From: Natrinema sp. SYSU A 869
Lineage (GTDB): Archaea; Halobacteriota; Halobacteria; Halobacteriales; Natrialbaceae
DNA length: 64,000 bases
Direction of reading: 5' to 3'
Assembly: GCF_019879105.1 (NCBI RefSeq)
Contig: NZ_CP082247.1
Coordinates: 434,001-498,000, forward strand
Part shown: piece by piece, positions 1 to 64,000 of the stretch
Numbering within the stretch: position 1 is the first letter of the stretch
Layout: each line of letters begins with the position of its first letter
Notes under the pieces: model-generated
Told to the model about the DNA's origin: nothing
Database searches by the model: none
Seen by the model: the letters and a program-made list of their open reading frames with translations, nothing else
Made by a program: the position numbers and the translations under genes

Positions 1-43
1 ACCATCTCCCCTCGAAACTGACCGGATAGCGCGCATCCCGGAC

Positions 44-631
44 ATGAACCTACAACAGCACAAGCAGCGAGACGATATGAAGGTCTGGCTCAGCCAGACC
101 GAGGTCGATCAGTTCCTCGAGGCCGCCGACGATACGCAGCAGCGAATCGCGTTTGCACTCGGTGCCCGCTGCGGGCTCCGTTCACACGAGGTTCTCAACG
201 TCGCTCCTGACGATGTCGTCGACACCGATGCCGGCACGATGCTCCGAGTCTGGCACGGGAAAGGCGACAAGTTCCGCGAGACGCCGGTCCCGCGAGATCT
301 CGCAACGACCATCGACACGATCGACGACTATCGCGACGCGGACGCGAGTTCGCCGCTTGTCGAGATCACAAGCACACGCTCGCTGCGCCGCTGGGTTCGA
401 TCGACAGCTGACGAGTTGTACGAAGAGACCGGCGACGCTGGCTGGGATCACCTCGGGTTCCACGATCTCCGTCGGACCTGGGCGACCGCACTCGCCTCGG
501 CGGATGTCGATCCGCTCTTGGTGTGTGACTGGGGTGGGTGGAACGACCTCGAGACGTTCCTCAAGCACTACCGCGGGACGTTCTCACCAGAAGCTCAGCA
601 ACGAGAACGTAGGAAAGTGAACTGGCTATGA
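44..631 (+). CDS. Tyrosine recombinase (phage-type integrase), short haloarchaeal form
   Basis: The 195-residue protein carries the tyrosine-recombinase catalytic set in the usual order: Arg in ARCGLRSHEV (about residue 46), a Lys in the HGKGDKFRETPVP beta-hairpin, the HDLRRTWA box (HxxR), a Trp in the DWGGW position usually held by His or Trp, and the nucleophile Tyr in KHYRG near the C-terminus. The core-binding N-terminal domain is very short, as in many small haloarchaeal integrases. By family knowledge it cuts and rejoins DNA at an attachment site, so it could integrate or resolve this replicon. Its stop overlaps the start of the next small gene (ATGA), which suggests a co-transcribed integrase module. 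All catalytic residues are present, so it is probably active. No att site was recognised. Confidence 0.9.
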   Translation: MNLQQHKQRDDMKVWLSQTEVDQFLEAADDTQQRIAFALGARCGLRSHEVLNVAPDDVVDTDAGTMLRVWHGKGDKFRETPVPRDLATTIDTIDDYRDADASSPLVEITSTRSLRRWVRSTADELYEETGDAGWDHLGFHDLRRTWATALASADVDPLLVCDWGGWNDLETFLKHYRGTFSPEAQQRERRKVNWL

Positions 632-920
632 CTGATACAGAGCGAAAAAAGACTTGCACTGGATCGAGGCGATCGACGGGCTCGTCACGGTCGTGATCTT
701 CGTGACTGCGTTAGTCGCTGGCCTAGTCGGAGTGTTTCTCGGCGAGTGGCTGGCGTTGGTCTTGATCCCGATAGGATGACTCTTCGCGGCTTTTGACCCT
801 CATGTCGGGAGGTGGAAACATGTCTGGGTGTATGACACGGAGATCGATCAGGACGAACTGCTGTTTCGAGAGGTCTGGTCAGAATACACGGCCGACAATC
901 TCGGAAAGGCACGAATATGA
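628..920 (+). pseudogene. Small membrane protein downstream of integrase, broken
   Basis: The start ATG overlaps the integrase stop. After about eight codons the frame is lost at an A6 run (positions 645-650); adding one A gives KDLHWIEAIDGL followed by a strongly hydrophobic stretch (VVIFVTALVAGLVGVFLGEW), which is a membrane segment. A second defect is an in-frame TGA at 777-779. After it the frame continues as a soluble acidic tail to the TGA at 918-920, which overlaps the next gene. The intact ancestor would be an approximately 97-residue single- or double-pass membrane protein of unknown function. The tight coupling to the integrase on one side and to a 51-residue gene on the other suggests one operon. 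Confidence 0.7.
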
Positions 921-1072
921 ATATTCCAGAAGAGTTCGACCGGTCGGAGTGGGATAGTGTTGGCTACATCCCTCCCGATCGCCGCTCGAGCAATGAGGTC
1001 TACAACTGGTCGCAGTTCTACGACTTCTGGAAGTGGCTGAAACAGGAGGGACTATTCGATGACGGGGAATAA
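917..1072 (+). CDS. 51-residue hypothetical protein, integrase operon
   Basis: This short reading frame starts inside the stop of the upstream membrane protein (ATGA overlap) and encodes a Trp- and Tyr-rich acidic protein (NIPEEFDRSEWDSVGYIPP..., ending WKWLKQEGLFDDGE). I do not recognise a domain. The coupled start, acidic haloarchaeal composition and position directly after the integrase module support a real gene. Its role may be linked to integration or excision, such as a directionality factor, but no helix-turn-helix is visible and this is only a guess. Confidence 0.6.
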   Translation: MNIPEEFDRSEWDSVGYIPPDRRSSNEVYNWSQFYDFWKWLKQEGLFDDGE

Positions 1073-1089
1073 CGCAAGACCAGAGGCAC

Positions 1090-1212
1090 CTATTTCACAC
1101 CGACCACGCGATCGCAGTTCCTGCAACAAATCACGAGTACGTCGCCGTCTCGAGTATAGTGCTGTTCGTCTTTTGGGTCGAAGTCTTGTTCGCAGTATGG
1201 ACAAATCCCCAT
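1090..1212 (-). CDS. 40-residue zinc-ribbon protein
   Basis: The reading frame contains two CxxC pairs, ICPYCEQ near the N-terminus and CCRNCD near the C-terminus, separated by about 23 residues. This is a minimal zinc ribbon filling almost the whole protein. The start chosen is the Met directly before GICPYC; a longer frame upstream encodes low-quality sequence. Such mini zinc-finger proteins are common on haloarchaeal plasmids and may act in nucleic-acid or protein binding. It is convergent with the upstream small genes. The precise role is unknown. Confidence 0.65.
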   Translation of the reverse strand: MGICPYCEQDFDPKDEQHYTRDGDVLVICCRNCDRVVGVK

Positions 1213-1417
1213 ACGGAATACACAACATAATAGCACAAATAGGACTCCCCCAGTCAAATAGCCCGGACTACTTGAACAGAGCTGACAATAAGGACTTTTT
1301 CGAACAGATGATTGAGAATCCTGGTTACCGTACATCTCTATCGATGTGACGCACTCGACAGGGAGTTCCAACCGACAATAGATTCAGTATGTTATAATAA
1401 TTATATCTCCATAAGAA

Positions 1418-2083
1418 ATGGCCCAGTGTGATGAATCGAACTGTAGGGGAGACGAGGACTTCTCGCACACGTGCTCATACTGCGGTGGACGCTACTGTTC
1501 TGATCATCGGATGCCGGAGGCACACAGCTGTCCAGCGCTCGCGACGGCATCAACTCAAGGTCTGGACTTCCGTGGCGGGACGATCAGCGACCTTGAGGAA
1601 AGGAGAGAGGCATCGACAAGTGAGAAAAAGCAGTGCACAGAGTGTTCAAACTTTGTTCCACCTGACAAGGATCTCTGTCTGTCGTGTCGTCGTGATCCGA
1701 TTGATGATACAAGTCCTGACGTTTCGATCAAGACGGGCGACCCCGAGCCAGAGCAGTCGACCGAATCCAGTACAGGCCCAGGGTTCTTGACATCGATCAA
1801 ATTCCGCCTCGAGATGGTCGGGATCCGTGTCCGCGGTTGGATGCGGTCGGTCGTCCAGTTCGGATCGATCGGCATGTTCCTACTCGGCATATACGCGATC
1901 GTGAAAGCGTACGCAACGGTTTCGTTTGGGCCGCTGACGTTCCTCGAATTCGAGGTGCCCGCCGCATTCGGTTCGTCCAGGATGACGCTGCTGGTCGGTG
2001 GGACTGCGATTATGATCGTCGGGCTAGCGCTCTCGTTTAAGCTGATCTTCGGATCGGCGTCTCCGCAGTTTGAGTCACACTAA
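1418..2083 (+). CDS. AN1-type zinc-finger membrane protein
   Basis: The first 45 residues contain a Cys/His pattern typical of AN1 zinc fingers (CDESNC, then CSYCGGRYCSDHRMPEAHSC). A second Cys cluster follows (CTECSNFVPPDKDLCLSCRR). An acidic Ser/Thr/Glu linker leads to two hydrophobic helices at about residues 145-170 and 185-210, so the protein is probably anchored in the membrane with the zinc fingers in the cytoplasm. AN1 proteins with membrane tails are frequent in haloarchaea, often beside rhomboid or stress genes; the function is not established. The gene lies between the integrase module and an Orc1/Cdc6 pseudogene, with no obvious operon partner. Confidence 0.8.
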   Translation: MAQCDESNCRGDEDFSHTCSYCGGRYCSDHRMPEAHSCPALATASTQGLDFRGGTISDLEERREASTSEKKQCTECSNFVPPDKDLCLSCRRDPIDDTSPDVSIKTGDPEPEQSTESSTGPGFLTSIKFRLEMVGIRVRGWMRSVVQFGSIGMFLLGIYAIVKAYATVSFGPLTFLEFEVPAAFGSSRMTLLVGGTAIMIVGLALSFKLIFGSASPQFESH

Positions 2084-2124
2084 CAGTAGTTCGATTTATT
2101 GACTGTCAGTCTCGAGTATGATAC

Positions 2125-3141
2125 ATGTCTATCATCAAGGACGCTCGGGCTTTGCGGCCGTCCCATATCCCGAGCGACCTCTACCATCGGGATGCGAAGA
2201 TTAGGCAGTTGGCCGATGCTCTCCGGCCGATCATGGACGGGGATATCGGGCAGAACACGCTCATCTTTGGGCCCAGCGGAACCGGTAAAACGACGCTTGC
2301 AAAGTTCGTCGTCCAAGAGCTTGAGGCCGAGACACTGGATTTCCGGTGGGGATATCACAACTGTATCTCTGGATCCTCGAAGTCCGAGGTACTGTTCGGT
2401 GTCATGCGCGACGCTGGTCTGGGAGCGAGTCTCCGCAAGACCGGTTCGCCTACGAGTTCGTTTCTCAATCGACTTCGTGAGAGCGACAAGCGCGTCGTCG
2501 CGATCATCGACGAGGTCGACGTTCTCGAGCACGATACGGCCCTTCAGGCGCTCATCGATCTGGACAACGTTACTGTCGTTGCGATCACGATCGACGAGGA
2601 CGACTTCTTCACGCACCTGGATTCACGCATGCGCTCTCGATTGCGCAGCGCCGAACCGATCCGGCTCGAGCGCTTCACCCACATCCAGTTGGTCGACATC
2701 CTCTAGGCGCGGATCCAAGCCGGACTGCGGCCGGGGACGATCACCGCCGATGCGATCGGCCACATCGCCGACGTCGCTGCGGGCGACGCTCGCGAGGCGA
2801 TCGGGATTCTACGGAGTGGAGCACGGGCGGTCACGCGGGATGATGATCTGTCAAAGATTACGGTTGACGTCGTCGACGACAATCGGACGGCCGCGATCGA
2901 GGAGATCCACCTCGAGCGCGTTGAAGATCTCGGGACGCACAAGCGCCTGCTGTACGATATCATCGAAGCCTCGAGAGAGGTCCCCGGTACGGAGTTGCAC
3001 GACGCCTACGAACAGCGCGCGCAGAACCCGAAGGCCAGATCGACCCGACGGAAGTATCTCAAGAACCTCGAGAAGAAGTACAGCCTGATCGAATCGAACG
3101 GAAACGGGAAGGGAAAGGTCTACGCAGTCCCCGACTTTTGA
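2125..3141 (+). pseudogene. Orc1/Cdc6-family replication initiator, interrupted by an in-frame TAG
   Basis: The frame has Walker A (FGPSGTGKTT, about residue 50), Walker B (VVAIIDEVD, about residue 130) and the AAA+ lid, then meets TAG at 2704-2706 after LVDIL. The same frame continues without further stops to the TGA at 3139-3141, encoding the rest of the lid (ADVAAGDAREAIGILR) and a C-terminal winged-helix domain (ELHDAYEQRA...). A single C-to-T or G-to-T change of CAG or GAG would make this stop. The full-length reading is 338 residues, somewhat short for Orc1/Cdc6. Family knowledge: these ATPases bind origin repeats and load MCM. Here the truncated 193-residue product would lack DNA-binding ability. 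No repeat-rich origin was seen beside it. Confidence 0.85.
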
Positions 3142-3224
3142 GTTTTCCGTTCGTTCCGTTTGTTTTCCGCTATCCGCGATAGAACGTTTCTCTTAGTTGG
3201 TATAGGTAGAGATCGTCACGGATC

Positions 3225-3321
3225 GGATGAACGTCTCTAGCGACATACTCGATTAACACTACGACAACACACAGAACACGAGAAAATGCAGCTCCGCCGC
3301 GAGTTTATCAACGACGCATGA
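3225..3321 (+). pseudogene. Remnant of an integrase C-terminus
   Basis: Two frames together encode NVSSDILD*HYD and then EHEKMQLRREFINDA. This matches the C-terminal catalytic tail of haloarchaeal tyrosine recombinases (HYDKRTEREKM-type, with the nucleophilic Tyr in HYD). A related, better preserved fragment is found at 61260-61377 in this window. Both a stop and a frameshift are present, so it is a dead relic and not part of the 44-631 integrase. Confidence 0.6.
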
Positions 3322-3641
3322 TGGTTGAATACATAACCAGCCGACCGTACCAGCATCGCCCTCAAACCAGTGCCAATTCGGGAGTAGGAGGACTCTCAGG
3401 AGCAGCACCTACCGGATGGTTCGTATCCCGGCGAGTCAACTCGGAATTTCCTGATTCCGTTGTGTACAGGGTACTATACCGCAAGATACAGACTTTAAAG
3501 CGACTAAATCCCCCTCCGATACATTGATTGATAGTATGGATCTGTTTCTGTCCAAACAGCACAGCTCCTTTCAGGTATTATACAGGCAATCAAAACAGAA
3601 AACTATGAACAATAGGAACTGCTATATTCGGCGGACGTGGC
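3322..3641 (+). other. Non-coding stretch, no gene recognised
   Basis: Short open frames here have no conserved-looking composition and no domain. The 3' ends of an integrase relic and of the minus-strand von Willebrand gene face this interval. I see nothing else in it. Confidence 0.5.
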
Positions 3642-4277
3642 TTAGCTATCCCGGGCTTTATCCTGATTTTCCCGGTCTTTCTCGTCGAACCCGTCGGTGG
3701 TTCCCTTTTGCCGTGCCTGACTGATCTGCTGAGAGGTTGACTCGTACGCCGATTTCGCACCATCCCCGCTGTGAGCCATGTTCAGCGATCGGTCTTCGTC
3801 CATTCCCATTCCACTCGCCGTGAGTGCCGCATCCTGATTAGCCCCGATAAACAGAAATTCCCACTCGTGCTCCTCGCGTCGGTATTCCACTAACTCGCGC
3901 ACTCGTTCCTGTGGGGTCTCAGAGGCGTTCTCTTTCCCGTCGGTCAGGACGACAACGATGACGTTGTCCGGTCGGCCGGCCGCCTCCATTTTATCGATAC
4001 GATCCCCCGTTTCTGTGACTGCCGTCATAATTGCGTCGTGGAGCGCTGTTTGTCCTCCCGGTGTGTAGTTATCATCGTCGAGTTTTGGCGCAGCCTCGAT
4101 TGAATACCCCTGATAGACGCAATCGACGTTCGTGTTGAAATCGTACAATGATACCATCGCAGTCCCCGATTCGTCCTGCTGGTCCTCAAGGAACGCATTG
4201 AAGCCTCCTTTCGTGTCGTCTTCGATGGCCGACATTGAACCGGACGAGTCGAGAACGAAGGTAACGTGCGTCTTCAT
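3642..4277 (-). CDS. von Willebrand factor A (VWA) domain protein
   Basis: The protein begins directly with a VWA fold. The metal-ion-dependent adhesion site is complete: DSSGSMS at residues 10-16, the Thr in PGGQTALHD at about 75, and the Asp in VVLTDGKEN at about 112. No signal peptide or membrane segment is seen, so it is cytoplasmic. Intracellular VWA proteins often pair with MoxR-type AAA ATPases or act as scaffolds. Here no MoxR gene is adjacent; the divergent neighbour, 272 bases away across an AT-rich spacer, is the DUF6884-DpdA-like set. It may be part of that system, but only position suggests this. The acidic 30-residue tail is probably disordered. Confidence 0.85.
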   Translation of the reverse strand: MKTHVTFVLDSSGSMSAIEDDTKGGFNAFLEDQQDESGTAMVSLYDFNTNVDCVYQGYSIEAAPKLDDDNYTPGGQTALHDAIMTAVTETGDRIDKMEAAGRPDNVIVVVLTDGKENASETPQERVRELVEYRREEHEWEFLFIGANQDAALTASGMGMDEDRSLNMAHSGDGAKSAYESTSQQISQARQKGTTDGFDEKDRENQDKARDS

Positions 4278-4548
4278 GGTACACCCCTCGAGGATGCCCT
4301 TCTCATATGAATGTGAATAAGTGTAGTCGGTCAGGATGGAGAAAATGTAATATACATCACACCATTATAATATATATGATAGTTTCACAGCGGGTATTTC
4401 GATGTTTATATATTGATAAGGCCTAGTCAGCTCCTGTCTGGATTCAGCTATAGAAGGTAGTAGCAGACAAGTACGGCCGATTTAGGAGATTCAGATGAAT
4501 CGCAACTCCATGACAACCTTAAAGCGTCTGTGATCGAAACAAGAGTAT

Positions 4549-5027
4549 ATGTCGTCGCTACTGGTACAGGGCTGTTCTAAATCGAAAAACACCCCGGAGG
4601 AAGCCGTTCCGGCGCTGGAACTATACTCAGGCTATTTCTTCAAAATCATCAAAAATCTATAAGAGATAACGCGTTCGACGAAAGTATCGATATTTGTATT
4701 CTCTCCGCTGAATACGGACTAATCGACGCCGACACAGAGATTACCTGGTATGACAGGCGGATGGACGAAGAGCGTGCGGTAGAACTCGCACCGAGTATCA
4801 AGACTGAACTCCGTAATCGTGCTGACGGCACATACGATGAAATCATCGTCAATGTCGGTGGGGCATACAAGCAGGCACTCGAGGGGGCAACCGCTGCGGT
4901 AGACGCAGATGTCCACTACATCGAGGGTGACGGTATCGGACACAAGGGACACGTTCTTAAGCAAATCGTCCGTGGCGAAACTGTGGCTGGAGATGATAGC
5001 TCCGTTAGAACTGCGGTTGGTCAATAA
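4549..5027 (+). pseudogene. DUF6884-like protein, frame broken in an A5 run
   Basis: Reading from the ATG at 4549 gives SSLLVQGCSKSKN, a hallmark N-terminus of small proteins with a CSKxK motif (DUF6884, related to the YaaA fold), then a stop at 4660. In the next frame the protein continues from KSIRDNAFDESIDICIL through SAEYGLIDAD to TAVGQ*. Adding one A to the A5 run at 4651-4655 restores a 159-residue protein. DUF6884-type proteins are, to my knowledge, encoded beside DpdA-like transglycosylases. The TAATG overlap with the next gene shows translational coupling. The broken frame may be a sequencing error, ribosomal slippage or a real lesion. The 3' part could also be made alone from the ATG at 4761. 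Confidence 0.75.
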
Positions 5028-6268
5028 TGGCGCATGCACGACCTGCAGAGGCGTTCGAATTCGACGTTACCGCAACAGCCGGTGACGCCCGAGCCGGGAC
5101 TCTTCGCGTCAACGGTTCAACGCTCGAGACGCCAAATCTCTTCCCCGTAATCAATTTCTATGCCGGCGGCACGAAACGGAGCGTCTACGGCGGTGGCATC
5201 CACCGGACGCTAAAGGAATTCATGATCGGCGCTGACCGAGTTGGCGTCGACCCGCTGACCGAATACTTCGACGCCTCAATGATGTCCGTTTCGTCACTTA
5301 CTGATTACAATATTACCAAGGAACGCTACGAGGCGTATCTCGAGACGCCGATTAAGGAACGCGAACTCTTTGAGCCGTTCAACGGTGTCGTTTTCGCCGA
5401 CTCCGGCGGGTTCAAGTTCCTCAACAATGCCGAAATCGATGGCAGCGACTTCGAGGTGACGATGAATCAGGAGACGGTCTACGACATCCAGAAGGCCCTC
5501 GGAAGCGATATTATCGTCAATCTTGATCACCCAATCGCACCGGGCGATTCACACCAAGAGCGGGTTCAGAAGGCAGAGCAGACTGCCGAGAATATTCACG
5601 AGTTCCTCAACCTAACACGTGATTTTGAGGGTGCGAAGTATCTCACCTTACACGGGTACAATTACTCGATGATGACCGAGTTCCTCGAGGTTATCACTAA
5701 CGAAGTTCCCCTTGGCGTGCTTCAGGAAGGATTTGACGGAATTGCTCTGGGCAGTCTCGTACCGAAAAAGGATAACCGCGATGCGTTGATCAAGGCAGTC
5801 ACCGACTGCCGCGAGGTGATGAATGACTGGGGATTCGAGAACTGGCCACTTCATGTGTTAGGAATCGCCAGTCGAGCAATCCCGATACTGACGGCTCTCG
5901 GAGCCGACTCGTTCGACTCGAGTACACATCTCCACAACGCTATCAACGGTAAATACAACCGTTCAATGATGGAGCAAGTGCCTCTCGATGATGTTGATTT
6001 CACTGAGTGTGACTGTCCAATTTGTCAGTCAGATCTGCTGGTTGATCGGATGCGAGGGAATACAGAGTATCAAAAGGATGTTCTCGGCCCTGTCGCAATG
6101 CATAATCTGATCGTCCAGAAAAGGGAACTTGCCGATCTTCGACAGTGTATCAAACAGGATGGTACGGATGCTTTGATTGAATACTTAGAGGAAACGTTTA
6201 GCCGTGACAAAACAATGCGACAGTATGCACACAAAGTTGTCAACCAATCTCTCGGAGGATATTTTTAA
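5027..6268 (+). CDS. tRNA-guanine transglycosylase-like enzyme (DpdA-like, putative DNA base exchange)
   Basis: The 413-residue protein has the transglycosylase TIM barrel. The nucleophile-type Asp is in VVFADSGGFKF (about residue 127), a second acidic loop is NLDHPIAPGD, and GIALGSLVP and HVLGIASRA are the later barrel strands. A zinc site of the family pattern is present: ECDCPICQ at about 330 (CxCxxC), then His in AMHNLIVQKREL about 27 residues on. Canonical archaeal TgtA carries extra C-terminal domains including PUA; here the protein stops after the barrel, as in DpdA enzymes that insert 7-deazaguanine bases (preQ0) into DNA. Haloarchaea make preQ0 for archaeosine, so substrate would be available. 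The neighbours (DUF6884-like upstream, GHKL ATPase downstream, both overlapping TAATG) favour a DNA rather than tRNA role. That role is inferred. Confidence 0.85.
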   Translation: MAHARPAEAFEFDVTATAGDARAGTLRVNGSTLETPNLFPVINFYAGGTKRSVYGGGIHRTLKEFMIGADRVGVDPLTEYFDASMMSVSSLTDYNITKERYEAYLETPIKERELFEPFNGVVFADSGGFKFLNNAEIDGSDFEVTMNQETVYDIQKALGSDIIVNLDHPIAPGDSHQERVQKAEQTAENIHEFLNLTRDFEGAKYLTLHGYNYSMMTEFLEVITNEVPLGVLQEGFDGIALGSLVPKKDNRDALIKAVTDCREVMNDWGFENWPLHVLGIASRAIPILTALGADSFDSSTHLHNAINGKYNRSMMEQVPLDDVDFTECDCPICQSDLLVDRMRGNTEYQKDVLGPVAMHNLIVQKRELADLRQCIKQDGTDALIEYLEETFSRDKTMRQYAHKVVNQSLGGYF

Positions 6269-7824
6269 TGAAAAAATCACCAAAAGTTAACGAAGTCAAC
6301 GAATTTCTCGAGATTGCCAGCGACTTCGAGGATCCACTCGAGGTCATCCGCGAATCGCTCTCGAATTCGTACGACGCTGACGCAACGGAAGTCGAGATCA
6401 CGATCCAGAATCAGCCCAACGGCTCGGACATCATTATCGAGGACGACGGCGACGGGATGAACGAGCGCGATCTAGAGTCGTTCTTCGACCTTGGAAATTC
6501 CCGGAAAACAGATTCGATCGGATACAAGGGCCACGGCACCAAAATCTTCTACAAGAGCGACAGGATCGAGGTCACGACGGTCCACGACGGCACGAGTTAT
6601 CGGGCAGTGATGGATGATCCTTGGGAGAAACTCAACCGGAAGGAGCTCCCGGAATACGAACTGACGAAGAACTCCGTCCGGAGCGGCAACCCCGGAACCA
6701 AGATCCGGATCACGAACTTCCGGTCGGGATACGGATTCGATGCCGAGGAGCTCACGTATAATAAGATTCACCACTATCTGAAGTGGAAGACGATCGCCGG
6801 ATCGACGGCACACTACTTAGGAGAGGACATGCGGGAAATGGAGATTGCTGTCACTCTCGACGACGCAATCGACGATACTCGAGCGCAGTTGGTGACGTCT
6901 AACCGGCTCGATTTCCCGGCAGAACAGTTGGAGCCGTCCGAGGGAGAGTATCCCGCGGAGCGCATGTGTAAGCATTATCCGGCGAAGGAAATCGATATCG
7001 AATACGAGGGCGGTGAAACTACGCTCCAAATCGTCGGCATGGTTGGTGGGAAGAAAACGCGTAACGAACTGCCAACGTACGGCCGCCACTCCGCACAGTT
7101 CGGTATCTGGTTCGCGAAAGACCATATCAAGGTGGAGCGGCTAAACGAGGCGGTTTCCCACGACAACGAGTTCCTTCATTTCTTCTTTGTCGCCAACTGC
7201 CAGGATATCGAACTGTCGGCGAACAGGGAGAACATTCGAAACAAAGCTAGCCCGGTCTATCAGGCAGTCAAGGAAGAAGTCGAGTACTACCTCTCGAAGG
7301 TCACTCAGGACCCGTGGTTTAAATCGTATCTCGAGACCCGGAAACAGGCGGATCGACAGCGACGGACGGCTGACCAACAATCATCACTCAAAGACCGCCG
7401 CGAGCGCATCGAGAAAATGGGATTCGAGCCGGACAACAAAGCTGAGGTGCTGCTCGGCCTCGAGCGGGCCGCGATTGAAGACCAGTCCCTATCGCTCTCC
7501 GTTGAAGACTTCGATCCGAACGCGGATGTCCACGCGATACTCAGACAGAATGGACGGCTCCGAAACGCCGCAGTGCACCAGACGTTGACTGGTCTCTTCG
7601 AGGAGGAAGTGCCACTCGAAAATACCGATATTGCCGTCTGCTGGACTCACGGCGACCCCGCCGAACTCAAAGAATACGAACGAAACGGCTACTTCGGTGG
7701 TGAGGTCTCTCTGCAGCTCGAGGAAGGTGGACTCCAGTATCATAACGATGATAGCAGGTATATCGAGATTATAGACGTAGAATCGCTGCTCACGTCGAAA
7801 GCTGTACCCACAGCAGACGACTAA
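6268..7824 (+). CDS. GHKL ATPase (HSP90/MutL/MORC-like)
   Basis: The N-terminal ATPase has the Bergerat-fold motifs: N box ESLSNSYDADATEV (about residue 27), G1 box IEDDGDGM (about 57) and G2 box GYKGHGTKIF (about 87). A second transducer-like domain follows with SANRENIRN at about 320, and a basic coiled region ADRQRRTADQQ at about 360. The C-terminal 130 residues are not recognised. The start codon overlaps the stop of the DpdA-like gene (TAATG), so the two are co-translated. GHKL proteins couple ATP-driven dimer closure to DNA binding or clamping. In this context it could be the effector or sensor that acts with base modification. I have not seen this exact pairing described, but I could not search. 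All motifs are intact. Confidence 0.85.
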   Translation: MKKSPKVNEVNEFLEIASDFEDPLEVIRESLSNSYDADATEVEITIQNQPNGSDIIIEDDGDGMNERDLESFFDLGNSRKTDSIGYKGHGTKIFYKSDRIEVTTVHDGTSYRAVMDDPWEKLNRKELPEYELTKNSVRSGNPGTKIRITNFRSGYGFDAEELTYNKIHHYLKWKTIAGSTAHYLGEDMREMEIAVTLDDAIDDTRAQLVTSNRLDFPAEQLEPSEGEYPAERMCKHYPAKEIDIEYEGGETTLQIVGMVGGKKTRNELPTYGRHSAQFGIWFAKDHIKVERLNEAVSHDNEFLHFFFVANCQDIELSANRENIRNKASPVYQAVKEEVEYYLSKVTQDPWFKSYLETRKQADRQRRTADQQSSLKDRRERIEKMGFEPDNKAEVLLGLERAAIEDQSLSLSVEDFDPNADVHAILRQNGRLRNAAVHQTLTGLFEEEVPLENTDIAVCWTHGDPAELKEYERNGYFGGEVSLQLEEGGLQYHNDDSRYIEIIDVESLLTSKAVPTADD

Positions 7825-7936
7825 TCGGCTGCACGCTGACGATTGGATGGGGGTATTCGTTTGATCGAACACTGAGAGAGAAAGTTAAATCCTCTGTAAT
7901 AACAATAGTAAAGATACTTGACATCCGAAAGAGTAT

Positions 7937-8667
7937 ATGACTCGAGGTAGTCCTCATCTCCAGTTCCTTCGTGGATTTACGAAAGACGAACTGCAGGCAA
8001 TTCCAGACCGATGTGATTGGTGTCAGGTTCGGAAAACAACTGTTTCGACGAACGAGTTGTCGAAATCCATTCGCGAATCAATCGAGAGGAACGTCTCCAA
8101 CGGGAATATCACGTACTCCGTGGCAATGGCGGATATTCGACGAGAAGTACTGATCCCCGGACCAGAGACGTTACCACAAAAAATACGCGATGCGCTGCGA
8201 GAGACGCCGGTGGCTACGTTAACGGGGAGGATACTACTGGAGACGAAGCCACAGGTTAGTATACTTCCCAATACTACGGCGCGTTGACCGCGTTCATCGT
8301 TCGGCCGTACACTGTGAAAACGGACTATGCACTGAACATTCAACATCGCCCCTCCGCAGATATTTACGTCGAATCTGATCAGGGAGACGGCGATTATCTC
8401 ATCGAAATCAAAAGTGTACTATCAGTCAGGAATACTCAGGAGATCAAGCGCCAACTCGAGCGATACCACCAAGCGGTCGAGACGGAGCTCGGTCGAACGC
8501 GAGAGCGAACATTCCTGTGCATCGTCGGTATGGACTTGGAACCAAGTACATACGGTGAATCGAGGAAATCACGTCCGGTCCCCGAGTATATGGACGTCCC
8601 ATCAACGATTTCCGAGGTGGAAGACGAACTCAAGCGAGTCGAAGTAATTTCGAATTCGTTCCTCTAG
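7937..8667 (+). pseudogene. Putative PD-(D/E)xK-type nuclease, broken
   Basis: The frame from 7937 (LQFLRGFTKDELQAIPDRC...) reads well up to KIRDALRE near 8205. The sequence then continues in the frame one base back (DAGGYVNGEDTTGDEATG), crosses a TAG at 8257-8259, and runs on as YTSQYYGALTAFIVRPY to 8667. The last part holds ADIYVESDQGDGDYLIEIKSV, which fits the D-x(n)-E/D-x-K core of restriction-like nucleases. One lost base and one stop codon therefore disable it. It follows the GHKL gene by 112 bases on the same strand and may be the nuclease arm of that system. The nuclease assignment rests on the EIK motif only. A 127-residue C-terminal product starting with TTG at 8284 could still be made. 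Confidence 0.6.
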
Positions 8668-8935
8668 ATACACGATGCCTGCATGGTCCATGAGATCGGT
8701 ATTGACCGTCTCCTTAACTGCTTTGAGCTGCTCCTGATACAGTTCCAAGGGTCGAAGGTCGATATCGACCTCGTTGGTCAAGAGTGTGTCGAGCAATCGA
8801 TCGAGCGTTCCCGTGATCGAATCCAGTTCCCGCTGAGTGTCTCTCGCTAATTCGTCGATCGTCTCGATACGACCTTCGATACGCTCGAGGCGAAATCGGA
8901 TTTCAACTCCGAACGAACGACCCGTACGAGTATTT
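8602..8935 (-). pseudogene. Truncated helical protein remnant
   Basis: On the minus strand, from about 8935 down, a continuous frame reads EIRFRLERIEGRIETIDELA, then RDTQRELDSITGTLDRLLDT, then a central part ending TDLMDHAGIVYLEERIR. This is a coherent acidic, helical, probably coiled-coil protein. There is no Met before the frame is cut off at about 8935, and its 3' end runs into the convergent nuclease gene. It is a fragment with both ends likely lost. I do not recognise the family. Confidence 0.45.
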
Positions 8936-9187
8936 AGGATCGAACCGGACCGAAGTCTGCTGGTCGGATGGCATCAGGATGAAACGCACACCGATCTCGG
9001 ACTAGTTCACCTGCAAGTGAACGATGGTGCAACGGCTGTCGATCGTCAGCCGGCCCGATTCATCGACTCACATCCACTCGACATCGTCGAACAGCGGTTA
9101 GGAGAACTACACGCTGCTGTCCTCGCTGTCGAATGGGAAGACAGTCATCCTATGAGATTTGAGCCAGAAATGGAGTTCCGGAGCTAA
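8918..9187 (+). pseudogene. Fragment of a haloarchaeal hypothetical protein
   Basis: The frame from about 8918 encodes VFRIEPDRSLLVGWHQDET, then HTDLGLVHLQVNDG, and ends in PMRFEPEMEFRS. It is acidic and coherent with good codon use, but its upstream part overlaps the remnant on the other strand and no proper start is seen. It appears to be the C-terminal portion of a gene cut at about 8920-8935. No function is known to me. Confidence 0.45.
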
Positions 9188-9247
9188 GATGTCGGTATCG
9201 GACAAGGTTCCCGAAGTACTGAGTCATCAGGATGATTCCTCGCGCTG

Positions 9248-9331
9248 CTAATTCCCGCACCTCGTCAGAGAGTACGAAAGCTCTGTCACTCCCATCTCTT
9301 CTACGTCCAGTACCTTCACGACTACCATACC
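9248..9331 (-). pseudogene. HerA C-terminal remnant
   Basis: The minus strand reads VVVKVLDVEEMGVTELSYSL, then TRCGN*. This aligns with the last residues of the HerA ATPase encoded at 17379-19266 (AVVKAPDVEAVEVTGLPYCL, then TKHGN*). Only about 25 codons remain. It shows that a second HerA copy once lay here, or that an ancient duplication left a tail. Confidence 0.6.
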
Positions 9332-9350
9332 TAAAGCGGCTACCACGAGT

Positions 9351-10330
9351 GACACATGATGTCCTCGGAGAAGGCACCGGGGGCCGTCTCGAGTAGTCAC
9401 CTACGACGACCTAGCGAGCGAGAGACCTGCAAGTAACGAGACGACGCGTACAGCCGCCCACATAGTATAGCAACCGTCTAGTGGACCAATGATCACCCGG
9501 TTGGGCAGTGGTTAGTTCTATGGTCAGTCCTAGCCGTGGACACCAGCCGTCCCCGGTGATTCATCGGATTCAGTGGTCTCGCCCGGGATCGAGGCATTGG
9601 TCTTCAATAGCACTCGACGCTCCGTGTACGGCAATCCGTTCCTCCGTTCTGTCTGCTTGCGGATAGCCAACCGATTCTTCGATAATTCGAGCAACGCGTC
9701 AATCGTCCTTGAGACGAGTTTCTTCGCGTAGGCATCACTAACACCACTTTCCTGGCGGCGGATCCAGTGTTTCATATCGCTTGCCTTCACGTACTCCTGA
9801 ATGTCCTTGCACCCCTTCTGCCAGGGGTTGTCGCCGACGCTCGGATCGGTCCGTGCCCGCCAGAGTTTAGCAGCAAGTCGTGCTGGGAGCGAGTTTGTCG
9901 ACGAGTGCAACATATCGTCGTCCATCCGTGCAAGTTGCTGGATGGGCAGCAGATCTCCGTGTGATAGCGCTACGCTCCCACTACGGTCAAGTGGGTCGTC
10001 GGAGTCGGGGATCCGTACGTAGGCAGTACCGTCTTCCTTGGTGAACCGCTCGAGGCGGTCGACGCTGCCGACAAGCGGATCGGGGTCGACGTTCTCCGCG
10101 AGCAGATGTGCTCTTTTTTCGAGCTCACGTGTCTGTATTTCTGCGATTCGATCCTTGTTCGCACCGGCTTTCTTCAGTGCTGCATCGGTGACTGCTTCTA
10201 GCCGAGTGTTCTCCTCTTCGAGCCGTTCGACTTCCTTTTCGAGGGCGTCGATCTGTTCTTGCTGATCTTCGATTCGGTCGTTCTGTTGAGCGACCGTCTC
10301 TCGAAGCGTTCCGTTCTCGGCTTCGAGATC
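9351..10330. repeat. Long direct repeat, copy A (partner 48398-49350)
   Basis: The block from the TGATGTCCTCGGAGAA stretch at about 9357 through the coding sequence of the minus-strand coiled-coil gene is repeated in the same orientation at 48398-49350. Non-coding landmarks (TGATGTCCTCGGAGAA, ACCCGGTTGGG, GTCAGTCCTAGC) are shared as well as the gene. The copies are clearly diverged, so the duplication is old. Both end near the 5' part of the coiled-coil gene. Confidence 0.75.
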
Positions 10331-10402
10331 GTCGATACGATCTTCGAGTTGCTCGAGGCGATTGAGAACTGATGCGTCGCTGGTGGTACTGTTGGGTGTC
10401 AT
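9530..10402 (-). CDS. Coiled-coil haloarchaeal plasmid protein
   Basis: The 290-residue protein starts at the Met of TPNSTTSDAS; the longer frame upstream is Arg-rich shadow sequence. Residues about 10-75 form a leucine/glutamate heptad coiled coil (LEQLEDRIDDLEAENGTL...). The C-terminal two thirds are globular, with LSHGDLLPIQQLARMDDDM and a helical region (YVKASDMKHWIRR, AKKLVSRTIDALLELS) that looks like a winged-helix DNA-binding unit. This fits a plasmid maintenance or replication accessory protein. It is the last gene in a set of five small minus-strand genes, with about 300 bases between it and the next one. A truncated paralogue is at 48576-49382. Confidence 0.7.
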   Translation of the reverse strand: MTPNSTTSDASVLNRLEQLEDRIDDLEAENGTLRETVAQQNDRIEDQQEQIDALEKEVERLEEENTRLEAVTDAALKKAGANKDRIAEIQTRELEKRAHLLAENVDPDPLVGSVDRLERFTKEDGTAYVRIPDSDDPLDRSGSVALSHGDLLPIQQLARMDDDMLHSSTNSLPARLAAKLWRARTDPSVGDNPWQKGCKDIQEYVKASDMKHWIRRQESGVSDAYAKKLVSRTIDALLELSKNRLAIRKQTERRNGLPYTERRVLLKTNASIPGETTESDESPGTAGVHG

Positions 10403-10710
10403 CGGAAATGCAGTATAGTATTCTCGAGGATCGGGAACGGCTCCTGACGGAGACGCCCAGAAAGTCGCCCACCATCGACGAGGTAGCAGTTGTGGGCGAC
10501 GTTGTCGTCCCGATCCGTATAGGTCGTTCTCCAGAAAGGGTCTCGGACGTCGTACCGCGATCACAGCGCTGTCGCTACGGCGATGGGTGGACTGGCTGCC
10601 TCGAGAGCGAATACTCGCTCGAGGCGACTGTGGGCGACGTGGCCACTGGCGGTAACTGGCCGTCCCTGACTGGAGCACCGTTCTGAGGGGATGACTGGAG
10701 GTAGCGCTCG

Positions 10711-11103
10711 TCAGACGGTGGCCACGATGGTCGGCTCGACAAGAATCGTCCAGTGGGTCTGACCAGCCATGGCCAGTCCGAGGTCAGCCTCGAGGAGGAC
10801 GTCATCTCGACCACGTATCGTCTCCGTCAGGTCCGTCGGTGCACAACCGGCACAGTAGATGGCAGCGATGGTGTATGCTGGCTCGTCGGAGTGGCGGTAG
10901 GCTCGGACCGTCACCGGACGACCTTCGTAGAGGAGGTCACCGCAATGATGACAGGATGCAGTCTCGCCTGTCGTAATCTGTTTACCATCGAACTGCCTCT
11001 CGAGGAGGTGATTGTGATGACCTGTCGGTGAGGGTAGCTGCGTCTCCAGTGATTCGAGGTCGTCATCGCTGATCGTCGGCAGCCAGGCAGATGAGTCCGT
11101 CAT
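10711..11103 (-). CDS. Zinc-binding hypothetical protein
   Basis: The 130-residue protein has one likely zinc site: CHHCGDLLYEG in the middle and CAGC about 35 residues later (two CxxC knuckles). The N-terminus (SAWLPTISDDDLESLE) is acidic. Its start overlaps the stop of the preceding 62-residue gene (ATGA). I do not recognise a function; a structural zinc ribbon in a plasmid-encoded protein is all that can be said. Confidence 0.7.
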   Translation of the reverse strand: MTDSSAWLPTISDDDLESLETQLPSPTGHHNHLLERQFDGKQITTGETASCHHCGDLLYEGRPVTVRAYRHSDEPAYTIAAIYCAGCAPTDLTETIRGRDDVLLEADLGLAMAGQTHWTILVEPTIVATV

Positions 11104-11288
11104 TGGTTGCCCTCCTGCGGATCGTGATCCTCGATGTCGAACCGCTCGTACACCTCAATCGTCTCCTCAAGATTCCGGATCGCTGGCCCGAGTGTCAGTA
11201 GGTCAGCTAGCTGGCCGTCGAGCGTCTTGATGTCGTCGAGGACTTCCTCGAGACGAACACGCATGGCGTGGTCGGCGTCCGTCGTCAT
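11100..11288 (-). CDS. 62-residue helical hypothetical protein
   Basis: The protein is a short acidic helical polypeptide (RVRLEEVLDDIKTLDGQLAD...), possibly a coiled coil. It overlaps by ATGA with both the upstream 51-residue gene and the downstream zinc-binding gene, so it is translated as part of a compact operon. Function unknown. Confidence 0.65.
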   Translation of the reverse strand: MTTDADHAMRVRLEEVLDDIKTLDGQLADLLTLGPAIRNLEETIEVYERFDIEDHDPQEGNQ

Positions 11289-11440
11289 GTGTGTTCGACC
11301 TCTGTGCAGGCATCGTCGCTATCGATCCTAAGTAGTGCAGTGGGAGCACTGGTCGCCCACATACGCTCGTTGTCGAGAGCGTCAGTTCGATGTTGGACCT
11401 TGAGATAGAAGGTGTGATCGCTGGTAGTGTTGATCGCCAT
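11285..11440 (-). CDS. 51-residue hypothetical protein
   Basis: The small frame encodes AINTTSDHTFYLKVQHRTDA and onward to CTEVEHT. Its ATG overlaps the TAA of the upstream gene (TAATG), and its TGA overlaps the next start (ATGA). Tight coupling on both sides makes it a real gene of the operon. Function unknown. Confidence 0.6.
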   Translation of the reverse strand: MAINTTSDHTFYLKVQHRTDALDNERMWATSAPTALLRIDSDDACTEVEHT

Positions 11441-11742
11441 TAGTTGCCCACCTCGACTGTGTTCTCAAGGGAACCAGAGAGAGTTTTGTAGAGGTGCTGT
11501 GTCTCGAAGCCGTCGCGACGAGCGTCGATGTAGTCGATCCAGTCGTCGATCGATTTGTGGAGGCCCTCGAGGTCATAGCGGACTGTGCGTTCGCCGTCCC
11601 CGATGACATGAACGGACTCGTCAGTCGTCCGATAGACGTGGTGTGCGCCCTCTGTGTCGGTGCCAATAGGAATGTAGTCCTCTCGTGGTCCGGTGGACTG
11701 CACTTCCGAAACCGTTTCGTGGGTTCGCGGTTGAATACTCAT
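11440..11742 (-). CDS. 100-residue hypothetical protein, first gene of small plasmid operon
   Basis: The start chosen is the Met of SIQPRTHETV; the longer frame upstream is an Arg-rich extension over the promoter region. The protein has a compact domain (VHVIGDGERTVRYDLEGLHK) and a helical end with TQHLYKTLSG. It opens a minus-strand operon of at least four overlapping small genes ending with the coiled-coil protein. The divergent gene is a winged-helix regulator with a palindrome between the two, so this operon is probably controlled by that regulator. Function unknown. Confidence 0.65.
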   Translation of the reverse strand: MSIQPRTHETVSEVQSTGPREDYIPIGTDTEGAHHVYRTTDESVHVIGDGERTVRYDLEGLHKSIDDWIDYIDARRDGFETQHLYKTLSGSLENTVEVGN

Positions 11743-11848
11743 TGTCCTTCTTGTCTGGAGGACGCAGGTCGGCTGCTCCAACAGCCGGCCGAGAACTTTC
11801 CCGGCCACCCTGCGTCTCACGGTTACTATTCCATCAGCCAATCAATTA

Positions 11849-11867
11849 AACCTATTGATTATAGGTT
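11849..11867. promoter_or_regulatory. Perfect inverted repeat between divergent genes
   Basis: AACCTAT-TGATT-ATAGGTT has 7-base perfect arms and a 5-base spacer. It lies between the small-plasmid-gene operon (start 11742, minus) and the winged-helix gene (start 11935, plus) in an AT-rich stretch that would hold both promoters. It is the likely operator of the regulator next door. Confidence 0.55.
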
Positions 11868-11934
11868 GAAACCGATAAGGTATTGGTCATTGCCCCCAAC
11901 TTATCATCCACCAGTGAGAATAGCAACTAAATCC

Positions 11935-12159
11935 ATGGATGCAGACGATATGCGCGACGCTGACTGGGCAATTCTCGAAGTACTTCGAGAAGGACGCGCG
12001 AACGCACCACTTATCGCCGAGGAAACAGACTACTCTGCACAATATGTCCGCGAGCGCCTCGGACGTCTGAAGCAGGATGATATCGTCAAACCACTAGGCC
12101 ATGGCATCTACGAAGTCAACGAGAGCGAAGTACCGTCGTATAATTCTAATCAGGAGTGA
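11935..12159 (+). CDS. Winged-helix DNA-binding protein
   Basis: The 74-residue protein is almost entirely a winged helix: MRDADWAILEVLREGRANAP, then LIAEETDYSAQYVRERLGRL as the helix-turn-helix, then IVKPLGHGIYEV as the wing. This pattern is widespread in haloarchaeal plasmid regulators related to the MarR and PhiH1-type repressors. The start at the Met of DADDMRDADW is the first one beyond the operator region. It probably represses itself and the divergent operon through the palindrome at 11849-11867. Confidence 0.8.
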   Translation: MDADDMRDADWAILEVLREGRANAPLIAEETDYSAQYVRERLGRLKQDDIVKPLGHGIYEVNESEVPSYNSNQE

Positions 12160-12340
12160 TCCGCCGTCTGAAGAGCAAACCGTCGCTTACGAAAATTGTC
12201 GTGATTAACAGGACAAACCGTAGTAAGCGCGCCGTCGCGAAGGACGAATAGTACGACAAGATATGAGATGTAGTCCGATTCGAACTGGTTCCTGCTGGTG
12301 GTGTAGAAATCGATACCGCGATCACAGGTCTCAGTGATAT

Positions 12341-12369
12341 CTCCAGCTGAAGCACATGAAACAGTGGTT
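12341..12369. repeat. 29-base imperfect direct repeat, left of HNH gene
   Basis: The stretch CTCCAGCTGAAGCACATGAA and onward to AGTGGTT recurs at 13693-13721 with about four differences. The two copies flank the HNH gene in the same orientation. Confidence 0.5.
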
Positions 12370-12395
12370 CTAGGTATGAGAATTTATCTGTTTCT

Positions 12396-13277
12396 CTACT
12401 CAAGATTAGATATAGTTGAATTATGGTACTCTAGGAATTCATAGCTGATTTCGTGTGAATTACTAACAGTAAGTGACGATCCATCTACCGATTCTTCATA
12501 AGCATGAGTTACAGTCAAAGTATCTGGATCAACTTCTACTAAACCATAATCAAAGTCAGAATGGTGATTGGGGCAGAGAATAAGTATATTTTCTACTATA
12601 TCTGGCCCAGGTTGATCGGCGCCAAGAGGCTGAATGTGATGTGCCTCTGCATATCGGTTTGAGTCTGTTCTTTTCCTGTATTCACCGCAAATCTGGCATT
12701 TATGGTTGTATTGCTCTTTCAGACTTTTTGCAAGAGATGTATTTCTAATTATTCGGCTAACAGTAGATTCTACTCGATCGGGAGGTTGAAGATCAGATAC
12801 TCTTTCACTCTTATCAACACTAGATGATTCTCCCTCAGAATCCACTGATGATGGCTCTATCTCGGATCCGCTATCTCTAATTTGATAACGTCCTCCTTGT
12901 AAGACAGCAAGCTTGTGAGAGTTCAAGTTCGCCTTCGGTGCATACTTATCCTGGAGATCTCGAATACAGACCATGAAGAATACAGTTTCTGGGTCCAACT
13001 GCCCAAGTGGTTTCACGCTCAAATCTGCAGCATAGGTGGCCAAGTTCTCCTTTGATGATTCAAGTAAGCCAACCACATTTAAGAGAAAGCTGTTTTCTTC
13101 TGGTGTTATTTCTGTATTTGCTTCAAAGCCGCTCAAGGCTTTTGTCCATTGGACCACCTCCGTTTCAGAAGGTGCTTCAGATAAGATCTCTTCGGCCCCA
13201 GGGTACCTATCATTATTTAGTACAGACTCTGTTGCATCAGCAATTCCATCGTACTCTCCACTGCTTCTTGCCCCCAT
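12396..13277 (-). CDS. HNH endonuclease-domain protein
   Basis: The C-terminal 110 residues hold an HNH nuclease: CQICGEYRKRTD (first CxxC), YAEAHHIQPLGA (His-His of the active site), ILILCPNHHSDFD (second zinc Cys plus the NHH motif). The N-terminal 180 residues are helical and acidic, with a Ser/Glu-rich linker. The layout is that of HNH restriction enzymes in which the N-terminal domain provides specificity or regulation. The gene is AT-richer than its haloarchaeal surroundings, which suggests recent transfer. It is bracketed by two 29-base imperfect repeats (12341-12369 and 13693-13721). No methylase lies beside it, so a modification-dependent or solitary nuclease is possible. Confidence 0.85.
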   Translation of the reverse strand: MGARSSGEYDGIADATESVLNNDRYPGAEEILSEAPSETEVVQWTKALSGFEANTEITPEENSFLLNVVGLLESSKENLATYAADLSVKPLGQLDPETVFFMVCIRDLQDKYAPKANLNSHKLAVLQGGRYQIRDSGSEIEPSSVDSEGESSSVDKSERVSDLQPPDRVESTVSRIIRNTSLAKSLKEQYNHKCQICGEYRKRTDSNRYAEAHHIQPLGADQPGPDIVENILILCPNHHSDFDYGLVEVDPDTLTVTHAYEESVDGSSLTVSNSHEISYEFLEYHNSTISNLE

Positions 13278-13330
13278 AGACTAACTCTTCACGTCCACCT
13301 ACTTAATGCCCCGAAGGGAGCGGGGCAATT

Positions 13331-13357
13331 GCGCGGCGCGCAGAGCGCGCGCCGCGC
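13331..13357. other. Strong GC hairpin
   Basis: GCGCGGCGCGC-AGAGC-GCGCGCCGCGC forms a perfect 11-base-pair stem with a 5-base loop. It lies 5' of the HNH gene, so it is not that gene's terminator. It stands in an otherwise gene-poor interval from 13278 to 13786. It could be a terminator for an unseen transcript or a structural element. Confidence 0.5.
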
Positions 13358-13540
13358 TGAGAGAAAGACGAATCGGCCGATACCCACCGGAAAGAGGGTG
13401 AACAGCAGTAATAGAGAGTGATGGGGCCGTAGTAACCGGAACTAGCGGAAGCTCTTAGGAGGATCACATTTTCTCAGTGTGAATGCGCTGAGACTACTTT
13501 ACAGAGCCCGCCTCTGATATGCTTGTTAAGGGGATAATCA

Positions 13541-13630
13541 ATGGAAGAAGCGACTCAGGAGGAAGTCAAAGAGGCGATTCTACAACTTGAAGAAGAGGAT
13601 TCTGACGAGATTGTCATAGCTGATCAATAG
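13541..13630 (+). CDS. Possible 29-residue acidic peptide
   Basis: The frame starts with EEATQEEVKEAILQLEEEDS and ends IVIADQ*. Composition is that of a haloarchaeal acidic helix. It is the only coding-like signal in the interval between the HNH and GmrSD-like genes; the rest of that interval holds a hairpin and a short repeat. It is too short to be certain. Confidence 0.3.
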   Translation: MEEATQEEVKEAILQLEEEDSDEIVIADQ

Positions 13631-13692
13631 CTGTGTCCCCAAGGGGACAACGCCAAAATTACAGCACCCTGCCCTATCTCCTCATAGCAAAC

Positions 13693-13721
13693 CTCCAGTT
13701 GAGGCACATGAAACAGAGGTT
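13693..13721. repeat. 29-base imperfect direct repeat, right of HNH gene
   Basis: Partner of the copy at 12341-12369 (CTCCAGTTGAGGCACATGAA and onward to AGAGGTT). It lies just beyond the 3' end of the GmrSD-like gene. Confidence 0.5.
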
Positions 13722-13786
13722 TGTGAATGGAGACCCTTGAGCGGTATGCAGAGCGCGCGTTTTCTCAACGGAGTTTTGAGGCTAAT

Positions 13787-16296
13787 TTAGAAGTTCCGAC
13801 ACTCGATCCTCCGTTCCTTATCGTCAGTTACTTTTTGTCTGATCTGATCATCTAACCCATCGAACTCGTCTTCCTTCACGCTAAACTCTATGTATTTCAA
13901 CAGTTGTTTGATGAGTTTTTCTTTCCTCTCGAACATAATATCGTAGTTCCATGCTTTGTCTACCTTTTGTGCAATCGTATCGCTGGCAGTTCCCGTTGAA
14001 AGACGCTCAATCTCGCTCCGTTCCACATCAGTAATGTCTGACTCGAAGAAACCACTCTCGTCAGAGTTTTTTAAGAAGTCATTGACCATAATGTCTATAT
14101 AATAATCATCCCAATATACTGGAATCTTCTTAGAAAACATTTTATTCTGTATGCTTTCATTGTCCGTATCGACTAAGAATATAAGATTTGAAATATCGTC
14201 TATGAACCTTCCAGATATTTCGTTCTGAGTAGTATGTATGTCGTCAATATTAGCATCATCCTCTTCAAGGTCCTCTTGCTCCACCTGGCTATTCCTCAAT
14301 GTATCCACATTATTGTTCTTCAGATTCTGGACGTTCTCGGCGACCGGGATTTCCTTTTCACCGACCTTGAAGAAATAATCAAGCCAAGCATATTTTCCTG
14401 GATCAGAGCTGGCTTCGCTACGCTCGCTTTCATCAGATATCGGGGTTTTTGGCAGAATATGTTCGATATCGATATCTTCGTAATTACGTATCTCCTTCTC
14501 AATATCTCCATCATTCAAATAAATTTCAGTAGATCTCTGGAAGAGACACCGAGTAAGATTTCCAGAAGTCCAGTTTGTTCGTTTTGTGATGTGGTGTATT
14601 AGACCATCTTCAAACAAATCCTCAACTTTCTCTTCGACTTCATTGACGAGGTCAGAAACAACCTGTGTACTGTCAAACCGTTCGTCTTTATCACGACCTC
14701 TAAATTTCTGAACAGTACTAGTGTATACTCCTTCGATTGCTTCACCGCTATGGTCACTAATAGACTGACGAAGCGTTACAACTTCTATAGCGTCAAAAAC
14801 CTCAAGTAAAAATTGGCCCCGTTCTTCCACTCCGTCAGATCCTTCATCAACCTGCATATTCTTATCAACATCCATGTAAATATAGGCAGCAAGCGCACGC
14901 CATTGAGTTGCCCCAATGCGGTTCCCTATTCGGTCCATAATCCGCTTGAGATCCTTGATATCATCATCGTTCAATGGCCTATTCGTATTATCTAACCTAC
15001 AATCTACAATGTCCTTATAATACTTTGAATATTCAGAGACTTCCGAGACTAATTCAGATGCATCATCTTTGGTCAATCTTGCTGTATAATTCACATCACT
15101 GGGAGTCGTTCGATCAAACACATGCATTATCGCGTCGTTTGCTTCAGAAATATCGCTCACCTTTTCTTCTGTTGCAGCAATGAAATATTTCAGCATATCT
15201 TGAATATCATCTTTGTCACCTCCAAATCTTTCAAGTGTACTTCGCCATTCTTCCATTGTTCCACTGCTTTCTTCCCCGACCAGCCGATGCTTTATTCTGG
15301 CCCTTATTTTATCGATATCGTGTAATTCAAGACCCTTATCATTTATGGATTGGAAGATATCCAAACGAAGTTCGGGATTTGGTTCCGTAATCAAACATTC
15401 ATTTATAGACATTGCATATAGGAGGTAAGATACGAAATTCATTATCACATTTGATTTCTCTTCTAAGGAGTCATCGGTTAACTCGTTAAAATATCCTCAA
15501 TAAGACTATAAGTTTCAGTATATGTATTCATCATCCGCTCATGTGATTTTTCATACCTAATCCAAGTCCCTAGTTCGCCCGAAAACTCACTTGACACGTC
15601 TCGGTCCCCATTGTATTTGATGGGGGATTGGATTTGTGAAATGATTTCCTCAATAGTAATAGCTCTCGGTTTCATTTGACCGCTAACGTGATCGTCTCTC
15701 TCAATTCGATTTTCGAGAAATGACTTTAACCCGATATACCATCGGTCAGGATCAGCAGCAAGAGCCTGGAAATAGTCTTTGTCCTCTTCGTTCAATTGAA
15801 CGGATGGCTCCGATTCATCATTATATGCTTCGTTCAACTTTTGTTCAACTTTTCTAAGATCATCAGCTAGTCCGTATAACTCTTCGTCATTTGCACGCCC
15901 TTTCAAATATAGAACATAATCATATGAAACTTTTAAAAGTAGTTGGAAAGTTGCCAATCGTTGTTGGCCATCAACAACATCTAAACGCTTATTATCGTCA
16001 TTATTAGATGGCTCTGCAAAATACATCGCACCCATATAAATACCAGTTAGTTCCTCAAGGTCGCTGAGATCATCAGGTAGTGGTTCAAGTTCTTTGAAGG
16101 CATTCTTCAAGGTAGTCCAGAGATCTTCTCTCTGAGTCTTTTCCCATGAATAGTTTCGCTGATAGTCTGGCACCTGAAAGTCTTCATCTTCAAATATATC
16201 ATATAGGTTCCTCTCTTCGATATTCAGGGCCTCATCGATAGTCTTCTTTGTATCTGGAAGCTCACGTAGTACGTGGATTTCAGAAAGGTTTCCCAT
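13787..16296 (-). pseudogene. GmrSD-like type IV restriction protein (DUF262 + DUF1524), one frameshift
   Basis: The N-terminal frame has the DUF262 signatures FQVPDYQRNYSWEK and VVDGQQRLATFQ. After EDILTS it stops, but the next frame continues directly (ELTDDSLEEKSNVIMNF). Adding one base in the A4 run at 15488-15491 joins them into an approximately 836-residue protein. The C-terminal half holds the DUF1524 His-Asn-His-type motif DIEHILPKTP. The start at the Met of GNLSEIHVLR is favoured because GGAGG lies about 6 bases upstream. GmrSD-type enzymes cut DNA carrying modified cytosines and hydrolyse NTPs with the DUF262 part. The gene is clearly AT-richer than neighbouring operons, suggesting transfer. 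If the frameshift is a sequencing error, the gene is intact. Confidence 0.85.
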
Positions 16297-16558
16297 ACCC
16301 CTCCTTGTCATCAGCCAATAAAAAGTTGATGAGTGCTCTTCTATCTCTACAGCAAATTGACCCCTGGGGTTGTACGCCGATAGAATGTGATTTCACGAAT
16401 ATGCACACGTGACGCGAACCCTCGTGTACATATCTCGAGCCGATCTCTCGTTTGAGACGAGTTTTTTCTGGATAGCAGACACGTTTCTCCAATTTAGGGC
16501 CAAAATAGCCCATTCAGTGAGTCGAAAAACGAGGATTTCGGGGGTCGTGTGTACGAGC

Positions 16559-16812
16559 ATGCGAATCAGAACCGACGGTGACTATGCATACCGGCGAGAC
16601 GCCATCGAACGTGCAGCTGACTTCTACGATTGTAACAAGACGAAAGCGGTGGTGAGTGCGTGCGATGACGTTCCGAAGTTCGTCCAGGCTCCCGTTAGGT
16701 CCTCAAGCGCGACGACCTCACGCTCGAGCAACGCTAGGAGATCGCAGAGACTCTCTCGACGCGAGCAGTGTCCTTCGAGATTGATTCCGAGGTCGTAGTC
16801 GACACCGATTAG
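16559..16812 (+). pseudogene. Small haloarchaeal protein (DUF7692-like), broken
   Basis: From the ATG the frame reads RIRTDGDYAYRRDAIERAAD, then FYDCNKTKAVVSACDDVPKF, typical of a small helical haloarchaeal protein family that I believe is DUF7692. One base is then lost near 16690; in the restored frame LKRDDLTLEQR is followed by a TAG at about 16729 and then EIAETLSTRAVSFEIDSE to the final TAG. There are thus two lesions. The stop overlaps the end of the convergent 42-residue gene. Confidence 0.6.
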
Positions 16813-16937
16813 AAAACGGAGTCGATCGAGATCTTCGCTTGCTCGGTCTCGCGGTGATCGCCACCTCCATGCCAGCGCATCAGTTCCTTGAGAAAGTCCA
16901 CCGGCTCACCATCAGTTGGTTCTGGGAAGTCACTCAT
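16809..16937 (-). CDS. 42-residue hypothetical protein
   Basis: The frame encodes SDFPEPTDGEPVDFLKELMR and ends AKISIDSVF*. Its start (ATGAGTGA) overlaps the stop of the 41-residue gene upstream, which supports translation as a pair. It is convergent with the DUF7692-like relic. Function unknown. Confidence 0.5.
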   Translation of the reverse strand: MSDFPEPTDGEPVDFLKELMRWHGGGDHRETEQAKISIDSVF

Positions 16938-17055
16938 TGCCCTCGAGACACCTCCAGTAGATCGTGTGAACGCTCTCACAAACGCGACGGGGGAGGCCTC
17001 CGGATGAGGTCTCGGTGATCATCTGACCACCCCAATGTGGGTAGTACCGGGTCAT
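16930..17055 (-). CDS. 41-residue hypothetical protein
   Basis: The frame reads TRYYPHWGGQMITETSSGGL and ends WRCLEGNE*. It is coupled to the next small gene by an 8-base overlap. No domain is recognised. Confidence 0.4.
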   Translation of the reverse strand: MTRYYPHWGGQMITETSSGGLPRRVCESVHTIYWRCLEGNE

Positions 17056-17378
17056 GATCGAATCCCTCTGCCGTACCGCGACTGACCATAACCGAGGTTT
17101 ACAGTTGCTCGCCCAGCGAGTACACTTCGCTGGCCGTGTTTAGACGCGAAGATTCACGGGATAGAGTGCCTGTTATGTAGGAATAGCAATGTAGCTGTCC
17201 GAACTGTCGTTGACGTCCAAGAACACCTCTTAGAAACGTCGACGTCTCAGCCGTTCTTCCGAGAGTGTAGAATCGACACCGAGTGTCCAGTTAGAAACTC
17301 TCGACCACATCTCACGTTCAGTGGTCACAATCTAGCCATAGAACTCCTCTCGCTAGCGTCTAAACAAGGCCCACTTCG
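17056..17378 (+). other. Intergenic stretch without recognised gene
   Basis: Only short, incoherent frames are seen between the 41-residue gene and the 3' end of herA. Nothing else was recognised. Confidence 0.4.
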
Positions 17379-19266
17379 CTAATTCCCGTGCTTCGTCAGA
17401 CAGTATGGGAGCCCCGTCACTTCAACTGCCTCAACGTCCGGCGCCTTCACGACTGCCTGTCCTTTCCCGAAGTTCGGAAGGTCTTTCGAAAACTCAGACG
17501 GAATCGATGAGACGTCGTCGACGACTTCCGACTTCAGCCCGAGAAAGATGTTCGTGTTGATTTGCTTGATGACATCGTCATCGACATCATCAGGATTCTG
17601 CGTGATGAGACAGAGTCCGAGTTTGTATTTACGCCCTTGCTTGACCGCAGCTCGAGCCCGACGGAGAATGTACTCTTCACGAAGGTTATCGGCGCTCGAG
17701 AAGTAGTTATGCGCCTCGTCGACGGCAACAAGAAGCGGCGTATTCCGGACGGCGGGATCGACCTGATAGTCGTCGATTTTGTTCTCAATGATATACGAGA
17801 GCAACGAGAGGACCGTAAGACTGTCCTTGGCGCCATTGAGGTGGCTCGTCGGGATGACAGTCACCTGTCCTTCTCGGAAGACCTCCTCAGAATATCCGGA
17901 AGGAAGTCCGTTCCTTCGTCGAAGACGTCGTGGAACGTTCCCCTGTCGACGCGACGCTGGACGGCCCCCAGGTGCCACCACCGATGTCGTTCTCGGCTCG
18001 AAGTCGGCTATCCTCATTGTCGTGTTCGGTGAGGAACGCGAGGAAATCCTCGTAGGTCGGTTGCGACACGCTGCGGTCACGGTAGCCGCCCTGCTCATCG
18101 AAACACGAGAAGTACGCATCGATGCAGTCGATAATTGCTCCGCGGGTAATCTCGGTCGGCTGGTACGGCATCAACAGATCCGGTCGGTCGCGAACGACTT
18201 CGAACGGGATCGAGAGTTCGCGACTCTCCGTCGTCGACGGCGCGTTCGTTCCGGCTACCTGTGGCACGAAGACCTCGAGATCGTCGACGCCGCCGTGCTT
18301 GACGCCGTGTCGTCGGAGCGTTCGCTGGATCGCCTCGTCGTCAGTGATCGCCGAGTTGTCCTCGCCCATCTCCCAGTACTCGTTCTCTGGATCGATGATA
18401 ACGAGGTTCAACCGCCGCTGTTGGTCCTCGCCGGTGTCGTGATGCCGGATTGGGTAGCGCTTCTCGGAGACGAACTGACGGAGGACGTTCTTCGTAAAGT
18501 GGGTCTTCCCCTTCCCAGTCGAGCCAGCGACGAGCGCATGACGGAAGACGGCCGGTTCGCCGTCCTCTACTTCATCAGTCTCGCGATCGATACCGGGATT
18601 GCTGAGGTAGTAGGGGAACTTCTCGCCGTCCACGGTCATCGCATCACCGCCGACGGAAAGCCACCCGGCGAAAATTCCGTCCCCGGGAATGTTGAGCCCG
18701 GTACGGAGACAGTCTTCGTCACGGGCAAGTCGCGCCGGCGAGTTCGGCTTTGGAATACGGTTGACGATTCCGCTCTCGACGTCATCAGTTCCAACATCAT
18801 GAAGGATCGAAAGCGGTTCTAACTCGGCGATCTGGACGTATTCGGATTCGTCGAGGTCGGCATACGCACTGATCTGGTTGTGGGCGTCCGACTTGTCGTC
18901 GAGGTCGGTGTACGGCTCGTATCGAAGCGTGTCCGTGACCGCGAACAGTTCGGAGTCGTCGGCCGGATACGGGATCTGAACGTAGTCACCGAGTCGGATG
19001 TCGTCCCGATCCTCGGTTCGGACGAACGTATTCACCTGGTAGTCACGGCGGCTGACGTGGATCTCTTCGCTCGCGACAACGTGACCGAACTCGTCGTCGG
19101 ACGGTTCGGTCACGCCACTTGGAACGCTTCGCTCGGGTACTTCCCTGTCGTTGGGTTGGTCTGCTTCTTCGTCTCTGTTGGTGGAAGTACCGGACGAGTC
19201 GTTCGTCTCAGTGTGGTCGTCTTCGATCGGGTCGTTCTCGAGGATGTCGTCGATATTGTTACTCAT
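17379..19266 (-). pseudogene. herA: HerA-like DNA translocase, two single-base losses
   Basis: The start is the Met of SNNIDDILEN, overlapping the end of nurA by 8 bases. Motifs of the HerA/FtsK ATPase are present in order: an N-terminal HAS barrel (LGDYVQIPYPADD), Walker A AGSTGKGKTHF at about 237, VIIDPENEYW, and Walker B VAVDEAHNYFS. The frame is lost at the G5 run (plus-strand C5 at 17965-17969), where one more G restores AVQRRVDRGTFHD, and again near 17886-17892, where one more base restores EEVFREGQVTVIPTSH. The repaired protein has about 629 residues. HerA is a hexameric translocase that works with NurA nuclease and Mre11-Rad50 in end resection. The two losses may be sequencing errors. 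Confidence 0.85.
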
Positions 19267-20539
19267 AGTTGCGGCTGTCTTCGAGGTGGCTCCAGCGGCC
19301 ATCGCGGTTGTAATCGAACGCCGGTTCGACGGTCTGGAGCGCATCGCGGATCGTTTCGCGGTTATCCGGGCTAATGCGTGCGATACGGTCGGCGCGTGCG
19401 ACGGCACGGGGGACATCATTCTGCCGAGCAATCTCCTTGAGCGCCTTCAGACGGATCTGGTCACGCCGGTCCTCGTCGGTGAGGAAGAGAGCGGGCGTTT
19501 CGATCCGGAACACGTTCCCCGTCTTCGGTGTTCGGACATAGCAGAACGCCCGTCGATAATCGTCGGGCCGCCCGTGGCTGAGTTCGTCAGAGACGGCCTC
19601 GAGCAGATCGAACGAGTCACCGCGCAGTTCGACGTCCGTCTGGACGAACCACGAGGTGTACGTCAAGTGGTCGAGACTGGAATCTCGGAGCACCTCTCCG
19701 ATGAACTGGTTGTCACGTAGCCACGGAACGTCACGGAACGTGCCATGCGGGCCGCGCAGTTCGTTCGCTTTGATTTTCTCTCGAAGCGACTCGGTGAGTT
19801 CGCCCATGGACGACGTTTTCACGACGCCGAGGATAGGGAGGTCACGCTCGTAGCAGGTATCAACGACTGCGACGTAGTTCTCGATCACCTTTGTCGGGAG
19901 GTCCCAGTTCCCGACGGGTGCACCCTGTCCAGACCGCTCGAGTAGCGTCCAATAAATAACACTCAGTGGGTAGACAGAGCCATCGAGGAACAACGGACCA
20001 TCAATGGCATCGAGACACCGACGTGCGTGTCGTCCTTCGGCGAGTCGCTGTACCGTCGAGGTGAGGATCGATGTCACGTTAGTCCGCTGTCGCATCTCCG
20101 GAATCCGGATGATCTCTCCCTCGACACCGCTCTGTTCGATGGTCTCCTGATGGAGTGTGACGTCGTCGTCCTCAAGGTAGACGCCGGTCACGACTGTGCC
20201 CTGCTGTTCAGGTTCTCGATCGGCGTCGGCGCCGCTCACACCGAGTTTGGCGTGGGCCGTGTCGACGACCAGGCCGTTGTTGTACTCGAGCGGACGCGTC
20301 GTGCTGGCGTCGACGCCGTAGGTCGGTCCGTCCCACGGATCGTCGGCCCACGTTCCGAGTTCCGCCTTGCGCGTCTTGGAGTACGAGAGGTCGCCCAGCG
20401 GTTCAATCGTCCCTCCTGTATGATCGAGAAGGTCGAACAACTCCCGGGCGTGCGCTGCCTGATCCGCTACATCACGTGGAACACCGGCATCGATGTGCTC
20501 AGCAAGTTCCTGGATGACGCCGAACGCGCGCTCGTCCAT
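19259..20539 (-). CDS. nurA: NurA 5'-3' nuclease
   Basis: The 426-residue protein sits between rad50 and herA, the canonical archaeal order. The NurA-domain metal site is suggested by YGVDASTTRPLEY at about 95, DGPLFLDGSVYPL at about 200 and later acidic residues in the C-terminal half. The C-terminal RNYE directly overlaps the herA start. Family knowledge: NurA is a toroidal dimer with single- and double-strand nuclease activity fed by HerA. The gene is intact and follows rad50 with no gap, so the four genes are expressed as one unit. Confidence 0.85.
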   Translation of the reverse strand: MDERAFGVIQELAEHIDAGVPRDVADQAAHARELFDLLDHTGGTIEPLGDLSYSKTRKAELGTWADDPWDGPTYGVDASTTRPLEYNNGLVVDTAHAKLGVSGADADREPEQQGTVVTGVYLEDDDVTLHQETIEQSGVEGEIIRIPEMRQRTNVTSILTSTVQRLAEGRHARRCLDAIDGPLFLDGSVYPLSVIYWTLLERSGQGAPVGNWDLPTKVIENYVAVVDTCYERDLPILGVVKTSSMGELTESLREKIKANELRGPHGTFRDVPWLRDNQFIGEVLRDSSLDHLTYTSWFVQTDVELRGDSFDLLEAVSDELSHGRPDDYRRAFCYVRTPKTGNVFRIETPALFLTDEDRRDQIRLKALKEIARQNDVPRAVARADRIARISPDNRETIRDALQTVEPAFDYNRDGRWSHLEDSRNYE

Positions 20540-23500
20540 TTAGTCGTCACCCAGGGTACGACCGAGCGTTCGCACATCGACGGTGCTGGCGTTCGTTTCC
20601 TCGTCGATACTGATGACACACTCGCGCTCGGCGCCCTGAATGAGGCGTTCGTCGTGTGAGACGACGATCACCTGCGGCACGTCCCAGTCGGTGATGCTGT
20701 CGAACATCTGCTCGAGGCGACCGACGTGGCCTTCGTCGAGGAACGTCGTCGGCTCGTCGAGGATGAACGGCGGGAGTCGGCCACTGTTGCCATCGCGCAT
20801 CTCTGCGATGAGTTTGTAGATGCCAGCACGAAGTGCGAGATTGACGATGGCACGCTCACCGCCACTCGCGTTACTCGGGTGCTCGAGCGTGCCGTCGTCC
20901 CGGAGGAGCTGGATCGCGTACGGCGTCCCGTCGGGCCCCTCGTCGAGGATGCGCACCTGCTGATAGCTACTGTTCTTGTAGATATCGCTGAAGATGTCGT
21001 TCGTGTACTCGTTGACGTACGCGAGGTACTGCTCACGGAGATCGGATTTCGCGCCCTGATAGACGCGCATCATCTTCTCGAATTCGTTGGCTCGATCTTG
21101 TGCCCACTCGCGTTTTTCCTCCGCGAGTTCGAGCCGATCGTGGAACCGCTGGAGTTGTTCGAGTTCGTTTTCGAGAACGCCCCGGTCCGACCTGAGCGAC
21201 TGGAGTGTCTCTTCGAGGTCCTCGGCCGTCCCCTCTCGCTGCTCGATCCGCTCTTCGACGGACTCGAGTTTTGTCTTCGTTTCTTCGATATCCGTCTCAC
21301 CGAGTTCCTCCTCGAGGTCTTCGATTTCGTCTTCGACGTCAGCGATCTGCTTATTTAGCGTCTCGATGGACTCGCGAGCGTGGCCGATGTCCTGCTTGTG
21401 ACTCTCGATATCGCCTTCGAGGTCATCGATCTCATCGTACGCATCTACTGCCTCAGCGGCGAGTTCGCGCTGTTTGGTCGCCGTCTCGATGGCGTCTTCT
21501 GCCACAGCAAGGTCGTCCTCGGCATCTGTGACCGCTTCCTGCTGTGCTTCGATCTGCTCCGACAGTTCGTCAATCTCCGTCTCTCGGGTCCCAAGTTCGG
21601 ATTCCGTGTCGGCGTACTCATCCTGAAGGTCCGAGAGTTCGTCAACGCGATCCTCGTGTCGGTCGCGCAGTTGATCGACGGTCTCGAAGGTGTCGACAAC
21701 GGCGTCACCCTCCTCGATACACGGCTCCAGATCATCGATCGCTGCTTCGAGGTCATCGATTTCGGCTTCGAGTTCGTCGACGGCAGCTTTCCTTTCCTCG
21801 AGGTCGCTCTCTGCGTCGGCCAGCGCTTCCTGTTCCTCGCCCAGTTCGTCCTGAAGCGTCTCGAGTTCGTCTTCCAGTTCCTCGACTCGATCCGCTGTTT
21901 CTGTGACGGTCTCAGTACGGAACTCTCGGAGGTCGACTGCGTCCTCTCGGAGGACATCTAGTTCGTCACGACGGGAGATGCGACCGTCACGCTCCTGCTT
22001 CGCCGTTTCGAGTTGCGTTTCCAACTCTGCGACCTCCGTCGTGATTTCGTCGAGTTCGTTCTCGAGGTGGTCAGCGTCGACCGTCTGACCACACTTCGGA
22101 CACGTTGCGAGGCCGTCCAACGATTCTAATTCCTCCCGATCCTCCTCGAGGCTCTGTTTCCGCGTCGCGAGTTCCGTGACTCTGTTGTTTGCCTCTTCGA
22201 TCGATTCCTGAATCTCGGCTTTGGCCTCGGGGATCCGATCGTCGATAGCCGTGCTGAGCGTGTCGTCAGTGACGTCGATGTCGAACGCTGCGAGTTCATC
22301 GCCGAGAGCGATCAGGTCGGTCTCGAACTGCTCTCGCTCGGTTTTGAGTTCGTCACGAGCGGATGAGAGCTCTGATTCCACCTCGCCGATTCGCTCTTCA
22401 AGTTCATTGATCTCCGATTCCGCAGCTTCGACATCTTCACGGGCGTCCGCAATGTTGCCCTCTTCGGCCTCGAGCGACGCCTCCTTGGCAGCGAGTTCCT
22501 CAGAGCGATCGTTCTTCTGTTCGATGAGTTCGTCCTTGTGTGATTCGACGATATCCAGAGTATTGTCGGTTACCGAGTCCGGACAGCGCTCATCAGGCAG
22601 GAACTCCTCCGTGGCCGCATTGCGGTCGCCTACGGCCTCCGAGAGTTCGGCCTCGATTGCTTCGACGTCCGTCTCTGCATCGTCGATTTCCTCCTCGAGC
22701 GTCGACAGTGACTCCTCGATCCTATCGTGCTCTTCACGGAGTTGTTCACGGTCCTCGTGAAGACGATCTCGTTCCTCTTTCGCTTGCTTGAGGGCGTTCT
22801 CTCGGTCCTGTCGCTCGACCCTCGCTGTCTCGACGGCGTTCCGTGCGGCCTCGAGTGTTGCTTCGGCGTCGGATTCAGTGCTGAGGTCGGTCTCGATCGA
22901 GTCGGTCGTCGCAGGCGTCTCGAGGTCCACGAGAGCGTTCGTTTTCTCCTCGATCCGGTCCTGAAGATCTTCGATTTCGGCCTCAGCGGCCTCGATCGCT
23001 GCTTCTGCCTCCTCGATGTCCTGTTGTTTGGTGGCCCGTTCCTCGAGGTGTTCCTCACGTGTGTCTTTCGCCTCACTGAGGTCTGTTTGCAGTTCGTCGT
23101 GATCCTCGATTGTATCCTCGAGTTTCCGTTTTGCCTCCTGAAGCTCCTCGAGGAATTCGTTGAGATCCTCGAGTTCGGATTCGGTGTCCGAGATTTCCGC
23201 TTCTTTGTCTGCGAGTTCGGATTCGTACCCTTCTACGTCGTAGTCGAACTCCTCGTCGATCGTCTCGCGGTGGTTTTCTACCGCCTGTTCATTCTCGGTG
23301 ACGAGGCGGTTCGCTGCGCGACGTGCGCCCTTCATCCGGTAGCGGTAGCTGTCGATCCGATCGAGTCCGAGTAGATCGTCGATGAGCTCCGCACGAGCGT
23401 CATCGTCGAACAGACGGTCGACCTCACCCTGCTGGACGTACACCGAGCGGGAGAAGCTGTCCTCGTCCATGCCGACGACGTCGATGACCTCCTTTCGAAC

Positions 23501-23848
23501 GTTCTGGATCCCGGATTTCGGCTCCTCGAGCGCCGAAGAGGAAATCTCCGCGCTATTCTGCCCGTTCGTATTGATCGTCCACGTGACCGTGTACGGGACG
23601 TTCTCGACCTCGAAGGTGAGTTCGATTTCCCCCGTTTCCGTCCCCCGACGGACGATATCGTCGAGGTTGAAGTTGTTCGATCCGACGTTGCGAATCTTCG
23701 AGAGGAACAGGCCACCAAAGATCGACATCAACAACGTCGTCTTGCCTGCCCCGTTGTCGCCCCGGACGAGTACCGTTCCGTCCGGCAGTTCGATAGTTTC
23801 GTCGCTGTAGCTCCGGATGTTCTGTAGCCGCAGTTTCGTGATCTTCAT
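20540..23848 (-). CDS. rad50: Rad50 ATPase/coiled-coil DNA repair protein
   Basis: At 1102 residues it is somewhat longer than the archaeal norm of about 880-900. Walker A is GDNGAGKTTL (about residue 35), followed by long Glu-rich coiled coils, the zinc hook LATCPKCGQTVDAD at about 583, a return coiled coil, the ABC signature NASGGERAIV and Walker B PPFILDEPTTF near the C-terminus, then SHDERL. It partners Mre11 in binding and tethering DNA ends. The start overlaps the mre11 stop. The coding strand produces long antisense shadow frames, which I ignore. The frame is intact over 3.3 kb, in contrast with the many broken genes of this window. Confidence 0.95.
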   Translation of the reverse strand: MKITKLRLQNIRSYSDETIELPDGTVLVRGDNGAGKTTLLMSIFGGLFLSKIRNVGSNNFNLDDIVRRGTETGEIELTFEVENVPYTVTWTINTNGQNSAEISSSALEEPKSGIQNVRKEVIDVVGMDEDSFSRSVYVQQGEVDRLFDDDARAELIDDLLGLDRIDSYRYRMKGARRAANRLVTENEQAVENHRETIDEEFDYDVEGYESELADKEAEISDTESELEDLNEFLEELQEAKRKLEDTIEDHDELQTDLSEAKDTREEHLEERATKQQDIEEAEAAIEAAEAEIEDLQDRIEEKTNALVDLETPATTDSIETDLSTESDAEATLEAARNAVETARVERQDRENALKQAKEERDRLHEDREQLREEHDRIEESLSTLEEEIDDAETDVEAIEAELSEAVGDRNAATEEFLPDERCPDSVTDNTLDIVESHKDELIEQKNDRSEELAAKEASLEAEEGNIADAREDVEAAESEINELEERIGEVESELSSARDELKTEREQFETDLIALGDELAAFDIDVTDDTLSTAIDDRIPEAKAEIQESIEEANNRVTELATRKQSLEEDREELESLDGLATCPKCGQTVDADHLENELDEITTEVAELETQLETAKQERDGRISRRDELDVLREDAVDLREFRTETVTETADRVEELEDELETLQDELGEEQEALADAESDLEERKAAVDELEAEIDDLEAAIDDLEPCIEEGDAVVDTFETVDQLRDRHEDRVDELSDLQDEYADTESELGTRETEIDELSEQIEAQQEAVTDAEDDLAVAEDAIETATKQRELAAEAVDAYDEIDDLEGDIESHKQDIGHARESIETLNKQIADVEDEIEDLEEELGETDIEETKTKLESVEERIEQREGTAEDLEETLQSLRSDRGVLENELEQLQRFHDRLELAEEKREWAQDRANEFEKMMRVYQGAKSDLREQYLAYVNEYTNDIFSDIYKNSSYQQVRILDEGPDGTPYAIQLLRDDGTLEHPSNASGGERAIVNLALRAGIYKLIAEMRDGNSGRLPPFILDEPTTFLDEGHVGRLEQMFDSITDWDVPQVIVVSHDERLIQGAERECVISIDEETNASTVDVRTLGRTLGDD

Positions 23849-25041
23849 TCGTCTCCCTCCATCGTCACGGGTACGTCGATATCTTCGTCCGGCGTTTCGA
23901 CCTCGTCGAAGGCTGCTTGCTGTGCGTCTCGTAGCGCGGGTTCGAGGTCGTTCGCAGCCCCGCTGACGGAGTCGTTGAGTCCTTCGCCTTCGCGAACACG
24001 ACCGTCGACGTCGAGCGCCACCGCTGAGAAGTCCTCGTCTGCCAGTCGCTCTTCAATGGCACCGTCGAGTCCCTGAAGCGACATCGCCTCGATCGAGTCG
24101 ACATCGATATCGACACGCCCTCGGTTATCGTCAACGCTCACGACGGCGGCGCCGGCGTCACGGGCCATCCGAATTACTTCGTTTGCGGTGACGGCACCGC
24201 GTTCGCCGGTGAGCTCGATCTTCGCAACGGCGTTGTTGAGGTCACGTCGGTCAAACACGTCTTGGACGTGACTCGCGCTATCATTCTCGCCGAACGCGAT
24301 GTGGAACACCGCCCACGGGCGCGTTTCGAGTTCGAGTTGGCGTCGAGTGAGGTCACCGTCCTCGATTTCGAGCAGCTGGACGAGCCCCGTCTCCTCCTGA
24401 TCCTTCGCACAGCGCTCGGTCGAGCTCGCATACCAAACGTCTGTCCCATCGACGTGTGTGCTCTTCGGCTGGTGGAGATCTCCAAGTGCGAGGCCGTCGA
24501 GATCGATATTAACACGCTCGAGGACGTCTTCGACGGGGTGATCAGCGACGATCCCTTCTGCAGGGGGCTCGAGCAGTTCGTGCATGCACAGGATCGAACA
24601 CTGAATGTCCTCAGGTGGCGCTTCGAGGTCGAAGTCCGCTGTGTCCCAGACGCTCGGGCGGACTGCATCGATACCGTAGAGCGCCACATCACCGACGACT
24701 GTCGATGCTCGATCGAGTCGGGTCACGGCGTTCGTCCGCCGGAGGAGGTCGAGCCACTGATCATTGTTTTTCCGTTCGTGGTTTCCCACAATCCCATAGA
24801 ACGGAATATTGCGCTCCTCAAGCGGCTCGAGTGCGTCAGCGCAACGCATGACCGTCGGAAGTGACGGCACAGGATCATCGAATAGGTCTCCGGTATGGAT
24901 GACAGCGTCAACGTTGCGATCAACCGCGAGTTTGATTGCTCGCTCGAAGGAGTCTGCAAAGTCGTCACGTCGGACGTCTGAGCCGTATTGGCGCTTCCCG
25001 AGGTGGGTGTCACTGATGTGTAATAGTCGGGTTTCAGGCAC
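23845..25041 (-). CDS. mre11: Mre11 nuclease
   Basis: The 398-residue protein starts with the metallophosphoesterase motifs in order: HISDTHLGKRQYG (about 8), VIHTGDLFDDPVP (about 47), GIVGNHERKN (about 84), SILCMHELLEPP (about 150) and LALGDLHQPKSTHVDG (about 187). The C-terminal third is acidic and would form the DNA-capping and Rad50-binding regions. Mre11 opens DNA ends with exo- and endonuclease activity. It is the first gene of a mre11-rad50-nurA-herA operon with overlaps of 4 to 8 bases. A chromosomal copy is expected in any haloarchaeon, so this may be an accessory paralogue. Confidence 0.95.
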   Translation of the reverse strand: MPETRLLHISDTHLGKRQYGSDVRRDDFADSFERAIKLAVDRNVDAVIHTGDLFDDPVPSLPTVMRCADALEPLEERNIPFYGIVGNHERKNNDQWLDLLRRTNAVTRLDRASTVVGDVALYGIDAVRPSVWDTADFDLEAPPEDIQCSILCMHELLEPPAEGIVADHPVEDVLERVNIDLDGLALGDLHQPKSTHVDGTDVWYASSTERCAKDQEETGLVQLLEIEDGDLTRRQLELETRPWAVFHIAFGENDSASHVQDVFDRRDLNNAVAKIELTGERGAVTANEVIRMARDAGAAVVSVDDNRGRVDIDVDSIEAMSLQGLDGAIEERLADEDFSAVALDVDGRVREGEGLNDSVSGAANDLEPALRDAQQAAFDEVETPDEDIDVPVTMEGDE

Positions 25042-25239
25042 GTTAGGCGTACAGGTAGCTCAGGATATATAAATGTATAAGAGAGTGAGTAGTCTATTTT
25101 AGAAAACAATTCATATGTCAATACTGCGCCTGCAGATAGACAAAGTATTATTTTCAAAGTACTGTCTCAGAATCTTGCCCTAGACTGTTTCTCGTGTCAT
25201 AAATGCACTGCGCGAAGCCCTGCAGTGACCAAAATCAGG

Positions 25240-25662
25240 TTAACCCATTTCATTAAGTCGCTGCCATGATCGGTGATACTTTTTGAGTCGGCTCTGGGAT
25301 TCATCGTCGACTGATTCAAGCCTAGTAAGATCCATGTTATCCCTGAGATCAGCGATTTTCACACGCTGGGCGATCGTATTAGAACCGGCTCGTTCAATGG
25401 CTTCAGCATACGACTCTTCCTCTCGTTTCGTCAGTGCATCAACTGCCTCCCGAACAGTGGTATCGAATTGACTCTCGATATCGTCAAGTTCGTAATCGGA
25501 GTCCTCAACAACATCGTGGAGGACTGCAACAACTCGTTCAGTCTCAGTGTCCATCTGCCTCATCACACGCAATGGATGCCGAATGTACGTCTCACCGGCC
25601 TTGTCTGTCTGCCCAGTGTATGCATCCGTCGCGATATGAATTGCCCGCTCAAGGTCGTTCAT
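25240..25662 (-). CDS. HD-domain hydrolase (small ppGpp-hydrolase/MESH1-like)
   Basis: The 140-residue protein has the HD-domain metal motifs of RelA/SpoT-type hydrolases: AYTGQTDKAGETYIRHPLRV near 15-35 (first His), VVAVLHDVVEDSDY near 46-57 (His-Asp and the ED pair), and VKIADLRDNMDL near 105 (the last Asp). No synthetase or TGS domain follows, so this is a small stand-alone hydrolase. Family members cut (p)ppGpp or related nucleotides; the substrate here is unproven. It is monocistronic, between the mre11 operon and a gene-poor stretch. Confidence 0.8.
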   Translation of the reverse strand: MNDLERAIHIATDAYTGQTDKAGETYIRHPLRVMRQMDTETERVVAVLHDVVEDSDYELDDIESQFDTTVREAVDALTKREEESYAEAIERAGSNTIAQRVKIADLRDNMDLTRLESVDDESQSRLKKYHRSWQRLNEMG

Positions 25663-26082
25663 ACGATACTATCTGTACCGTTCTCTTACTAGTAACTATA
25701 TGGACTGATTTAGCTACTCCTCCGAGGTGTGAAAATCACATAAATTTAATTATTCTAGTAGTATATTTCTTTCTCCGTTTGTTAGTGGAATGCATTAAAA
25801 ATGAGAAAGTATTGGGGGTTGTTGAATTGTTCAGTCGTGGTGGCCGGCCACGGAAAGATACGTGAACAGAGAAAATGGCAATTGCAGAGGAAACGGCGAC
25901 GAAGAGGGGATGAGTAAGGTGGCTCCCAACGTCAACTCTACTTAGACTCTCATTTTCATCATAGATCGGTTTACTGAGGATTTTATTTTCCAGAATAGGC
26001 GAGAAACTTCTGAGCTATATGGGTCCCCAGCATTTACCAGGGACAGCTATGATCTCTATCTACCATCTATTTCCGGAATAGA
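25663..26082 (+). other. Gene-poor AT-rich interval
   Basis: No coding-like frame, repeat or RNA gene was recognised between the HD hydrolase start and the 3' end of the repeat protein. The sequence is AT-rich near 25740-25800. Confidence 0.4.
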
Positions 26083-26730
26083 TCAGTCTTGGAAGTTCCG
26101 TAGGCCAACTTGCTGTTCGCTTCCGACGAGACCGCCTCGAGCCCCACCTAGCCGCCGAATATAAGTCTGATACGAGTACTTCCCGTGATGCTGGAGTTTC
26201 TCCACCGAAAGTGACCACCAGTCATCGATTGCAGAGAACACCGGTTTACACGTCTTAGATTCGGTTTCTGAGTACGTCTCCTCGAGCATCACAACCCGCC
26301 ACAGATCAGCGATCAGGAAGACTTCAGGGATGCGAACTGCAGGGTCGAACTCGGCGGCTTCCAGCGCGGCTTCCCATGATCCGAAGCGTTGCTGGTATGC
26401 TCTCGAGCCGAACCGGCCGTGATCGTCGAGATCGTCCTGATAGGGCCGTCGATCAAGTTTGTTCGCAACTCGCCAGAGTTCACGACAGAGCTCTGCGTCA
26501 GGAAACGCAACTTCCAGCGCGGTGGTCCAGCTATCGAATCGAGAAATGTACGTCTGGGGATGTGGTGTGATCGCTGGGTCAAATTCCTCAGCATATTGGT
26601 CGAGATCGGCAATCGTCGGAAGTCGCTGGTACGCGTCGGTAACTGTTCGAAGGTGCTCGATAAGCGCTGTCTCGGTGTAGCTGCGGCCACGTGAGTCTTC
26701 GCTGCCGCCGTGTGCATCCATCAGTACCAT
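26083..26730 (-). CDS. Protein with homing-endonuclease-associated repeats
   Basis: The 215-residue protein contains repeated units ending in a RF-x-SW-x-x-AL pattern: TYISRFDSWTTALEVA (about 80), AYQQRFGSWEAALEAA (about 130) and a diverged TYIRRLGGARGG near the C-terminus. Each is preceded by a helix with a LPTIADLDQYA or RPYQDDLDDHG motif. This is the architecture of homing-endonuclease-associated repeat proteins of haloarchaea, presumed DNA-binding modules without a nuclease here. The third repeat has lost the SW and AL residues. Possible role: sequence-specific binding or regulation. The start could be the second Met (DAHGGSED), 3 codons on. Confidence 0.7.
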   Translation of the reverse strand: MVLMDAHGGSEDSRGRSYTETALIEHLRTVTDAYQRLPTIADLDQYAEEFDPAITPHPQTYISRFDSWTTALEVAFPDAELCRELWRVANKLDRRPYQDDLDDHGRFGSRAYQQRFGSWEAALEAAEFDPAVRIPEVFLIADLWRVVMLEETYSETESKTCKPVFSAIDDWWSLSVEKLQHHGKYSYQTYIRRLGGARGGLVGSEQQVGLRNFQD

Positions 26731-26973
26731 CCTCTTATTTCACCAATATAAATCAGGCGGGATGCTGTTCTAAAGGGCTAAAACTTATTATGTTTGTCAC
26801 AACTGGCCGGTGTGCCGTACAATTCACCCGCGCAGCGGCCGCGCTGTGCTCCAGCCGGTGGAACCGTGCCTACGACTGAACACTCTCGTTCGCTCCGAAA
26901 ACGAACCAGTCCAGCCAGCTGTCTGGAGAGTGGACCAGGTCTGGCCGAAAATCAGGAAACGAGTGACTGAGCC

Positions 26974-27885
26974 ATGTCTGTAGATGATATCAGTAATTGG
27001 TCGGTCGAGTTTGGGCCAATCGACGCTGAGATCGAGTTCCATCCGAGAGATATCAAGTTGTTAGCGAACGCGATGTTGTCTGATTCAGCTGCGATTCTTG
27101 GGGTGAACGAATCAGGGATCTGGATCCGATCGAATGTGTATCGTCAGGCAACGCACGCTCATTGTCCGGCAGACGCAGTTCCGGAATTCGAGTGTTCAAC
27201 TGCTGGTGCTGTAGCGGTTCATCCGTCGCACCTTACAACCCTCCGGTTCGCTACTCTTGCTACTGATCCCGAGCACGTAGTGGTTTCACTCGACGACGAC
27301 CGGATAACCATGGAAGCAAATGAGTATGGCGGAACTGTGCCGACTGTGGTCCCTGACCGTGAAGATGGCCAGCACCAGCGACTTGCTGATTTCGATCTCA
27401 GCACGATCCATGACCGTCATACTGCTGAAGCCCGCGTTGTTGACTGGAAGTTCGAAGATTTTCTCGACCTGAAAGCAGACTCTCCCGACTCACTGCTCAC
27501 ACTCACCCCTGACAGAGTGGATATTATGTCCTCATTCGGAGACGCACACTGGCACTGGAAAGACAGTTCCGGCTCTGGGGAAGCGACGTATCGCGGGCAA
27601 GAACTTCTCGAAGTGTTCGATCAGCTCTACCCGTTTGAGACGACCCCTCGTTTCGCGTGGAGTGATGACGAGACAGTTGCGATGCGTGTTCGCTGCGATG
27701 GCTGGCTCGCAATCGGCTACGTCGCCCCCTCCCGGGATTCCACACCAAACAATTCTCGAGATGAGTCTGATACGACACCGCGATGCTGTCCCAATTGTGA
27801 TAGCCAACTTGAACGAGATCCTTCAACCGGGAATTGGAAGTGTCAGTCCCCGAAGTGCGGCTTTCGATCAATTACGTTAGAATGA
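26974..27885 (+). CDS. Two-domain protein with C-terminal zinc ribbon (possible clamp-like fold)
   Basis: The 303-residue protein has a long N-terminal region of alternating strands (VEFGPIDAEIEFHPRDIKLL, AVHPSHLTTLRFA, VVVSLDDDRITMEA) followed by a second region (VVDWKFEDFLDLKA, LLTLTPDRVDIMSS). The layout recalls a two-domain sliding clamp such as PCNA, with a helix followed by strands in each half, but no diagnostic motif is present. The C-terminus is a clear zinc ribbon, CCPNCDSQLERDP then CQSPKCGF. A role in DNA or RNA binding is likely. It stands alone, with a divergent neighbour upstream and a secreted-protein gene downstream. The fold assignment is speculative. Confidence 0.6.
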   Translation: MSVDDISNWSVEFGPIDAEIEFHPRDIKLLANAMLSDSAAILGVNESGIWIRSNVYRQATHAHCPADAVPEFECSTAGAVAVHPSHLTTLRFATLATDPEHVVVSLDDDRITMEANEYGGTVPTVVPDREDGQHQRLADFDLSTIHDRHTAEARVVDWKFEDFLDLKADSPDSLLTLTPDRVDIMSSFGDAHWHWKDSSGSGEATYRGQELLEVFDQLYPFETTPRFAWSDDETVAMRVRCDGWLAIGYVAPSRDSTPNNSRDESDTTPRCCPNCDSQLERDPSTGNWKCQSPKCGFRSITLE

Positions 27886-28212
27886 GGATGTTATAGATGT
27901 CTTCTTAGTATTGATTACCCTCACGTCTCCGGTGAATTGGTCGGTAAGTCGGCTTGCTTATAAATAGTCAAACAATTGGTGACTTTTACTTGACCTCACC
28001 ATCTTTTGTAACCGTCAATCCATGTCTGCTTGCGCCAGAGACGTTGACATTATACTCTTCTTTGTTATTAACAAGGGTAATAATTCTCTCAGGAAGTCAG
28101 TTTCTTGCCTAGACTAGACGAAAGGTTCCGCTGTGCTGCGCGTTAGTTATGGAGAAATAGCATATCCGAGACCTATGTAAACTTATTGCCATTGGATACG
28201 GTATATTATGGC
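27886..28212 (+). other. Intergenic, presumed promoter of the secreted protein
   Basis: AT-rich stretch with no gene recognised between the zinc-ribbon protein and the secreted CARDB-like protein. Confidence 0.35.
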
Positions 28213-29525
28213 ATGAACCGGCGGCAGTACTTGATGGGGGTTGGTACCAGTATCGGCACAATTCCGCTCGTGTCGTACAGTAGTGGGGTGACCGGCCATA
28301 TCACTGTCGACATCATCGAGATATCTGCACCGCTCGAGGGCGGTGACCTTCTCGATATGACTGCCGAACTCGAGAATAGCGGATCCGTTGATGAACGCGT
28401 TGAACTAGACTTTATTGTGGGTGAGGACCCAGAGGTGGTAGGCGAGCGAACAGTTCCGGTCGGCGCAGGCGAGACACGGACTGTTGATTTTTGCAGTTCC
28501 GGACGTATCCGGTACGCGTCGATGATACGTTCCCGGTCCGGCTCGAAACCGAGACCACTGTCGCCGAGTCGATGGTCGATGTCGCCGGTGTAGACCCGTG
28601 CGACGCCCAGTATGCGTATCCCGATTACGACCAGGAGCTAACGGTTCGTCCGGGGACAACGATCCTCTTTGAGGTTGATGCCGAACTGATGGCGAGTCAG
28701 GGTTCGACACACTGGTACGTCGATGGTGAGTACATCACGACGCCGGTAGGACCGTGGCCCAGTACGTATTTCCATGACGTCGGCCGCGAGTACTTCGCGC
28801 ATACGTTTGACTCTGCAGGGACATCTCTCGTGGATACGGCCGTGACCGCTGGGGACGGGAACGCTGCCTCACGCTGGGAGGTGACGGTAACCGAGAATGG
28901 GGCTGCACCGCCAACCGTCGATGCTGCCTGGCCGGCCACCAGCGAACTTGCCGCCGACAAATCCACCACGCTTGAACTCGAGGTCTCGAGCAGCGGTACC
29001 GAACTGGACCGTGTCGTGTGGTGGATGACGCAGTCGGACGTGATCCTTGACGTGTCCGATGTAGAGGGAGCCAGCGACACCGCCTCGGTTGAGATTGATG
29101 GCGGGTGCCATACGTGTCAGATCGAAGCGTGGATACTCGACGACAATAATGCGTATACGGCGGTCAATCCATGGGTGTTCAAAGACTTCGCTACGGCAGA
29201 CGATAATGGTGGGAATGAAGAGAACGTTGTCGTACGGATTCAAGACACGAATAGCCCGGTGACCGGTGGGGAGGTCCTAGAGGTAACTGCTACAATCGAG
29301 AATACTGGTGCCGCGGAGGTGACGCGCGAGGTTGATCTGGTGGTCGGCAACGATCCAGAGACGGTGGACAGCCACACGGTGACGGTCCCCGCTGGTGAAA
29401 TGGAACAACTTGATCTCGTGTTCGAGACGTATCCTGTGGCTCAGGATGATGAGTTCCCAGTACGCGTGGAAGCCGGTGAAAACACAGTTGAACGCGGTGT
29501 CTATGTATACGGAACGGAGTCGTGA
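28213..29525 (+). pseudogene. Secreted CARDB-like adhesion or surface protein, one frameshift
   Basis: The start at the Met of NRRQYLMGVG gives a twin-arginine-type signal (RRQYL followed by a hydrophobic stretch and Gly/Ser), so export by Tat is probable. Two CARDB-like beta domains frame the protein: ITVDIIEISAPLEGGDLLDM near the N-terminus and VVRIQDTNSPVTGGEVLEV near the C-terminus, each followed by a GNDPETV- or GEDPEVV-type strand. The frame breaks in the T5 run at 28488-28492; a sixth T joins VD to LQFRTYPVRVDDTFPVRL, which matches the equivalent strand in the C-terminal repeat. The repaired length is about 437 residues. CARDB domains are cell-adhesion-like modules; the partner is unknown. 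Confidence 0.75.
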
Positions 29526-29668
29526 ACCGTTTTGGGGTCAAGCCTCTTCCCATTGGTTTGAGATAATCACTTCCTGCCAACTCGCTCAAACAGTGATCCG
29601 CTGAGCGATTACTGAATAGCAGGCGCAAAGCCTCGCCATTTACGGCGGGGAGACGCGCCATCACGATG

Positions 29669-30865
29669 TTAGATCGATTTGCAGGCCTTCAAGACCAGTT
29701 CCGGATCATCGACCAGTTCGTGAATTGTGTGTGCGCCCTTGCCGTGACCGCGTCCCTTTCGCGTCTGTTCAATGATCGAGAGGAATGATAGTTCGCTCAG
29801 TAACTCACGAACCCGCCGAATCCGAAGCGGATCAGAGCCCTCCTGTTCGCAGAGAACCTCGTAGGTCGAATAGATATCTGACGTTGGAATCGCCGGCTCA
29901 TCGTCTGGTGCCTGTTGAGTCTGGAATGCGAGCGCTTGTAAGAGTAGTTTCGAGTGTGGCGGCTGTTTCGAGATGAGTTCTGCCAGCCGGTTTTGCTCCT
30001 CTCGCGTGTGTGCCTGATTCACGTGCTCTTCCACCACAGTTCCCGCACCGTTCTCATCAGCGATTTCGCCAGCATAGCGGAGGATGTCGATCGCTTTGCG
30101 TGCGTCACCGTGTTCTTTTGCAGCTAACGCAGCGACTCTTGGGATTACTGCATCCTCGAGTACACCATCTTGGAAGGCGTCTTTTCGCGATTCGAGGATC
30201 GCCCGGAGTTGCTTCGCATCGTAGGGTGGGAAGACGAAATCCCGCTCGCTCAGACTGGATTTGACGCGCTCGTTGAGTTCTTCCTTGTACCGAATCTTAT
30301 TGCTGATGCCGATGATTCCGAGTGTGCTGTCCTCGAGTTTGCCAGATTCGACGGCTCGAGAAAGTTGCATCAAAATATTATCGTCGCCGATCTTGTCTAC
30401 CTCATCGAGGATAATGATACCCACATCGAATCGGCAATCGAGGATATTCCAGAACCGACGATAATACTCGCCCGTACTCAGCCCCGAAGAGGGAATCGAG
30501 ATTCCCGTTTCGGCTTCGTCGTTGAACTCACGAGCGATCGAGCGGACAGCTTGCGTTTCCGTCGCGTGCTGAAGGCAGTCAATATAGGCAACTCCAATTG
30601 AAACGTCGTTTTCCGCAGCACTCGAGCGGAGATCCTTCGTGATATACTTTGAGCAGAGAGATTTTCCCGTCCCCGTCTTCCCGTAGATCAGGACGTGATT
30701 CGGTGTGTGGCCCTGGACGGCGTCCTTGAGTGCCTGCGCGAGGCTGTTGAGTTCGTCCTTTCGACCGATAATCCGATCACCCTCGACCAGATGAGAAATC
30801 CGTAGCAAGTCCTTGTTTGCAAAGATATAGTTTTGGTTGTCGAAAAAAGACTCTGAGCCTGACAT
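29669..30865 (-). CDS. Orc1/Cdc6 replication initiator
   Basis: The 398-residue protein is intact: NTP-binding Walker A IYGKTGTGKSLC at about 60, Walker B VGIIILDEVDKIG at about 150, sensor 1 IIGISNKIRYKEEL, sensor 2/lid EHGDARKAIDILR at about 265, and a C-terminal winged-helix domain (SDIYSTYEVL ... LSIIEQTRKGRGHGK). It would bind the repeats just upstream of its own gene (30907-31354) and recruit MCM helicase. The upstream arrangement of inverted repeats around an AT-rich core is the classic haloarchaeal origin layout. It is the only complete initiator of the three Orc1-type genes in this window. Confidence 0.95.
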   Translation of the reverse strand: MSGSESFFDNQNYIFANKDLLRISHLVEGDRIIGRKDELNSLAQALKDAVQGHTPNHVLIYGKTGTGKSLCSKYITKDLRSSAAENDVSIGVAYIDCLQHATETQAVRSIAREFNDEAETGISIPSSGLSTGEYYRRFWNILDCRFDVGIIILDEVDKIGDDNILMQLSRAVESGKLEDSTLGIIGISNKIRYKEELNERVKSSLSERDFVFPPYDAKQLRAILESRKDAFQDGVLEDAVIPRVAALAAKEHGDARKAIDILRYAGEIADENGAGTVVEEHVNQAHTREEQNRLAELISKQPPHSKLLLQALAFQTQQAPDDEPAIPTSDIYSTYEVLCEQEGSDPLRIRRVRELLSELSFLSIIEQTRKGRGHGKGAHTIHELVDDPELVLKACKSI

Positions 30866-30906
30866 ACGACGAGAATGTTGGAGAGGCTACTTAATCCTAA
30901 CCCCTC

Positions 30907-31354
30907 GTTGCCGATGTAAACATACCGGGTTGCCGATGTAAGATCTAAAACCGGCCGAGATACCGGCTGAGTCTTCGATTTCGGGACCCCCAAGTGCCAG
31001 TGTAACCATACCGGAGTGCCGATGTAGATTATTTTGCTGAAACACACCCTCCCCTTAGTGCCGATGTAAATGCTCCGAGAGTGTCTACAAGAAATGCTGG
31101 AAAGACTGATTCAGAATAATAGGATAGACGGAAAGAACAAATTGGCGGTCACACGCGGTTCGGCTGGACACGTTGTGACCGATGTCACAACTCAAGTACT
31201 GTGACTCTCGTATGACCGATAACGAAGAATAGTTATTTATATTCTTTGGTATATTCTTTGGTGGAGAGATTACACAGTGATCGTACTTAAATCGTTATTG
31301 AGGGGTAGACTAGCTGCCCCGTTCGATTTCGGATGACTTACATCGGCACTCCGG
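30907..31354. other. Replication origin with Orc1-binding repeats
   Basis: Five copies of a GTTGCCGATGTAA or AGTGCCGATGTAA core lie in one orientation at 30907, 30929, 30993 (variant GCCAGTGTAA), 31015 and 31057, and one inverted copy (TTACATCGGCACT) is at 31338-31350. Several are followed by CATACCGG or preceded by CCGG. Between them is an AT-rich core with tandem TATATTCTTTGG-type units at about 31238-31262, a plausible unwinding element, and a perfect palindrome at 31172-31191. All this is directly upstream of the intact Orc1 gene, as in known haloarchaeal origins. Confidence 0.85.
31172..31191. promoter_or_regulatory. Perfect 8-base-arm palindrome within origin
   Basis: GTTGTGAC-CGAT-GTCACAAC has perfect 8-base arms and a 4-base centre that is itself part of the CCGATGT core of the origin repeats. 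It lies between the repeats and the AT-rich core. It may be an operator or a distinct initiator-binding site. Confidence 0.5.
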
Positions 31355-31572
31355 GGTGTGTCTGGTCCATCTCTTTTCGATATGTGAGAAGACTAACTCA
31401 TGCGGTTCGAAACACAATACTGGATTTAGAACGTAATCGTCTCTCGGTTTCCGTGATCGTTCCTTCACCGATCTCCGCTGGATCAATAGAAAATGCTCCT
31501 CTTCGCGTTGATCACGCCGATTCAAAATATGTGGCAGCGGTAGTCTCAATCGCGTCGATGATTGAGTTTTCC

Positions 31573-31725
31573 TCAGAGGTCTGGCGATGCCACTTGACAG
31601 CCACACGGCGCCGCGACATGCTCCATCGGACCGCGTGTGTGTACCAGAATCACTGCTTTCCCGCAATGCGGACACGATGGCAGCGACCAGTCTTCATTCT
31701 CTCCTGATTGTCTTTTCTCGCTCAT
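31573..31725 (-). CDS. 50-residue zinc-ribbon protein
   Basis: The protein has a CPHCGKAVILV knuckle and a second CGC pair near the C-terminus (AAPCGCQVAS), which fits a small zinc ribbon. It is acidic at the N-terminus (SEKRQSGENEDWSL). It lies close to the origin. Small zinc proteins of this kind are common near haloarchaeal plasmid origins; function unknown. Confidence 0.55.
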   Translation of the reverse strand: MSEKRQSGENEDWSLPSCPHCGKAVILVHTRGPMEHVAAPCGCQVASPDL

Positions 31726-31799
31726 AGCCACCTCGAGCGGCGACTGTCGGAATCGACGGCTACTCGAGTGCGATGCGACTCTCGTGCGGGACGTTTATA

Positions 31800-31935
31800 T
31801 CCCGTTAGAAGTAAGCGAAACATGGCTTGCAAACCCTTGCGGGTTGGAAGCCACGTCTCGGGTGTGCCTGCACCCGGGGCATTTCAACGCATGCCCCCGC
31901 GACGAGGTGGAGCGCGGCTTCCATCTTGATTAATG
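31800..31935 (+). ncRNA. Candidate structured RNA
   Basis: Nested stems can be drawn by eye: an outer stem GGAAGCC (about 31847) with GGCTTCC (about 31916), an AACCC-TTGC-GGGTT hairpin just 5' (about 31835), a GGGTG ... CACCC hairpin, and a GGGGCAT ... ATGCCCC stem. No protein frame is convincing here. The orientation, boundaries and function are unknown. Similar structured ends are found near IS200/IS605 elements, but no tnpB was found. Confidence 0.35.
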
Positions 31936-32069
31936 ATACCTAGTCACTTATAGCATTGGGATTGAAGTTCGAGAGAAATAGTTCGGTACCCATCTTGCTC
32001 GGTAACTCTTTGCTGGTATTCTAACCCTCATGCTCTGATCTATATACGATCGGGAGACCATTGTCGGCG

Positions 32070-32264
32070 ATGTCTGAATCCGAATACAGAGATGACCGTC
32101 TCATCGCTGTCGCGCTGACTGAGTTTAGCGTCCAGTACGAGCAGGCTGATCCCGAACTAGCTGAGCATACATGGAAACTGGCTGCCACCCGTCTCGTCGA
32201 TCACGATATTCGGCCTGCTAGGGCTGTCGACGAACTCGAGATTGGAGCGCCAAGTAGAGAGTGA
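32070..32264 (+). CDS. 64-residue hypothetical protein
   Basis: The protein contains DDRLIAVALTEFSVQYEQAD and HDIRPARAVDELEIGAPS. A paralogue at 58844-58996 shares RDLLIAVALTEFSVHYE and the C-terminal VDALEIG but lacks about 13 residues in the middle. A TATA-like TATATAC lies about 28 bases upstream of the ATG, suggesting a leaderless transcript. Function unknown. Confidence 0.6.
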   Translation: MSESEYRDDRLIAVALTEFSVQYEQADPELAEHTWKLAATRLVDHDIRPARAVDELEIGAPSRE

Positions 32265-32404
32265 GACTAATCAGAGAAACCGATCTTAATTATCAGAGAA
32301 TAGCTCACACAATACTATTCTGCTGAGAGCTACCGTTCAGTACAGGCGGTAGACGTAAAACTCGGTATAATGATTCCTAAGGTGGATAACAGCTATTGTG
32401 TTAG

Positions 32405-33149
32405 GGCAGTGTCTAGTTGAGCCAGTTTGAGAAGTGAGCAGGTCGTTGAGTGAATTGGTTAGAATGCTCGCAGACCTGCTCAGCGAGAGCTACGAGGAGG
32501 ATCTAGAAGAATCTTGGGAGAACGAGCGGACGGCGTCGCCCGTCAGGGCGTTCGCCGTCCGCCTCCATCAGACCGGCTGTTCGCTTCGAGAGACAACAAC
32601 GATTCTCGCTTAATTAGGCGTTGAACGCTCTCATGGGGCGGTTTGGAACTGGGGACATCGGCTATCTGACAGCGGACGCGACCCGCCTGAGGCGAAGCCG
32701 AAGCGGGTCGCTGTTGACGAAACCGCTGTCAAGATCAACGGAGAATGGTCTTGGTTGTATGCCGCAATAGACACCGAGTCAAAGCTGATCCTCGATGTCG
32801 CGTTGTTCGGTCGGCACGGTACCGATCAAGCGGCTGCATTTCTGCATGGACTTCGCGAGAAACACGATCTCTCTAACGCTGAGTTTCTCGTTGATCAATT
32901 CGGTTATCGGACTGCCCTTGCTCGATTAGGATTGAATGGTCGAGTGAACTACACCGACCGAAACCTCATCGAAAAGTGGTTTCATACCCTCAAAATACAA
33001 GTTGACCGTTTTCATAACTCATGGGTGGGCAGTCGGGCGAGCGCACGCGAGTGGATTGAACAGTTCGTGCATTACTACAACTGTCAGAGACCGCACCAAT
33101 CGCTCGATGGACGAACGCCAGCCGACGAGGTGCTGAACTAGACAGTGCC
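32405..33149 (+). mobile_element. IS6-like insertion sequence (ISH15-like)
   Basis: A 745-base unit is bounded by inverted ends GGCAGTGTCTAGTT (32405-32418) and AACTAGACAGTGCC (33136-33149), which match with one mismatch. It encodes one DDE transposase. The same ends are used by miniature elements at 33157-33388 and 48146-48376, so this IS probably mobilised them. A partial second copy runs off the window at 63619-64000. No clear target duplication was seen. Confidence 0.8.
32464..33141 (+). pseudogene. IS6-family transposase, interrupted by TAA
   Basis: The N-terminal 49 codons contain a helix-turn-helix region ending TTTILA, then TAA at 32611-32613. The frame continues as LGVERSHGAVWNWGH and then the catalytic DDE core: KRVAVDETAVKING (first Asp), EFLVDQFGY (second Asp), EKWFHTLKIQVDRFHN (Glu region) and YYNCQRPHQSL. 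One substitution would restore the full 225 residues. The element may be immobile unless helped in trans. Confidence 0.8.
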
Positions 33150-33156
33150 GGTCGCT

Positions 33157-33388
33157 GGACACTGTCTAGATAAGAGAAACCGCAATACAGGGAGGTGATG
33201 AAGTGACGATACCGACTGTAAAACTACCATATTGGATCTGATATAGGCGGACTCTGTTCTATGAGCAGCGATAAGTCGGCTGCTTCAGCAAACTTCCCAT
33301 AACCAGCGACAATCACGGATCCCACCGTTACGCTGTAACAGGCTCTGAAACGCTCCTGTACGTCGCAATCGAGTAACTAGACAGTGCC
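33157..33388 (+). mobile_element. Miniature element (MITE), copy 1
   Basis: A 232-base non-coding element with ends GGACACTGTCTAG and GTAACTAGACAGTGCC, matching the IS just to its left. The interior (AAACCGCAA, GACTGTAAAAC.ACCAT, ATCTGATA, GACTCTGTTCTA) is shared in order with the element at 48146-48376. It lies 7 bases from the IS end. Confidence 0.8.
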
Positions 33389-33594
33389 CATCGTCCCGTC
33401 TATCATATCGGACGGGCTAACGAGCATCTCCGGCTTCTCCGCCATATTATCTTCCATTCTTTCGAAGGTAGATATCACTGTTTATAAAGCCTTTCTGCCA
33501 CTGTCGGGACGATGGCGGAAATCCAGCGAATACACAGTTCAAAGTGATTGTCTTATCAACTAATTTTTAGTACTCTGGTGCTTTGCCTCTCTCA

Positions 33595-34839
33595 ATGAAC
33601 TATTCAAACGGCGAGTATACAGTGGACGATGCGAGAGGCGATTTGAATGTTCTTCGAGAAGTTCCGAACAAGGTCGTGAGCGCGATCGAAAACGCTGCTG
33701 ACGAGGACGTTCTCGACTATCTGATTAGAGAACAACGGCTCGACACCCTCCACGACGGGAGACGAGGGATCGGCCAGATCCGTCGAGCAGTCCTCAAGTC
33801 CGAGGTAGCGTCCGAAGATCTCAAACGGCTCGTCATCACGAGGAACGACAATACGCCGGATACCATGCTCGTTCCTGACGAAGTCTACCGAAACGCGAAA
33901 GTAGCACTGAAGACCGGAAAGCCGGTCGTCCTGTACGGACCGACCGGGACGGGGAAGACAACGTTCGCGAAACAACTGGCGCTCGAGCATTCAATCGGCT
34001 ATTCGCTCAACACGGCCACCCCCTCGTGGACAGCGAAAGATATCATCGGTGGAATCGGACCGAGTTTGAGCGGGCGTCGACTCGACTACGAGACCGAACT
34101 GGGTTGTGTCTCGGAGGCGGTGAAACGATCGAAGGACTTCGACATCGACTACACCGTTATTCTCGACGAGATTACCCGCGCCGATATCTCCAAGATCTTC
34201 GGTCCACTCTACACGGCAATCGAGAACCCGCAGCAGGAACTCATCGAGACTGATGATGGCGAACCGATCACTCTCAACGAGAACGTGAATATCATCTGCA
34301 CGATGAACATGTCGGATCGGACGGTGAACGAACTCGATAACGCCATCACACGACGATTCGCTATGATTGAGGTCGACCAGTACAGCGACGATAGTCGACG
34401 GGAACTCTTCGAGAAGTTCATCGACGACCACATCGATTCCGTGGACTCGTCCAGCTCACCGCAGATAGACGAAGCACGTCTTCTGGAGCTGTTTGAGAGA
34501 GATTATTGCGGGATCAACGGTGGAACAAATGAGACGTCGCAAGGACCGATCATGCGGTTCGGTCCGATGCACTACGAGGATATCGCGAAGTTCGTCGGAG
34601 AATCGACGGACGATCCGGAACTGTACCTTGATGACCCAGGTAAAGCGGTCGGGCAAGCGTTTCGGACGTACATCGTTCCACGGCTCCTAAACTCTGCGGC
34701 GTTCCCGCAGATAGAGCGGATCGAAAACCACTATCGCGCCCTCAACGACGAGTTTGAGGAGTTCGATCTAACCCCTGCGGCCGATCTCGCAAAGCGTGAG
34801 CTCGAGGCAGAGCAGCGTCAGTTGGGTTCCTATGAATAG
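33595..34839 (+). CDS. McrB-like AAA+ restriction GTPase/ATPase
   Basis: The start at the Met of NYSNGEYTVD is preferred to an upstream TTG. The 414-residue protein has Walker A YGPTGTGKTTFAK at about 115, Walker B YTVILDEITRADISK at about 185 and ICTMNMSDRTVNEL at about 235, the place of the McrB NTADRS-type signature. An R finger-like DNAITRRFAMIE follows. McrB-family AAA+ proteins form hexamers that translocate or remodel DNA when the partner McrC is bound. Here the stop overlaps the next start, which encodes an McrC-like nuclease, giving a complete two-gene system. The N-terminal 90 residues would be the DNA-recognition domain and resemble no known fold to my eye. Confidence 0.85.
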   Translation: MNYSNGEYTVDDARGDLNVLREVPNKVVSAIENAADEDVLDYLIREQRLDTLHDGRRGIGQIRRAVLKSEVASEDLKRLVITRNDNTPDTMLVPDEVYRNAKVALKTGKPVVLYGPTGTGKTTFAKQLALEHSIGYSLNTATPSWTAKDIIGGIGPSLSGRRLDYETELGCVSEAVKRSKDFDIDYTVILDEITRADISKIFGPLYTAIENPQQELIETDDGEPITLNENVNIICTMNMSDRTVNELDNAITRRFAMIEVDQYSDDSRRELFEKFIDDHIDSVDSSSSPQIDEARLLELFERDYCGINGGTNETSQGPIMRFGPMHYEDIAKFVGESTDDPELYLDDPGKAVGQAFRTYIVPRLLNSAAFPQIERIENHYRALNDEFEEFDLTPAADLAKRELEAEQRQLGSYE

Positions 34840-36592
34840 TGGCGACGGTCATTATATTTACGGACCCGAAACGTTCGACGTTCCGGAGCGCGGCGAGATC
34901 GTTATCGAAGACTGTCCGGAGTCGATCGTCGATCAACTTGAGCGAGCCTCGTTCGACCGCGTCACCCCGAACGTCTTCAAGAAAACCCAGGAGGCGTTCG
35001 ATGAGGATACCGAGTATACGGTGCTCACAGCTACCGTCGACGGTTCGACGCTTCGAGTAGAGGCACGTGACGTCGTCGGAATCGTCAGCCTCACGCCCAC
35101 GGCGAAGGTCCAAATCAATCCAAAGATCGACTGGGAACCGGTCTTCGATATGGTGCTTGCGGTCTACGATCAGAACCGCTCGCTCGAGTATCGCGGCGTT
35201 CCCTTACAGAATTTTCTGGGTGACGACATCGAACTCTCGGACATCTTCCTGATTCTTGCTCTCAATTACTTGGAGGGAATCGACGTCATTCACCGGAACG
35301 GATTCATCCGCGATCTCGAAACTCGGCGGGCGGATCTCGACGATGTTCGTGGGGAGATCGACGTCAAGCAAACCCTTGTAAACCACGCAGAAGGACGTAC
35401 ACAGCACCATTGTGTCTTGAAAGAAGTCGAATACGACAATCCGGCAAACTCGTTGCTTCATTATGCCGGAACAGTGTTACTCCGACTCTTTCGGGATCAC
35501 TCTGACGAGTACGATTATCCCGGGTATAATCACATCTTCTCACAGGTACACCGAGAACTACGCAAACTCGAGGAACTCGGAGTGTCCAGCTCCCCCCGGC
35601 GGATCGGTGAGTATCGATCGTTCTCACTATACGACCTCCCGAAGGAACGTCACTACTACCGGAAAGCGTTGGATGTCTCGAAGGCGATCGCCACCTCTTC
35701 TCTCAGTCGGCAGCTCGAACGGGGCCAGCGTGAGTTGACGATCGACTACGTCATCAACATGGAGTCGCTGTTCGAGCAGTATTCGCAAGTCGTCCTCGAA
35801 CAGCAACTCGAGAAGATCAAGACGTACGATCACCGGGATGATCTCGTCGACGTGACCGCTGTGGGGTCGCCGTCGGTAAAGCCATTCGCAGACGAGGCGA
35901 ACATCTACCATCAGCCCGATCACGCGGTCCAGCGGGGTACGGAGACGCTCGCCATCTTGGACTCGAAGTATTACGCCGACGGTCACGACCCAGTCAAAGA
36001 GTCGCCGTCGCGATCGCGTCTGTTCAGTTATGCGTATCTACTTCAGGCCGAGTATCTTGGGTTCCTGTGTCCGTTGCTCGAACCTAAGCGCCGGACGGTT
36101 ACGCAGACGGATGCAGAACTGCAGATCGTTTCCCCCGAAGGCGAGCACTTCACGCTCGAGTCGTACGAGGCTGCCATGTACGAGTACCTCTACACGGTGC
36201 TCGTCACGGAGGCCCCGGAACTCGAGCCGTTCCACGCGGTTGCCGAACATGACCTCTGTCTCGACGGCGTCAGCGAGACAGATCTCGATCGGGCCCGAGA
36301 GATGAGCAGTCCGTTCACGTTCAAAGACACGAGGGAATTCTCGCTGCGGGTTATCAAAGCAGCGGCCGATCAGCACTCGTGGAACGTCCGCAATCGGAAC
36401 GATTTAGAGCAGGACGGCGAGTGGACGCGCGAGCAGATCGAGACGCGGTGCAACGATCGATACAAACACGCGACGACCTGTATTCCGGTTTTCCGTCGGG
36501 ACGAGGGGGAGGAGTGGATTGATCTCTACTTCCTCAATAACGGGACCGGAGAAATAGAGAAGGAAAAACCGCTCAAACTGCTCGAGCGCTGA
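34832..36592 (+). CDS. McrC-like nuclease subunit
   Basis: The start ATG (NSGDGHYIYG) overlaps the mcrB stop. The 586-residue protein has the McrC layout: an N-terminal beta domain (VVGIVSLTPTAKVQINPKI at about 85), a helical middle, and a PD-(D/E)xK nuclease core with ETLAILDSKYYADG at about 378 (D-x-K). A C-terminal extension of about 150 residues follows. In McrBC systems this subunit stimulates McrB NTP hydrolysis and cuts DNA containing modified cytosine. Specificity here is unknown. Confidence 0.85.
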   Translation: MNSGDGHYIYGPETFDVPERGEIVIEDCPESIVDQLERASFDRVTPNVFKKTQEAFDEDTEYTVLTATVDGSTLRVEARDVVGIVSLTPTAKVQINPKIDWEPVFDMVLAVYDQNRSLEYRGVPLQNFLGDDIELSDIFLILALNYLEGIDVIHRNGFIRDLETRRADLDDVRGEIDVKQTLVNHAEGRTQHHCVLKEVEYDNPANSLLHYAGTVLLRLFRDHSDEYDYPGYNHIFSQVHRELRKLEELGVSSSPRRIGEYRSFSLYDLPKERHYYRKALDVSKAIATSSLSRQLERGQRELTIDYVINMESLFEQYSQVVLEQQLEKIKTYDHRDDLVDVTAVGSPSVKPFADEANIYHQPDHAVQRGTETLAILDSKYYADGHDPVKESPSRSRLFSYAYLLQAEYLGFLCPLLEPKRRTVTQTDAELQIVSPEGEHFTLESYEAAMYEYLYTVLVTEAPELEPFHAVAEHDLCLDGVSETDLDRAREMSSPFTFKDTREFSLRVIKAAADQHSWNVRNRNDLEQDGEWTREQIETRCNDRYKHATTCIPVFRRDEGEEWIDLYFLNNGTGEIEKEKPLKLLER

Positions 36593-36793
36593 GTCATGCT
36601 CGTATTCTTCCGGGACAATCAAGACGCGATCGGCACGTCTAGAGACAGCGTGTCGGTATGACTTTTGCTAGGGCTTGTTGCAGCAGGGTAGCATTTGTAT
36701 TGTAGATGCTGATTTTCCGACTATTCGTGCATTATTTTCACTAAACCATTAGCAAATGTATAGTCCCGCACTGTAGTCTGTTGACAGCACCCT

Positions 36794-37555
36794 ATGGGGG
36801 CCATCACGACTATCGATGACGAGACTCGCCGTCAGATCACGGAACATTATCGGACATACACTGAGACGTATCAGCAGATCTGGTCACAGCTCGATACGAT
36901 TCACGATCGGCTCAATACTACCGATATTGAGGGAAAATCCGCCTACCTCCAGTTATCATATATAAACGCCGTCATCAGTATTCAGACACCGGTTGACAGG
37001 CACGAAGAATCACTCCGGAAACTCATGAATGACCGTAATCTCGAGACTGCACTCGAATCCGTGAACTACCGGCGAAAGAAACTGGATAGTATTCAGCAAA
37101 GCCTGGACCAGAATACCGTGTGGAGGAATCTGGCATCAATGCTGGAAAATAAAGACGTGAGTTCTGCACACGAAACCGCACTAGATCGTCTTCGACTCGT
37201 CGGAACGGTCAAGACTCCGTTTCTGTTTGCAACACTCGGGTATACGGAGAAAATGTGTATCGACGGTAACGAAGCCAATCTTATGGGGATGGACCGGACG
37301 CCCCAGACGGACGATATCGATCGCTACGAACAACTTTGTCAAGAGATCTGCAGTGAATTCCCCGCGCTGAGCGAGGAATTAGATCCGTTTCACCTCCATT
37401 GGGTTATTTTCGATTGGCAACGACATCCGAACACCAATAAAGAACCACAAGATGAGCAACAACAAGCCGACCCAATCACGCACCATGATGCGTGGTTTGA
37501 CGCTGCACTGCGTGACACAGCTGCGATTCAACGACGAATGGAATCAATTGTATAG
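36794..37555 (+). CDS. Possible HhH-GPD/OGG-fold DNA glycosylase-like protein
   Basis: The 253-residue protein is largely helical. The region LRLVGTVKTPFLFATLGYTE, then MCIDGNEANLMGMD, resembles the helix and loop following the helix-hairpin-helix of OGG-type glycosylases (G-x-VKTPF, C-x-D-x-N). ELDPFHLHWVIFDWQRH near 215 recalls the C-terminal helix of that fold. No confident catalytic Asp was pinned. The gene lies between McrBC and the methylase-ATPase set, all in a defence island, so a glycosylase acting on modified bases is an attractive idea. It is convergent with the small gene at 37608. The family call is from memory of sequence style and needs a profile search. Confidence 0.5.
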   Translation: MGAITTIDDETRRQITEHYRTYTETYQQIWSQLDTIHDRLNTTDIEGKSAYLQLSYINAVISIQTPVDRHEESLRKLMNDRNLETALESVNYRRKKLDSIQQSLDQNTVWRNLASMLENKDVSSAHETALDRLRLVGTVKTPFLFATLGYTEKMCIDGNEANLMGMDRTPQTDDIDRYEQLCQEICSEFPALSEELDPFHLHWVIFDWQRHPNTNKEPQDEQQQADPITHHDAWFDAALRDTAAIQRRMESIV

Positions 37556-37607
37556 CCCTTAGTATGAATCTCGGACTCCTCTATCCGAACCGATCGACTC
37601 ACCTGCA

Positions 37608-37991
37608 TTAGAACGGTGCAACGAGCCAATCACCCTTCCCCTTCCGATCGAGTTGGGGGCCGAAGATATCCTGTAGTGGATACAGTTCATCGTTGTATCG
37701 CAGGTCGTAGGTCTTCCCCTTTCGATGGAACGAGCCCTCGACGACGAACTGGACTGTGGGACTCTGGTATTCAAGATCGTTCGCCCGCCGATCCATCGAT
37801 CGCCCGAGTTCTGCGGCACCCTCGCCCTCTTCGAAGGCGGCACCAAGCCCGACTACGCTGACCGTCTCCGGGACATCGTCGTTTTCGAGTCGCTGGACGA
37901 ACTCCTCGATCGGCATCTGGTGCTCGAACGTCTCGTATTCACCCGCGACGACGACGTTGTACCGTCCCGGAATTTGACCTGGCCCTGCCAT
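37608..37991 (-). CDS. 127-residue partner of the methylase operon
   Basis: The start is the Met of AGPGQIPGRY, two bases after the methylase stop. The protein is mostly beta (YNVVVAGEYETFEHQM, SPTVQFVVEGSFHRKGKTYD) and ends GDWLVAPF. It is the last gene of the minus-strand set DUF499 ATPase - methylase - this gene. In related bacterial systems a small DUF3780 protein takes this place; I cannot confirm homology. A longer frame upstream is an Arg-rich shadow of the methylase. Confidence 0.6.
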   Translation of the reverse strand: MAGPGQIPGRYNVVVAGEYETFEHQMPIEEFVQRLENDDVPETVSVVGLGAAFEEGEGAAELGRSMDRRANDLEYQSPTVQFVVEGSFHRKGKTYDLRYNDELYPLQDIFGPQLDRKGKGDWLVAPF

Positions 37992-37993
37992 GG

Positions 37994-40653
37994 TTAGTAA
38001 CTCGTGATGTCTCGATCGCCGAGGACGCGCGTGTAGGTGTCGTCGCCGGTGACGTCGGCGAGTCGGCCGGCGAGTTCGCGCAGGTCGTCGTCGACATCCC
38101 ACTTGTCGACGTAGTTCTGGACCGCCTGTCCTTTCTCGTAGCGATACCGAAGGAACTGGAGTTTGTCGAGGTTCGAGAGGTGGTCGTCGGAGTCGCCATT
38201 GACGCGCTCCTGGATGTACGCCTGGCGCTTCTCGTTGTCCCAGGTGCCGAGTTCGAAGCCGTCGTCCTGGTTGTAGAGGCGCATCTCCGTGAGCTCCTCG
38301 GGCGTGGCGTTGGTCCCGCGGCAAAGCTTGTTGACGTCGTCATAGGAGACGTTCGACGTGTCCAGCAGGTCGATGAACACGTCCTCGACGCCGATGTCGC
38401 TGGCCTCCTGGATGATGCCGTAGATCTCCTGGACGACCTCCTTTGCGGACATGATCTCGCCGTCGCGCTGGACCTTCCCGTGGTGTTTGGAGTACTCGCG
38501 GAAACATGCGCCCATCTCCATCACGCCGATGTCTCCGCGGGAGAGGTCACGGTTCTCTTCAAGTTGCTTGCGGGTGCGTCGGGCCGTGCGGTAGATGTCG
38601 CGGCGAAGGGAGTTCCATGATGTGGGTTCGGTGTCGTCGATGGGGCGGGCGACGACCACGATGTCAAACGAGACTGCTTCTCCCGTGATGAATTTGTTAA
38701 TGTCTGCTGTAAGCGGATATGTCGCCGTCACTTCGAAGCCGACGTTACAGAGCGACTCAAGGAGTTCACCCCACGATTCAGAGTCGCTGTGGTGGTAGGT
38801 GAACGTGAGCGATCCATCGTCTTTGAGTGCACGCTTGATGACTGAGAAAGCCTGACTGAGTTCTGATTCGAAATCCTTGGCAGTTTTGTCAAGGAATGGA
38901 TTCGTGACGATGGATTCAGCGCGTGGGGTTTTTTCTTTATCAAACCCGGGATACTCGTCTTGAAGAAGAATCTTTTGCCAGACGTAGAAGTAATCCGCCA
39001 CCTCCGAATACATAATGTTATCGTAATATGGAGGATCAGTGATGACGGCGTCAAACTCATCTTCGTAGTTGAGGGTCCGCATGTCGCCCTGATTGATAAT
39101 GAAATCTCCTCCCGCTGAGTGCGCAAATGGGGATGTTTTCTTGTTTTCACCACCGGTCACAAATCGTTCAGTAGGACTGTTTGCATATTCGACACCACTC
39201 AACACCATGTCCCACATGGCGGTGAAAGTACCACTCCCAAACTCGGCACCCCAGATATTATTCTCGATGGGATATGTTGGAGGATCAAATGAATTCGTCC
39301 GGAAAAGATCACCTATCTTGTTGTGTGACGTATTATACGAAACCATCATATTGGAATATCTTAGAGATTCAGAGACGGCCATAAGAAGGAACTCCCGGTG
39401 ATTTTTCGAACTGACTTCGTCAACCGATTTCAGTAATTTCGATAGACACAGAAGCTGACGAGTGGAAAACATATCTGTCCACTCCTTGTAACCATGATCA
39501 AACACCGGGTTTCGCTCGGAGGTCATGTGGCCGGGTGGAATTTCCTCGTTAGGGACGTATTCGTGGAGTTCTTTACTCTCCTCCCACTCACGCTCGGCCT
39601 CTCCGAAGAGCTCTTTATCGAACTCTTTGGCTTCCTTGTACCCTTTGTGTGCGGATTTCGGCTCGCCGGCGTCGTCGCAGTGTTCGCAGTAGTATTCTAA
39701 TGCGTAAAGCCGCAAATCGTATCCACCCTGCTCCTGAATCGCGTCCGTAATTCTGTACTTCTGTCCACAATCAGGGCAATTATACTTCCCACCCCGCGAA
39801 ACGTTCCCTTCCTTTGGAACGAAGCCATGTCCACAGTCGTTACAGATACTTTCTGACTGCCAATCGTCTACTACCGTAACTGCACCACAATCCGGGCAGA
39901 GAACGTTGTACCCTGGGTCGTCGGCATACCGTTCTTTCGCCACACGGTAATCCTTGAAAAGCGGGACAGTATGCCCACAAGAGACGCAGTCCAGTTCCTT
40001 CACCCAAAGTTGTACATCACGTCCGCCTGATGATCCCCGTTCGGACAGGTCGTCTTGTAGTACTGCGTGATCTCGTCAGCGACGTCATCCTTCACCTGCT
40101 CGAAGGCTTCCTCAAGATCTTCGACGTCGGTCTGGCCGGCTTCAAGTTCCTTCTTCGTGACGAACCACGCGACGGGGTTCAGGTCGTTCCCGACGACCTC
40201 CGCGCCAAAACGGGAGGCCTCAACGAGCGATGTACCGCCGCCCATGAACGGGTCAAGGATCTTCTTGTCTTCGATGCGGACATCCTTCGGGTAGAGTTCC
40301 CAGAGGCTCTCCGGGTCAGTCATATCCACGCGTTCGAGCAGTGAGGTGACATCAAGGTCGGACTCACCGTCGGCGTCGTCGCCGTAGGCTGCGAGCGTTT
40401 CGCCCTCGTGACCCGGTTCGTAGACGGAGACCTTCTCCGGGTCGTCGAGTAGCGTGTACAGAGAGATCGTACGGAAAACACAACCCAGACGGCGAGCCCA
40501 CCACTTGTGCATCGTATAGATTGGGCGATAGTGCATTTTTGCTCGCCCTTCCTTCTCCGCGATCTCGTTCACCCGCTCGATCGGGAACCCCCGTTCGATC
40601 GGCAGTTCCGTTCGGTCCGATTCGTCATCTGACTGTTGGATTTCCTTAGACAT
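37994..40653 (-). pseudogene. DUF1156-type DNA methyltransferase, one frameshift
   Basis: The N-terminal part contains ERVNEIAEKEGRAK and IYTMHKWWARRLGCVFRT (DUF1156) and the SAM-binding motif ILDPFMGGGTSLVEA. It stops at DVMYNFG*, but the next frame continues VKELDCVSCGHTVPLF. One added T in the T3 run (plus-strand AAA at 40006-40008) gives YNFWVKELDC and an 886-residue protein. The middle holds four CxxC zinc knuckles (CVSCG, CPDCG, CNDCG, CPDCG). The catalytic motif is AVITDPPYYDNIMYSE (DPPY, amino-methyltransferase class). Such methylases occur with DUF499 ATPases and helicases in anti-phage islands and may mark self DNA. Translation as two coupled pieces (ATGA overlap) cannot be excluded. 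Confidence 0.85.
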
Positions 40654-40655
40654 AA

Positions 40656-43600
40656 CTATAACTCGAAACTAATCTCGATTTTCAGGCTCGACGCCGCGTC
40701 CGGCATCCGCTCGAACAGATCCTGAACCTTAGTGAACTCTTGCCCCGATCGCAGCGTCAGGTTCACCTGTGTACGCTCGACTTCGGCAGTTCCCTGCAGT
40801 GTTCCAGGCACGCCTTCCTTATCCGGAAGCATGAACGTCACGTCGCCGTAATCGACAGTCCCTCCCTGTTTCTTATCGCGCCACTTGCGACGCAGTTCCG
40901 CGACGTCGTCGCCAGTGAACTCGAACCGCCATCCGCCTCCTCCGCTGTCGGGAATACGGAACGGATAACCCGGCACCCAGTCGGCTGCATCGTCCGACCC
41001 CGTTGGGCCGACGACGTACGCGGGATCATCCTCACGACCCAGGTTTTCCAGGAGGAACGTCTCCACCATCGCCTCAGTGACGGTGCTGTCGAACCGATCG
41101 CAGATTTTGTTCACCGTGAACTGACTCCCAGACTCGCGGTCCGCAATGTAGTCGAGGATCTTCGTCCTGATCCGATCGGTCACCGTCGGCACGAGCTTGA
41201 CAGTCGCCGGATCGCGATCGCCGAGCGATTCGAGGTACCGTCCGCCGGCCTCCAAGACGTACTCGTCGACCAGGAAGTCGTTCACCGCCTCGCGGGCAGC
41301 GTTTTCGGTCTCGTCTGGTGGGAGGAAGACCGTCTCGTCGGCGCGGATTTCGCCGATGATCGTCTCGAGGGTGGCGTATCCGTCCTGATCGATCTTCGCT
41401 TCAATCTGCTCGGCGAGCTGTGTCGTACCCACTTCCGTCGCACTGCTAATGTCTCGCAGCGTCGCATCCGACTGTGGCTTGTCGAGGATCTCGTTCCCGC
41501 GGATGACGATGTACTGGTCCTCGTGACCCAATCGACCGATAGCCCGCATCACTACGTCGTGACTGTCCCCATCGATCCACACCTCACCGTCCTCGAGCAA
41601 TTCGAGTTCGAAGTCGCCAATATCAATCGCAGTGGTACCGCTTCCGAAGCGCTGTCGCAGTTCTTGCTCGACGTCGTCGACGCCCCACGTCTTCACCGCG
41701 TCCGTTCTGACGAGTACCGTGTCGAGTGAACTCCCCGAGAGGTCGTCCCGGAACCCACCGGAGTCCCGAGCCAGCACCGGCTTGTCCTGCACTGCCTCAA
41801 CTGTTGCGTTGAGAACGTCGTTTGCGCTGCCCGGGATCGGGAGTTGTGGCGTTCGCAGGAACTCCTCGTAGACGCTCTCGATCGCAATCTCACCTTTTCG
41901 ATCGAGCAGATCCTCGACGATCGTCCAGACATGACTCCGGAGGTCGAAGGGGTCGGCGGCCGCAGCGTTAGCGATATTTGTCGAGTTGAGTTCATCGTCG
42001 CCGCCGACGAACACGTCGAGATCCATCGGTGCGGCCAGGTCGAACTCATTTAGGAGATCGTTCCCGTCAATGACCTCTCCGTAGAGGAGCTGCAGTTCCT
42101 CGCGAAGCTCGTTCTCTTCTTGGGCCTTCATTTCGCGGATCGACTCCCGAATTTCGTCATCGAGAGAGTCATCCGCGAGCACTTGCCGTGATCCTTCGAT
42201 ATACCGCGCCTTGTCGATGTACCGTGTTCCCGACTCAATCGCCTTCTCGCCGGCTGGCTGGACGAATACGAGCGTGTTTCGCCACTCTCGCCCTCGCCCG
42301 TCGTTCGTGATAACGCGTTTTATCTCGTCTTGGATCCACTGACTGTCCTTGACGACGACCGTGATATCCCGATCGTCGGGAACGTTCTGAATGTCATCGG
42401 TGCGGAAGCCAACGGGATGCGCACTCGATCCGAAAATCTCTCCCACAATGTCAGCGATTTCGGCCTTGGCCGATCGTTCGGAGACGTCGACAGCGGCATT
42501 CCTGATGAGGGCGTTCGGGTTCTGTCGATCGCGGATGGCGTACTTTCCGTTGAGTTTGTGCAAGTGCCACGCGACCCCGTGCAGTCGTTCGAGGTTGAGC
42601 ACGACGTCCGAAATTAGATTTCCTGTTTCGTACGTCCCCATAATAATCTCCGAGGTGTCCGCCCCCTCGCCCTCGCTGGGCTTGAGCGAATAGAGAAGGA
42701 TCGTATTTAGGATACGACGGCCGTGAGGGACATCGTCCTCGTCAATGCGGTTTTTGATATCGCCTGTTGCCGCATTGAGCCGTTCATAGTTGATTTTCGC
42801 GAGCTCATCCTCGAACTCGATGGCGTCGATATCGCCATGTGTGATGAGATCGGTCTTGTCTCGCATCTCGAGGAGAACCTTCGAGAAGAGGTAGATCATC
42901 CCACGTGTATTTTGGTTGCCGTCGTCGGCATAGTACCGAGTCTCGAGGGCATCTAGAAGGACAGGATGGAAGGGATAGAGATCGTGCATATCCGACAGCA
43001 GGCCATCGGGGACATCGACGTGACCTTCGGCGTCGTTGTAGGCGTCGTAGTATCCGTTGACGATCTCGCGTGCAGCGGACTCGTCGACGGAATCGATCAG
43101 GCGGTGTCGAAGGACCTCGCGTTTGTCCACCTGATTGTTCATATTGACCTCGACAGCTTGCTCGCGATTCAGGATCTCGTGAACCTCGGATTCCTCGCGA
43201 AGCACGGAGACGATCGTGTAGAGTTCGAGATCGGAGAGTGCAGTCGATTCCAGCAGTGCCTGGAGGAAGCCCTTATTTGCGCTTTTGCGGTCACCGCTGA
43301 GCGTGTCGAACCAGTCCTCGAGTTCGTCGACGATGAAGGCGACCGTACTGTCTCCTACAGCTTCCCTGATCGTCTTCATGTCCGGATAGCCGCCCGACTC
43401 GTACGTATCGGACTCGTACTCAACCGCCTCGAAGAATGGCTCCCAGAGATGCTCGTACTGCTCGTTTTGCATCGAAACCGTGACCGGGACGGCATCTTCT
43501 GGGAGGGAATCTGCAACCCCCTCAATTTCGCCATCGGCCCACGCGCTAGCAGTGTGGGGATTGGCAAACAGTGGTAGAGAGCGACCATTTGGTGAGACTT

Positions 43601-43864
43601 TCCACTCCCATACGGTCCGTAGAGAATGTGGGTGCCACGGGGATCCTCTCCGGTCAAGGAATCGCGAAGGATCGTGAGAGCCTCTCGAAGTCCACGAGTC
43701 ATCAAGGTACGCTCGAAAAAGAGCTCGGCGTCGGATTCGAACTCGCTCTCGTCATCGACATTGTAGAGCTTTACTTGTCCGTCGATTTGCCCTTCTTCCC
43801 GGAGTTCACGGCTCAGCGTAACCGTATCGGTAATAGTCCGAGACAAAGGATCAGTCTGAGACAT
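40656..43864 (-). pseudogene. DUF499-like ATPase (defence-associated), one frameshift
   Basis: Walker A is GTHILYGPYGSGKSHQM at residues 78-94 from the start at SQTDPLSRTI. The frame is lost after ALYHC at the T3 run (plus-strand AAA at 43566-43568); one more T gives CFANPHTASAWADGE and joins the 938-residue remainder. The repaired protein has about 1069 residues. Its large middle is helical with a motif VAFIVDELEDWFD (Walker B-like). The C-terminus is VNLTLRSGQEFTKV. DUF499 ATPases, like PglY of BREX, are large P-loop proteins of anti-phage systems. The gene precedes the methylase by 2 bases, so they form one operon; the SNF2 helicase is divergent. Confidence 0.85.
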
Positions 43865-44010
43865 TTGACTGTTAAGAATAAGTGTAAGTCAGGTATGGAT
43901 AAGTATTTTGGCCTGTGTTTCTGGCTAACCACCAGACATCTTCCAGATCAATAGTCGACCGGTTCCCTAGGTGCAGAACAAATATAATATAGAACTGAAT
44001 TTTCATACAT

Positions 44011-45761
44011 ATGGATGATTACGACCTCGTCGACGTCGAGGTCACTCACGAGGATACGGATCCACTTCTCGAACGAATACAGGAGGAAAACCGAGGAGAA
44101 CACTTCCATACCGTACAGGCGCTCCGTCTTAAAGCAGGGCAGCCGGACTCCGAACTCCGGTCGCTCACAAAACTCGATGGAGACTCTGTAAAACTTCTCG
44201 AACATCAGGTGGATGCTGCCTATCGAGCGCTGTTCGAGATGGACGGAAAAGCGCTCCTGGCTGATGAAGTCGGGCTCGGGAAGACCATCGAGGTCGGAAT
44301 GATACTCAAAGAGATGCACTACCGGCAGACTGACGACTCGGTACTTATTCTAACACCAGCGCAGCTGGCGAAGCAATGGCAGGGAGAACTGCTGGAGAAA
44401 TTTGGCCTCGACTTCGTTTGCAACTACGATGACGAGTTCGAAGGGTTCGACGCGCACGATTACATCATTGCGAGTATTGATACCGCCAAAAGCGATCGGC
44501 ACCGCGAAACCGTCCTTCGGAAAGACTGGAACGTTCTGGTCCTCGATGAGGCCCATTACATCAAAAACGAAGAAACAGATCGGTACGACCTGATACAAAA
44601 TCTCACCTACGACTACGCCTTCTTCCTCACTGCAACTCCCATTCAAAACGAACTAACCGATCTCTACAATATCATCTCTCTGCTTCGACCCGGACTGTTC
44701 GGTAGTAGAGATACCTTTCATCAGTACTTTGTGAACAAGAGTCAAGAGACGCTTGTCAACCAGAATGAACTGCAGAACCGTCTCAATGAGGTGATGATCA
44801 GAAACAAACGGGTCGACACGGATGTCGATTTCACGGAGCGAAAGATCGATACCCGTACCTTCGAGCTGACACACGAGGAACGACAGCTCTACGAAGCGGT
44901 TTCGGACTATGTGCGTGGAGCGTATAGCGAGGATCAGGGGCAAAAACTGGTACTGATGCTCCTTCAAAAGGAGGTGGTCAGCAGTCCCGCAGCGCTCAAG
45001 GGGACGATCGAGAAGCGACTACACGAGCAATCGGAACTCACGCACGCCGATGAACTGGAGTCGATTCTCGATCTGGTCGATGACATTGAAACCGTCACCA
45101 AACAGGATCGGTTGCTTGATATCGTCGAAGAGGCGCGTGAACACGTCGAAATGGGCCGCGTCATCGTGTTCACCCAGTTCCGAGCAACGCAGCGAGAGAT
45201 TCTGAACCGGCTAACAGCTGAGGGCTACACCGTCCATGCGTTCCATGGTGGACATTCGAGCCAAGAAAAAGAAGACATTGTCGAGAACTTCGAAGAAGAA
45301 GGGGAGTGTTAGTATCGACGGATGCAATGAACGAAGGCCGCAACCTCCAGTTTTGCAATATCATGGTCAACTACGACCTGCCCTGGAACCCGATGAAAGT
45401 AGAACAACGGATTGGACGCATCCATCGGATCGGCCAGAAACGGGAAATCTACGTCTTCAATATGGCGCTTGAGGATACAATTGAAGAGTACGTTCTCGAT
45501 AGGCTTTATCATAAAATTGATTTGTTCCAACAAACTGTCGGCGAGCTGAGTGCAATTCTCACGCGGCTCGAGGAATCCAGCACGAGCTTCGAAGACGAGA
45601 TCTTCGAACGTTTAGTCAAGGCCGATTTGGAGATTGACCTGGAGAACGATTTCGATGCGATGGCCGTCGACCTTCAGGAACAGCGAGAACTCGCTGACAA
45701 GCTCGAGGAATTTAACAACGGCGTATTTGAGGGATTCGATCTGGGGGCGAACGATGACTGA
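44011..45761 (+). pseudogene. SNF2-family helicase, one frameshift
   Basis: All N-terminal SNF2 motifs are intact: motif I LLADEVGLGKTIEVGMI (about 85), Ia LILTPAQLAKQW, motif II VLDEAHYIKNE (about 180), motif III FFLTATPIQN (about 207). The C-terminal lobe starts VIVFTQFRATQREIL. The frame breaks at GEEEGEC* near 45304-45306; one added G restores GEVLVSTDAMNEGRNLQF (motif V) and RIGRIHRIGQKREIYVF (motif VI). The repaired length is about 583 residues. It lacks the long accessory domains of chromatin remodellers and resembles prokaryotic RapA-type or DISARM-type helicases. With the divergent methylase and ATPase it forms a helicase-methylase-ATPase set. Confidence 0.85.
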
Positions 45762-46938
45762 TGCAGCCCTCGAAGTTACGCAATCCGAAGCCGAGCAGTT
45801 CACACAACAGTATCTCGAATCGCTTGGCTGTTCCATCGACATGCGAGGAAAGCAGTGGCTCGTAACTGTCCCCGAGGAAGCTGACACCATAGTGGAGCCT
45901 GGCACGTTAACACTCGTCCCGTCAGCCGATGAAGAAGATTCGGACGAAGACAAGCAATTCCTCCACCCCGAGAGCGCGTTCTTTCAGGAGCTGATCGAGG
46001 AGGCTGCCGATCGTGCACCGATCGGTTCGATGACGCTGACAGCAGACGATGTCGAGATCCGAGTTCCTGACTGGGCAACGGAAAGCAGTGCTGAGGTAGT
46101 CGACACCTCGTTTACACCCTACTACGATCGGACAGCGCTAACTATCCTCTTTCATATAAGCATCGAAACCGTTAGCGAATACCAAACGCAACTCCTTCGC
46201 GCGATTTCGCTCGATGTTCGATCGAACGAACCGCTTCCGGGGATAACGAGGGCCTTTCTCGATCAAACGAAGAAGGGATCTGATCGGTTTCACGAGTGGA
46301 ACGGTGAGCTATCGGCCGACCGAATACGCAATCTTCTCAACTCAGCTGGTGGGAAGATTCGAGAACAGATCCGCCTTACTATCGATGAAATTCACGATGA
46401 CGCATCCCGTGCTGCTGACGCTGAACTCGAAGAGTATCGGCGGTTACAGGAGCAACGTATCGCTGAACTCGAAGAAAAGATCGAGTCGCTAACGGACACT
46501 ATCGACGAATTGAGTGCTACGTTGCAGCAGACGGGTGACGAAGCCGAACGGATGGAAGCCCTTCGGCAGCGGAAGGAACTTAAACAGGAACGTACCGAGC
46601 TCCAGACGGAATTGTCGGAGTTAAACCGTCAGCGTGAGACCGGATTTCCCGAAAAGCAGCGGGAAATTCGTGATCGACACGCTCTAAAAGTTCGTCTTAA
46701 ACCGGTTTCGATAACTCTTGTTAAATACGAAACAGGAGACCTCGTACTCTCACTGGCTACTGATACGGAAGAAGGGTCTATTACCGTCGGATACGGAAGC
46801 GGTGTTGGAGAGACAGAATCAGTAACCTGCGAATTCTGTGACCGGGAGTTAACCGCGAAGAATCCGGTTCAGTTCACCGGAAATTATCTTGGCTGTTCGA
46901 AGTGTAAATCCACGTTCGGCAACAGCTCGTCGTCTTAA
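45754..46938 (+). CDS. Coiled-coil protein with zinc ribbon, partner of SNF2 helicase
   Basis: The start at the Met of TDAALEVTQS overlaps the helicase end by 8 bases. Of 394 residues the first 210 are globular (YLESLGCSIDMRGKQWLVTV, then a domain with LLRAISLDVRSNEPLPG). A coiled coil follows (LEEYRRLQEQRIAELEEKIE ... LQTELSELNRQ). The C-terminus is a zinc ribbon CEFCDRELTAKN ... CSKCKSTFG. It is probably the substrate or DNA-binding partner of the helicase. I do not recognise the N-terminal domain. Confidence 0.75.
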   Translation: MTDAALEVTQSEAEQFTQQYLESLGCSIDMRGKQWLVTVPEEADTIVEPGTLTLVPSADEEDSDEDKQFLHPESAFFQELIEEAADRAPIGSMTLTADDVEIRVPDWATESSAEVVDTSFTPYYDRTALTILFHISIETVSEYQTQLLRAISLDVRSNEPLPGITRAFLDQTKKGSDRFHEWNGELSADRIRNLLNSAGGKIREQIRLTIDEIHDDASRAADAELEEYRRLQEQRIAELEEKIESLTDTIDELSATLQQTGDEAERMEALRQRKELKQERTELQTELSELNRQRETGFPEKQREIRDRHALKVRLKPVSITLVKYETGDLVLSLATDTEEGSITVGYGSGVGETESVTCEFCDRELTAKNPVQFTGNYLGCSKCKSTFGNSSSS

Positions 46939-46947
46939 CCAACATTC

Positions 46948-47084
46948 TAGTGGACCATCCAGTAAATCCGTACCCAGTTGGGGAACTGATAGATGGGGGC
47001 GACTCTTGGCAGCGGAGTGCTCCCCTTGTGTCTGTCATGAGACTCGCTACGTAACCGGTTAGGAACGTACTGGATGGTCCACTA
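46948..47084. mobile_element. 137-base palindromic-ended miniature element
   Basis: The perfect 17-base inverted ends TAGTGGACCATCCAGTA (46948-46964) and TACTGGATGGTCCACTA (47068-47084) enclose a non-coding core. CTAG at both outer borders may reflect the target. The left motif CTAGTGGACCA also occurs at 9477-9488. It sits between the helicase partner and a transposase remnant. Confidence 0.7.
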
Positions 47085-47087
47085 GAG

Positions 47088-47366
47088 TTCCCGCTCGCGG
47101 TTGCTGTCTCCTATTACGCCGGAGATTGCGGAAAACACGATGAGGTCGTCCGAGGATACGTGGCGTGTGATCTGACTGATCGCACGCCCAAGCAGGTCGA
47201 ACAACTCTATCGAAAGCGCTCAGCCATTGAAACAAGCTACCGGGTGTTTGGCGGTATTCCACTAAAGAGGTCGACTTCCCTACCTATACGCCCAGCCATC
47301 ACCCCGATCGTGCTTCGAGGGCCGTCGTCGCCCATCTCTATCGTCTATTCTGGTTTGGATTACTGA
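47088..47366 (+). pseudogene. Transposase C-terminal remnant (IS4-like)
   Basis: The frame reads PLAVAVSYYAGDCGKHDEVV, then YVACDLTDRTPKQVEQLYRK, then RSAIETSYRVF, which matches the YRKR-x-x-IE-T-x-Y motif around the catalytic Glu of IS4-type DDE transposases. After about 47250 the sequence no longer fits. There is no start and no upstream domain, so it is a fragment cut by the neighbouring miniature element. Confidence 0.6.
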
Positions 47367-47743
47367 TGACTACAAGCGTCCACGAAGTCGAGACAGGCGC
47401 TCTTGAACCGCTCCCGATTTCCTTTTCGATGAGAGCATTAATTGGTAGATGTTTCTTATCGCTGGTAAATCGATCCACATCCGTGCCATCAAGGGTCCAC
47501 CCCGATTTGCATATCCGGTGAATACGGGGACGGCGTCGGGCTTCGCAGTTCGTATGCAAGGGGGAGGGGTGTCCTCCGATAGCGGTTACTACGTTACCGC
47601 CTACGAGGCCAGCGCCACCCACACGGAGATCGTTACGGAGACTGTCGAATTGAATGACGTCGCCGTTGGCTCGGTGTGATGTACGTGACATGGTTTTGGT
47701 TTTGATTACAGTTTACAGCGAAACAGTAAAGGGTGTTTGGGGG
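47367..47743 (+). other. Interval with no recognised intact gene
   Basis: Several short frames overlap here without recognisable motifs. It is likely decayed mobile-element sequence between the transposase remnant and the zinc protein gene. Confidence 0.35.
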
Positions 47744-48079
47744 TTACTCCTCCGGCGCCGCGACGAGATGCTCCTCGAGGTCGCGAGTCCAGTACGTAGC
47801 TGGTCCACTGGGACTACACCGTGCACACAGTTGCAGTGGTCCTTCCAGGTGACCGAATTCCACTCGAAACCGCGTGAGCGCTGCGAGTGTGTTGACGACG
47901 AGTCTGCACCCGTCGCAGGCGTAGTGGTTGCGCTTGTCGGGATCTGGCCGTATCTGGATCACACAATCGACGCAGATCGGGTGAATGACCCGTTCGTCCG
48001 TCCCCCAAGTGTGGGCTTCGCCCAGATCCGAGCCGGGGAGTGCATCGCAGAAGGTACATCCGGAGAGGGTTTGCTGCAT
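47744..48079 (-). CDS. Multi-knuckle zinc-binding protein
   Basis: The 111-residue protein has four Cys pairs: CTFCDAL (about 8), CVDCV (about 37), CDGC (about 55) and CARC (about 87), consistent with two zinc sites. Such proteins are common on haloarchaeal plasmids and viruses. It lies 66 bases from the miniature element copy 2. Function unknown. Confidence 0.7.
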   Translation of the reverse strand: MQQTLSGCTFCDALPGSDLGEAHTWGTDERVIHPICVDCVIQIRPDPDKRNHYACDGCRLVVNTLAALTRFRVEFGHLEGPLQLCARCSPSGPATYWTRDLEEHLVAAPEE

Positions 48080-48145
48080 TTACGTTCCCTCCTCACAGGC
48101 GTCGCGAGCGGCCGTCCACCCGCGCTGGAGGACAGCTAGCTGCCT

Positions 48146-48376
48146 GGCACTGTCTAGAACGAAAAACCGCAAGACTCGAAGACAGTGACGTTGCGATGTC
48201 GACTGTAAAACCACCATGGAGAATCTGATACAACGAGACTCTGTTCTACAAACGGTAGAAATGCGGCTACCTCAGCACAGATCTCACGAGGTGAAACAAT
48301 TACTGGGATCAGCACTGAAGCCATACCAGTCGCTAAAACGCCGTTCTATGCCAGAATTGCGTAACTAGACAGTGCC
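48146..48376 (+). mobile_element. Miniature element (MITE), copy 2
   Basis: A 231-base non-coding element with ends GGCACTGTCTAG and GTAACTAGACAGTGCC and an interior aligned with copy 1 at 33157-33388 in the same orientation. The two copies are about 15 kb apart and bracket the defence island. Confidence 0.8.
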
Positions 48377-48397
48377 CTCAGATGGGATACCTCAGAG

Positions 48398-49350
48398 ACA
48401 CGTGATGTCCTCGGAGAACTCCTGAAGCATGTCTCGAGTATTGACCGACGACGACCGATCGAACGAGAGACCAGTAAGTATCGAGACCCTGCAGACAGCC
48501 GCTGGCACAATGGAGCAGTCGTTTTGGAGACCTGAAGTTACCCGGTTGGGTGGTGATCACCTCCCGTAGTCAGTCCTAGCTGTGGACACCAATCGTCTCC
48601 GGCGTCCCATCAGACTTAGTGGCCTCTCCTGGGATCGGGGCATCGGTCTTCAATAATACTCGACGCTCGGTGTAGGGCAATCCGTTCTTTCGTTCGGTTT
48701 GCTTGCAAATCGCCAAGCGGTTCTTCGACAATTCGAGCAACGCATCGATCGTCCTCGAGACGAGTTTCTTTGCGTACGCATCATTGACGCCACTCTCCTG
48801 ACGCCGAATCCAGTGTTTCATGTCGCTGGCTTTCACGTACTCGCGGATGTCTTTGCACCCTTCTTGCCAGGGATCATCACCGACGTTCGGATCACTTCGT
48901 GCCCGCCAGAGCATCGCAGCGAGTCGTGCCGGGAGCGAGTTCGTCGACGACTGTAACATATCGTCGTCCATCTGGGCAAGTTGCTGAATGGGGAGGAGAT
49001 CCCCATGGGACAGCGTGACCGCACTGCCCCGATCAAGCGGATCATCGGAACCGGGGAGCCGCATGTAGGTGCCGTCGTCTTTGGCGAATCGCTCGAGGCG
49101 GTCGACACCGTCTGCGAGTGCGTCGGGGTCGACGTGTTCGGCGAGGAGATACGCTCCCTTTTCAAACTCTCGCGTCTGAAGCTCGGCGATGCGAGCTTTG
49201 TTCGTGCCGGCTTTCTTTAGAGCGGCGTCGGCGACTGCTTCTAGGCGAGTATTCTCCGCGTGGAACTGTTCGACTTCGTCCTTGAGGACGTCGACCTGTT
49301 CCTGCTGGGCTTCGATCCGTTCGCTCTGCTGGGTAACTGTCTCTCGGAGT
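48398..49350. repeat. Long direct repeat, copy B (partner 9351-10330)
   Basis: Same non-coding landmarks and same minus-strand gene as copy A. Similarity stops near 49350, where the coiled-coil gene is joined to unrelated sequence leading into a truncated Orc1-type gene. Confidence 0.75.
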
Positions 49351-49382
49351 GCATGTCGGTGACGTCTAAGCGGGAGAGCCAA
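48576..49382 (-). pseudogene. Truncated paralogue of the coiled-coil plasmid protein
   Basis: From ALRETVTQQSERIEAQQEQV to the C-terminus (TPETIGVHS) it aligns with the 290-residue protein at 9530-10402, including LSHGDLLPIQQLAQMDDDM and YVKASDMKHWIRRQESGV. The first about 34 residues of the coiled coil are replaced by MALPLRRHRH, which has no counterpart. The gene was probably cut by the rearrangement that also truncated the Orc1-type gene just upstream. A product of 268 residues may still be made. Confidence 0.65.
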
Positions 49383-49413
49383 TCAGTACCATCGTGGGCG
49401 ATTACGACGACAG

Positions 49414-49854
49414 TTATGTAGCCATCGCGAGGAGTTCGCCGACGGCGTTCGTCTCCGGGAGGTCATCCCCTTCGTCCAAGACGACGATCGTCTTGCCGGT
49501 GATTGCCTCGCGGAGCTCTCGGCAGATGTCGTTCGCGGGTAACGTCTGAGCAACGCTGTCAGGCCCATGGGGAAGCGCCTCAAGGACCGCCCGGAGAACA
49601 CCGCCGGTCGTCTTCCCGAGTGAATCGACGAAGACGCGGGTGACCGACGTTTGTGTCTTGAGGTGGTTGACTTCTGTCCGGGCGAGCAGTGTCTTCCCCA
49701 CACCACTGGGTCCGGAGATAAGAACGTCAGATTCCCGCGGATGTGCAGTTGTGAACCGGCGAAGAAGTTGCTCGGTTTCGTTCTCCCGATAAAGTGGATC
49801 AGGGGGGACGAACGTGTCATCTAAGACCCGCGGATCGGCAATCATATTATCCAC
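49414..49854 (-). pseudogene. Orc1/Cdc6-like N-terminal fragment
   Basis: The 146-residue frame has Walker A LISGPSGVGKTLLA at about 48 and Walker B KTIVVLDEGDDLPE at about 123 (an Asp-Glu-Gly variant of DEvD). It ends after LLAMAT*, so the lid and winged-helix domain are lost. It is fused upstream of the truncated coiled-coil gene, indicating a deletion junction at 49383-49413. Confidence 0.75.
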
Positions 49855-50197
49855 GAACCTCTGATATAATAAGAATAATACTTACAGTTCCGAATAGTAG
49901 TTGGATATTTCTTTACCCTATAGTGGGTAATTAGGACACCCAATGATGTTCAGTACAAGTAGTGCAGTTGTCGGAGTAGGACTCAGCCTCTCTGGATATT
50001 GTCAAGATTAGCCCGCTGAATACAGAGGCTATATTGACTGGTCACCAGCTCGTCAACGACTCTCTATTTCGAATACTCGTTTCACGTCTACCAATCTGTT
50101 CCGATAATGGTCTGTACGGCGCAGATTATCTGGATTCATTATGGACTCAGATTAGAAGTTATGGCAGAAAAGACGGCGTAGGCAGATGCTCACTCAG
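49855..50197 (+). other. AT-rich intergenic stretch
   Basis: No gene, repeat or RNA was recognised between the truncated Orc1-type gene and the 3' end of the second GmrSD-like gene. Confidence 0.35.
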
Positions 50198-53169
50198 TCA
50201 GTATTTTATTCCTTCTTCAACCCGCTCCCTGTGGTGGCCTTCCTCATCCTCATATTCCCGGAACTCATTATCAAGTGTTTCAAGCTTAACTAGGTCTTTG
50301 ATTTCCATTATCAGGTCAACTTTCCGATCGACGACTTCCTCCCAAGTCCAAGTCTTATTGAATTTCGAGACGATAGATTCATACTCGCTAATATCCTCAC
50401 ATCGGCTTTCACATTCCTCGCCTGTCTCATCGTTTGTTGTGGCAATTTTCCCGAGAATTGACTCGATAGTATCATCTAGCATATCACCAAGATTAGCATC
50501 GGCCTGTCCGTCCGAATCTACGAGATTAGAGATTTATGATCTTTCCAGTCATCAAAGATATTTCCGTGATCATCTTCTTTAATGTCGAATCTCTCGAAGA
50601 AATCATCTGTTGTATCATAATTATTGGATATACGAGAATCATTAATTGGAGATGGAGAAGACAAGGAGATGTCTGAACAATAGTCGTTGACATCAACAAT
50701 CCCGACCGTGGAGAAGATTTGTTCAAGTTCATAGAGTAGCAGTTTTGTTTCTCCGTCATTTAGTGTCTTTCCGAAGCACTCAATGAGTTTAGCAAGATCT
50801 TCAATCGTTATATCTATATTTCAATATACGCGATATACTCCCCAAAATCGGTCAAATCATTGTATGATCGGAGATAATATGAGAGTATCTTCACCGAAAA
50901 CTGCCGATTACTGACCTTCTTATTGAGAGTTTTTTGCAGCAGAATACTATTGCCGATATCGTCGAGGAATACTTTGGACTGCCGCTTCAGCCGGTCGTAA
51001 GTGTCCGATTCGTGGTTTGGATCATCAACTAGTTCTTCATATACTGAACGGATGTCTTCCCGCGGGGGGTTCCCTTCCTCAATTTGATGGAAGTCACGGA
51101 ACCAAGCATACGGGTTATCAACGTCTTCTATTTTGGTTCTTTAGGGAGTATGTGTTCTCGTTCTAACTCCGAGAAATCAATCGTTTTATGTCCCTCAACG
51201 GCCCCGCTTCGCCCTCTTTCCGACCCAGTCGATGTGTTTACCCGAGCTAGCTTCTTGAGAATGGGTTTTATATTTGACCAGTCTGGATCGTAAAATTTCC
51301 GGATTAACTGACCGCCAGATAATTTGTTCCAGGATGAGTTCGCGACCATATAAACTTCCATAATCCTCTCAGGATCATCGGAGAAGTCATCAATATCATC
51401 CATCCATTCTTCATCTTCATACGCAGTGATCTCATCAAATTCTGGGGTTGCCTCCTGGTTGTATTTAACGCAAGCAGAAATGAAGGTCTGATTGATAGAA
51501 GTAGCTGCACCAGATGCAAATGTGTTTCTAAGCATGAATTTTCAATCAATTCTAGCATAGACTTGAAGAATTCCTCATCAATGTTCTCTTTGGAAAGTTC
51601 AATGTACATGAGAAGGGCGAATGACTTCCACTGCTCTCCTTGAAGATCATTGATGATATTTTGACAGCATTCCCTCACTTGACTTGAGTCGAAAAATTTG
51701 GATTCAGTTCGAGTTCTCCATCTATTGCCCGGTACTTGTCGGCGTGAGAACAAAGATTCAGTACGAATTCACTACGATCGCTATCTTTCCTCAGCCGTGA
51801 AGTTAGGGCCTCTTGTCTCACACTTTCCTGAGTGTTAAATATCTGGAGTAAATTGTTTTCAATATCTCCTTTTTTGTATGTTTTCTCATCCTCGATAGTG
51901 AGGAGATAGTTCGTGAGGTAGTCCTTGATTTTGTCTTCTTTGCCTCCAAAGTCTTCTTCGACGAGTTTCTCGAAGTCCTCAACTTCATCGGAGTCGATAC
52001 CAAAAGCAGCAACGACCCGTGCCAGAATTTTCTCATGGATTTCCAGGCTTTTCCGGTTTCGTTCAATGACTGAAACACGTCAACTTTCAGTGTCTCATCA
52101 ACCGGCTCTCGGAACTTGCACTCCACAATACGGAAGGAAGTAATTAGTATGATTGAAAGATTAATCAACGCCAACGCTCGTTCTTTGTAAGCATCCTCCG
52201 GAATCCCGATCTCGTTGTCGAGATGCTTGGGGATTAATTTGCTATAGGTAGTCTGAGCCTCGATCAAATTCGACTGGGATTCAGTGAATTGTTTGGACTG
52301 GCCGAGGATTTCCTCTATTGACTCAAGTTCACTTTCATCATCAATATCGTCAATATCGAATTCATCCTCCTCGACCGTAATATTGAGTCTTTTCAAAATA
52401 TTCTCCACTTTTAACCAGTGCGGGAAGTTTCCCTCCTCTAATTCATTAGCAATTTTGAGTATGTTCTTTTCTTGTCTTCTAAAATAGTCTGGAAATAGGG
52501 GTGATCATGATCCGTCATGTGCAGACGGACCTGATCACCGCTTCCACTGTACGCCATATTTGTGTATAAGAATTGACTGATGATTCCCATCTGGAGTGTC
52601 TGAACACCATCAGCAATGTCATCCGAATATTCACTGGATTCTCGAATATTATCCTCATATTCCTCCAGAAGTTTTCGTATTTCATTAAGGATGATGAAAA
52701 CGGTGGCCAGACGCTGTTGGCCGTCAATCACCTCAAAAATCTCCTCATCATCATCACCTGTCCTTGCCTCAGCGAGGTATATTGTACCGAAGTAGAACTC
52801 TTCTAGTCGCTCGTCGGAACCGGCAGACCACAGACTAATTTGGTCATCAGTAAGATCGGCCCTATCAACCTGAGAATATAGTTTTGTCAATGAGTACCAA
52901 AATTCATGATGGTTGGTTTCATCCCAGGAGTATTTTCGCTGAAAGCCTGGGACATACAGGTCCCGGCCTGAAGTAACGATATTGCTGAGATACGAGTTTG
53001 AGGGTTCTAGAGTGTCCGAAATATCTTTGAAAATCTCACTACTCTCACTGACTTCAACATCTAAGTCGTCAGCAACTGACGTCACATCTGCACCAAGTTC
53101 ATCCTCGATTCCAGTTGCGCCCCCAATGATCGTTTTAGAAAGAGCACCATTACTACCATTATTTGACAT
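50198..53169 (-). pseudogene. Second GmrSD-like protein (DUF262 + DUF1524), about seven single-base losses
   Basis: The start at the Met of SNNGSNGALS gives DUF262 motifs VPGFQRKYSWDE and VIDGQQRLATVFI. The reading then jumps frame near 52467 (KKRTY to KNILKIANELEE), 52048 (NETGK to SLEIHEKILARV), about 51760, 51541 (IENS to MLRNTFASGAAT), 51132 (LPKEPK to IEDVDNPYAWF), 50813 and 50520, ending EERVEEGIKY-like at 50198. Each jump needs one added base, mostly in an A or T run. The DUF1524 motif REHILPKEP is intact. The repaired protein would have about 990 residues. It is related to, but clearly different from, the gene at 13787-16296. Either base calling failed in this AT-rich gene or it is an unusually uniform wreck. 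Confidence 0.75.
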
Positions 53170-53359
53170 ACGTTGATGTTGAAAGTACATAATAAAAAAG
53201 CTTTGATAGTGTCTTCCGCATGACCGATAGGTACAGTGTATTCAGCACGGCCTCACAAATATAACCGGGATCTGGTAGGGGTGACAACGTCATATTCACA
53301 TGTATAGTGAACTATTTTCCCACAGATAAACAATCTAAAATAGGGCCTGAACAGAGCTG

Positions 53360-53578
53360 TTACTTGCTCAGAAAACGCTCACGCCAGTAGTCAGTACAGG
53401 CCCAGCGTTGCGGGCAGTCTTCTGTGTGCGGGATCTCGTCGATGTTCAGATGCGATCGGCCGCACTCCTCCCACTCGATTTCACCCGTCGGTTCACCGAG
53501 CTTGAAGCCGTAGACGTCAACCGGCGTCTCGCTGCGGATGAGTTTGTACTCTGTATCCGGGGCCAGTGCGTCCTTCAT
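53360..53578 (-). CDS. 72-residue zinc-binding hypothetical protein
   Basis: The start is the Met of KDALAPDTEY, overlapping the TAA of the gene upstream (TAATG). Residues EECGRSHLNIDEIPHTEDCP contain Cys and His that could bind zinc with a second Cys in RWACTDYW. It is the last gene of a five-gene minus-strand operon (54683 to 53360). Function unknown. Confidence 0.6.
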   Translation of the reverse strand: MKDALAPDTEYKLIRSETPVDVYGFKLGEPTGEIEWEECGRSHLNIDEIPHTEDCPQRWACTDYWRERFLSK

Positions 53579-53816
53579 TATTTCACCGTCGCAACAAAGT
53601 ACTCGCCCTGGGGCTGCGTCGGGCCGACGCCATAGTCGTACTCCGCGAGAATTAGGAGAACGCCGGTGGGATGCGATCGACCTCCGGGAGGAGGACGATC
53701 TCGAGCGTACGGGGATCCGAGTTTCGAGCGTGATCGACGACGCGAACATCACGAACAGTCGGATGGCCGTCGATGGCCTCGGCAGCGCTCTCAAGGTCAG
53801 CAGTCTGGACGCTCAT
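53578..53816 (-). pseudogene. Small hypothetical protein, one frameshift
   Basis: The frame SVQTADLESAAEAIDGHPTV, then RDVRVVDHARNSDPRTLEIV reads to IPPAFS*. In the next frame VLLILAEYDYGVGPTQPQGE, then YFVATVK* continues to the TAATG junction with the following gene. One added base near 53658-53662 joins them into about 79 residues. The start overlaps the SWIM-protein stop (ATGA). Confidence 0.6.
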
Positions 53817-54157
53817 TCGGAGCACTTCGGTTCACCAAAAACGTGCTCCCTGAGATCGCCGGCGATATCCTCAGGATTGAACCCTACTGGGACGGCCTCA
53901 GCACCGATCGCGAAGGCCACCCGTCGGAGGTGCTTACATCGACGCTCGCGGTATGCATGGTCGGGACATTCGCAGGCCTCGAGGCGGGTATCGACGAGGT
54001 ATTCGCTGCCGCTCTCTGAGACGACCAGATACTGATCGCGGCAACCGCGTACGCGACCTTGATCTTCAAGCACTGTGAGATACTCTGTCAAGGTGCGGTC
54101 GTCAAGTTCGTCGATATCGGCGTACTGAGCCTTGGAACCGGACTTGACGGCTGCCAT
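53813..54157 (-). CDS. SWIM zinc-finger protein
   Basis: The 114-residue protein carries a SWIM motif: CECPDHAYRERRCKHLRRV (CxC-x(n)-CxH) at about 70-90, preceded by YLVVSESGSEYLVDTRLEA, the usual strand pair. The N-terminus (DELDDRTLTEYLTVLEDQGR) is a helical, winged-helix-like segment. SWIM domains bind DNA or protein; in haloarchaea small SWIM proteins are frequent in plasmid operons. Start and stop overlap the neighbouring genes (TAATG and ATGA). Confidence 0.8.
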   Translation of the reverse strand: MAAVKSGSKAQYADIDELDDRTLTEYLTVLEDQGRVRGCRDQYLVVSESGSEYLVDTRLEACECPDHAYRERRCKHLRRVAFAIGAEAVPVGFNPEDIAGDLREHVFGEPKCSE

Positions 54158-54300
54158 TACTCATCACCCCCGATATCGTGAATGGGCTGGATCTCGGATC
54201 CAGTGACCGCCTCGGCGATCTTGCCCTGACGGATGTCCGCTTGTGCTTCACGCTCGAGTTGATCACCACGAAGACTCTGGTGTCGATCACTCGCCATCAT
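54157..54300 (-). CDS. 47-residue hypothetical protein
   Basis: The frame reads ASDRHQSLRGDQLEREAQAD, then IRQGKIAEAVTG, ending IHDIGGDE*. Three successive ATGs (54303, 54300, 54297) could start it; the middle one is used here. It overlaps the SWIM gene start (TAATG) and lies directly after the stop of the broken gene upstream. Function unknown. Confidence 0.5.
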   Translation of the reverse strand: MMASDRHQSLRGDQLEREAQADIRQGKIAEAVTGSEIQPIHDIGGDE

Positions 54301-54302
54301 CA

Positions 54303-54683
54303 TCAGCACATCTCCTCGAGAATGTATTGTGCCTGGTCAGCCGTCGAGACCGGACGCTTGGCCCAGCCGCCACACTCCTCGTCAATGAACTGAATCCAGC
54401 GCCGGAGCTCGTCGCCGCCGGCACCGTTCGAAGCGAGCACGATGTTCTCAGAGTGAAGGACTGGACTCTGTAGTGAGAACACCGGCACGCCACTGGAGTC
54501 GTCGCGCTCGGCGTTGGTCTTCGTTACGACGATGCGCTCGAGTTTGCGGTCGACATGGTGGTGACGACCGTCGTTGTCTTCGCCGATGTAGCCGTAGTTC
54601 CACGAGCGGCGCTCGAGGACGACGTCGTCGATCTATGCTTCGTCAGTCGAAACGGTTTCATCCGTCTGGATTGTAGCTGCCAT
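54303..54683 (-). pseudogene. 126-residue hypothetical protein with an in-frame TAG
   Basis: The frame AATIQTDETVSTDEA is followed by TAG at 54633-54635, then IDDVVLERRSWNYGYIGEDN and so on to YILEEMC*. No frame change is needed. It is the first gene of the operon and its promoter region holds three copies of a TTTGCA...TGCAAA palindrome. Reinitiation at a Val or Met further on is possible. Function unknown. Confidence 0.6.
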
Positions 54684-54769
54684 TTGCCTTTCACGAGGCA
54701 CGGTCGGGGGCGCTGGAACGCCTGCCGGCCACAGATTTCTGCGGTCGGTCTCCCGTGCTCAGTTACTAC

Positions 54770-54871
54770 TTTGCATTGGTGCATATTAAATACTTTGCAG
54801 CAGTGCAAATATATGCATAGGCACAAAGTGTTAGGGTGCCAAGAAAGAACCTTCATTTGCAATGGCGCAAA
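54770..54871. promoter_or_regulatory. Three operator-like palindromes between divergent genes
   Basis: TTTGCATTGGTGCAT (54770-54784), TTTGCAGCAGTGCAAA (54794-54809) and TTTGCAATGGCGCAAA (54856-54871) share the pattern TTTGCA-N4-TGCAAA or GCGCAAA. The third covers the start codon of the plus-strand gene at 54862. They lie between two divergent transcription units, so one bound factor could control both. Confidence 0.65.
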
Positions 54872-55107
54872 ACCAAACACCTAGAATGGGACGGTACCGT
54901 GCGATCATGACGGACACGGACCGCGCGTACATCTCTGGTGAGGGCAACCCATCGGAGTCACAGCGGATGCAATCCATCTCGCGTGTACGCTCGCGGATCA
55001 ATGACGAGCTGACGAAGGATATCGATGTGCTCGAAGAACATCACCCGGAGCTGCTCGAGGAGCTTCGCGAGGTCGTCTGCGAAGAGGACGGTGATCCCGA
55101 TGAGTAG
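54862..55107 (+). CDS. Small haloarchaeal protein, possible autoregulator
   Basis: The 81-residue protein reads MGRYRAIMTDTDRAYISGEG, then SESQRMQSISRVRSRINDEL, a helical, Arg-rich then acidic layout that I recall from many haloarchaeal plasmid and chromosomal genes. Its start codon lies inside an operator-like palindrome. It may be a regulator that binds these sites, but no classic helix-turn-helix is evident. A shorter start at the Met of GRYRAIM is possible. Confidence 0.65.
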   Translation: MAQNQTPRMGRYRAIMTDTDRAYISGEGNPSESQRMQSISRVRSRINDELTKDIDVLEEHHPELLEELREVVCEEDGDPDE

Positions 55108-55339
55108 TGCGGCAGCAAGCCAGAAATAGGTAATTGCGGTTGTCAGAATTATCAACGGCAAGCCCTCCACTCCCGATTAAGAGACTTCTTACCAGCGGAC
55201 TGTTCGAAACGGCAGGTCCAGCACGCGGAAGTCGAAGACAGACTCGGAGATTGCCGAGGAACCCCTCAAGCAGCGGATTGAGGTTGCCAAGCACCAGTGA
55301 GAATCATTAGAGATATGCCTTTTAGGGAAATCTCAGGTC

Positions 55340-55966
55340 TTATTCATTGTTAGGTTCGTGCTCTTCAATATTGATTTCAGATTCGTCGATATCATATAGG
55401 GCCGTGATCTCTTCACGATCTTCTTCAGGAATCCCTTCTGCATACTTCCAGACTCTCTGTACTGCTTTGAATCCGATTGAGCCCAATGAGTATAGAAGCA
55501 AAATGCTCTCTACAATGTTCTTTATTTTGTCAATATCATCGTTATAGAGTTTGTCTTCGTCAGCAACTATAATATCCCACTCAGCATTCATACGCTCTTC
55601 TTCCTCAGGCTGTTTTATCTCACCTTTCCTTAATTTTTCCAACTCTCCCGACTTTGCACCCTCGATAATAATTTGAATTGAATAGCGCCCAGGGATATCA
55701 CGTGAAAATCCAAATTCGTATTTAGTCTTCTTTGGATGGACAGAACGCGTCAATACGGTTTCTCCGTTCACTTGCGTTTTAGCACCAACCGGTCCCGGCC
55801 CAGGATATTTGACACTTAATTCTACTGACGAACCCTCAAGAAGAATGAATTCATCACGGTCAGGTGTTTCATGGTTAATTAGAATATAGTAGACAATTCT
55901 AACTATATTAACTTTCTGTCCTATTTGAATAGCAGTTGCGGGACAACTCGATATAGTGATGCTCAT
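55340..55966 (-). CDS. Unknown protein with Ig-like beta domain and hydrophobic helix
   Basis: The 208-residue protein begins without a clear signal peptide. Residues about 40-110 look like a beta sandwich (LLEGSSVELSVKYPGPGPVG, YEFGFSRDIPGRYSIQII). A hydrophobic helix is at about 155-172 (IVESILLLYSLGSIGFKAV), followed by an acidic tail ending EEHEPNNE. The gene is AT-rich and monocistronic. The layout suggests a membrane-associated protein, with the domain possibly facing the cytoplasm. No family recognised. Confidence 0.6.
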   Translation of the reverse strand: MSITISSCPATAIQIGQKVNIVRIVYYILINHETPDRDEFILLEGSSVELSVKYPGPGPVGAKTQVNGETVLTRSVHPKKTKYEFGFSRDIPGRYSIQIIIEGAKSGELEKLRKGEIKQPEEEERMNAEWDIIVADEDKLYNDDIDKIKNIVESILLLYSLGSIGFKAVQRVWKYAEGIPEEDREEITALYDIDESEINIEEHEPNNE

Positions 55967-56097
55967 TTGAATTTATCACCGCTAATTCACACCAGTTCTC
56001 GTGATGTGCCTTGAACCAGTTCGTGGATTGCCCTAATACGAACAGGTCCTCTGCCGATTCCAGAAATTCAAGGCAGCCCGTGGCAAACTACTCGAGG

Positions 56098-56313
56098 ATG
56101 ACTGATTCCGAGACTTCGAACAGTGTCCTAACGTGGTCGTGCCCTTCGCCCGATGACTGTAACTTCACCGCCGGCGGCACGGCTGAACTACTCGAGCACG
56201 TCAACACTGAGCACGCCGGCGAATACCAGCGAGACGACTGGCCGGATACCGCCGTCGCCCAACAAGAACAGTACTCGGACGAAGACGACAGCGACGAATC
56301 GATTGACGAGTAA
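56098..56313 (+). CDS. C2H2-like zinc-finger protein
   Basis: The 71-residue protein has a single finger CPSPDDCNFTAGGTAELLEH, then VNTEH, with spacing C-x5-C-x12-H-x4-H. The C-terminus is a low-complexity acidic tail (SDEDDSDESIDE). Such single-finger proteins are typical of haloarchaeal plasmids and viruses. The start at the Met of TDSETSNSVL is used because the upstream frame lacks sense. Confidence 0.65.
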   Translation: MTDSETSNSVLTWSCPSPDDCNFTAGGTAELLEHVNTEHAGEYQRDDWPDTAVAQQEQYSDEDDSDESIDE

Positions 56314-56404
56314 ATAAGAACTCTATTAGCTATTTCGGCCGGTAAAAGCGCTGTACCCCTACTATACGATCAGTAGAACTAATTGGTTACAGTACTGAGA
56401 TGCT

Positions 56405-56755
56405 GGTGGCGAGGGATGGGGAAGGATCCGGCTGAACACCCACTACCAGATCCGCTCCGAGACATACCTCTCGCCACTCCTGAGATCGGCACACCTACCT
56501 CCAGAATGACCAGATCTCAGACCCGCCCTGATTGACACACCATTTGAGGGATGGGATTCCGACGTCGGTCTTTGGCCGGCGCTTCTCGAGATACCAAATT
56601 ATTTTGGAGACGGTCATGTCTGTACTTGTCTTATACAGAAGGGTACGGCAGGTGGGTATCTCCCCATCCCAATCCTGCCATTCCCCACCCTAACTCCCTC
56701 TTTCGTTTTCCGCGCTTACTCAAGTAGCAATGCTGCTGGCCAAGAGGTTGATCGA
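56405..56755. repeat. About 350-base direct repeat, copy 1
   Basis: A long block is repeated at 58369-58715 in the same orientation. Shared stretches include ACACCCACTACCAGATCCGC, TCTGTACTTGTCTTATACAG and GCCAAGAG near the end. Only a 40-residue minus-strand frame is seen inside. The two copies are about 85 to 90 percent alike by eye. Confidence 0.8.
56495..56617 (-). CDS. Possible 40-residue protein inside the repeat
   Basis: The frame reads TVSKIIWYLEKRRPKTDVGI, then PSLKWCVNQGGSEIWSFWR*. In copy 2 the same protein is visible (TISKMIWYVEKRWPEADVG, then LKWCVNQGGSEI) but with one base lost. Conservation of the amino acids around the difference suggests a real small protein. A TATA-like TATAAGAC lies about 18 bases upstream within a CTGTA...TACAG inverted repeat. 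Confidence 0.45.
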   Translation of the reverse strand: MTVSKIIWYLEKRRPKTDVGIPSLKWCVNQGGSEIWSFWR

Positions 56756-57077
56756 ACAATAGCAATCAGATCTGCCAGGATCCTATTAGTTAGACACCAT
56801 CGTTGCTGAAACAGTCGTTAAGTAGGTGTGCAGACTGACCGCTGAGAATCCTGCCAGTTGTAAGTGATACTCGTATCGTCGTACAAGGTGCCAAGGCGTA
56901 TATTGCTCAGTATAGGTCCAGAGCTAGTGTTAGCCGGCTGTGGAGGAGGGTCCGGCCACGTTATTTCGGAGCTGTGAAGCGGCCATTCAGTGGGTGTGCT
57001 GACACAATCATGATATGACTCTACACAGATTCACATCTAGCCATAGTTTCATTAGCATACAACATATGATCCTGATT

Positions 57078-57584
57078 ATGGCAAAATACGATTTCACTGC
57101 TGAGAATGAGTTCGAGGGCAAAGACGAGTCTAAGCGTGAAGAAGACCTGGTCCATGATGATGCGACTCTTTCAGATATACTCGGGGCAATTCGGGGGCTA
57201 AAAGGGTATATACTTGACTGGAAGGAGGATTTAGAGAACAGTAAATATGGTATTAATAAGGAGATTGAATCGCTTTTAGACGATCATCTTGAGCGCTGTA
57301 ATAAGTTGGAGAATATTATTGAGGAGAATAGAGCAGTAGTCATTGAAGAGCTTAGAGACGAATTGGAAGGATTGCTCAAAAATTGGCATGAATTAGAAGA
57401 CAAGATATATAATAGTAAAACAGATACCAAGGATCAATCCACACCCAATCCAGAGAAAGGAACACATTCATCGAAGAAAGTAAACCCACCAAAAAAGGTA
57501 TCACAGGAAATGGTGAATATAGGGTTACATTTTGGTGACTTTGACAAAAGTTCCCTAGTCAAGAAAATAAGAACCATCTGCTAA
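57078..57584 (+). CDS. AT-rich coiled-coil protein
   Basis: The start is the Met of AKYDFTAENEF. The 168-residue protein has long charged helices (DILGAIRGLKGYILDWKEDL, LLDDHLERCNKLENIIEENR, VVIEELRDELEGLLKNWHEL) and a Ser/Lys-rich tail. Low GC content relative to its neighbours suggests foreign origin. No domain recognised. Confidence 0.55.
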   Translation: MAKYDFTAENEFEGKDESKREEDLVHDDATLSDILGAIRGLKGYILDWKEDLENSKYGINKEIESLLDDHLERCNKLENIIEENRAVVIEELRDELEGLLKNWHELEDKIYNSKTDTKDQSTPNPEKGTHSSKKVNPPKKVSQEMVNIGLHFGDFDKSSLVKKIRTIC

Positions 57585-57711
57585 AAGGTAAGATGTAGTG
57601 AATTTTATATCCTCTACATCTAACGATCAAAGTGTCTGGTTAAGATTGTGAGTAAGACGGCTAAGGGTGAGTCCACGGAATTGCTTCTACTAATGCCGAG
57701 AATGAACGAAT

Positions 57712-58214
57712 GTGCCGTATTTTCCGTTTAAGACTGGAGTTCACTGTCTCGTTCTGGCTTCTGTCGCTGAATTCGAGAGCGGAAAGTTACTCAGATATGG
57801 TTTCTTCGAGAAAGCCTCAAAACACCCGGATGGGCACAGGGTAACGGCCGCCGGGCGGTGGGATAAGATGAGATCGAGGTGGATGTTGATTGGATCGTCC
57901 ATGTCGCGCGAGGAACGCGACAGTGAATATGTTCGCCAGAGCCCTTATCAACTTCATCCCGATTCCAGCATACTCGGAATCGGCTCCGTGGATCTCTAAA
58001 CCCTATCTGCGACACTCTTTCGACCTCGCGCTTGGTCGGTGACAGCCGCCCGCAAAGCTCGTCGACGAATTCAAGCAGCCATCACCTCGACGATGTCATC
58101 AAAGCAGTCACGCATCGGAAGCTGGTTGACATCCGCCCCGATAGCGACGACTTCGACGTCGAGGAGTACAAGCCGATCCAGACGGCAAGGGACGTGATAC
58201 TCGAGGACTGTTGA
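57712..58214 (+). other. Decayed coding remnants
   Basis: Pieces of sense appear in different frames: VNMFARALINFIPIPAYSES near 57930-57990 and DDVIKAVTHRKLVDIRPDSD near 58090-58160, with stops between them. They look like parts of one broken gene, possibly a mobile-element protein, but I cannot name it. Confidence 0.35.
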
Positions 58215-58368
58215 GCGTCGGTCGAAGGGGGGATTGGGGAAAGGATGCCTCCGGAAGGGGAGGGGAATGGAAGGTCGGAGGCAGTTAGTTGCCCCTGAGT
58301 ATTACTATTAACTATTTTGCACATTGTTGGTTATCCAATAGGTTGATAGCATATTGGTTCCAAGACGC

Positions 58369-58715
58369 AGATGGTGAGGGATGAGGGAGGATCCGGCCGA
58401 ACACCCACTACCAGATCCGCTCCGAGACATACCTCTCGCCACTCCTGAGATCGACCCACCTACCACCAAAATGACCCGATCTCGGACCCACCCTGATTGA
58501 CACACCACTTGAGGGGCGGGTTCCGACGTCGGCCTCTGGCCAGCGCTTCTCAACGTACCAAATCATTTTGGAGATGGTCATATCTGTACTTGTCTTATAC
58601 AGAAGGGACGACAGGTGGGTACCTCCCCATCTCGATCCTGCCGTTCACTCTCCCTTCCGTTTCACACGCACCTACTCGAGCAGCGCGATTACTGGCCAAG
58701 AGATTGATGAGGTGA
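58369..58715. repeat. About 350-base direct repeat, copy 2
   Basis: Partner of 56405-56755, same orientation. Its internal small frame carries a one-base loss near the CCCGCCCCTC stretch relative to copy 1. Confidence 0.8.
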
Positions 58716-58843
58716 TAACAACTGCGTTGATCTGGTAAGGGAGTCAATCGTTGCCCACTCTTGATTGACCTGCCGCCCTCGCCTTCTGCTTTCTACTCAG
58801 CAAGTCCTGACATTTATGTACGAAGCCGCGGCCAACACCGGCG

Positions 58844-58996
58844 ATGCTATCTGACCGACAGCGAGACCTCCTGATCGCCGTCGCACTGACTGAGTTTTCC
58901 GTTCACTACGAGCGCGCCGATCGCCTTGTCGATCACGACGTTGAGCCCGCCGAGGCCGTCGACGCACTCGAGATTGGTAGTACTATTTCTGATTGA
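58844..58996 (+). CDS. 50-residue hypothetical protein, paralogue of 32070-32264
   Basis: The protein reads LSDRQRDLLIAVALTEFSVH, then YERADRLVDHDVEPAEAVDA, then LEIGSTISD*. Compared with the 32070 gene it lacks an internal segment of about 13 residues (PELAEHTWKLAAT) in frame. Function unknown. Confidence 0.5.
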   Translation: MLSDRQRDLLIAVALTEFSVHYERADRLVDHDVEPAEAVDALEIGSTISD

Positions 58997-59046
58997 AATC
59001 CAGAGTAGCAATCAGCCTTTTGAACTATCAGCCAAGATCGGTAGTT

Positions 59047-59537
59047 ATGGAATGCCCCTCATGTGTGGACGAAATGGAAGAGGGCAGCGAGTTCTGTCGC
59101 TTCTGTGGTGAGGAACTACCTGCGGTCCCGATGACTTCGACTTGAAGACCGAACTTCAGTCGATGGATGATTACGAGTTCGAACACTTCGTCGCCGATCT
59201 CTGGGAAGAGATGGGCTGGGACTGCGAGGTCTCGACAGCGTCGAACGACAAGGGAATCGACGTCCGAACTCGAAAAACAGACCCGTATGAACAAAAGGCG
59301 CTGATCCAGGCGAAGCGCTATGGTGAGGGCAATAAGGTCGGGAGCCCCGATATCCAGCAGTACTTGAGTCTCAAGCACCAGGAGTCCAACGTTGATAAGG
59401 TGATCATGGTGACGACGTCGTCGTACTCGAGGATCGTCATGTCCAGGCGGATCGCGTCCGACCGGCAGATGAACGCGCTCCGATCGGTGCCGTCGATGAC
59501 CGTGATCATGTTGTCGAACGGCCGAAACTCTTCGTGA
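59047..59537 (+). pseudogene. Zinc-ribbon plus Mrr-like restriction endonuclease, broken
   Basis: The N-terminus ECPSCVDEMEEGSEFCRFCG is a zinc ribbon. One lost base at the GG pair (59124-59125) ends it early; the next frame continues GPDDFDLKTELQSMDDYEFE, then HFVADLWEEMGWDCEV, and the Mrr nuclease core STASNDKGIDVRTRK ... KALIQAKRY (D-x(n)-Q-x-K). After SSYS at about 59435 the sequence changes into the reverse strand of another gene, so the C-terminus is also lost. Mrr enzymes cut methylated DNA. Confidence 0.7.
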
Positions 59538-59757
59538 CCGTCAAGGGTCAGCGAATGCGCCTCGAGCTCGACCCAGCCTCTCGGGCCATGTCGATCAAGA
59601 TGACGAGGACGCCGTCGCGAGGCTCGTTGCCCAGCTGCTCGAAGCGGTCACGTGCCTCCTGGAGTGTCTCGCTCGAGGCCGGGCCGTCGACAGTCGCGAC
59701 ATCGTCGTGCTCGAGGGCGTTTCGCCAGATCTCGAGGGTGTCTTCGAAGACGCTCAT
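59440..59757 (-). pseudogene. Hypothetical protein, one frameshift and truncated
   Basis: The minus frame SVFEDTLEIWRNALEHDDVA runs to VLVILIDMARE near 59580; one added base gives WVELEAHSLTLDGHEEFRPF, then DNMITVIDGTDRSAFICRSD. After about 59440 it meets the end of the Mrr-like gene on the other strand. The start overlaps the stop of the gene upstream (ATGA). Confidence 0.5.
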
Positions 59758-60034
59758 GCCGGTTCACCCCGTGTGCTATCTGTATCTGATTGCGCTGGGC
59801 GCTCGATCGTCCGCTTTGCCCACGCTGCGAGATAGGTCCGGCACGCCTGTTAGGTGATTTTGCCCAGATATGGCTCGACCTCTACAGCGGTCTATCGAGC
59901 CCGATGCCCCGATATTCGTGCTGGTGGCAGTCGCGTTGTGCGACCCTGATATCCGCACCAAGGACGTAAGTGTGCGTGTGGTGCGGGAGGTCTTCACATT
60001 CGGTCCTGCTTGAGGAGCGTTCGTTCTCACTCAT
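59754..60034 (-). pseudogene. Small hypothetical protein with two lesions
   Basis: SENERSSSRTECEDLPHHTH, then TYVLGADIRVAQRDCHQHEY, then RGIGLDRPL* is followed in the next frame by VEVEPYLGKIT*, and after a TAA by QACRTYLAAWAKRTIERPAQ. Cys and His residues in the first part could bind zinc. One lost base and one stop. Confidence 0.5.
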
Positions 60035-60151
60035 CGGCTCGAGTCACCCCCGTCGCGTTCAGTATCCGCGTGTAGTGAGCATTCCAGCAGACCTCCATGA
60101 TAGATCTTTATAGATGGTAGCCGTACTATAATCCATGGGACAAGTGGCAAT

Positions 60152-60328
60152 ATGAGTGAACCCAAGCGGCGGGAAAAACGGGTAGCTATCTGTGAAAACT
60201 GCGGAGAAGCGTTCTCAGTATGGGTTCTCTCTGATGGGGAGATTAGTCCAATCTCGGGCACTCGTGTCTGCTCCTGTGAAGATCCGAATCCACAAGTTCT
60301 CGAAGATGATCCATCGGTGGAGAAATAG
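60152..60328 (+). CDS. 58-residue zinc-ribbon protein
   Basis: The protein has KRVAICENCGEAF (CxxC) and TRVCSCEDPN (CxC) and an acidic tail. A TACTATAATCC box about 25 bases upstream of the ATG fits a haloarchaeal promoter with a short leader. Its divergent neighbours are small genes of the broken operon. Function unknown. Confidence 0.55.
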   Translation: MSEPKRREKRVAICENCGEAFSVWVLSDGEISPISGTRVCSCEDPNPQVLEDDPSVEK

Positions 60329-60368
60329 CTGACACACTGACGTTCCATTCCGCCTGTGTACTTATCGC

Positions 60369-60569
60369 TCATTGTCGGACAACTCTCCGAAATTTCGGAT
60401 TATCCCAGCCAAGCCGATCCTTCACCGACCCCCGGCTCGAGCACCGAATGCAACGATACGTCGTTATCGATCCCTTCACTATTGGTGCCGATCTGACGAT
60501 CGTCACTCCACCACTACAGTTCTCGCACTGGAGTCCATCGCAGATTTGCTCTCGCCAGTAGTCACTCAT
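60369..60569 (-). CDS. 66-residue zinc-ribbon protein
   Basis: Two Cys pairs, CENCSGGVTIV (with GLQC before it) and CIRCSSRGSV, form a zinc ribbon. The start at the Met of SDYWREQICD overlaps the stop of the upstream gene by 8 bases. Confidence 0.6.
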   Translation of the reverse strand: MSDYWREQICDGLQCENCSGGVTIVRSAPIVKGSITTYRCIRCSSRGSVKDRLGWDNPKFRRVVRQ

Positions 60570-60945
60570 CGTCGCCACCTCGCAGGTACTGGATCCGTTG
60601 ATTCGCCAGTCCGATCACATCTCGTCGCGAATCGTCACACCACGAGCGGTTCGTTTCGACTTTCTCGACCAGTGTCTCGGCATTGTCGACCCCCAGCCGA
60701 GTGCAGCCCTCGTCATCTTCGACCTGGAAGAGATCACCGTTGCGACGAGCGGCCGTAATCACTCGATGGATCTCCTCGAGTCCGCAGCCGGAACGATTGA
60801 GCGTGCCGACCACCGAGGGCTTCGAAGCGAGCGGCGGTTGTCGGTGACCCGAGTTGAAGTTGACAGCCCGGATGGTCTTCTCGTATACTTCCTTCGTTCG
60901 CTTGCGGCGTTCTGCTTCCGTCTGGGTGATAGAGGAACGGGCCAT
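60562..60945 (-). CDS. 127-residue hypothetical protein
   Basis: The protein starts MARSSITQTEAERRKRTKEV and has a winged-helix-like middle (VVGTLNRSGCGLEEIHRVIT, AARRNGDLFQVEDDEGCTRL). It may bind DNA. It follows directly on the remnant at 60946 (TAGATG junction) and overlaps the downstream zinc gene. Confidence 0.6.
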   Translation of the reverse strand: MARSSITQTEAERRKRTKEVYEKTIRAVNFNSGHRQPPLASKPSVVGTLNRSGCGLEEIHRVITAARRNGDLFQVEDDEGCTRLGVDNAETLVEKVETNRSWCDDSRRDVIGLANQRIQYLRGGDDE

Positions 60946-61077
60946 CTACGTCACCCGCACCTCCTTGTTGGTTTTCGGCTCGTAGGCGTCGTCTTTCTGT
61001 TTAAGTTTCTCGATCTCGTGTTTGGCCTTCTCCTGCGAGATTCCCCTCTCCTCGAGTTTCAGCAGTACCTTTGTAGG
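60946..61077 (-). pseudogene. C-terminal remnant of a helical protein
   Basis: The frame FNPTKVLLKLEERGISQEKA, then KHEIEKLKQKDDAYEPKTNK, then EVRVT* has no start; upstream sequence is unrelated. It is the tail of a larger plasmid gene whose body was lost. Confidence 0.45.
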
Positions 61078-61259
61078 GTTGAAGCGATAGCTACAATAGG
61101 CAGAATAGGTACAATAGGCGTTTCGGCACTATCTAGTTCTGGATTGTCTCAATTGGCGTCTTTTCGTTGAGATCTTGATGCGTTCTCTGGCGGTTCTCGG
61201 AGTTCTTCGAGCGACATAGACACTTGCGACAAGAACTCCTCAGGATCACCGCAGGAGGT

Positions 61260-61377
61260 CGTCTCTAGTCGAGCAAATGTCTCGGATGACATCCTCGATA
61301 AACACTACGACGAACGGACCGAACGCGAGAAGATGGAGTTCCACCGCGAATTTATCGAGGGGGATATAGTCCAATGA
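61260..61377 (+). pseudogene. Integrase C-terminal remnant
   Basis: The frame [20 protein letters not shown], then [15 protein letters not shown] is the catalytic tail of a haloarchaeal tyrosine recombinase with the nucleophile in HYD. It resembles the relic at 3225-3321. No upstream catalytic domain is present. Confidence 0.65.
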
Positions 61378-61689
61378 TGGACTCCACTCCACGCAGAAAC
61401 AGTATCCGTTTTACCCTAGCCTCGGCAGGCCACCGTATTGCGCAAGCCTCGGCGAGTCTACTACCATTTCTCCACCATTTCAAGGGTTCTACACCGCAGA
61501 GTACGGAATAATCTCCTAGGACAGTATTTGGCTGCCTTCTCTGAGGTTGTGGCTGCGTGCGCAGCGACGTTCTCGTGAGCGGAGAAGACTCACTACGTTC
61601 GTCTTCCCAAGCGAGCACGGAGCGGAGGGTGGGGAGGAGGTGGTCTGGGTTGGACTGGCAGGAAGTAAAAAGAAGACCGCAGTACCCAA
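61378..61689 (+). other. Interval without recognised gene
   Basis: Only short incoherent frames were seen between the integrase remnant and the OB-fold gene end. Confidence 0.35.
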
Positions 61690-62210
61690 CTACGCTTCCC
61701 ACCAGCGATCGCGATTGGGGAAATGAATCGTGCTCCAGCCGGTCACGGCCAGTGAGACGCGTCCCTCATACCAGTTCCGGGCCGCCTTATGAATGCGCAC
61801 TTGCTCACCTTCTTCGATCCACGGTGCCGCGGACTTCTCCCAGATCGTCACACGCGTCTGTCCACTGTCGTCCGCGATGAGTCCGACCTGCGCAATGCTT
61901 GGATGCGAGGGATCCCATAGTGTTTCGACACGCCCTTCGATACTCACCTCTTTGCGATCGACCTCCTCGAGTTTCCCAATGGGAACACCTGCCCGGGTGC
62001 TGTCTGCAACTCCTCGAACACACTGACGACCGCACTCGTTAGGTCTTTCCCACCGGCGACGGCTTCACCCAACCGCCGACCGATCGCCGCTCGAGACCAG
62101 CTATCCAACTTCTCGGCCAACCGCATCGACTCCTTGTTCACTGCTGCCAACCCCTCCTGAGTGAGTTCTGCACGGGGATCAGCTCGTTCCGGGTCCACCA
62201 TCGGATCCAC
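61690..62210 (-). pseudogene. OB-fold (RPA/SSB-like) DNA-binding protein, one frameshift
   Basis: The N-terminal part (DPERADPRAELTQEGLAAVN ... VVSVFEELQTAPGQVFP) loses frame at the G3/C3 run near 61981-61983; one added C gives PIGKLEEVDRKEVSIEGRVE and then a clear OB fold: LWDPSHPSIAQVGLIADDSG, TRVTIWEKSAAPWIEEGEQV, RIHKAARNWYEGRVSLAV. RPA-like haloarchaeal proteins bind single-stranded DNA. The true N-terminus may extend upstream into the decayed sequence at 62240. Confidence 0.7.
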
Positions 62211-62239
62211 ACACTTGCAGCCCGTTTCTGGAACGTCAC

Positions 62240-62555
62240 ACGCCGCTCTACGCTCCGTCTTGCGGCAATCTCTCGCGTCCCTCCTGCGTTCCCAGCTTGG
62301 CCTGGGAACTAATCCGCTCGAGTTCTTCCTCTCGTGCCTTGATACGCTCTTCCTGCTCGAGGGTCACACCGTGAATCCGCTCGGTGCTCGTCTCTGTAAT
62401 TCCGTCTGGGTGATTCGCATCCACCTTCGCCTATATCTCCTGTTTGACCGTCGCCTCGAATTCTGGCGTCTCGTCGACGACCGGGACGCTATCTTCATCG
62501 ACCGTCTGCTCGCCTGCCTGTTCATCCACCGTAACGACCTTGAGATGGTTTCATA
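62240..62555 (-). pseudogene. Decayed upstream segment of the OB-fold gene or its neighbour
   Basis: The minus strand reads VDEDSVPVVDETPEFEATVK, then a TAG, then AKVDANHPDGITETSTERIH, then EQEERIKAREEELERISSQA, then another stop. The composition is coherent and acidic, so it was once coding. No family recognised. Confidence 0.45.
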
Positions 62556-62583
62556 TCGATTCACGACCAAGAAATTCGGCTGG

Positions 62584-63003
62584 CTAATCTGCGCTGGCGG
62601 GAGTATTATCGGCGTCGCCGTCGTCAAGGAGGGGGTAGTCGATATGCATCTCGATTTTGTCGAATGGGACAATCGGTTGTATCGCGCCACCAGGGCCACC
62701 TTCCTTAAGCTCGAGAATGCCAAGCACTTCGAGATGCTTTAGGTCTGCATGAACATCAGAAACATCGCGATCAACGAGCCGTGCAGCTTCACGCATACTG
62801 GAGGGGTGCTCTTTGGCGATTGCTTGGATGAGAGTTAGACGCAGTGGTGTGAGACTGTCAACGAGATCATCGTAGGTACCGAACTGGAGGACTGCCTGCT
62901 CATCACTCTTATCTAGTTCATCAGCTTCGGCGTCTTGGATGAACTGGAGAGTGTCCTTACGAACCTGCGCTCGATCGCCGACGGTGATGTGAAGTGTGGT
63001 CAT
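62584..63003 (-). CDS. Winged-helix antitoxin-like protein (HVO_A0114 type)
   Basis: The 139-residue protein has a helix-turn-helix in LTLIQAIAKEHPSSMREAAR, then LVDRDVSDVHADLKHLEVLG, then a wing ILELKEGGPGG. This matches the small MarR-like regulators of haloarchaea annotated as HVO_A0114-type DNA-binding proteins. It follows the TumE-like gene by 24 bases. It is the probable antitoxin and repressor of the pair. Confidence 0.75.
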   Translation of the reverse strand: MTTLHITVGDRAQVRKDTLQFIQDAEADELDKSDEQAVLQFGTYDDLVDSLTPLRLTLIQAIAKEHPSSMREAARLVDRDVSDVHADLKHLEVLGILELKEGGPGGAIQPIVPFDKIEMHIDYPLLDDGDADNTPASAD

Positions 63004-63027
63004 AGGTTGGTGTGGTGTATGCGGTTT

Positions 63028-63342
63028 TCAATAGGGACGTGGTGGATTGCCGCTAGTGGTGTCCCAGTATTCGTCAGCATTGGCCCAGAACTCAACGAGA
63101 AGTTCCTCCATTCCTGGAAACTCGAGATCAGTATCGCCAGCAGCGGTGTGGAGTTCGTGGCCTTTGGTATCTTCGTGGGCGTTGTCGTAGCGGATGAGTG
63201 TCAGGTCTTGTAGTGTTCCCAAGTGCAGTGTGTATTTCCAGCCGGACGGATAGGTGTTTGTATCGGTCGTGCGTCGTATGACGACATTTTCGACAAGTCC
63301 AGCTTCGACGTGGGTATACCGATGGGTGAGTTCATGACCCAT
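63028..63342 (-). CDS. TumE/DUF6516-like toxin
   Basis: The 104-residue protein begins GHELTHRYTHVEAGLVENVV and contains GWKYTLHLGTLQDLTLIRYD, then HEDTKGHELHTAAG, the layout of the DUF6516 or TumE toxin family as I remember it. Two perfect palindromes lie just upstream of its start. It is paired with a downstream winged-helix gene. Its toxic action has not been shown here. Confidence 0.65.
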   Translation of the reverse strand: MGHELTHRYTHVEAGLVENVVIRRTTDTNTYPSGWKYTLHLGTLQDLTLIRYDNAHEDTKGHELHTAAGDTDLEFPGMEELLVEFWANADEYWDTTSGNPPRPY

Positions 63343-63350
63343 CCCTCATC

Positions 63351-63399
63351 TGTTGGGATGTTCCCCAACATCAAAAGTATGTTGGGTGGATACCCAACA
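63351..63399. promoter_or_regulatory. Two identical-arm operators of the toxin-antitoxin pair
   Basis: TGTTGGG-ATGTTC-CCCAACA (63351-63370) and TGTTGGG-TGGATA-CCCAACA (63380-63399) have the same perfect 7-base arms and different 6-base centres. Their starts are 29 bases apart, near three helix turns, so bound dimers would sit on roughly one DNA face. They lie 9 bases before the toxin start. Confidence 0.75.
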
Positions 63400-63618
63400 C
63401 CGACCCTGGCTATCTGACATACCCAAGCGACTCAGAACATATTTCGCAATTGAGTAATGTGTTTTGGATCTCTCCGAAATGGTTTCGACTGCGTTGGTGG
63501 CAACCCGTCCGTTACCAGTATGAATATACGTTCTCGAGTACAGAATTTCGTTGGAAAAGTATACACGGAACGCTGGAACCCGTATCCACGACCGAATTTG
63601 CTTCCCTCTCATCCGTAG

Positions 63619-64000
63619 AAGCGGGTCGCTGTTGACGAAACCGCTGTCAAGATCAACGGCGAGTGGTCTTGGCTGTATGCTGCAATAGACATCGAGACAA
63701 CGTTGATTCTCGACGTTGCATTGTTTAGTCGATATGGCACTGATCCGGCGGCTGCATTTCTGCAGAAACTCCGCGAGAAACATGATCTCTCCGAGGCTGA
63801 GTTTCTCGTTGATCAATTTGGCTATCGGATTGCCCCTCTCCCGATTGGGGTTGAGCGGTCAGCTCAACTACGTTGATCGAAACCTGATCGAAAAGTGGTT
63901 TCACACCTTCAAAATGCGTGTTGACCTCTTCCATAATTCATGGGTGGGCAGTCGGGCAAGCGTCAGAGAATGGATTGAACAGTTTATACACTACTACAAT
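63619..64000 (+). pseudogene. Second copy of the IS6-like transposase, truncated
   Basis: KRVAVDETAVKINGEWSWLY to EAEFLVDQFGYRIA matches the transposase at 32464-33141. A one-base insertion near 63829-63838 shifts the frame, which resumes as RLGLSGQLNYVDRNLIEKWF and continues to WIEQFIHYYN at the window edge. The 5' part before about 63619 is missing. Confidence 0.75.

Follow-up and report, generated by a model that had tools for sequence, protein, structure and literature searches.

A rare, unnamed family of Ogg2-like helix-hairpin-helix proteins associated with defence islands of haloarchaea and with tailed haloviruses

Introduction

Brig1 and Brig3 are glycosylases from defence islands that protect by excising glucosylated or plain 5hmC from DNA; both are members or descendants of the uracil-DNA-glycosylase superfamily, and relatives of Brig1 are often located near BREX, as described in excerpts of the respective reports (PMC11078745, PMC13160076). 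Restriction by base excision is also the mode of action of the PabI-type restriction glycosylases, which possess a HALFPIPE fold, act in a recognition sequence and, according to the available text, always have a methyltransferase gene adjacent to them (PMC10273834). Among the open-licence papers listed by our searches, we found no report of an antiviral glycosylase of the HhH-GPD or Ogg type.

Here, we describe a gene encoded in the window, the 64,000-nucleotide stretch of Natrinema sp. SYSU A 869 that was analyzed as a whole. It represents a genuine, rare and unnamed HhH-GPD family that is tied to haloarchaeal defence islands and to tailed haloviruses. We put the chance at slightly better than even, at about 0.55, that its product is a DNA glycosylase of the helix-hairpin-helix (HhH) superfamily, descended from the Ogg2 branch or allied to it, and that this enzyme has been recruited by haloarchaeal defence islands and some haloviruses and targets modified viral purines. 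With Brig1, Brig2 and Brig3 such an enzyme would have in common the location in defence islands and the proposed generation of abasic sites in modified viral DNA, and with the PabI-type enzymes the restriction by base excision, whereas it differs from both in its HhH-GPD fold. If this reading is true, a second, unrelated glycosylase fold in defence would show that immunity by base excision has originated at least twice, including in archaea.

Results and discussion

A reading frame without a known family lies between McrBC and a methylase

The glycosylase-like open reading frame occupies positions 36794-37555 of the plus strand, starts with ATG and encodes a protein of 253 amino acids. The three motifs that the original prediction had named in this reading frame are all present, namely G137-T-V-K-T-P-F143, C155-I-D-G-N159 and F199-HLHWVIFDW208, the latter (residues 199-208, positions 37388-37417, plus strand) with F199, W203, F206 and D207 conserved in the alignment of the family (A1). 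Searched on its own, the 253-aa protein was assigned to no known family in Pfam, PADLOC, PHROGs or NCBIfam and gave matches at chance level only: the best Pfam match was PriC with an E-value of 0.0063, below the cut-off, PADLOC and PHROGs returned zero matches and NCBIfam a single one far below its cut-off. Likewise, a phmmer search of the protein against the PDB gave no match.

The gene had been placed between a restriction system for modified DNA and a methylase, and this position is borne out by the neighbouring genes. An McrB-McrC pair (33583-36592) ends 201 bases before its start and consists of an McrB-like AAA ATPase (33583-34839, plus strand; Pfam AAA_5, 5.6e-15) and an McrC-like component (34832-36592, plus strand; Pfam McrBC PF10117, 2.1e-16). 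The latter comprises 586 aa when read from an internal start, the listed reading frame beginning with GTG at 34796, and has a 586-aa match in Natronococcus pandeyae. On the other side, the gene runs convergently towards a minus-strand cluster formed by a small conserved ORF of 127 aa (37608-37991), a DUF1156-type, HmaB-like DNA methylase (37994-40653) and an HmaC-like DUF499 ATPase (40656-43864), followed on the plus strand by an SNF2 helicase resembling HmaA and DrmD (44011-45761). The 127-aa ORF has no family and no PADLOC match, is 77% identical in N. pandeyae (locus L019) and is adjacent to the methylase in both genomes. The PADLOC models HmaB, HmaC and HmaA match the cluster, with other helicase or methylase models scoring equally well or better for some of the genes. 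In the window, a frameshift disrupts each of the genes for methylase, ATPase and helicase, whereas N. pandeyae has intact homologues of 889, 1068 and 583 aa, respectively; the three frameshifts may reflect either decay or assembly error. The helicase is followed by a 434-aa gene (45634-46938, plus strand) without a confident family, whose homologue in N. pandeyae gave sub-threshold Pfam matches only. Just upstream of the island, an orc1/cdc6 initiator gene (29669-30865) and a piece of an IS6-type transposase (32755-33141) are found on this 891-kb contig.

Homologues are rare and include two tailed haloviruses

Homologues of the protein were found by tblastn in N. pandeyae, which harbors two glycosylase copies about 6.5 kb apart, in another genome of the host's taxonomic family (56% identity) and in two viruses; hence, the gene is more than a chance ORF. 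In the phage records, 4 of 50,697 entries matched. They represent two viruses with two records apiece, namely Halogranum tailed virus 1 (HGTV-1) with gp294 (35% identity, E 2e-33) and, with gp118 (about 26-28% identity, E 1e-11), Haloarcula tailed virus 2 (HATV-2). Both are tailed haloviruses, they belong to different families and their copies are 33% identical to each other. The two proteins are annotated as 'endonuclease III', the name of the sister family EndoIII; they are direct homologues of the 253-aa protein that keep its conserved lysine and aspartate, and differ in being viral, shorter and devoid of most of the C-terminal extension. Scans of viral contigs with single sequences revealed nothing new, and a scan with the family profile returned the same two viruses only. 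Among the protein models of the BFVD, UPI001E74C6D0 (210 aa, the same length as the HATV-2 protein) and M1NWK4 were matched. M1NWK4, the model of a viral protein of 215 aa (24% identity, E 7.7e-8, TM 0.87 by target), resembles a further family member and was left out of the family count.

In cellular genomes the gene is rare, with a match in 4 of the 125 genomes of the host's family. A class-wide search gave 4 of 391 genomes at an E-value of 0.01, and three after removal of the match in genome G361, which scored 17.3 bits and lies within a different ORF of 593 aa. The matches in genomes G180 and G129 were taken for canonical endonuclease III and dropped as well; behind the family members, the best-scoring genes that the family queries retrieved from haloarchaeal genomes were those of ordinary endonuclease III. 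In Natribaculum longum, a plasmid carries a degenerate copy that is interrupted by stops and has a residue other than aspartate at the Asp position. A gene fragment is present in Natronococcus sp. AD-5 (NZ_CP132295.1), at coordinates equal to those in contig 2 of genome G298. As for the two copies of N. pandeyae (locus L005), the one adjacent to McrBC (7963-8760) is frameshifted near its 5' end and aligns only from residue 21, and the second one (709-1485, minus strand) is complete.

The glycosylase of the window shares 63% identity with its orthologue in N. pandeyae and shows a dN/dS of about 0.14, at a dS near saturation, which indicates that the gene is under purifying selection and which, together with the homologues, rules out a chance ORF. 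The corresponding identities of the neighbours amount to 87-93% for McrB, McrC, the helicase and the larger piece of the ATPase, to 80% for the small ATPase piece and to 88% and 70% for the pieces of the methylase. Thus, the glycosylase has been changing faster than most of its neighbours, yet it is constrained. Its faster change is compatible with an arms race, as a matter of fit rather than of proof.

Since viruses carry the gene too, it may serve them. It might thus be a virus-derived gene for viral DNA metabolism or for an attack on the DNA of the host or of rivals, with the cellular copies having been captured and now drifting in islands, which would be in line with the occurrence in two tailed haloviruses of different families and with two of the cellular copies being relics. 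However, the copy in the window keeps its low dN/dS, the window and N. pandeyae have the gene order with McrBC and methylase in common, and no viral structural gene was seen among the flanking family matches and ORFs, a minority of these ORFs having been searched. We consider a purely viral origin and purpose of this kind unlikely.

The predicted fold is closest to Ogg2

An AlphaFold2 model computed from an alignment of six family members reached a pLDDT of 85.1 and a pTM of 0.85 and is all helical. Structure prediction and comparison had been named beforehand as the way to check the suspected glycosylase fold, and the model indeed contains a helix-hairpin-helix at residues 122-146 (37157-37231, plus strand), which DSSP resolves into helices 122-132 and 137-146 with a short hairpin between them and which reappears in a separate model of residues 1-151. 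When the full model was compared to known structures with VIA, the Ogg2 entries ranked highest, with Z-scores of 18.2 for Tm1821 (3n0u; rmsd 2.7 over 196 residues), 17.7 for 3knt, 17.3 for 3fhf and 16.1 for 3fhg and 185-196 residues aligned; of the 655 chains aligned, 43 reached a Z of at least 8. HhH glycosylases (Ogg, EndoIII, MutY, Mag or ROS1 kinds) fill the top 42 places of the 50-entry listing. Other families scored lower, i.e. EndoIII-3 with 11.2, OGG1 with 9.8 and AGOG with 9.0. Hence, the original guess of an OGG-type glycosylase stands, at the level of the model, as far as the HhH glycosylase fold is concerned, whereas OGG1 and AGOG as nearest relatives give way to Ogg2; for AGOG, the 253-aa protein also lacks a match to PF09171. 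Membership in the Brig family was rejected because the all-helical HhH model does not have the uracil-DNA-glycosylase fold described in the available part of the Brig1 report (PMC11078745).

Profile and sequence comparisons point in the same direction. Foldseek against the PDB placed Ogg2 entries at the top with weak E-values of 0.019-0.089, the best of them having a probability of 1.00, and the profile of the six members (A1) retrieved Ogg-type and Ogg2 chains from the PDB at E-values of 0.0039-0.069. In hhalign, the family matched 16 canonical archaeal Ogg2 proteins with an E-value of 2.6e-5 and a probability of 75%. The HGTV-1 homologue matched Pfam Ogg-HhH (PF22175) at 1.7e-5 (24.9 bits, cut-off 27) and Pfam HhH-GPD at 4e-4 (21.1 bits, cut-off 26.2), so that the curated cut-offs of these two models, which are profile thresholds and not structural features, were reached neither by this protein nor by the 253-aa protein with its zero matches. 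The support from sequence for a relationship to Ogg2 thus appears real but modest. Since the structural, profile and hhalign lines agree, we regard the assignment of the 253-aa protein to the Ogg2 side of the HhH-GPD superfamily, as judged from model and alignments, as well supported. With the Ogg2 proteins (MjaOgg, 3fhf and 3knt; SsoOgg, 3fhg; Tm1821, 3n0u; PF22175) it has in common the predicted fold over the whole domain, an ungapped alignment of the HhH and the catalytic aspartate. The identity amounts to only 10-14%, and in contrast to Ogg2 the cellular copies of the family carry a C-terminal extension and the family is found in defence islands and viruses.

Base-modifying transferases such as a phage 5-PmdU glycinyltransferase may be built on the HhH-GPD fold; the open-licence papers that our search listed contained nothing on this point. 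The phage enzyme (8z2n) is among the structural matches with a Z of 5.6, and the family occurs in viruses, so that a transferase built on a glycosylase-like fold, which decorates DNA without excising bases, was considered as well. Its Z-score, however, is far below the 18.2 for Ogg2 and in the range that the tool terms a 'common arrangement', and the annotated viral stretches contain no conserved kinase or hydroxymethylase partner beside the gene, which makes this function extremely improbable.

The active site departs from that of Ogg2

The original prediction had proposed to look for a catalytic Lys/Asp pair. Of this pair, the aspartate is recognizable: D157 (37262-37264, plus strand) is invariant in all six rows of A1 and is aligned with the catalytic Asp of Ogg2 in every alignment, including A3 with its 11 Ogg2 rows, in which it is invariant too. 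The lysine, in contrast, is displaced. Where canonical Ogg2 proteins read G-x-G-Y-K-E-A, the family has G-T-V-K-T-P-F, G-P-A-K-A-P-F or H-T-K-A-A-F, and in an ungapped register common to HMMER, MAFFT and hhalign the position of the canonical catalytic Lys is taken by V139 in the 253-aa protein and by alanine or threonine in the viruses. K140 (37211-37213, plus strand), which is invariant in 6/6 rows of A1 and, by eye, also kept in the Natribaculum relic, lies one residue further on, opposite the residue after the catalytic Lys, an invariant Glu in Ogg2. The model of residues 1-151 served solely to check this register at the end point of its structural alignment. There, residue 151 pairs with residue 141 in the two MjaOgg entries and in Tm1821; K129, the catalytic Lys of MjaOgg, would then lie opposite residue 139, given no intervening gap, which fits the register of the sequence alignments. 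Furthermore, the C-terminal Lys that is invariant in 16/16 canonical Ogg2 proteins is absent from all six family members.

According to excerpts of a published study, the C-terminal Lys of Ogg2 distinguishes 8-oxoG from G and is needed for 8-oxoG removal (PMC3397491). The same excerpts state that an hOGG1 mutant in which Lys249 and Cys253 are switched still processes 8-oxoG, and hold the Asp to be catalytic (PMC3397491). By analogy to this mutant, and given the role ascribed to the Asp there, activity of the 253-aa protein without the canonical Lys seems plausible. As two defining features of Ogg2, the canonical Lys and the C-terminal Lys, fail, we did not file the protein as an Ogg2 8-oxoG glycosylase. 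Judged from alignment and model, it is a relative with the Ogg2 fold and a changed active site, and its substrate can for that reason not be read from the Ogg2 family.

All four cellular contexts adjoin defence systems

The setting of the gene in the window had been called suggestive, and the case for a defence context is now stronger than at first noted, because all four independent genomic contexts of cellular copies adjoin defence systems. The first one is found in the same order in the window and in N. pandeyae and comprises McrB, McrC, glycosylase, 127-aa ORF, methylase, DUF499 ATPase and helicase. In genome G213, the gene directly follows BrxC, PglX, PglZ and BrxHII of a BREX system and a 138-aa gene, and a GmrSD-type nuclease adjoins it. 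The gene fragment in G298 lies about 3 kb from type I restriction-modification genes, and the Natribaculum relic is located directly beside DruA of a type I Druantia system, with SspF/G/H-like genes and DruE nearby. As a control, 20 random 12-kb loci were drawn from G213 (10), G298 (5) and G000 (5), two of the latter (C1:438486-450486 and C1:454711-466711) being situated inside this same 64-kb window. Two of their 110 proteins of at least 250 aa matched PADLOC at an E-value of 1e-30, the models concerned being those of LmuB and Cas12f. The comparison of 4/4 family contexts with at most 2/20 random loci yields a Fisher p of 0.0014, with a small control that was evaluated at a single E-value threshold and family loci that were judged by their whole neighbourhoods and not by exactly that threshold. 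A protein of 138-163 aa without a known family is encoded near the glycosylase in two genomes (G213, L016 18819-19235; N. pandeyae, L019 3719-4210) with 51% identity and is a possible partner gene; the 138-aa gene of G213 has no match in the window.

The copies in G298 and Natribaculum are broken, a third copy carries a frameshift at the 5' end, and frameshifts also affect the Hma-like genes of the window; the island in the window may hence be decaying.

Nucleases for modified DNA adjoin the gene in two of the contexts. Together with the replacement of the canonical Lys, this would suit a catalytically weak or dead reader that binds and flips a modified base and thereby guides McrBC, GmrSD or BREX to the DNA. 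We judge this distinctly improbable, since the catalytic Asp is invariant in six rows, including those of two viruses without such a nuclease annotated beside the gene, and the gene is neither fused to nor always paired with one nuclease. The methylases of the Hma-like and BREX systems, which adjoin the gene along with McrBC or GmrSD, could also point to self-protection, in which the enzyme clears the host's DNA of base modifications that are misplaced or foreign and so spares the host from the neighbouring modification-dependent nucleases. Such a task is very unlikely given the relic beside Druantia, the presence of the gene in viruses and the cost of abasic sites for the host.

A possible mechanism of base excision in defence

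Coming back to a glycosylase that acts on modified viral purines, we infer catalysis, the purine target and an antiviral role of the 253-aa protein from the features described above. The HhH would grip the DNA backbone and a base would be flipped into the pocket, where D157 would drive cleavage of its glycosidic bond. The enzyme would probably be mainly monofunctional, as the alignments place a Val at the position of the Schiff-base Lys and K140 is displaced by one residue. The resulting abasic sites could block replication or be cut by AP enzymes of the host or by the neighbouring nuclease system. Since the Ogg2 feature that recognizes 8-oxoG is gone, the target is likely to be a modified purine in invading DNA other than 8-oxoguanine.

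The glycosidic bonds of 7-deazapurines resist hydrolysis, which counts against 7-deazaguanine as a target. It is nevertheless a natural candidate, because haloviruses carry such purine modifications: as reported in excerpts of the respective papers, dPreQ1 takes the place of about 30% of the guanines in halovirus HVTV-1 (PMC6884629) and all Druskaviridae encode a preQ0/G+ pathway (PMC8651126). Neither HGTV-1 nor HATV-2 is named as a maker of 7-deazaguanine in the available portions of these two papers (PMC6884629, PMC8651126). A bolder and, in our view, doubtful version is that of an Ogg2-derived haloarchaeal 'restriction glycosylase' that removes hypermodified guanine, e.g. dPreQ1, from viral DNA beside McrBC, GmrSD and BREX. 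Were it true, this enzyme would, within the literature searched, be the first of the HhH-GPD type to act in antiviral defence. Without the C-terminal Lys its pocket would be open on the side of purine position 7, the displaced Lys would be the mark of a new catalytic arrangement, and the carrier viruses would use the gene against rivals or their host. The changed active site and an existing halovirus collection, which includes a virus with 7-deazaguanine DNA, make this question directly testable.

Other base-excision genes of the host and its relatives

The host genome contains five other HhH-GPD genes, so that the gene at 36794-37555 is not its sole base-excision gene. Neither canonical Ogg2 (Pfam Ogg-HhH) nor AGOG (PF09171) was matched in this genome. 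Across the phylum, Pfam Ogg-HhH matches 68 of 196 genomes, just one of them from the same order and with 19.5 bits below the cut-off. The missing canonical Ogg2 might leave a vacancy, which, along with the Ogg2 fold and the Asp, would be consistent with a conventional repair enzyme that excises 8-oxoguanine or some other oxidised purine and whose gene happens to lie in a defence island. Such a repair role is quite unlikely, however: the C-terminal Lys that is conserved in 16/16 Ogg2 proteins and, in the excerpted study, needed for 8-oxoG removal (PMC3397491) is absent, within the host's family the gene is limited to 4/125 genomes, the host has five other HhH-GPD genes, and every context is one of defence. 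An unusual glycosylase fusion was seen in an archaeal protein of 554 aa (L054, 1081-2745), in which an AGOG glycosylase domain is joined to DUF7664 and DUF6884.
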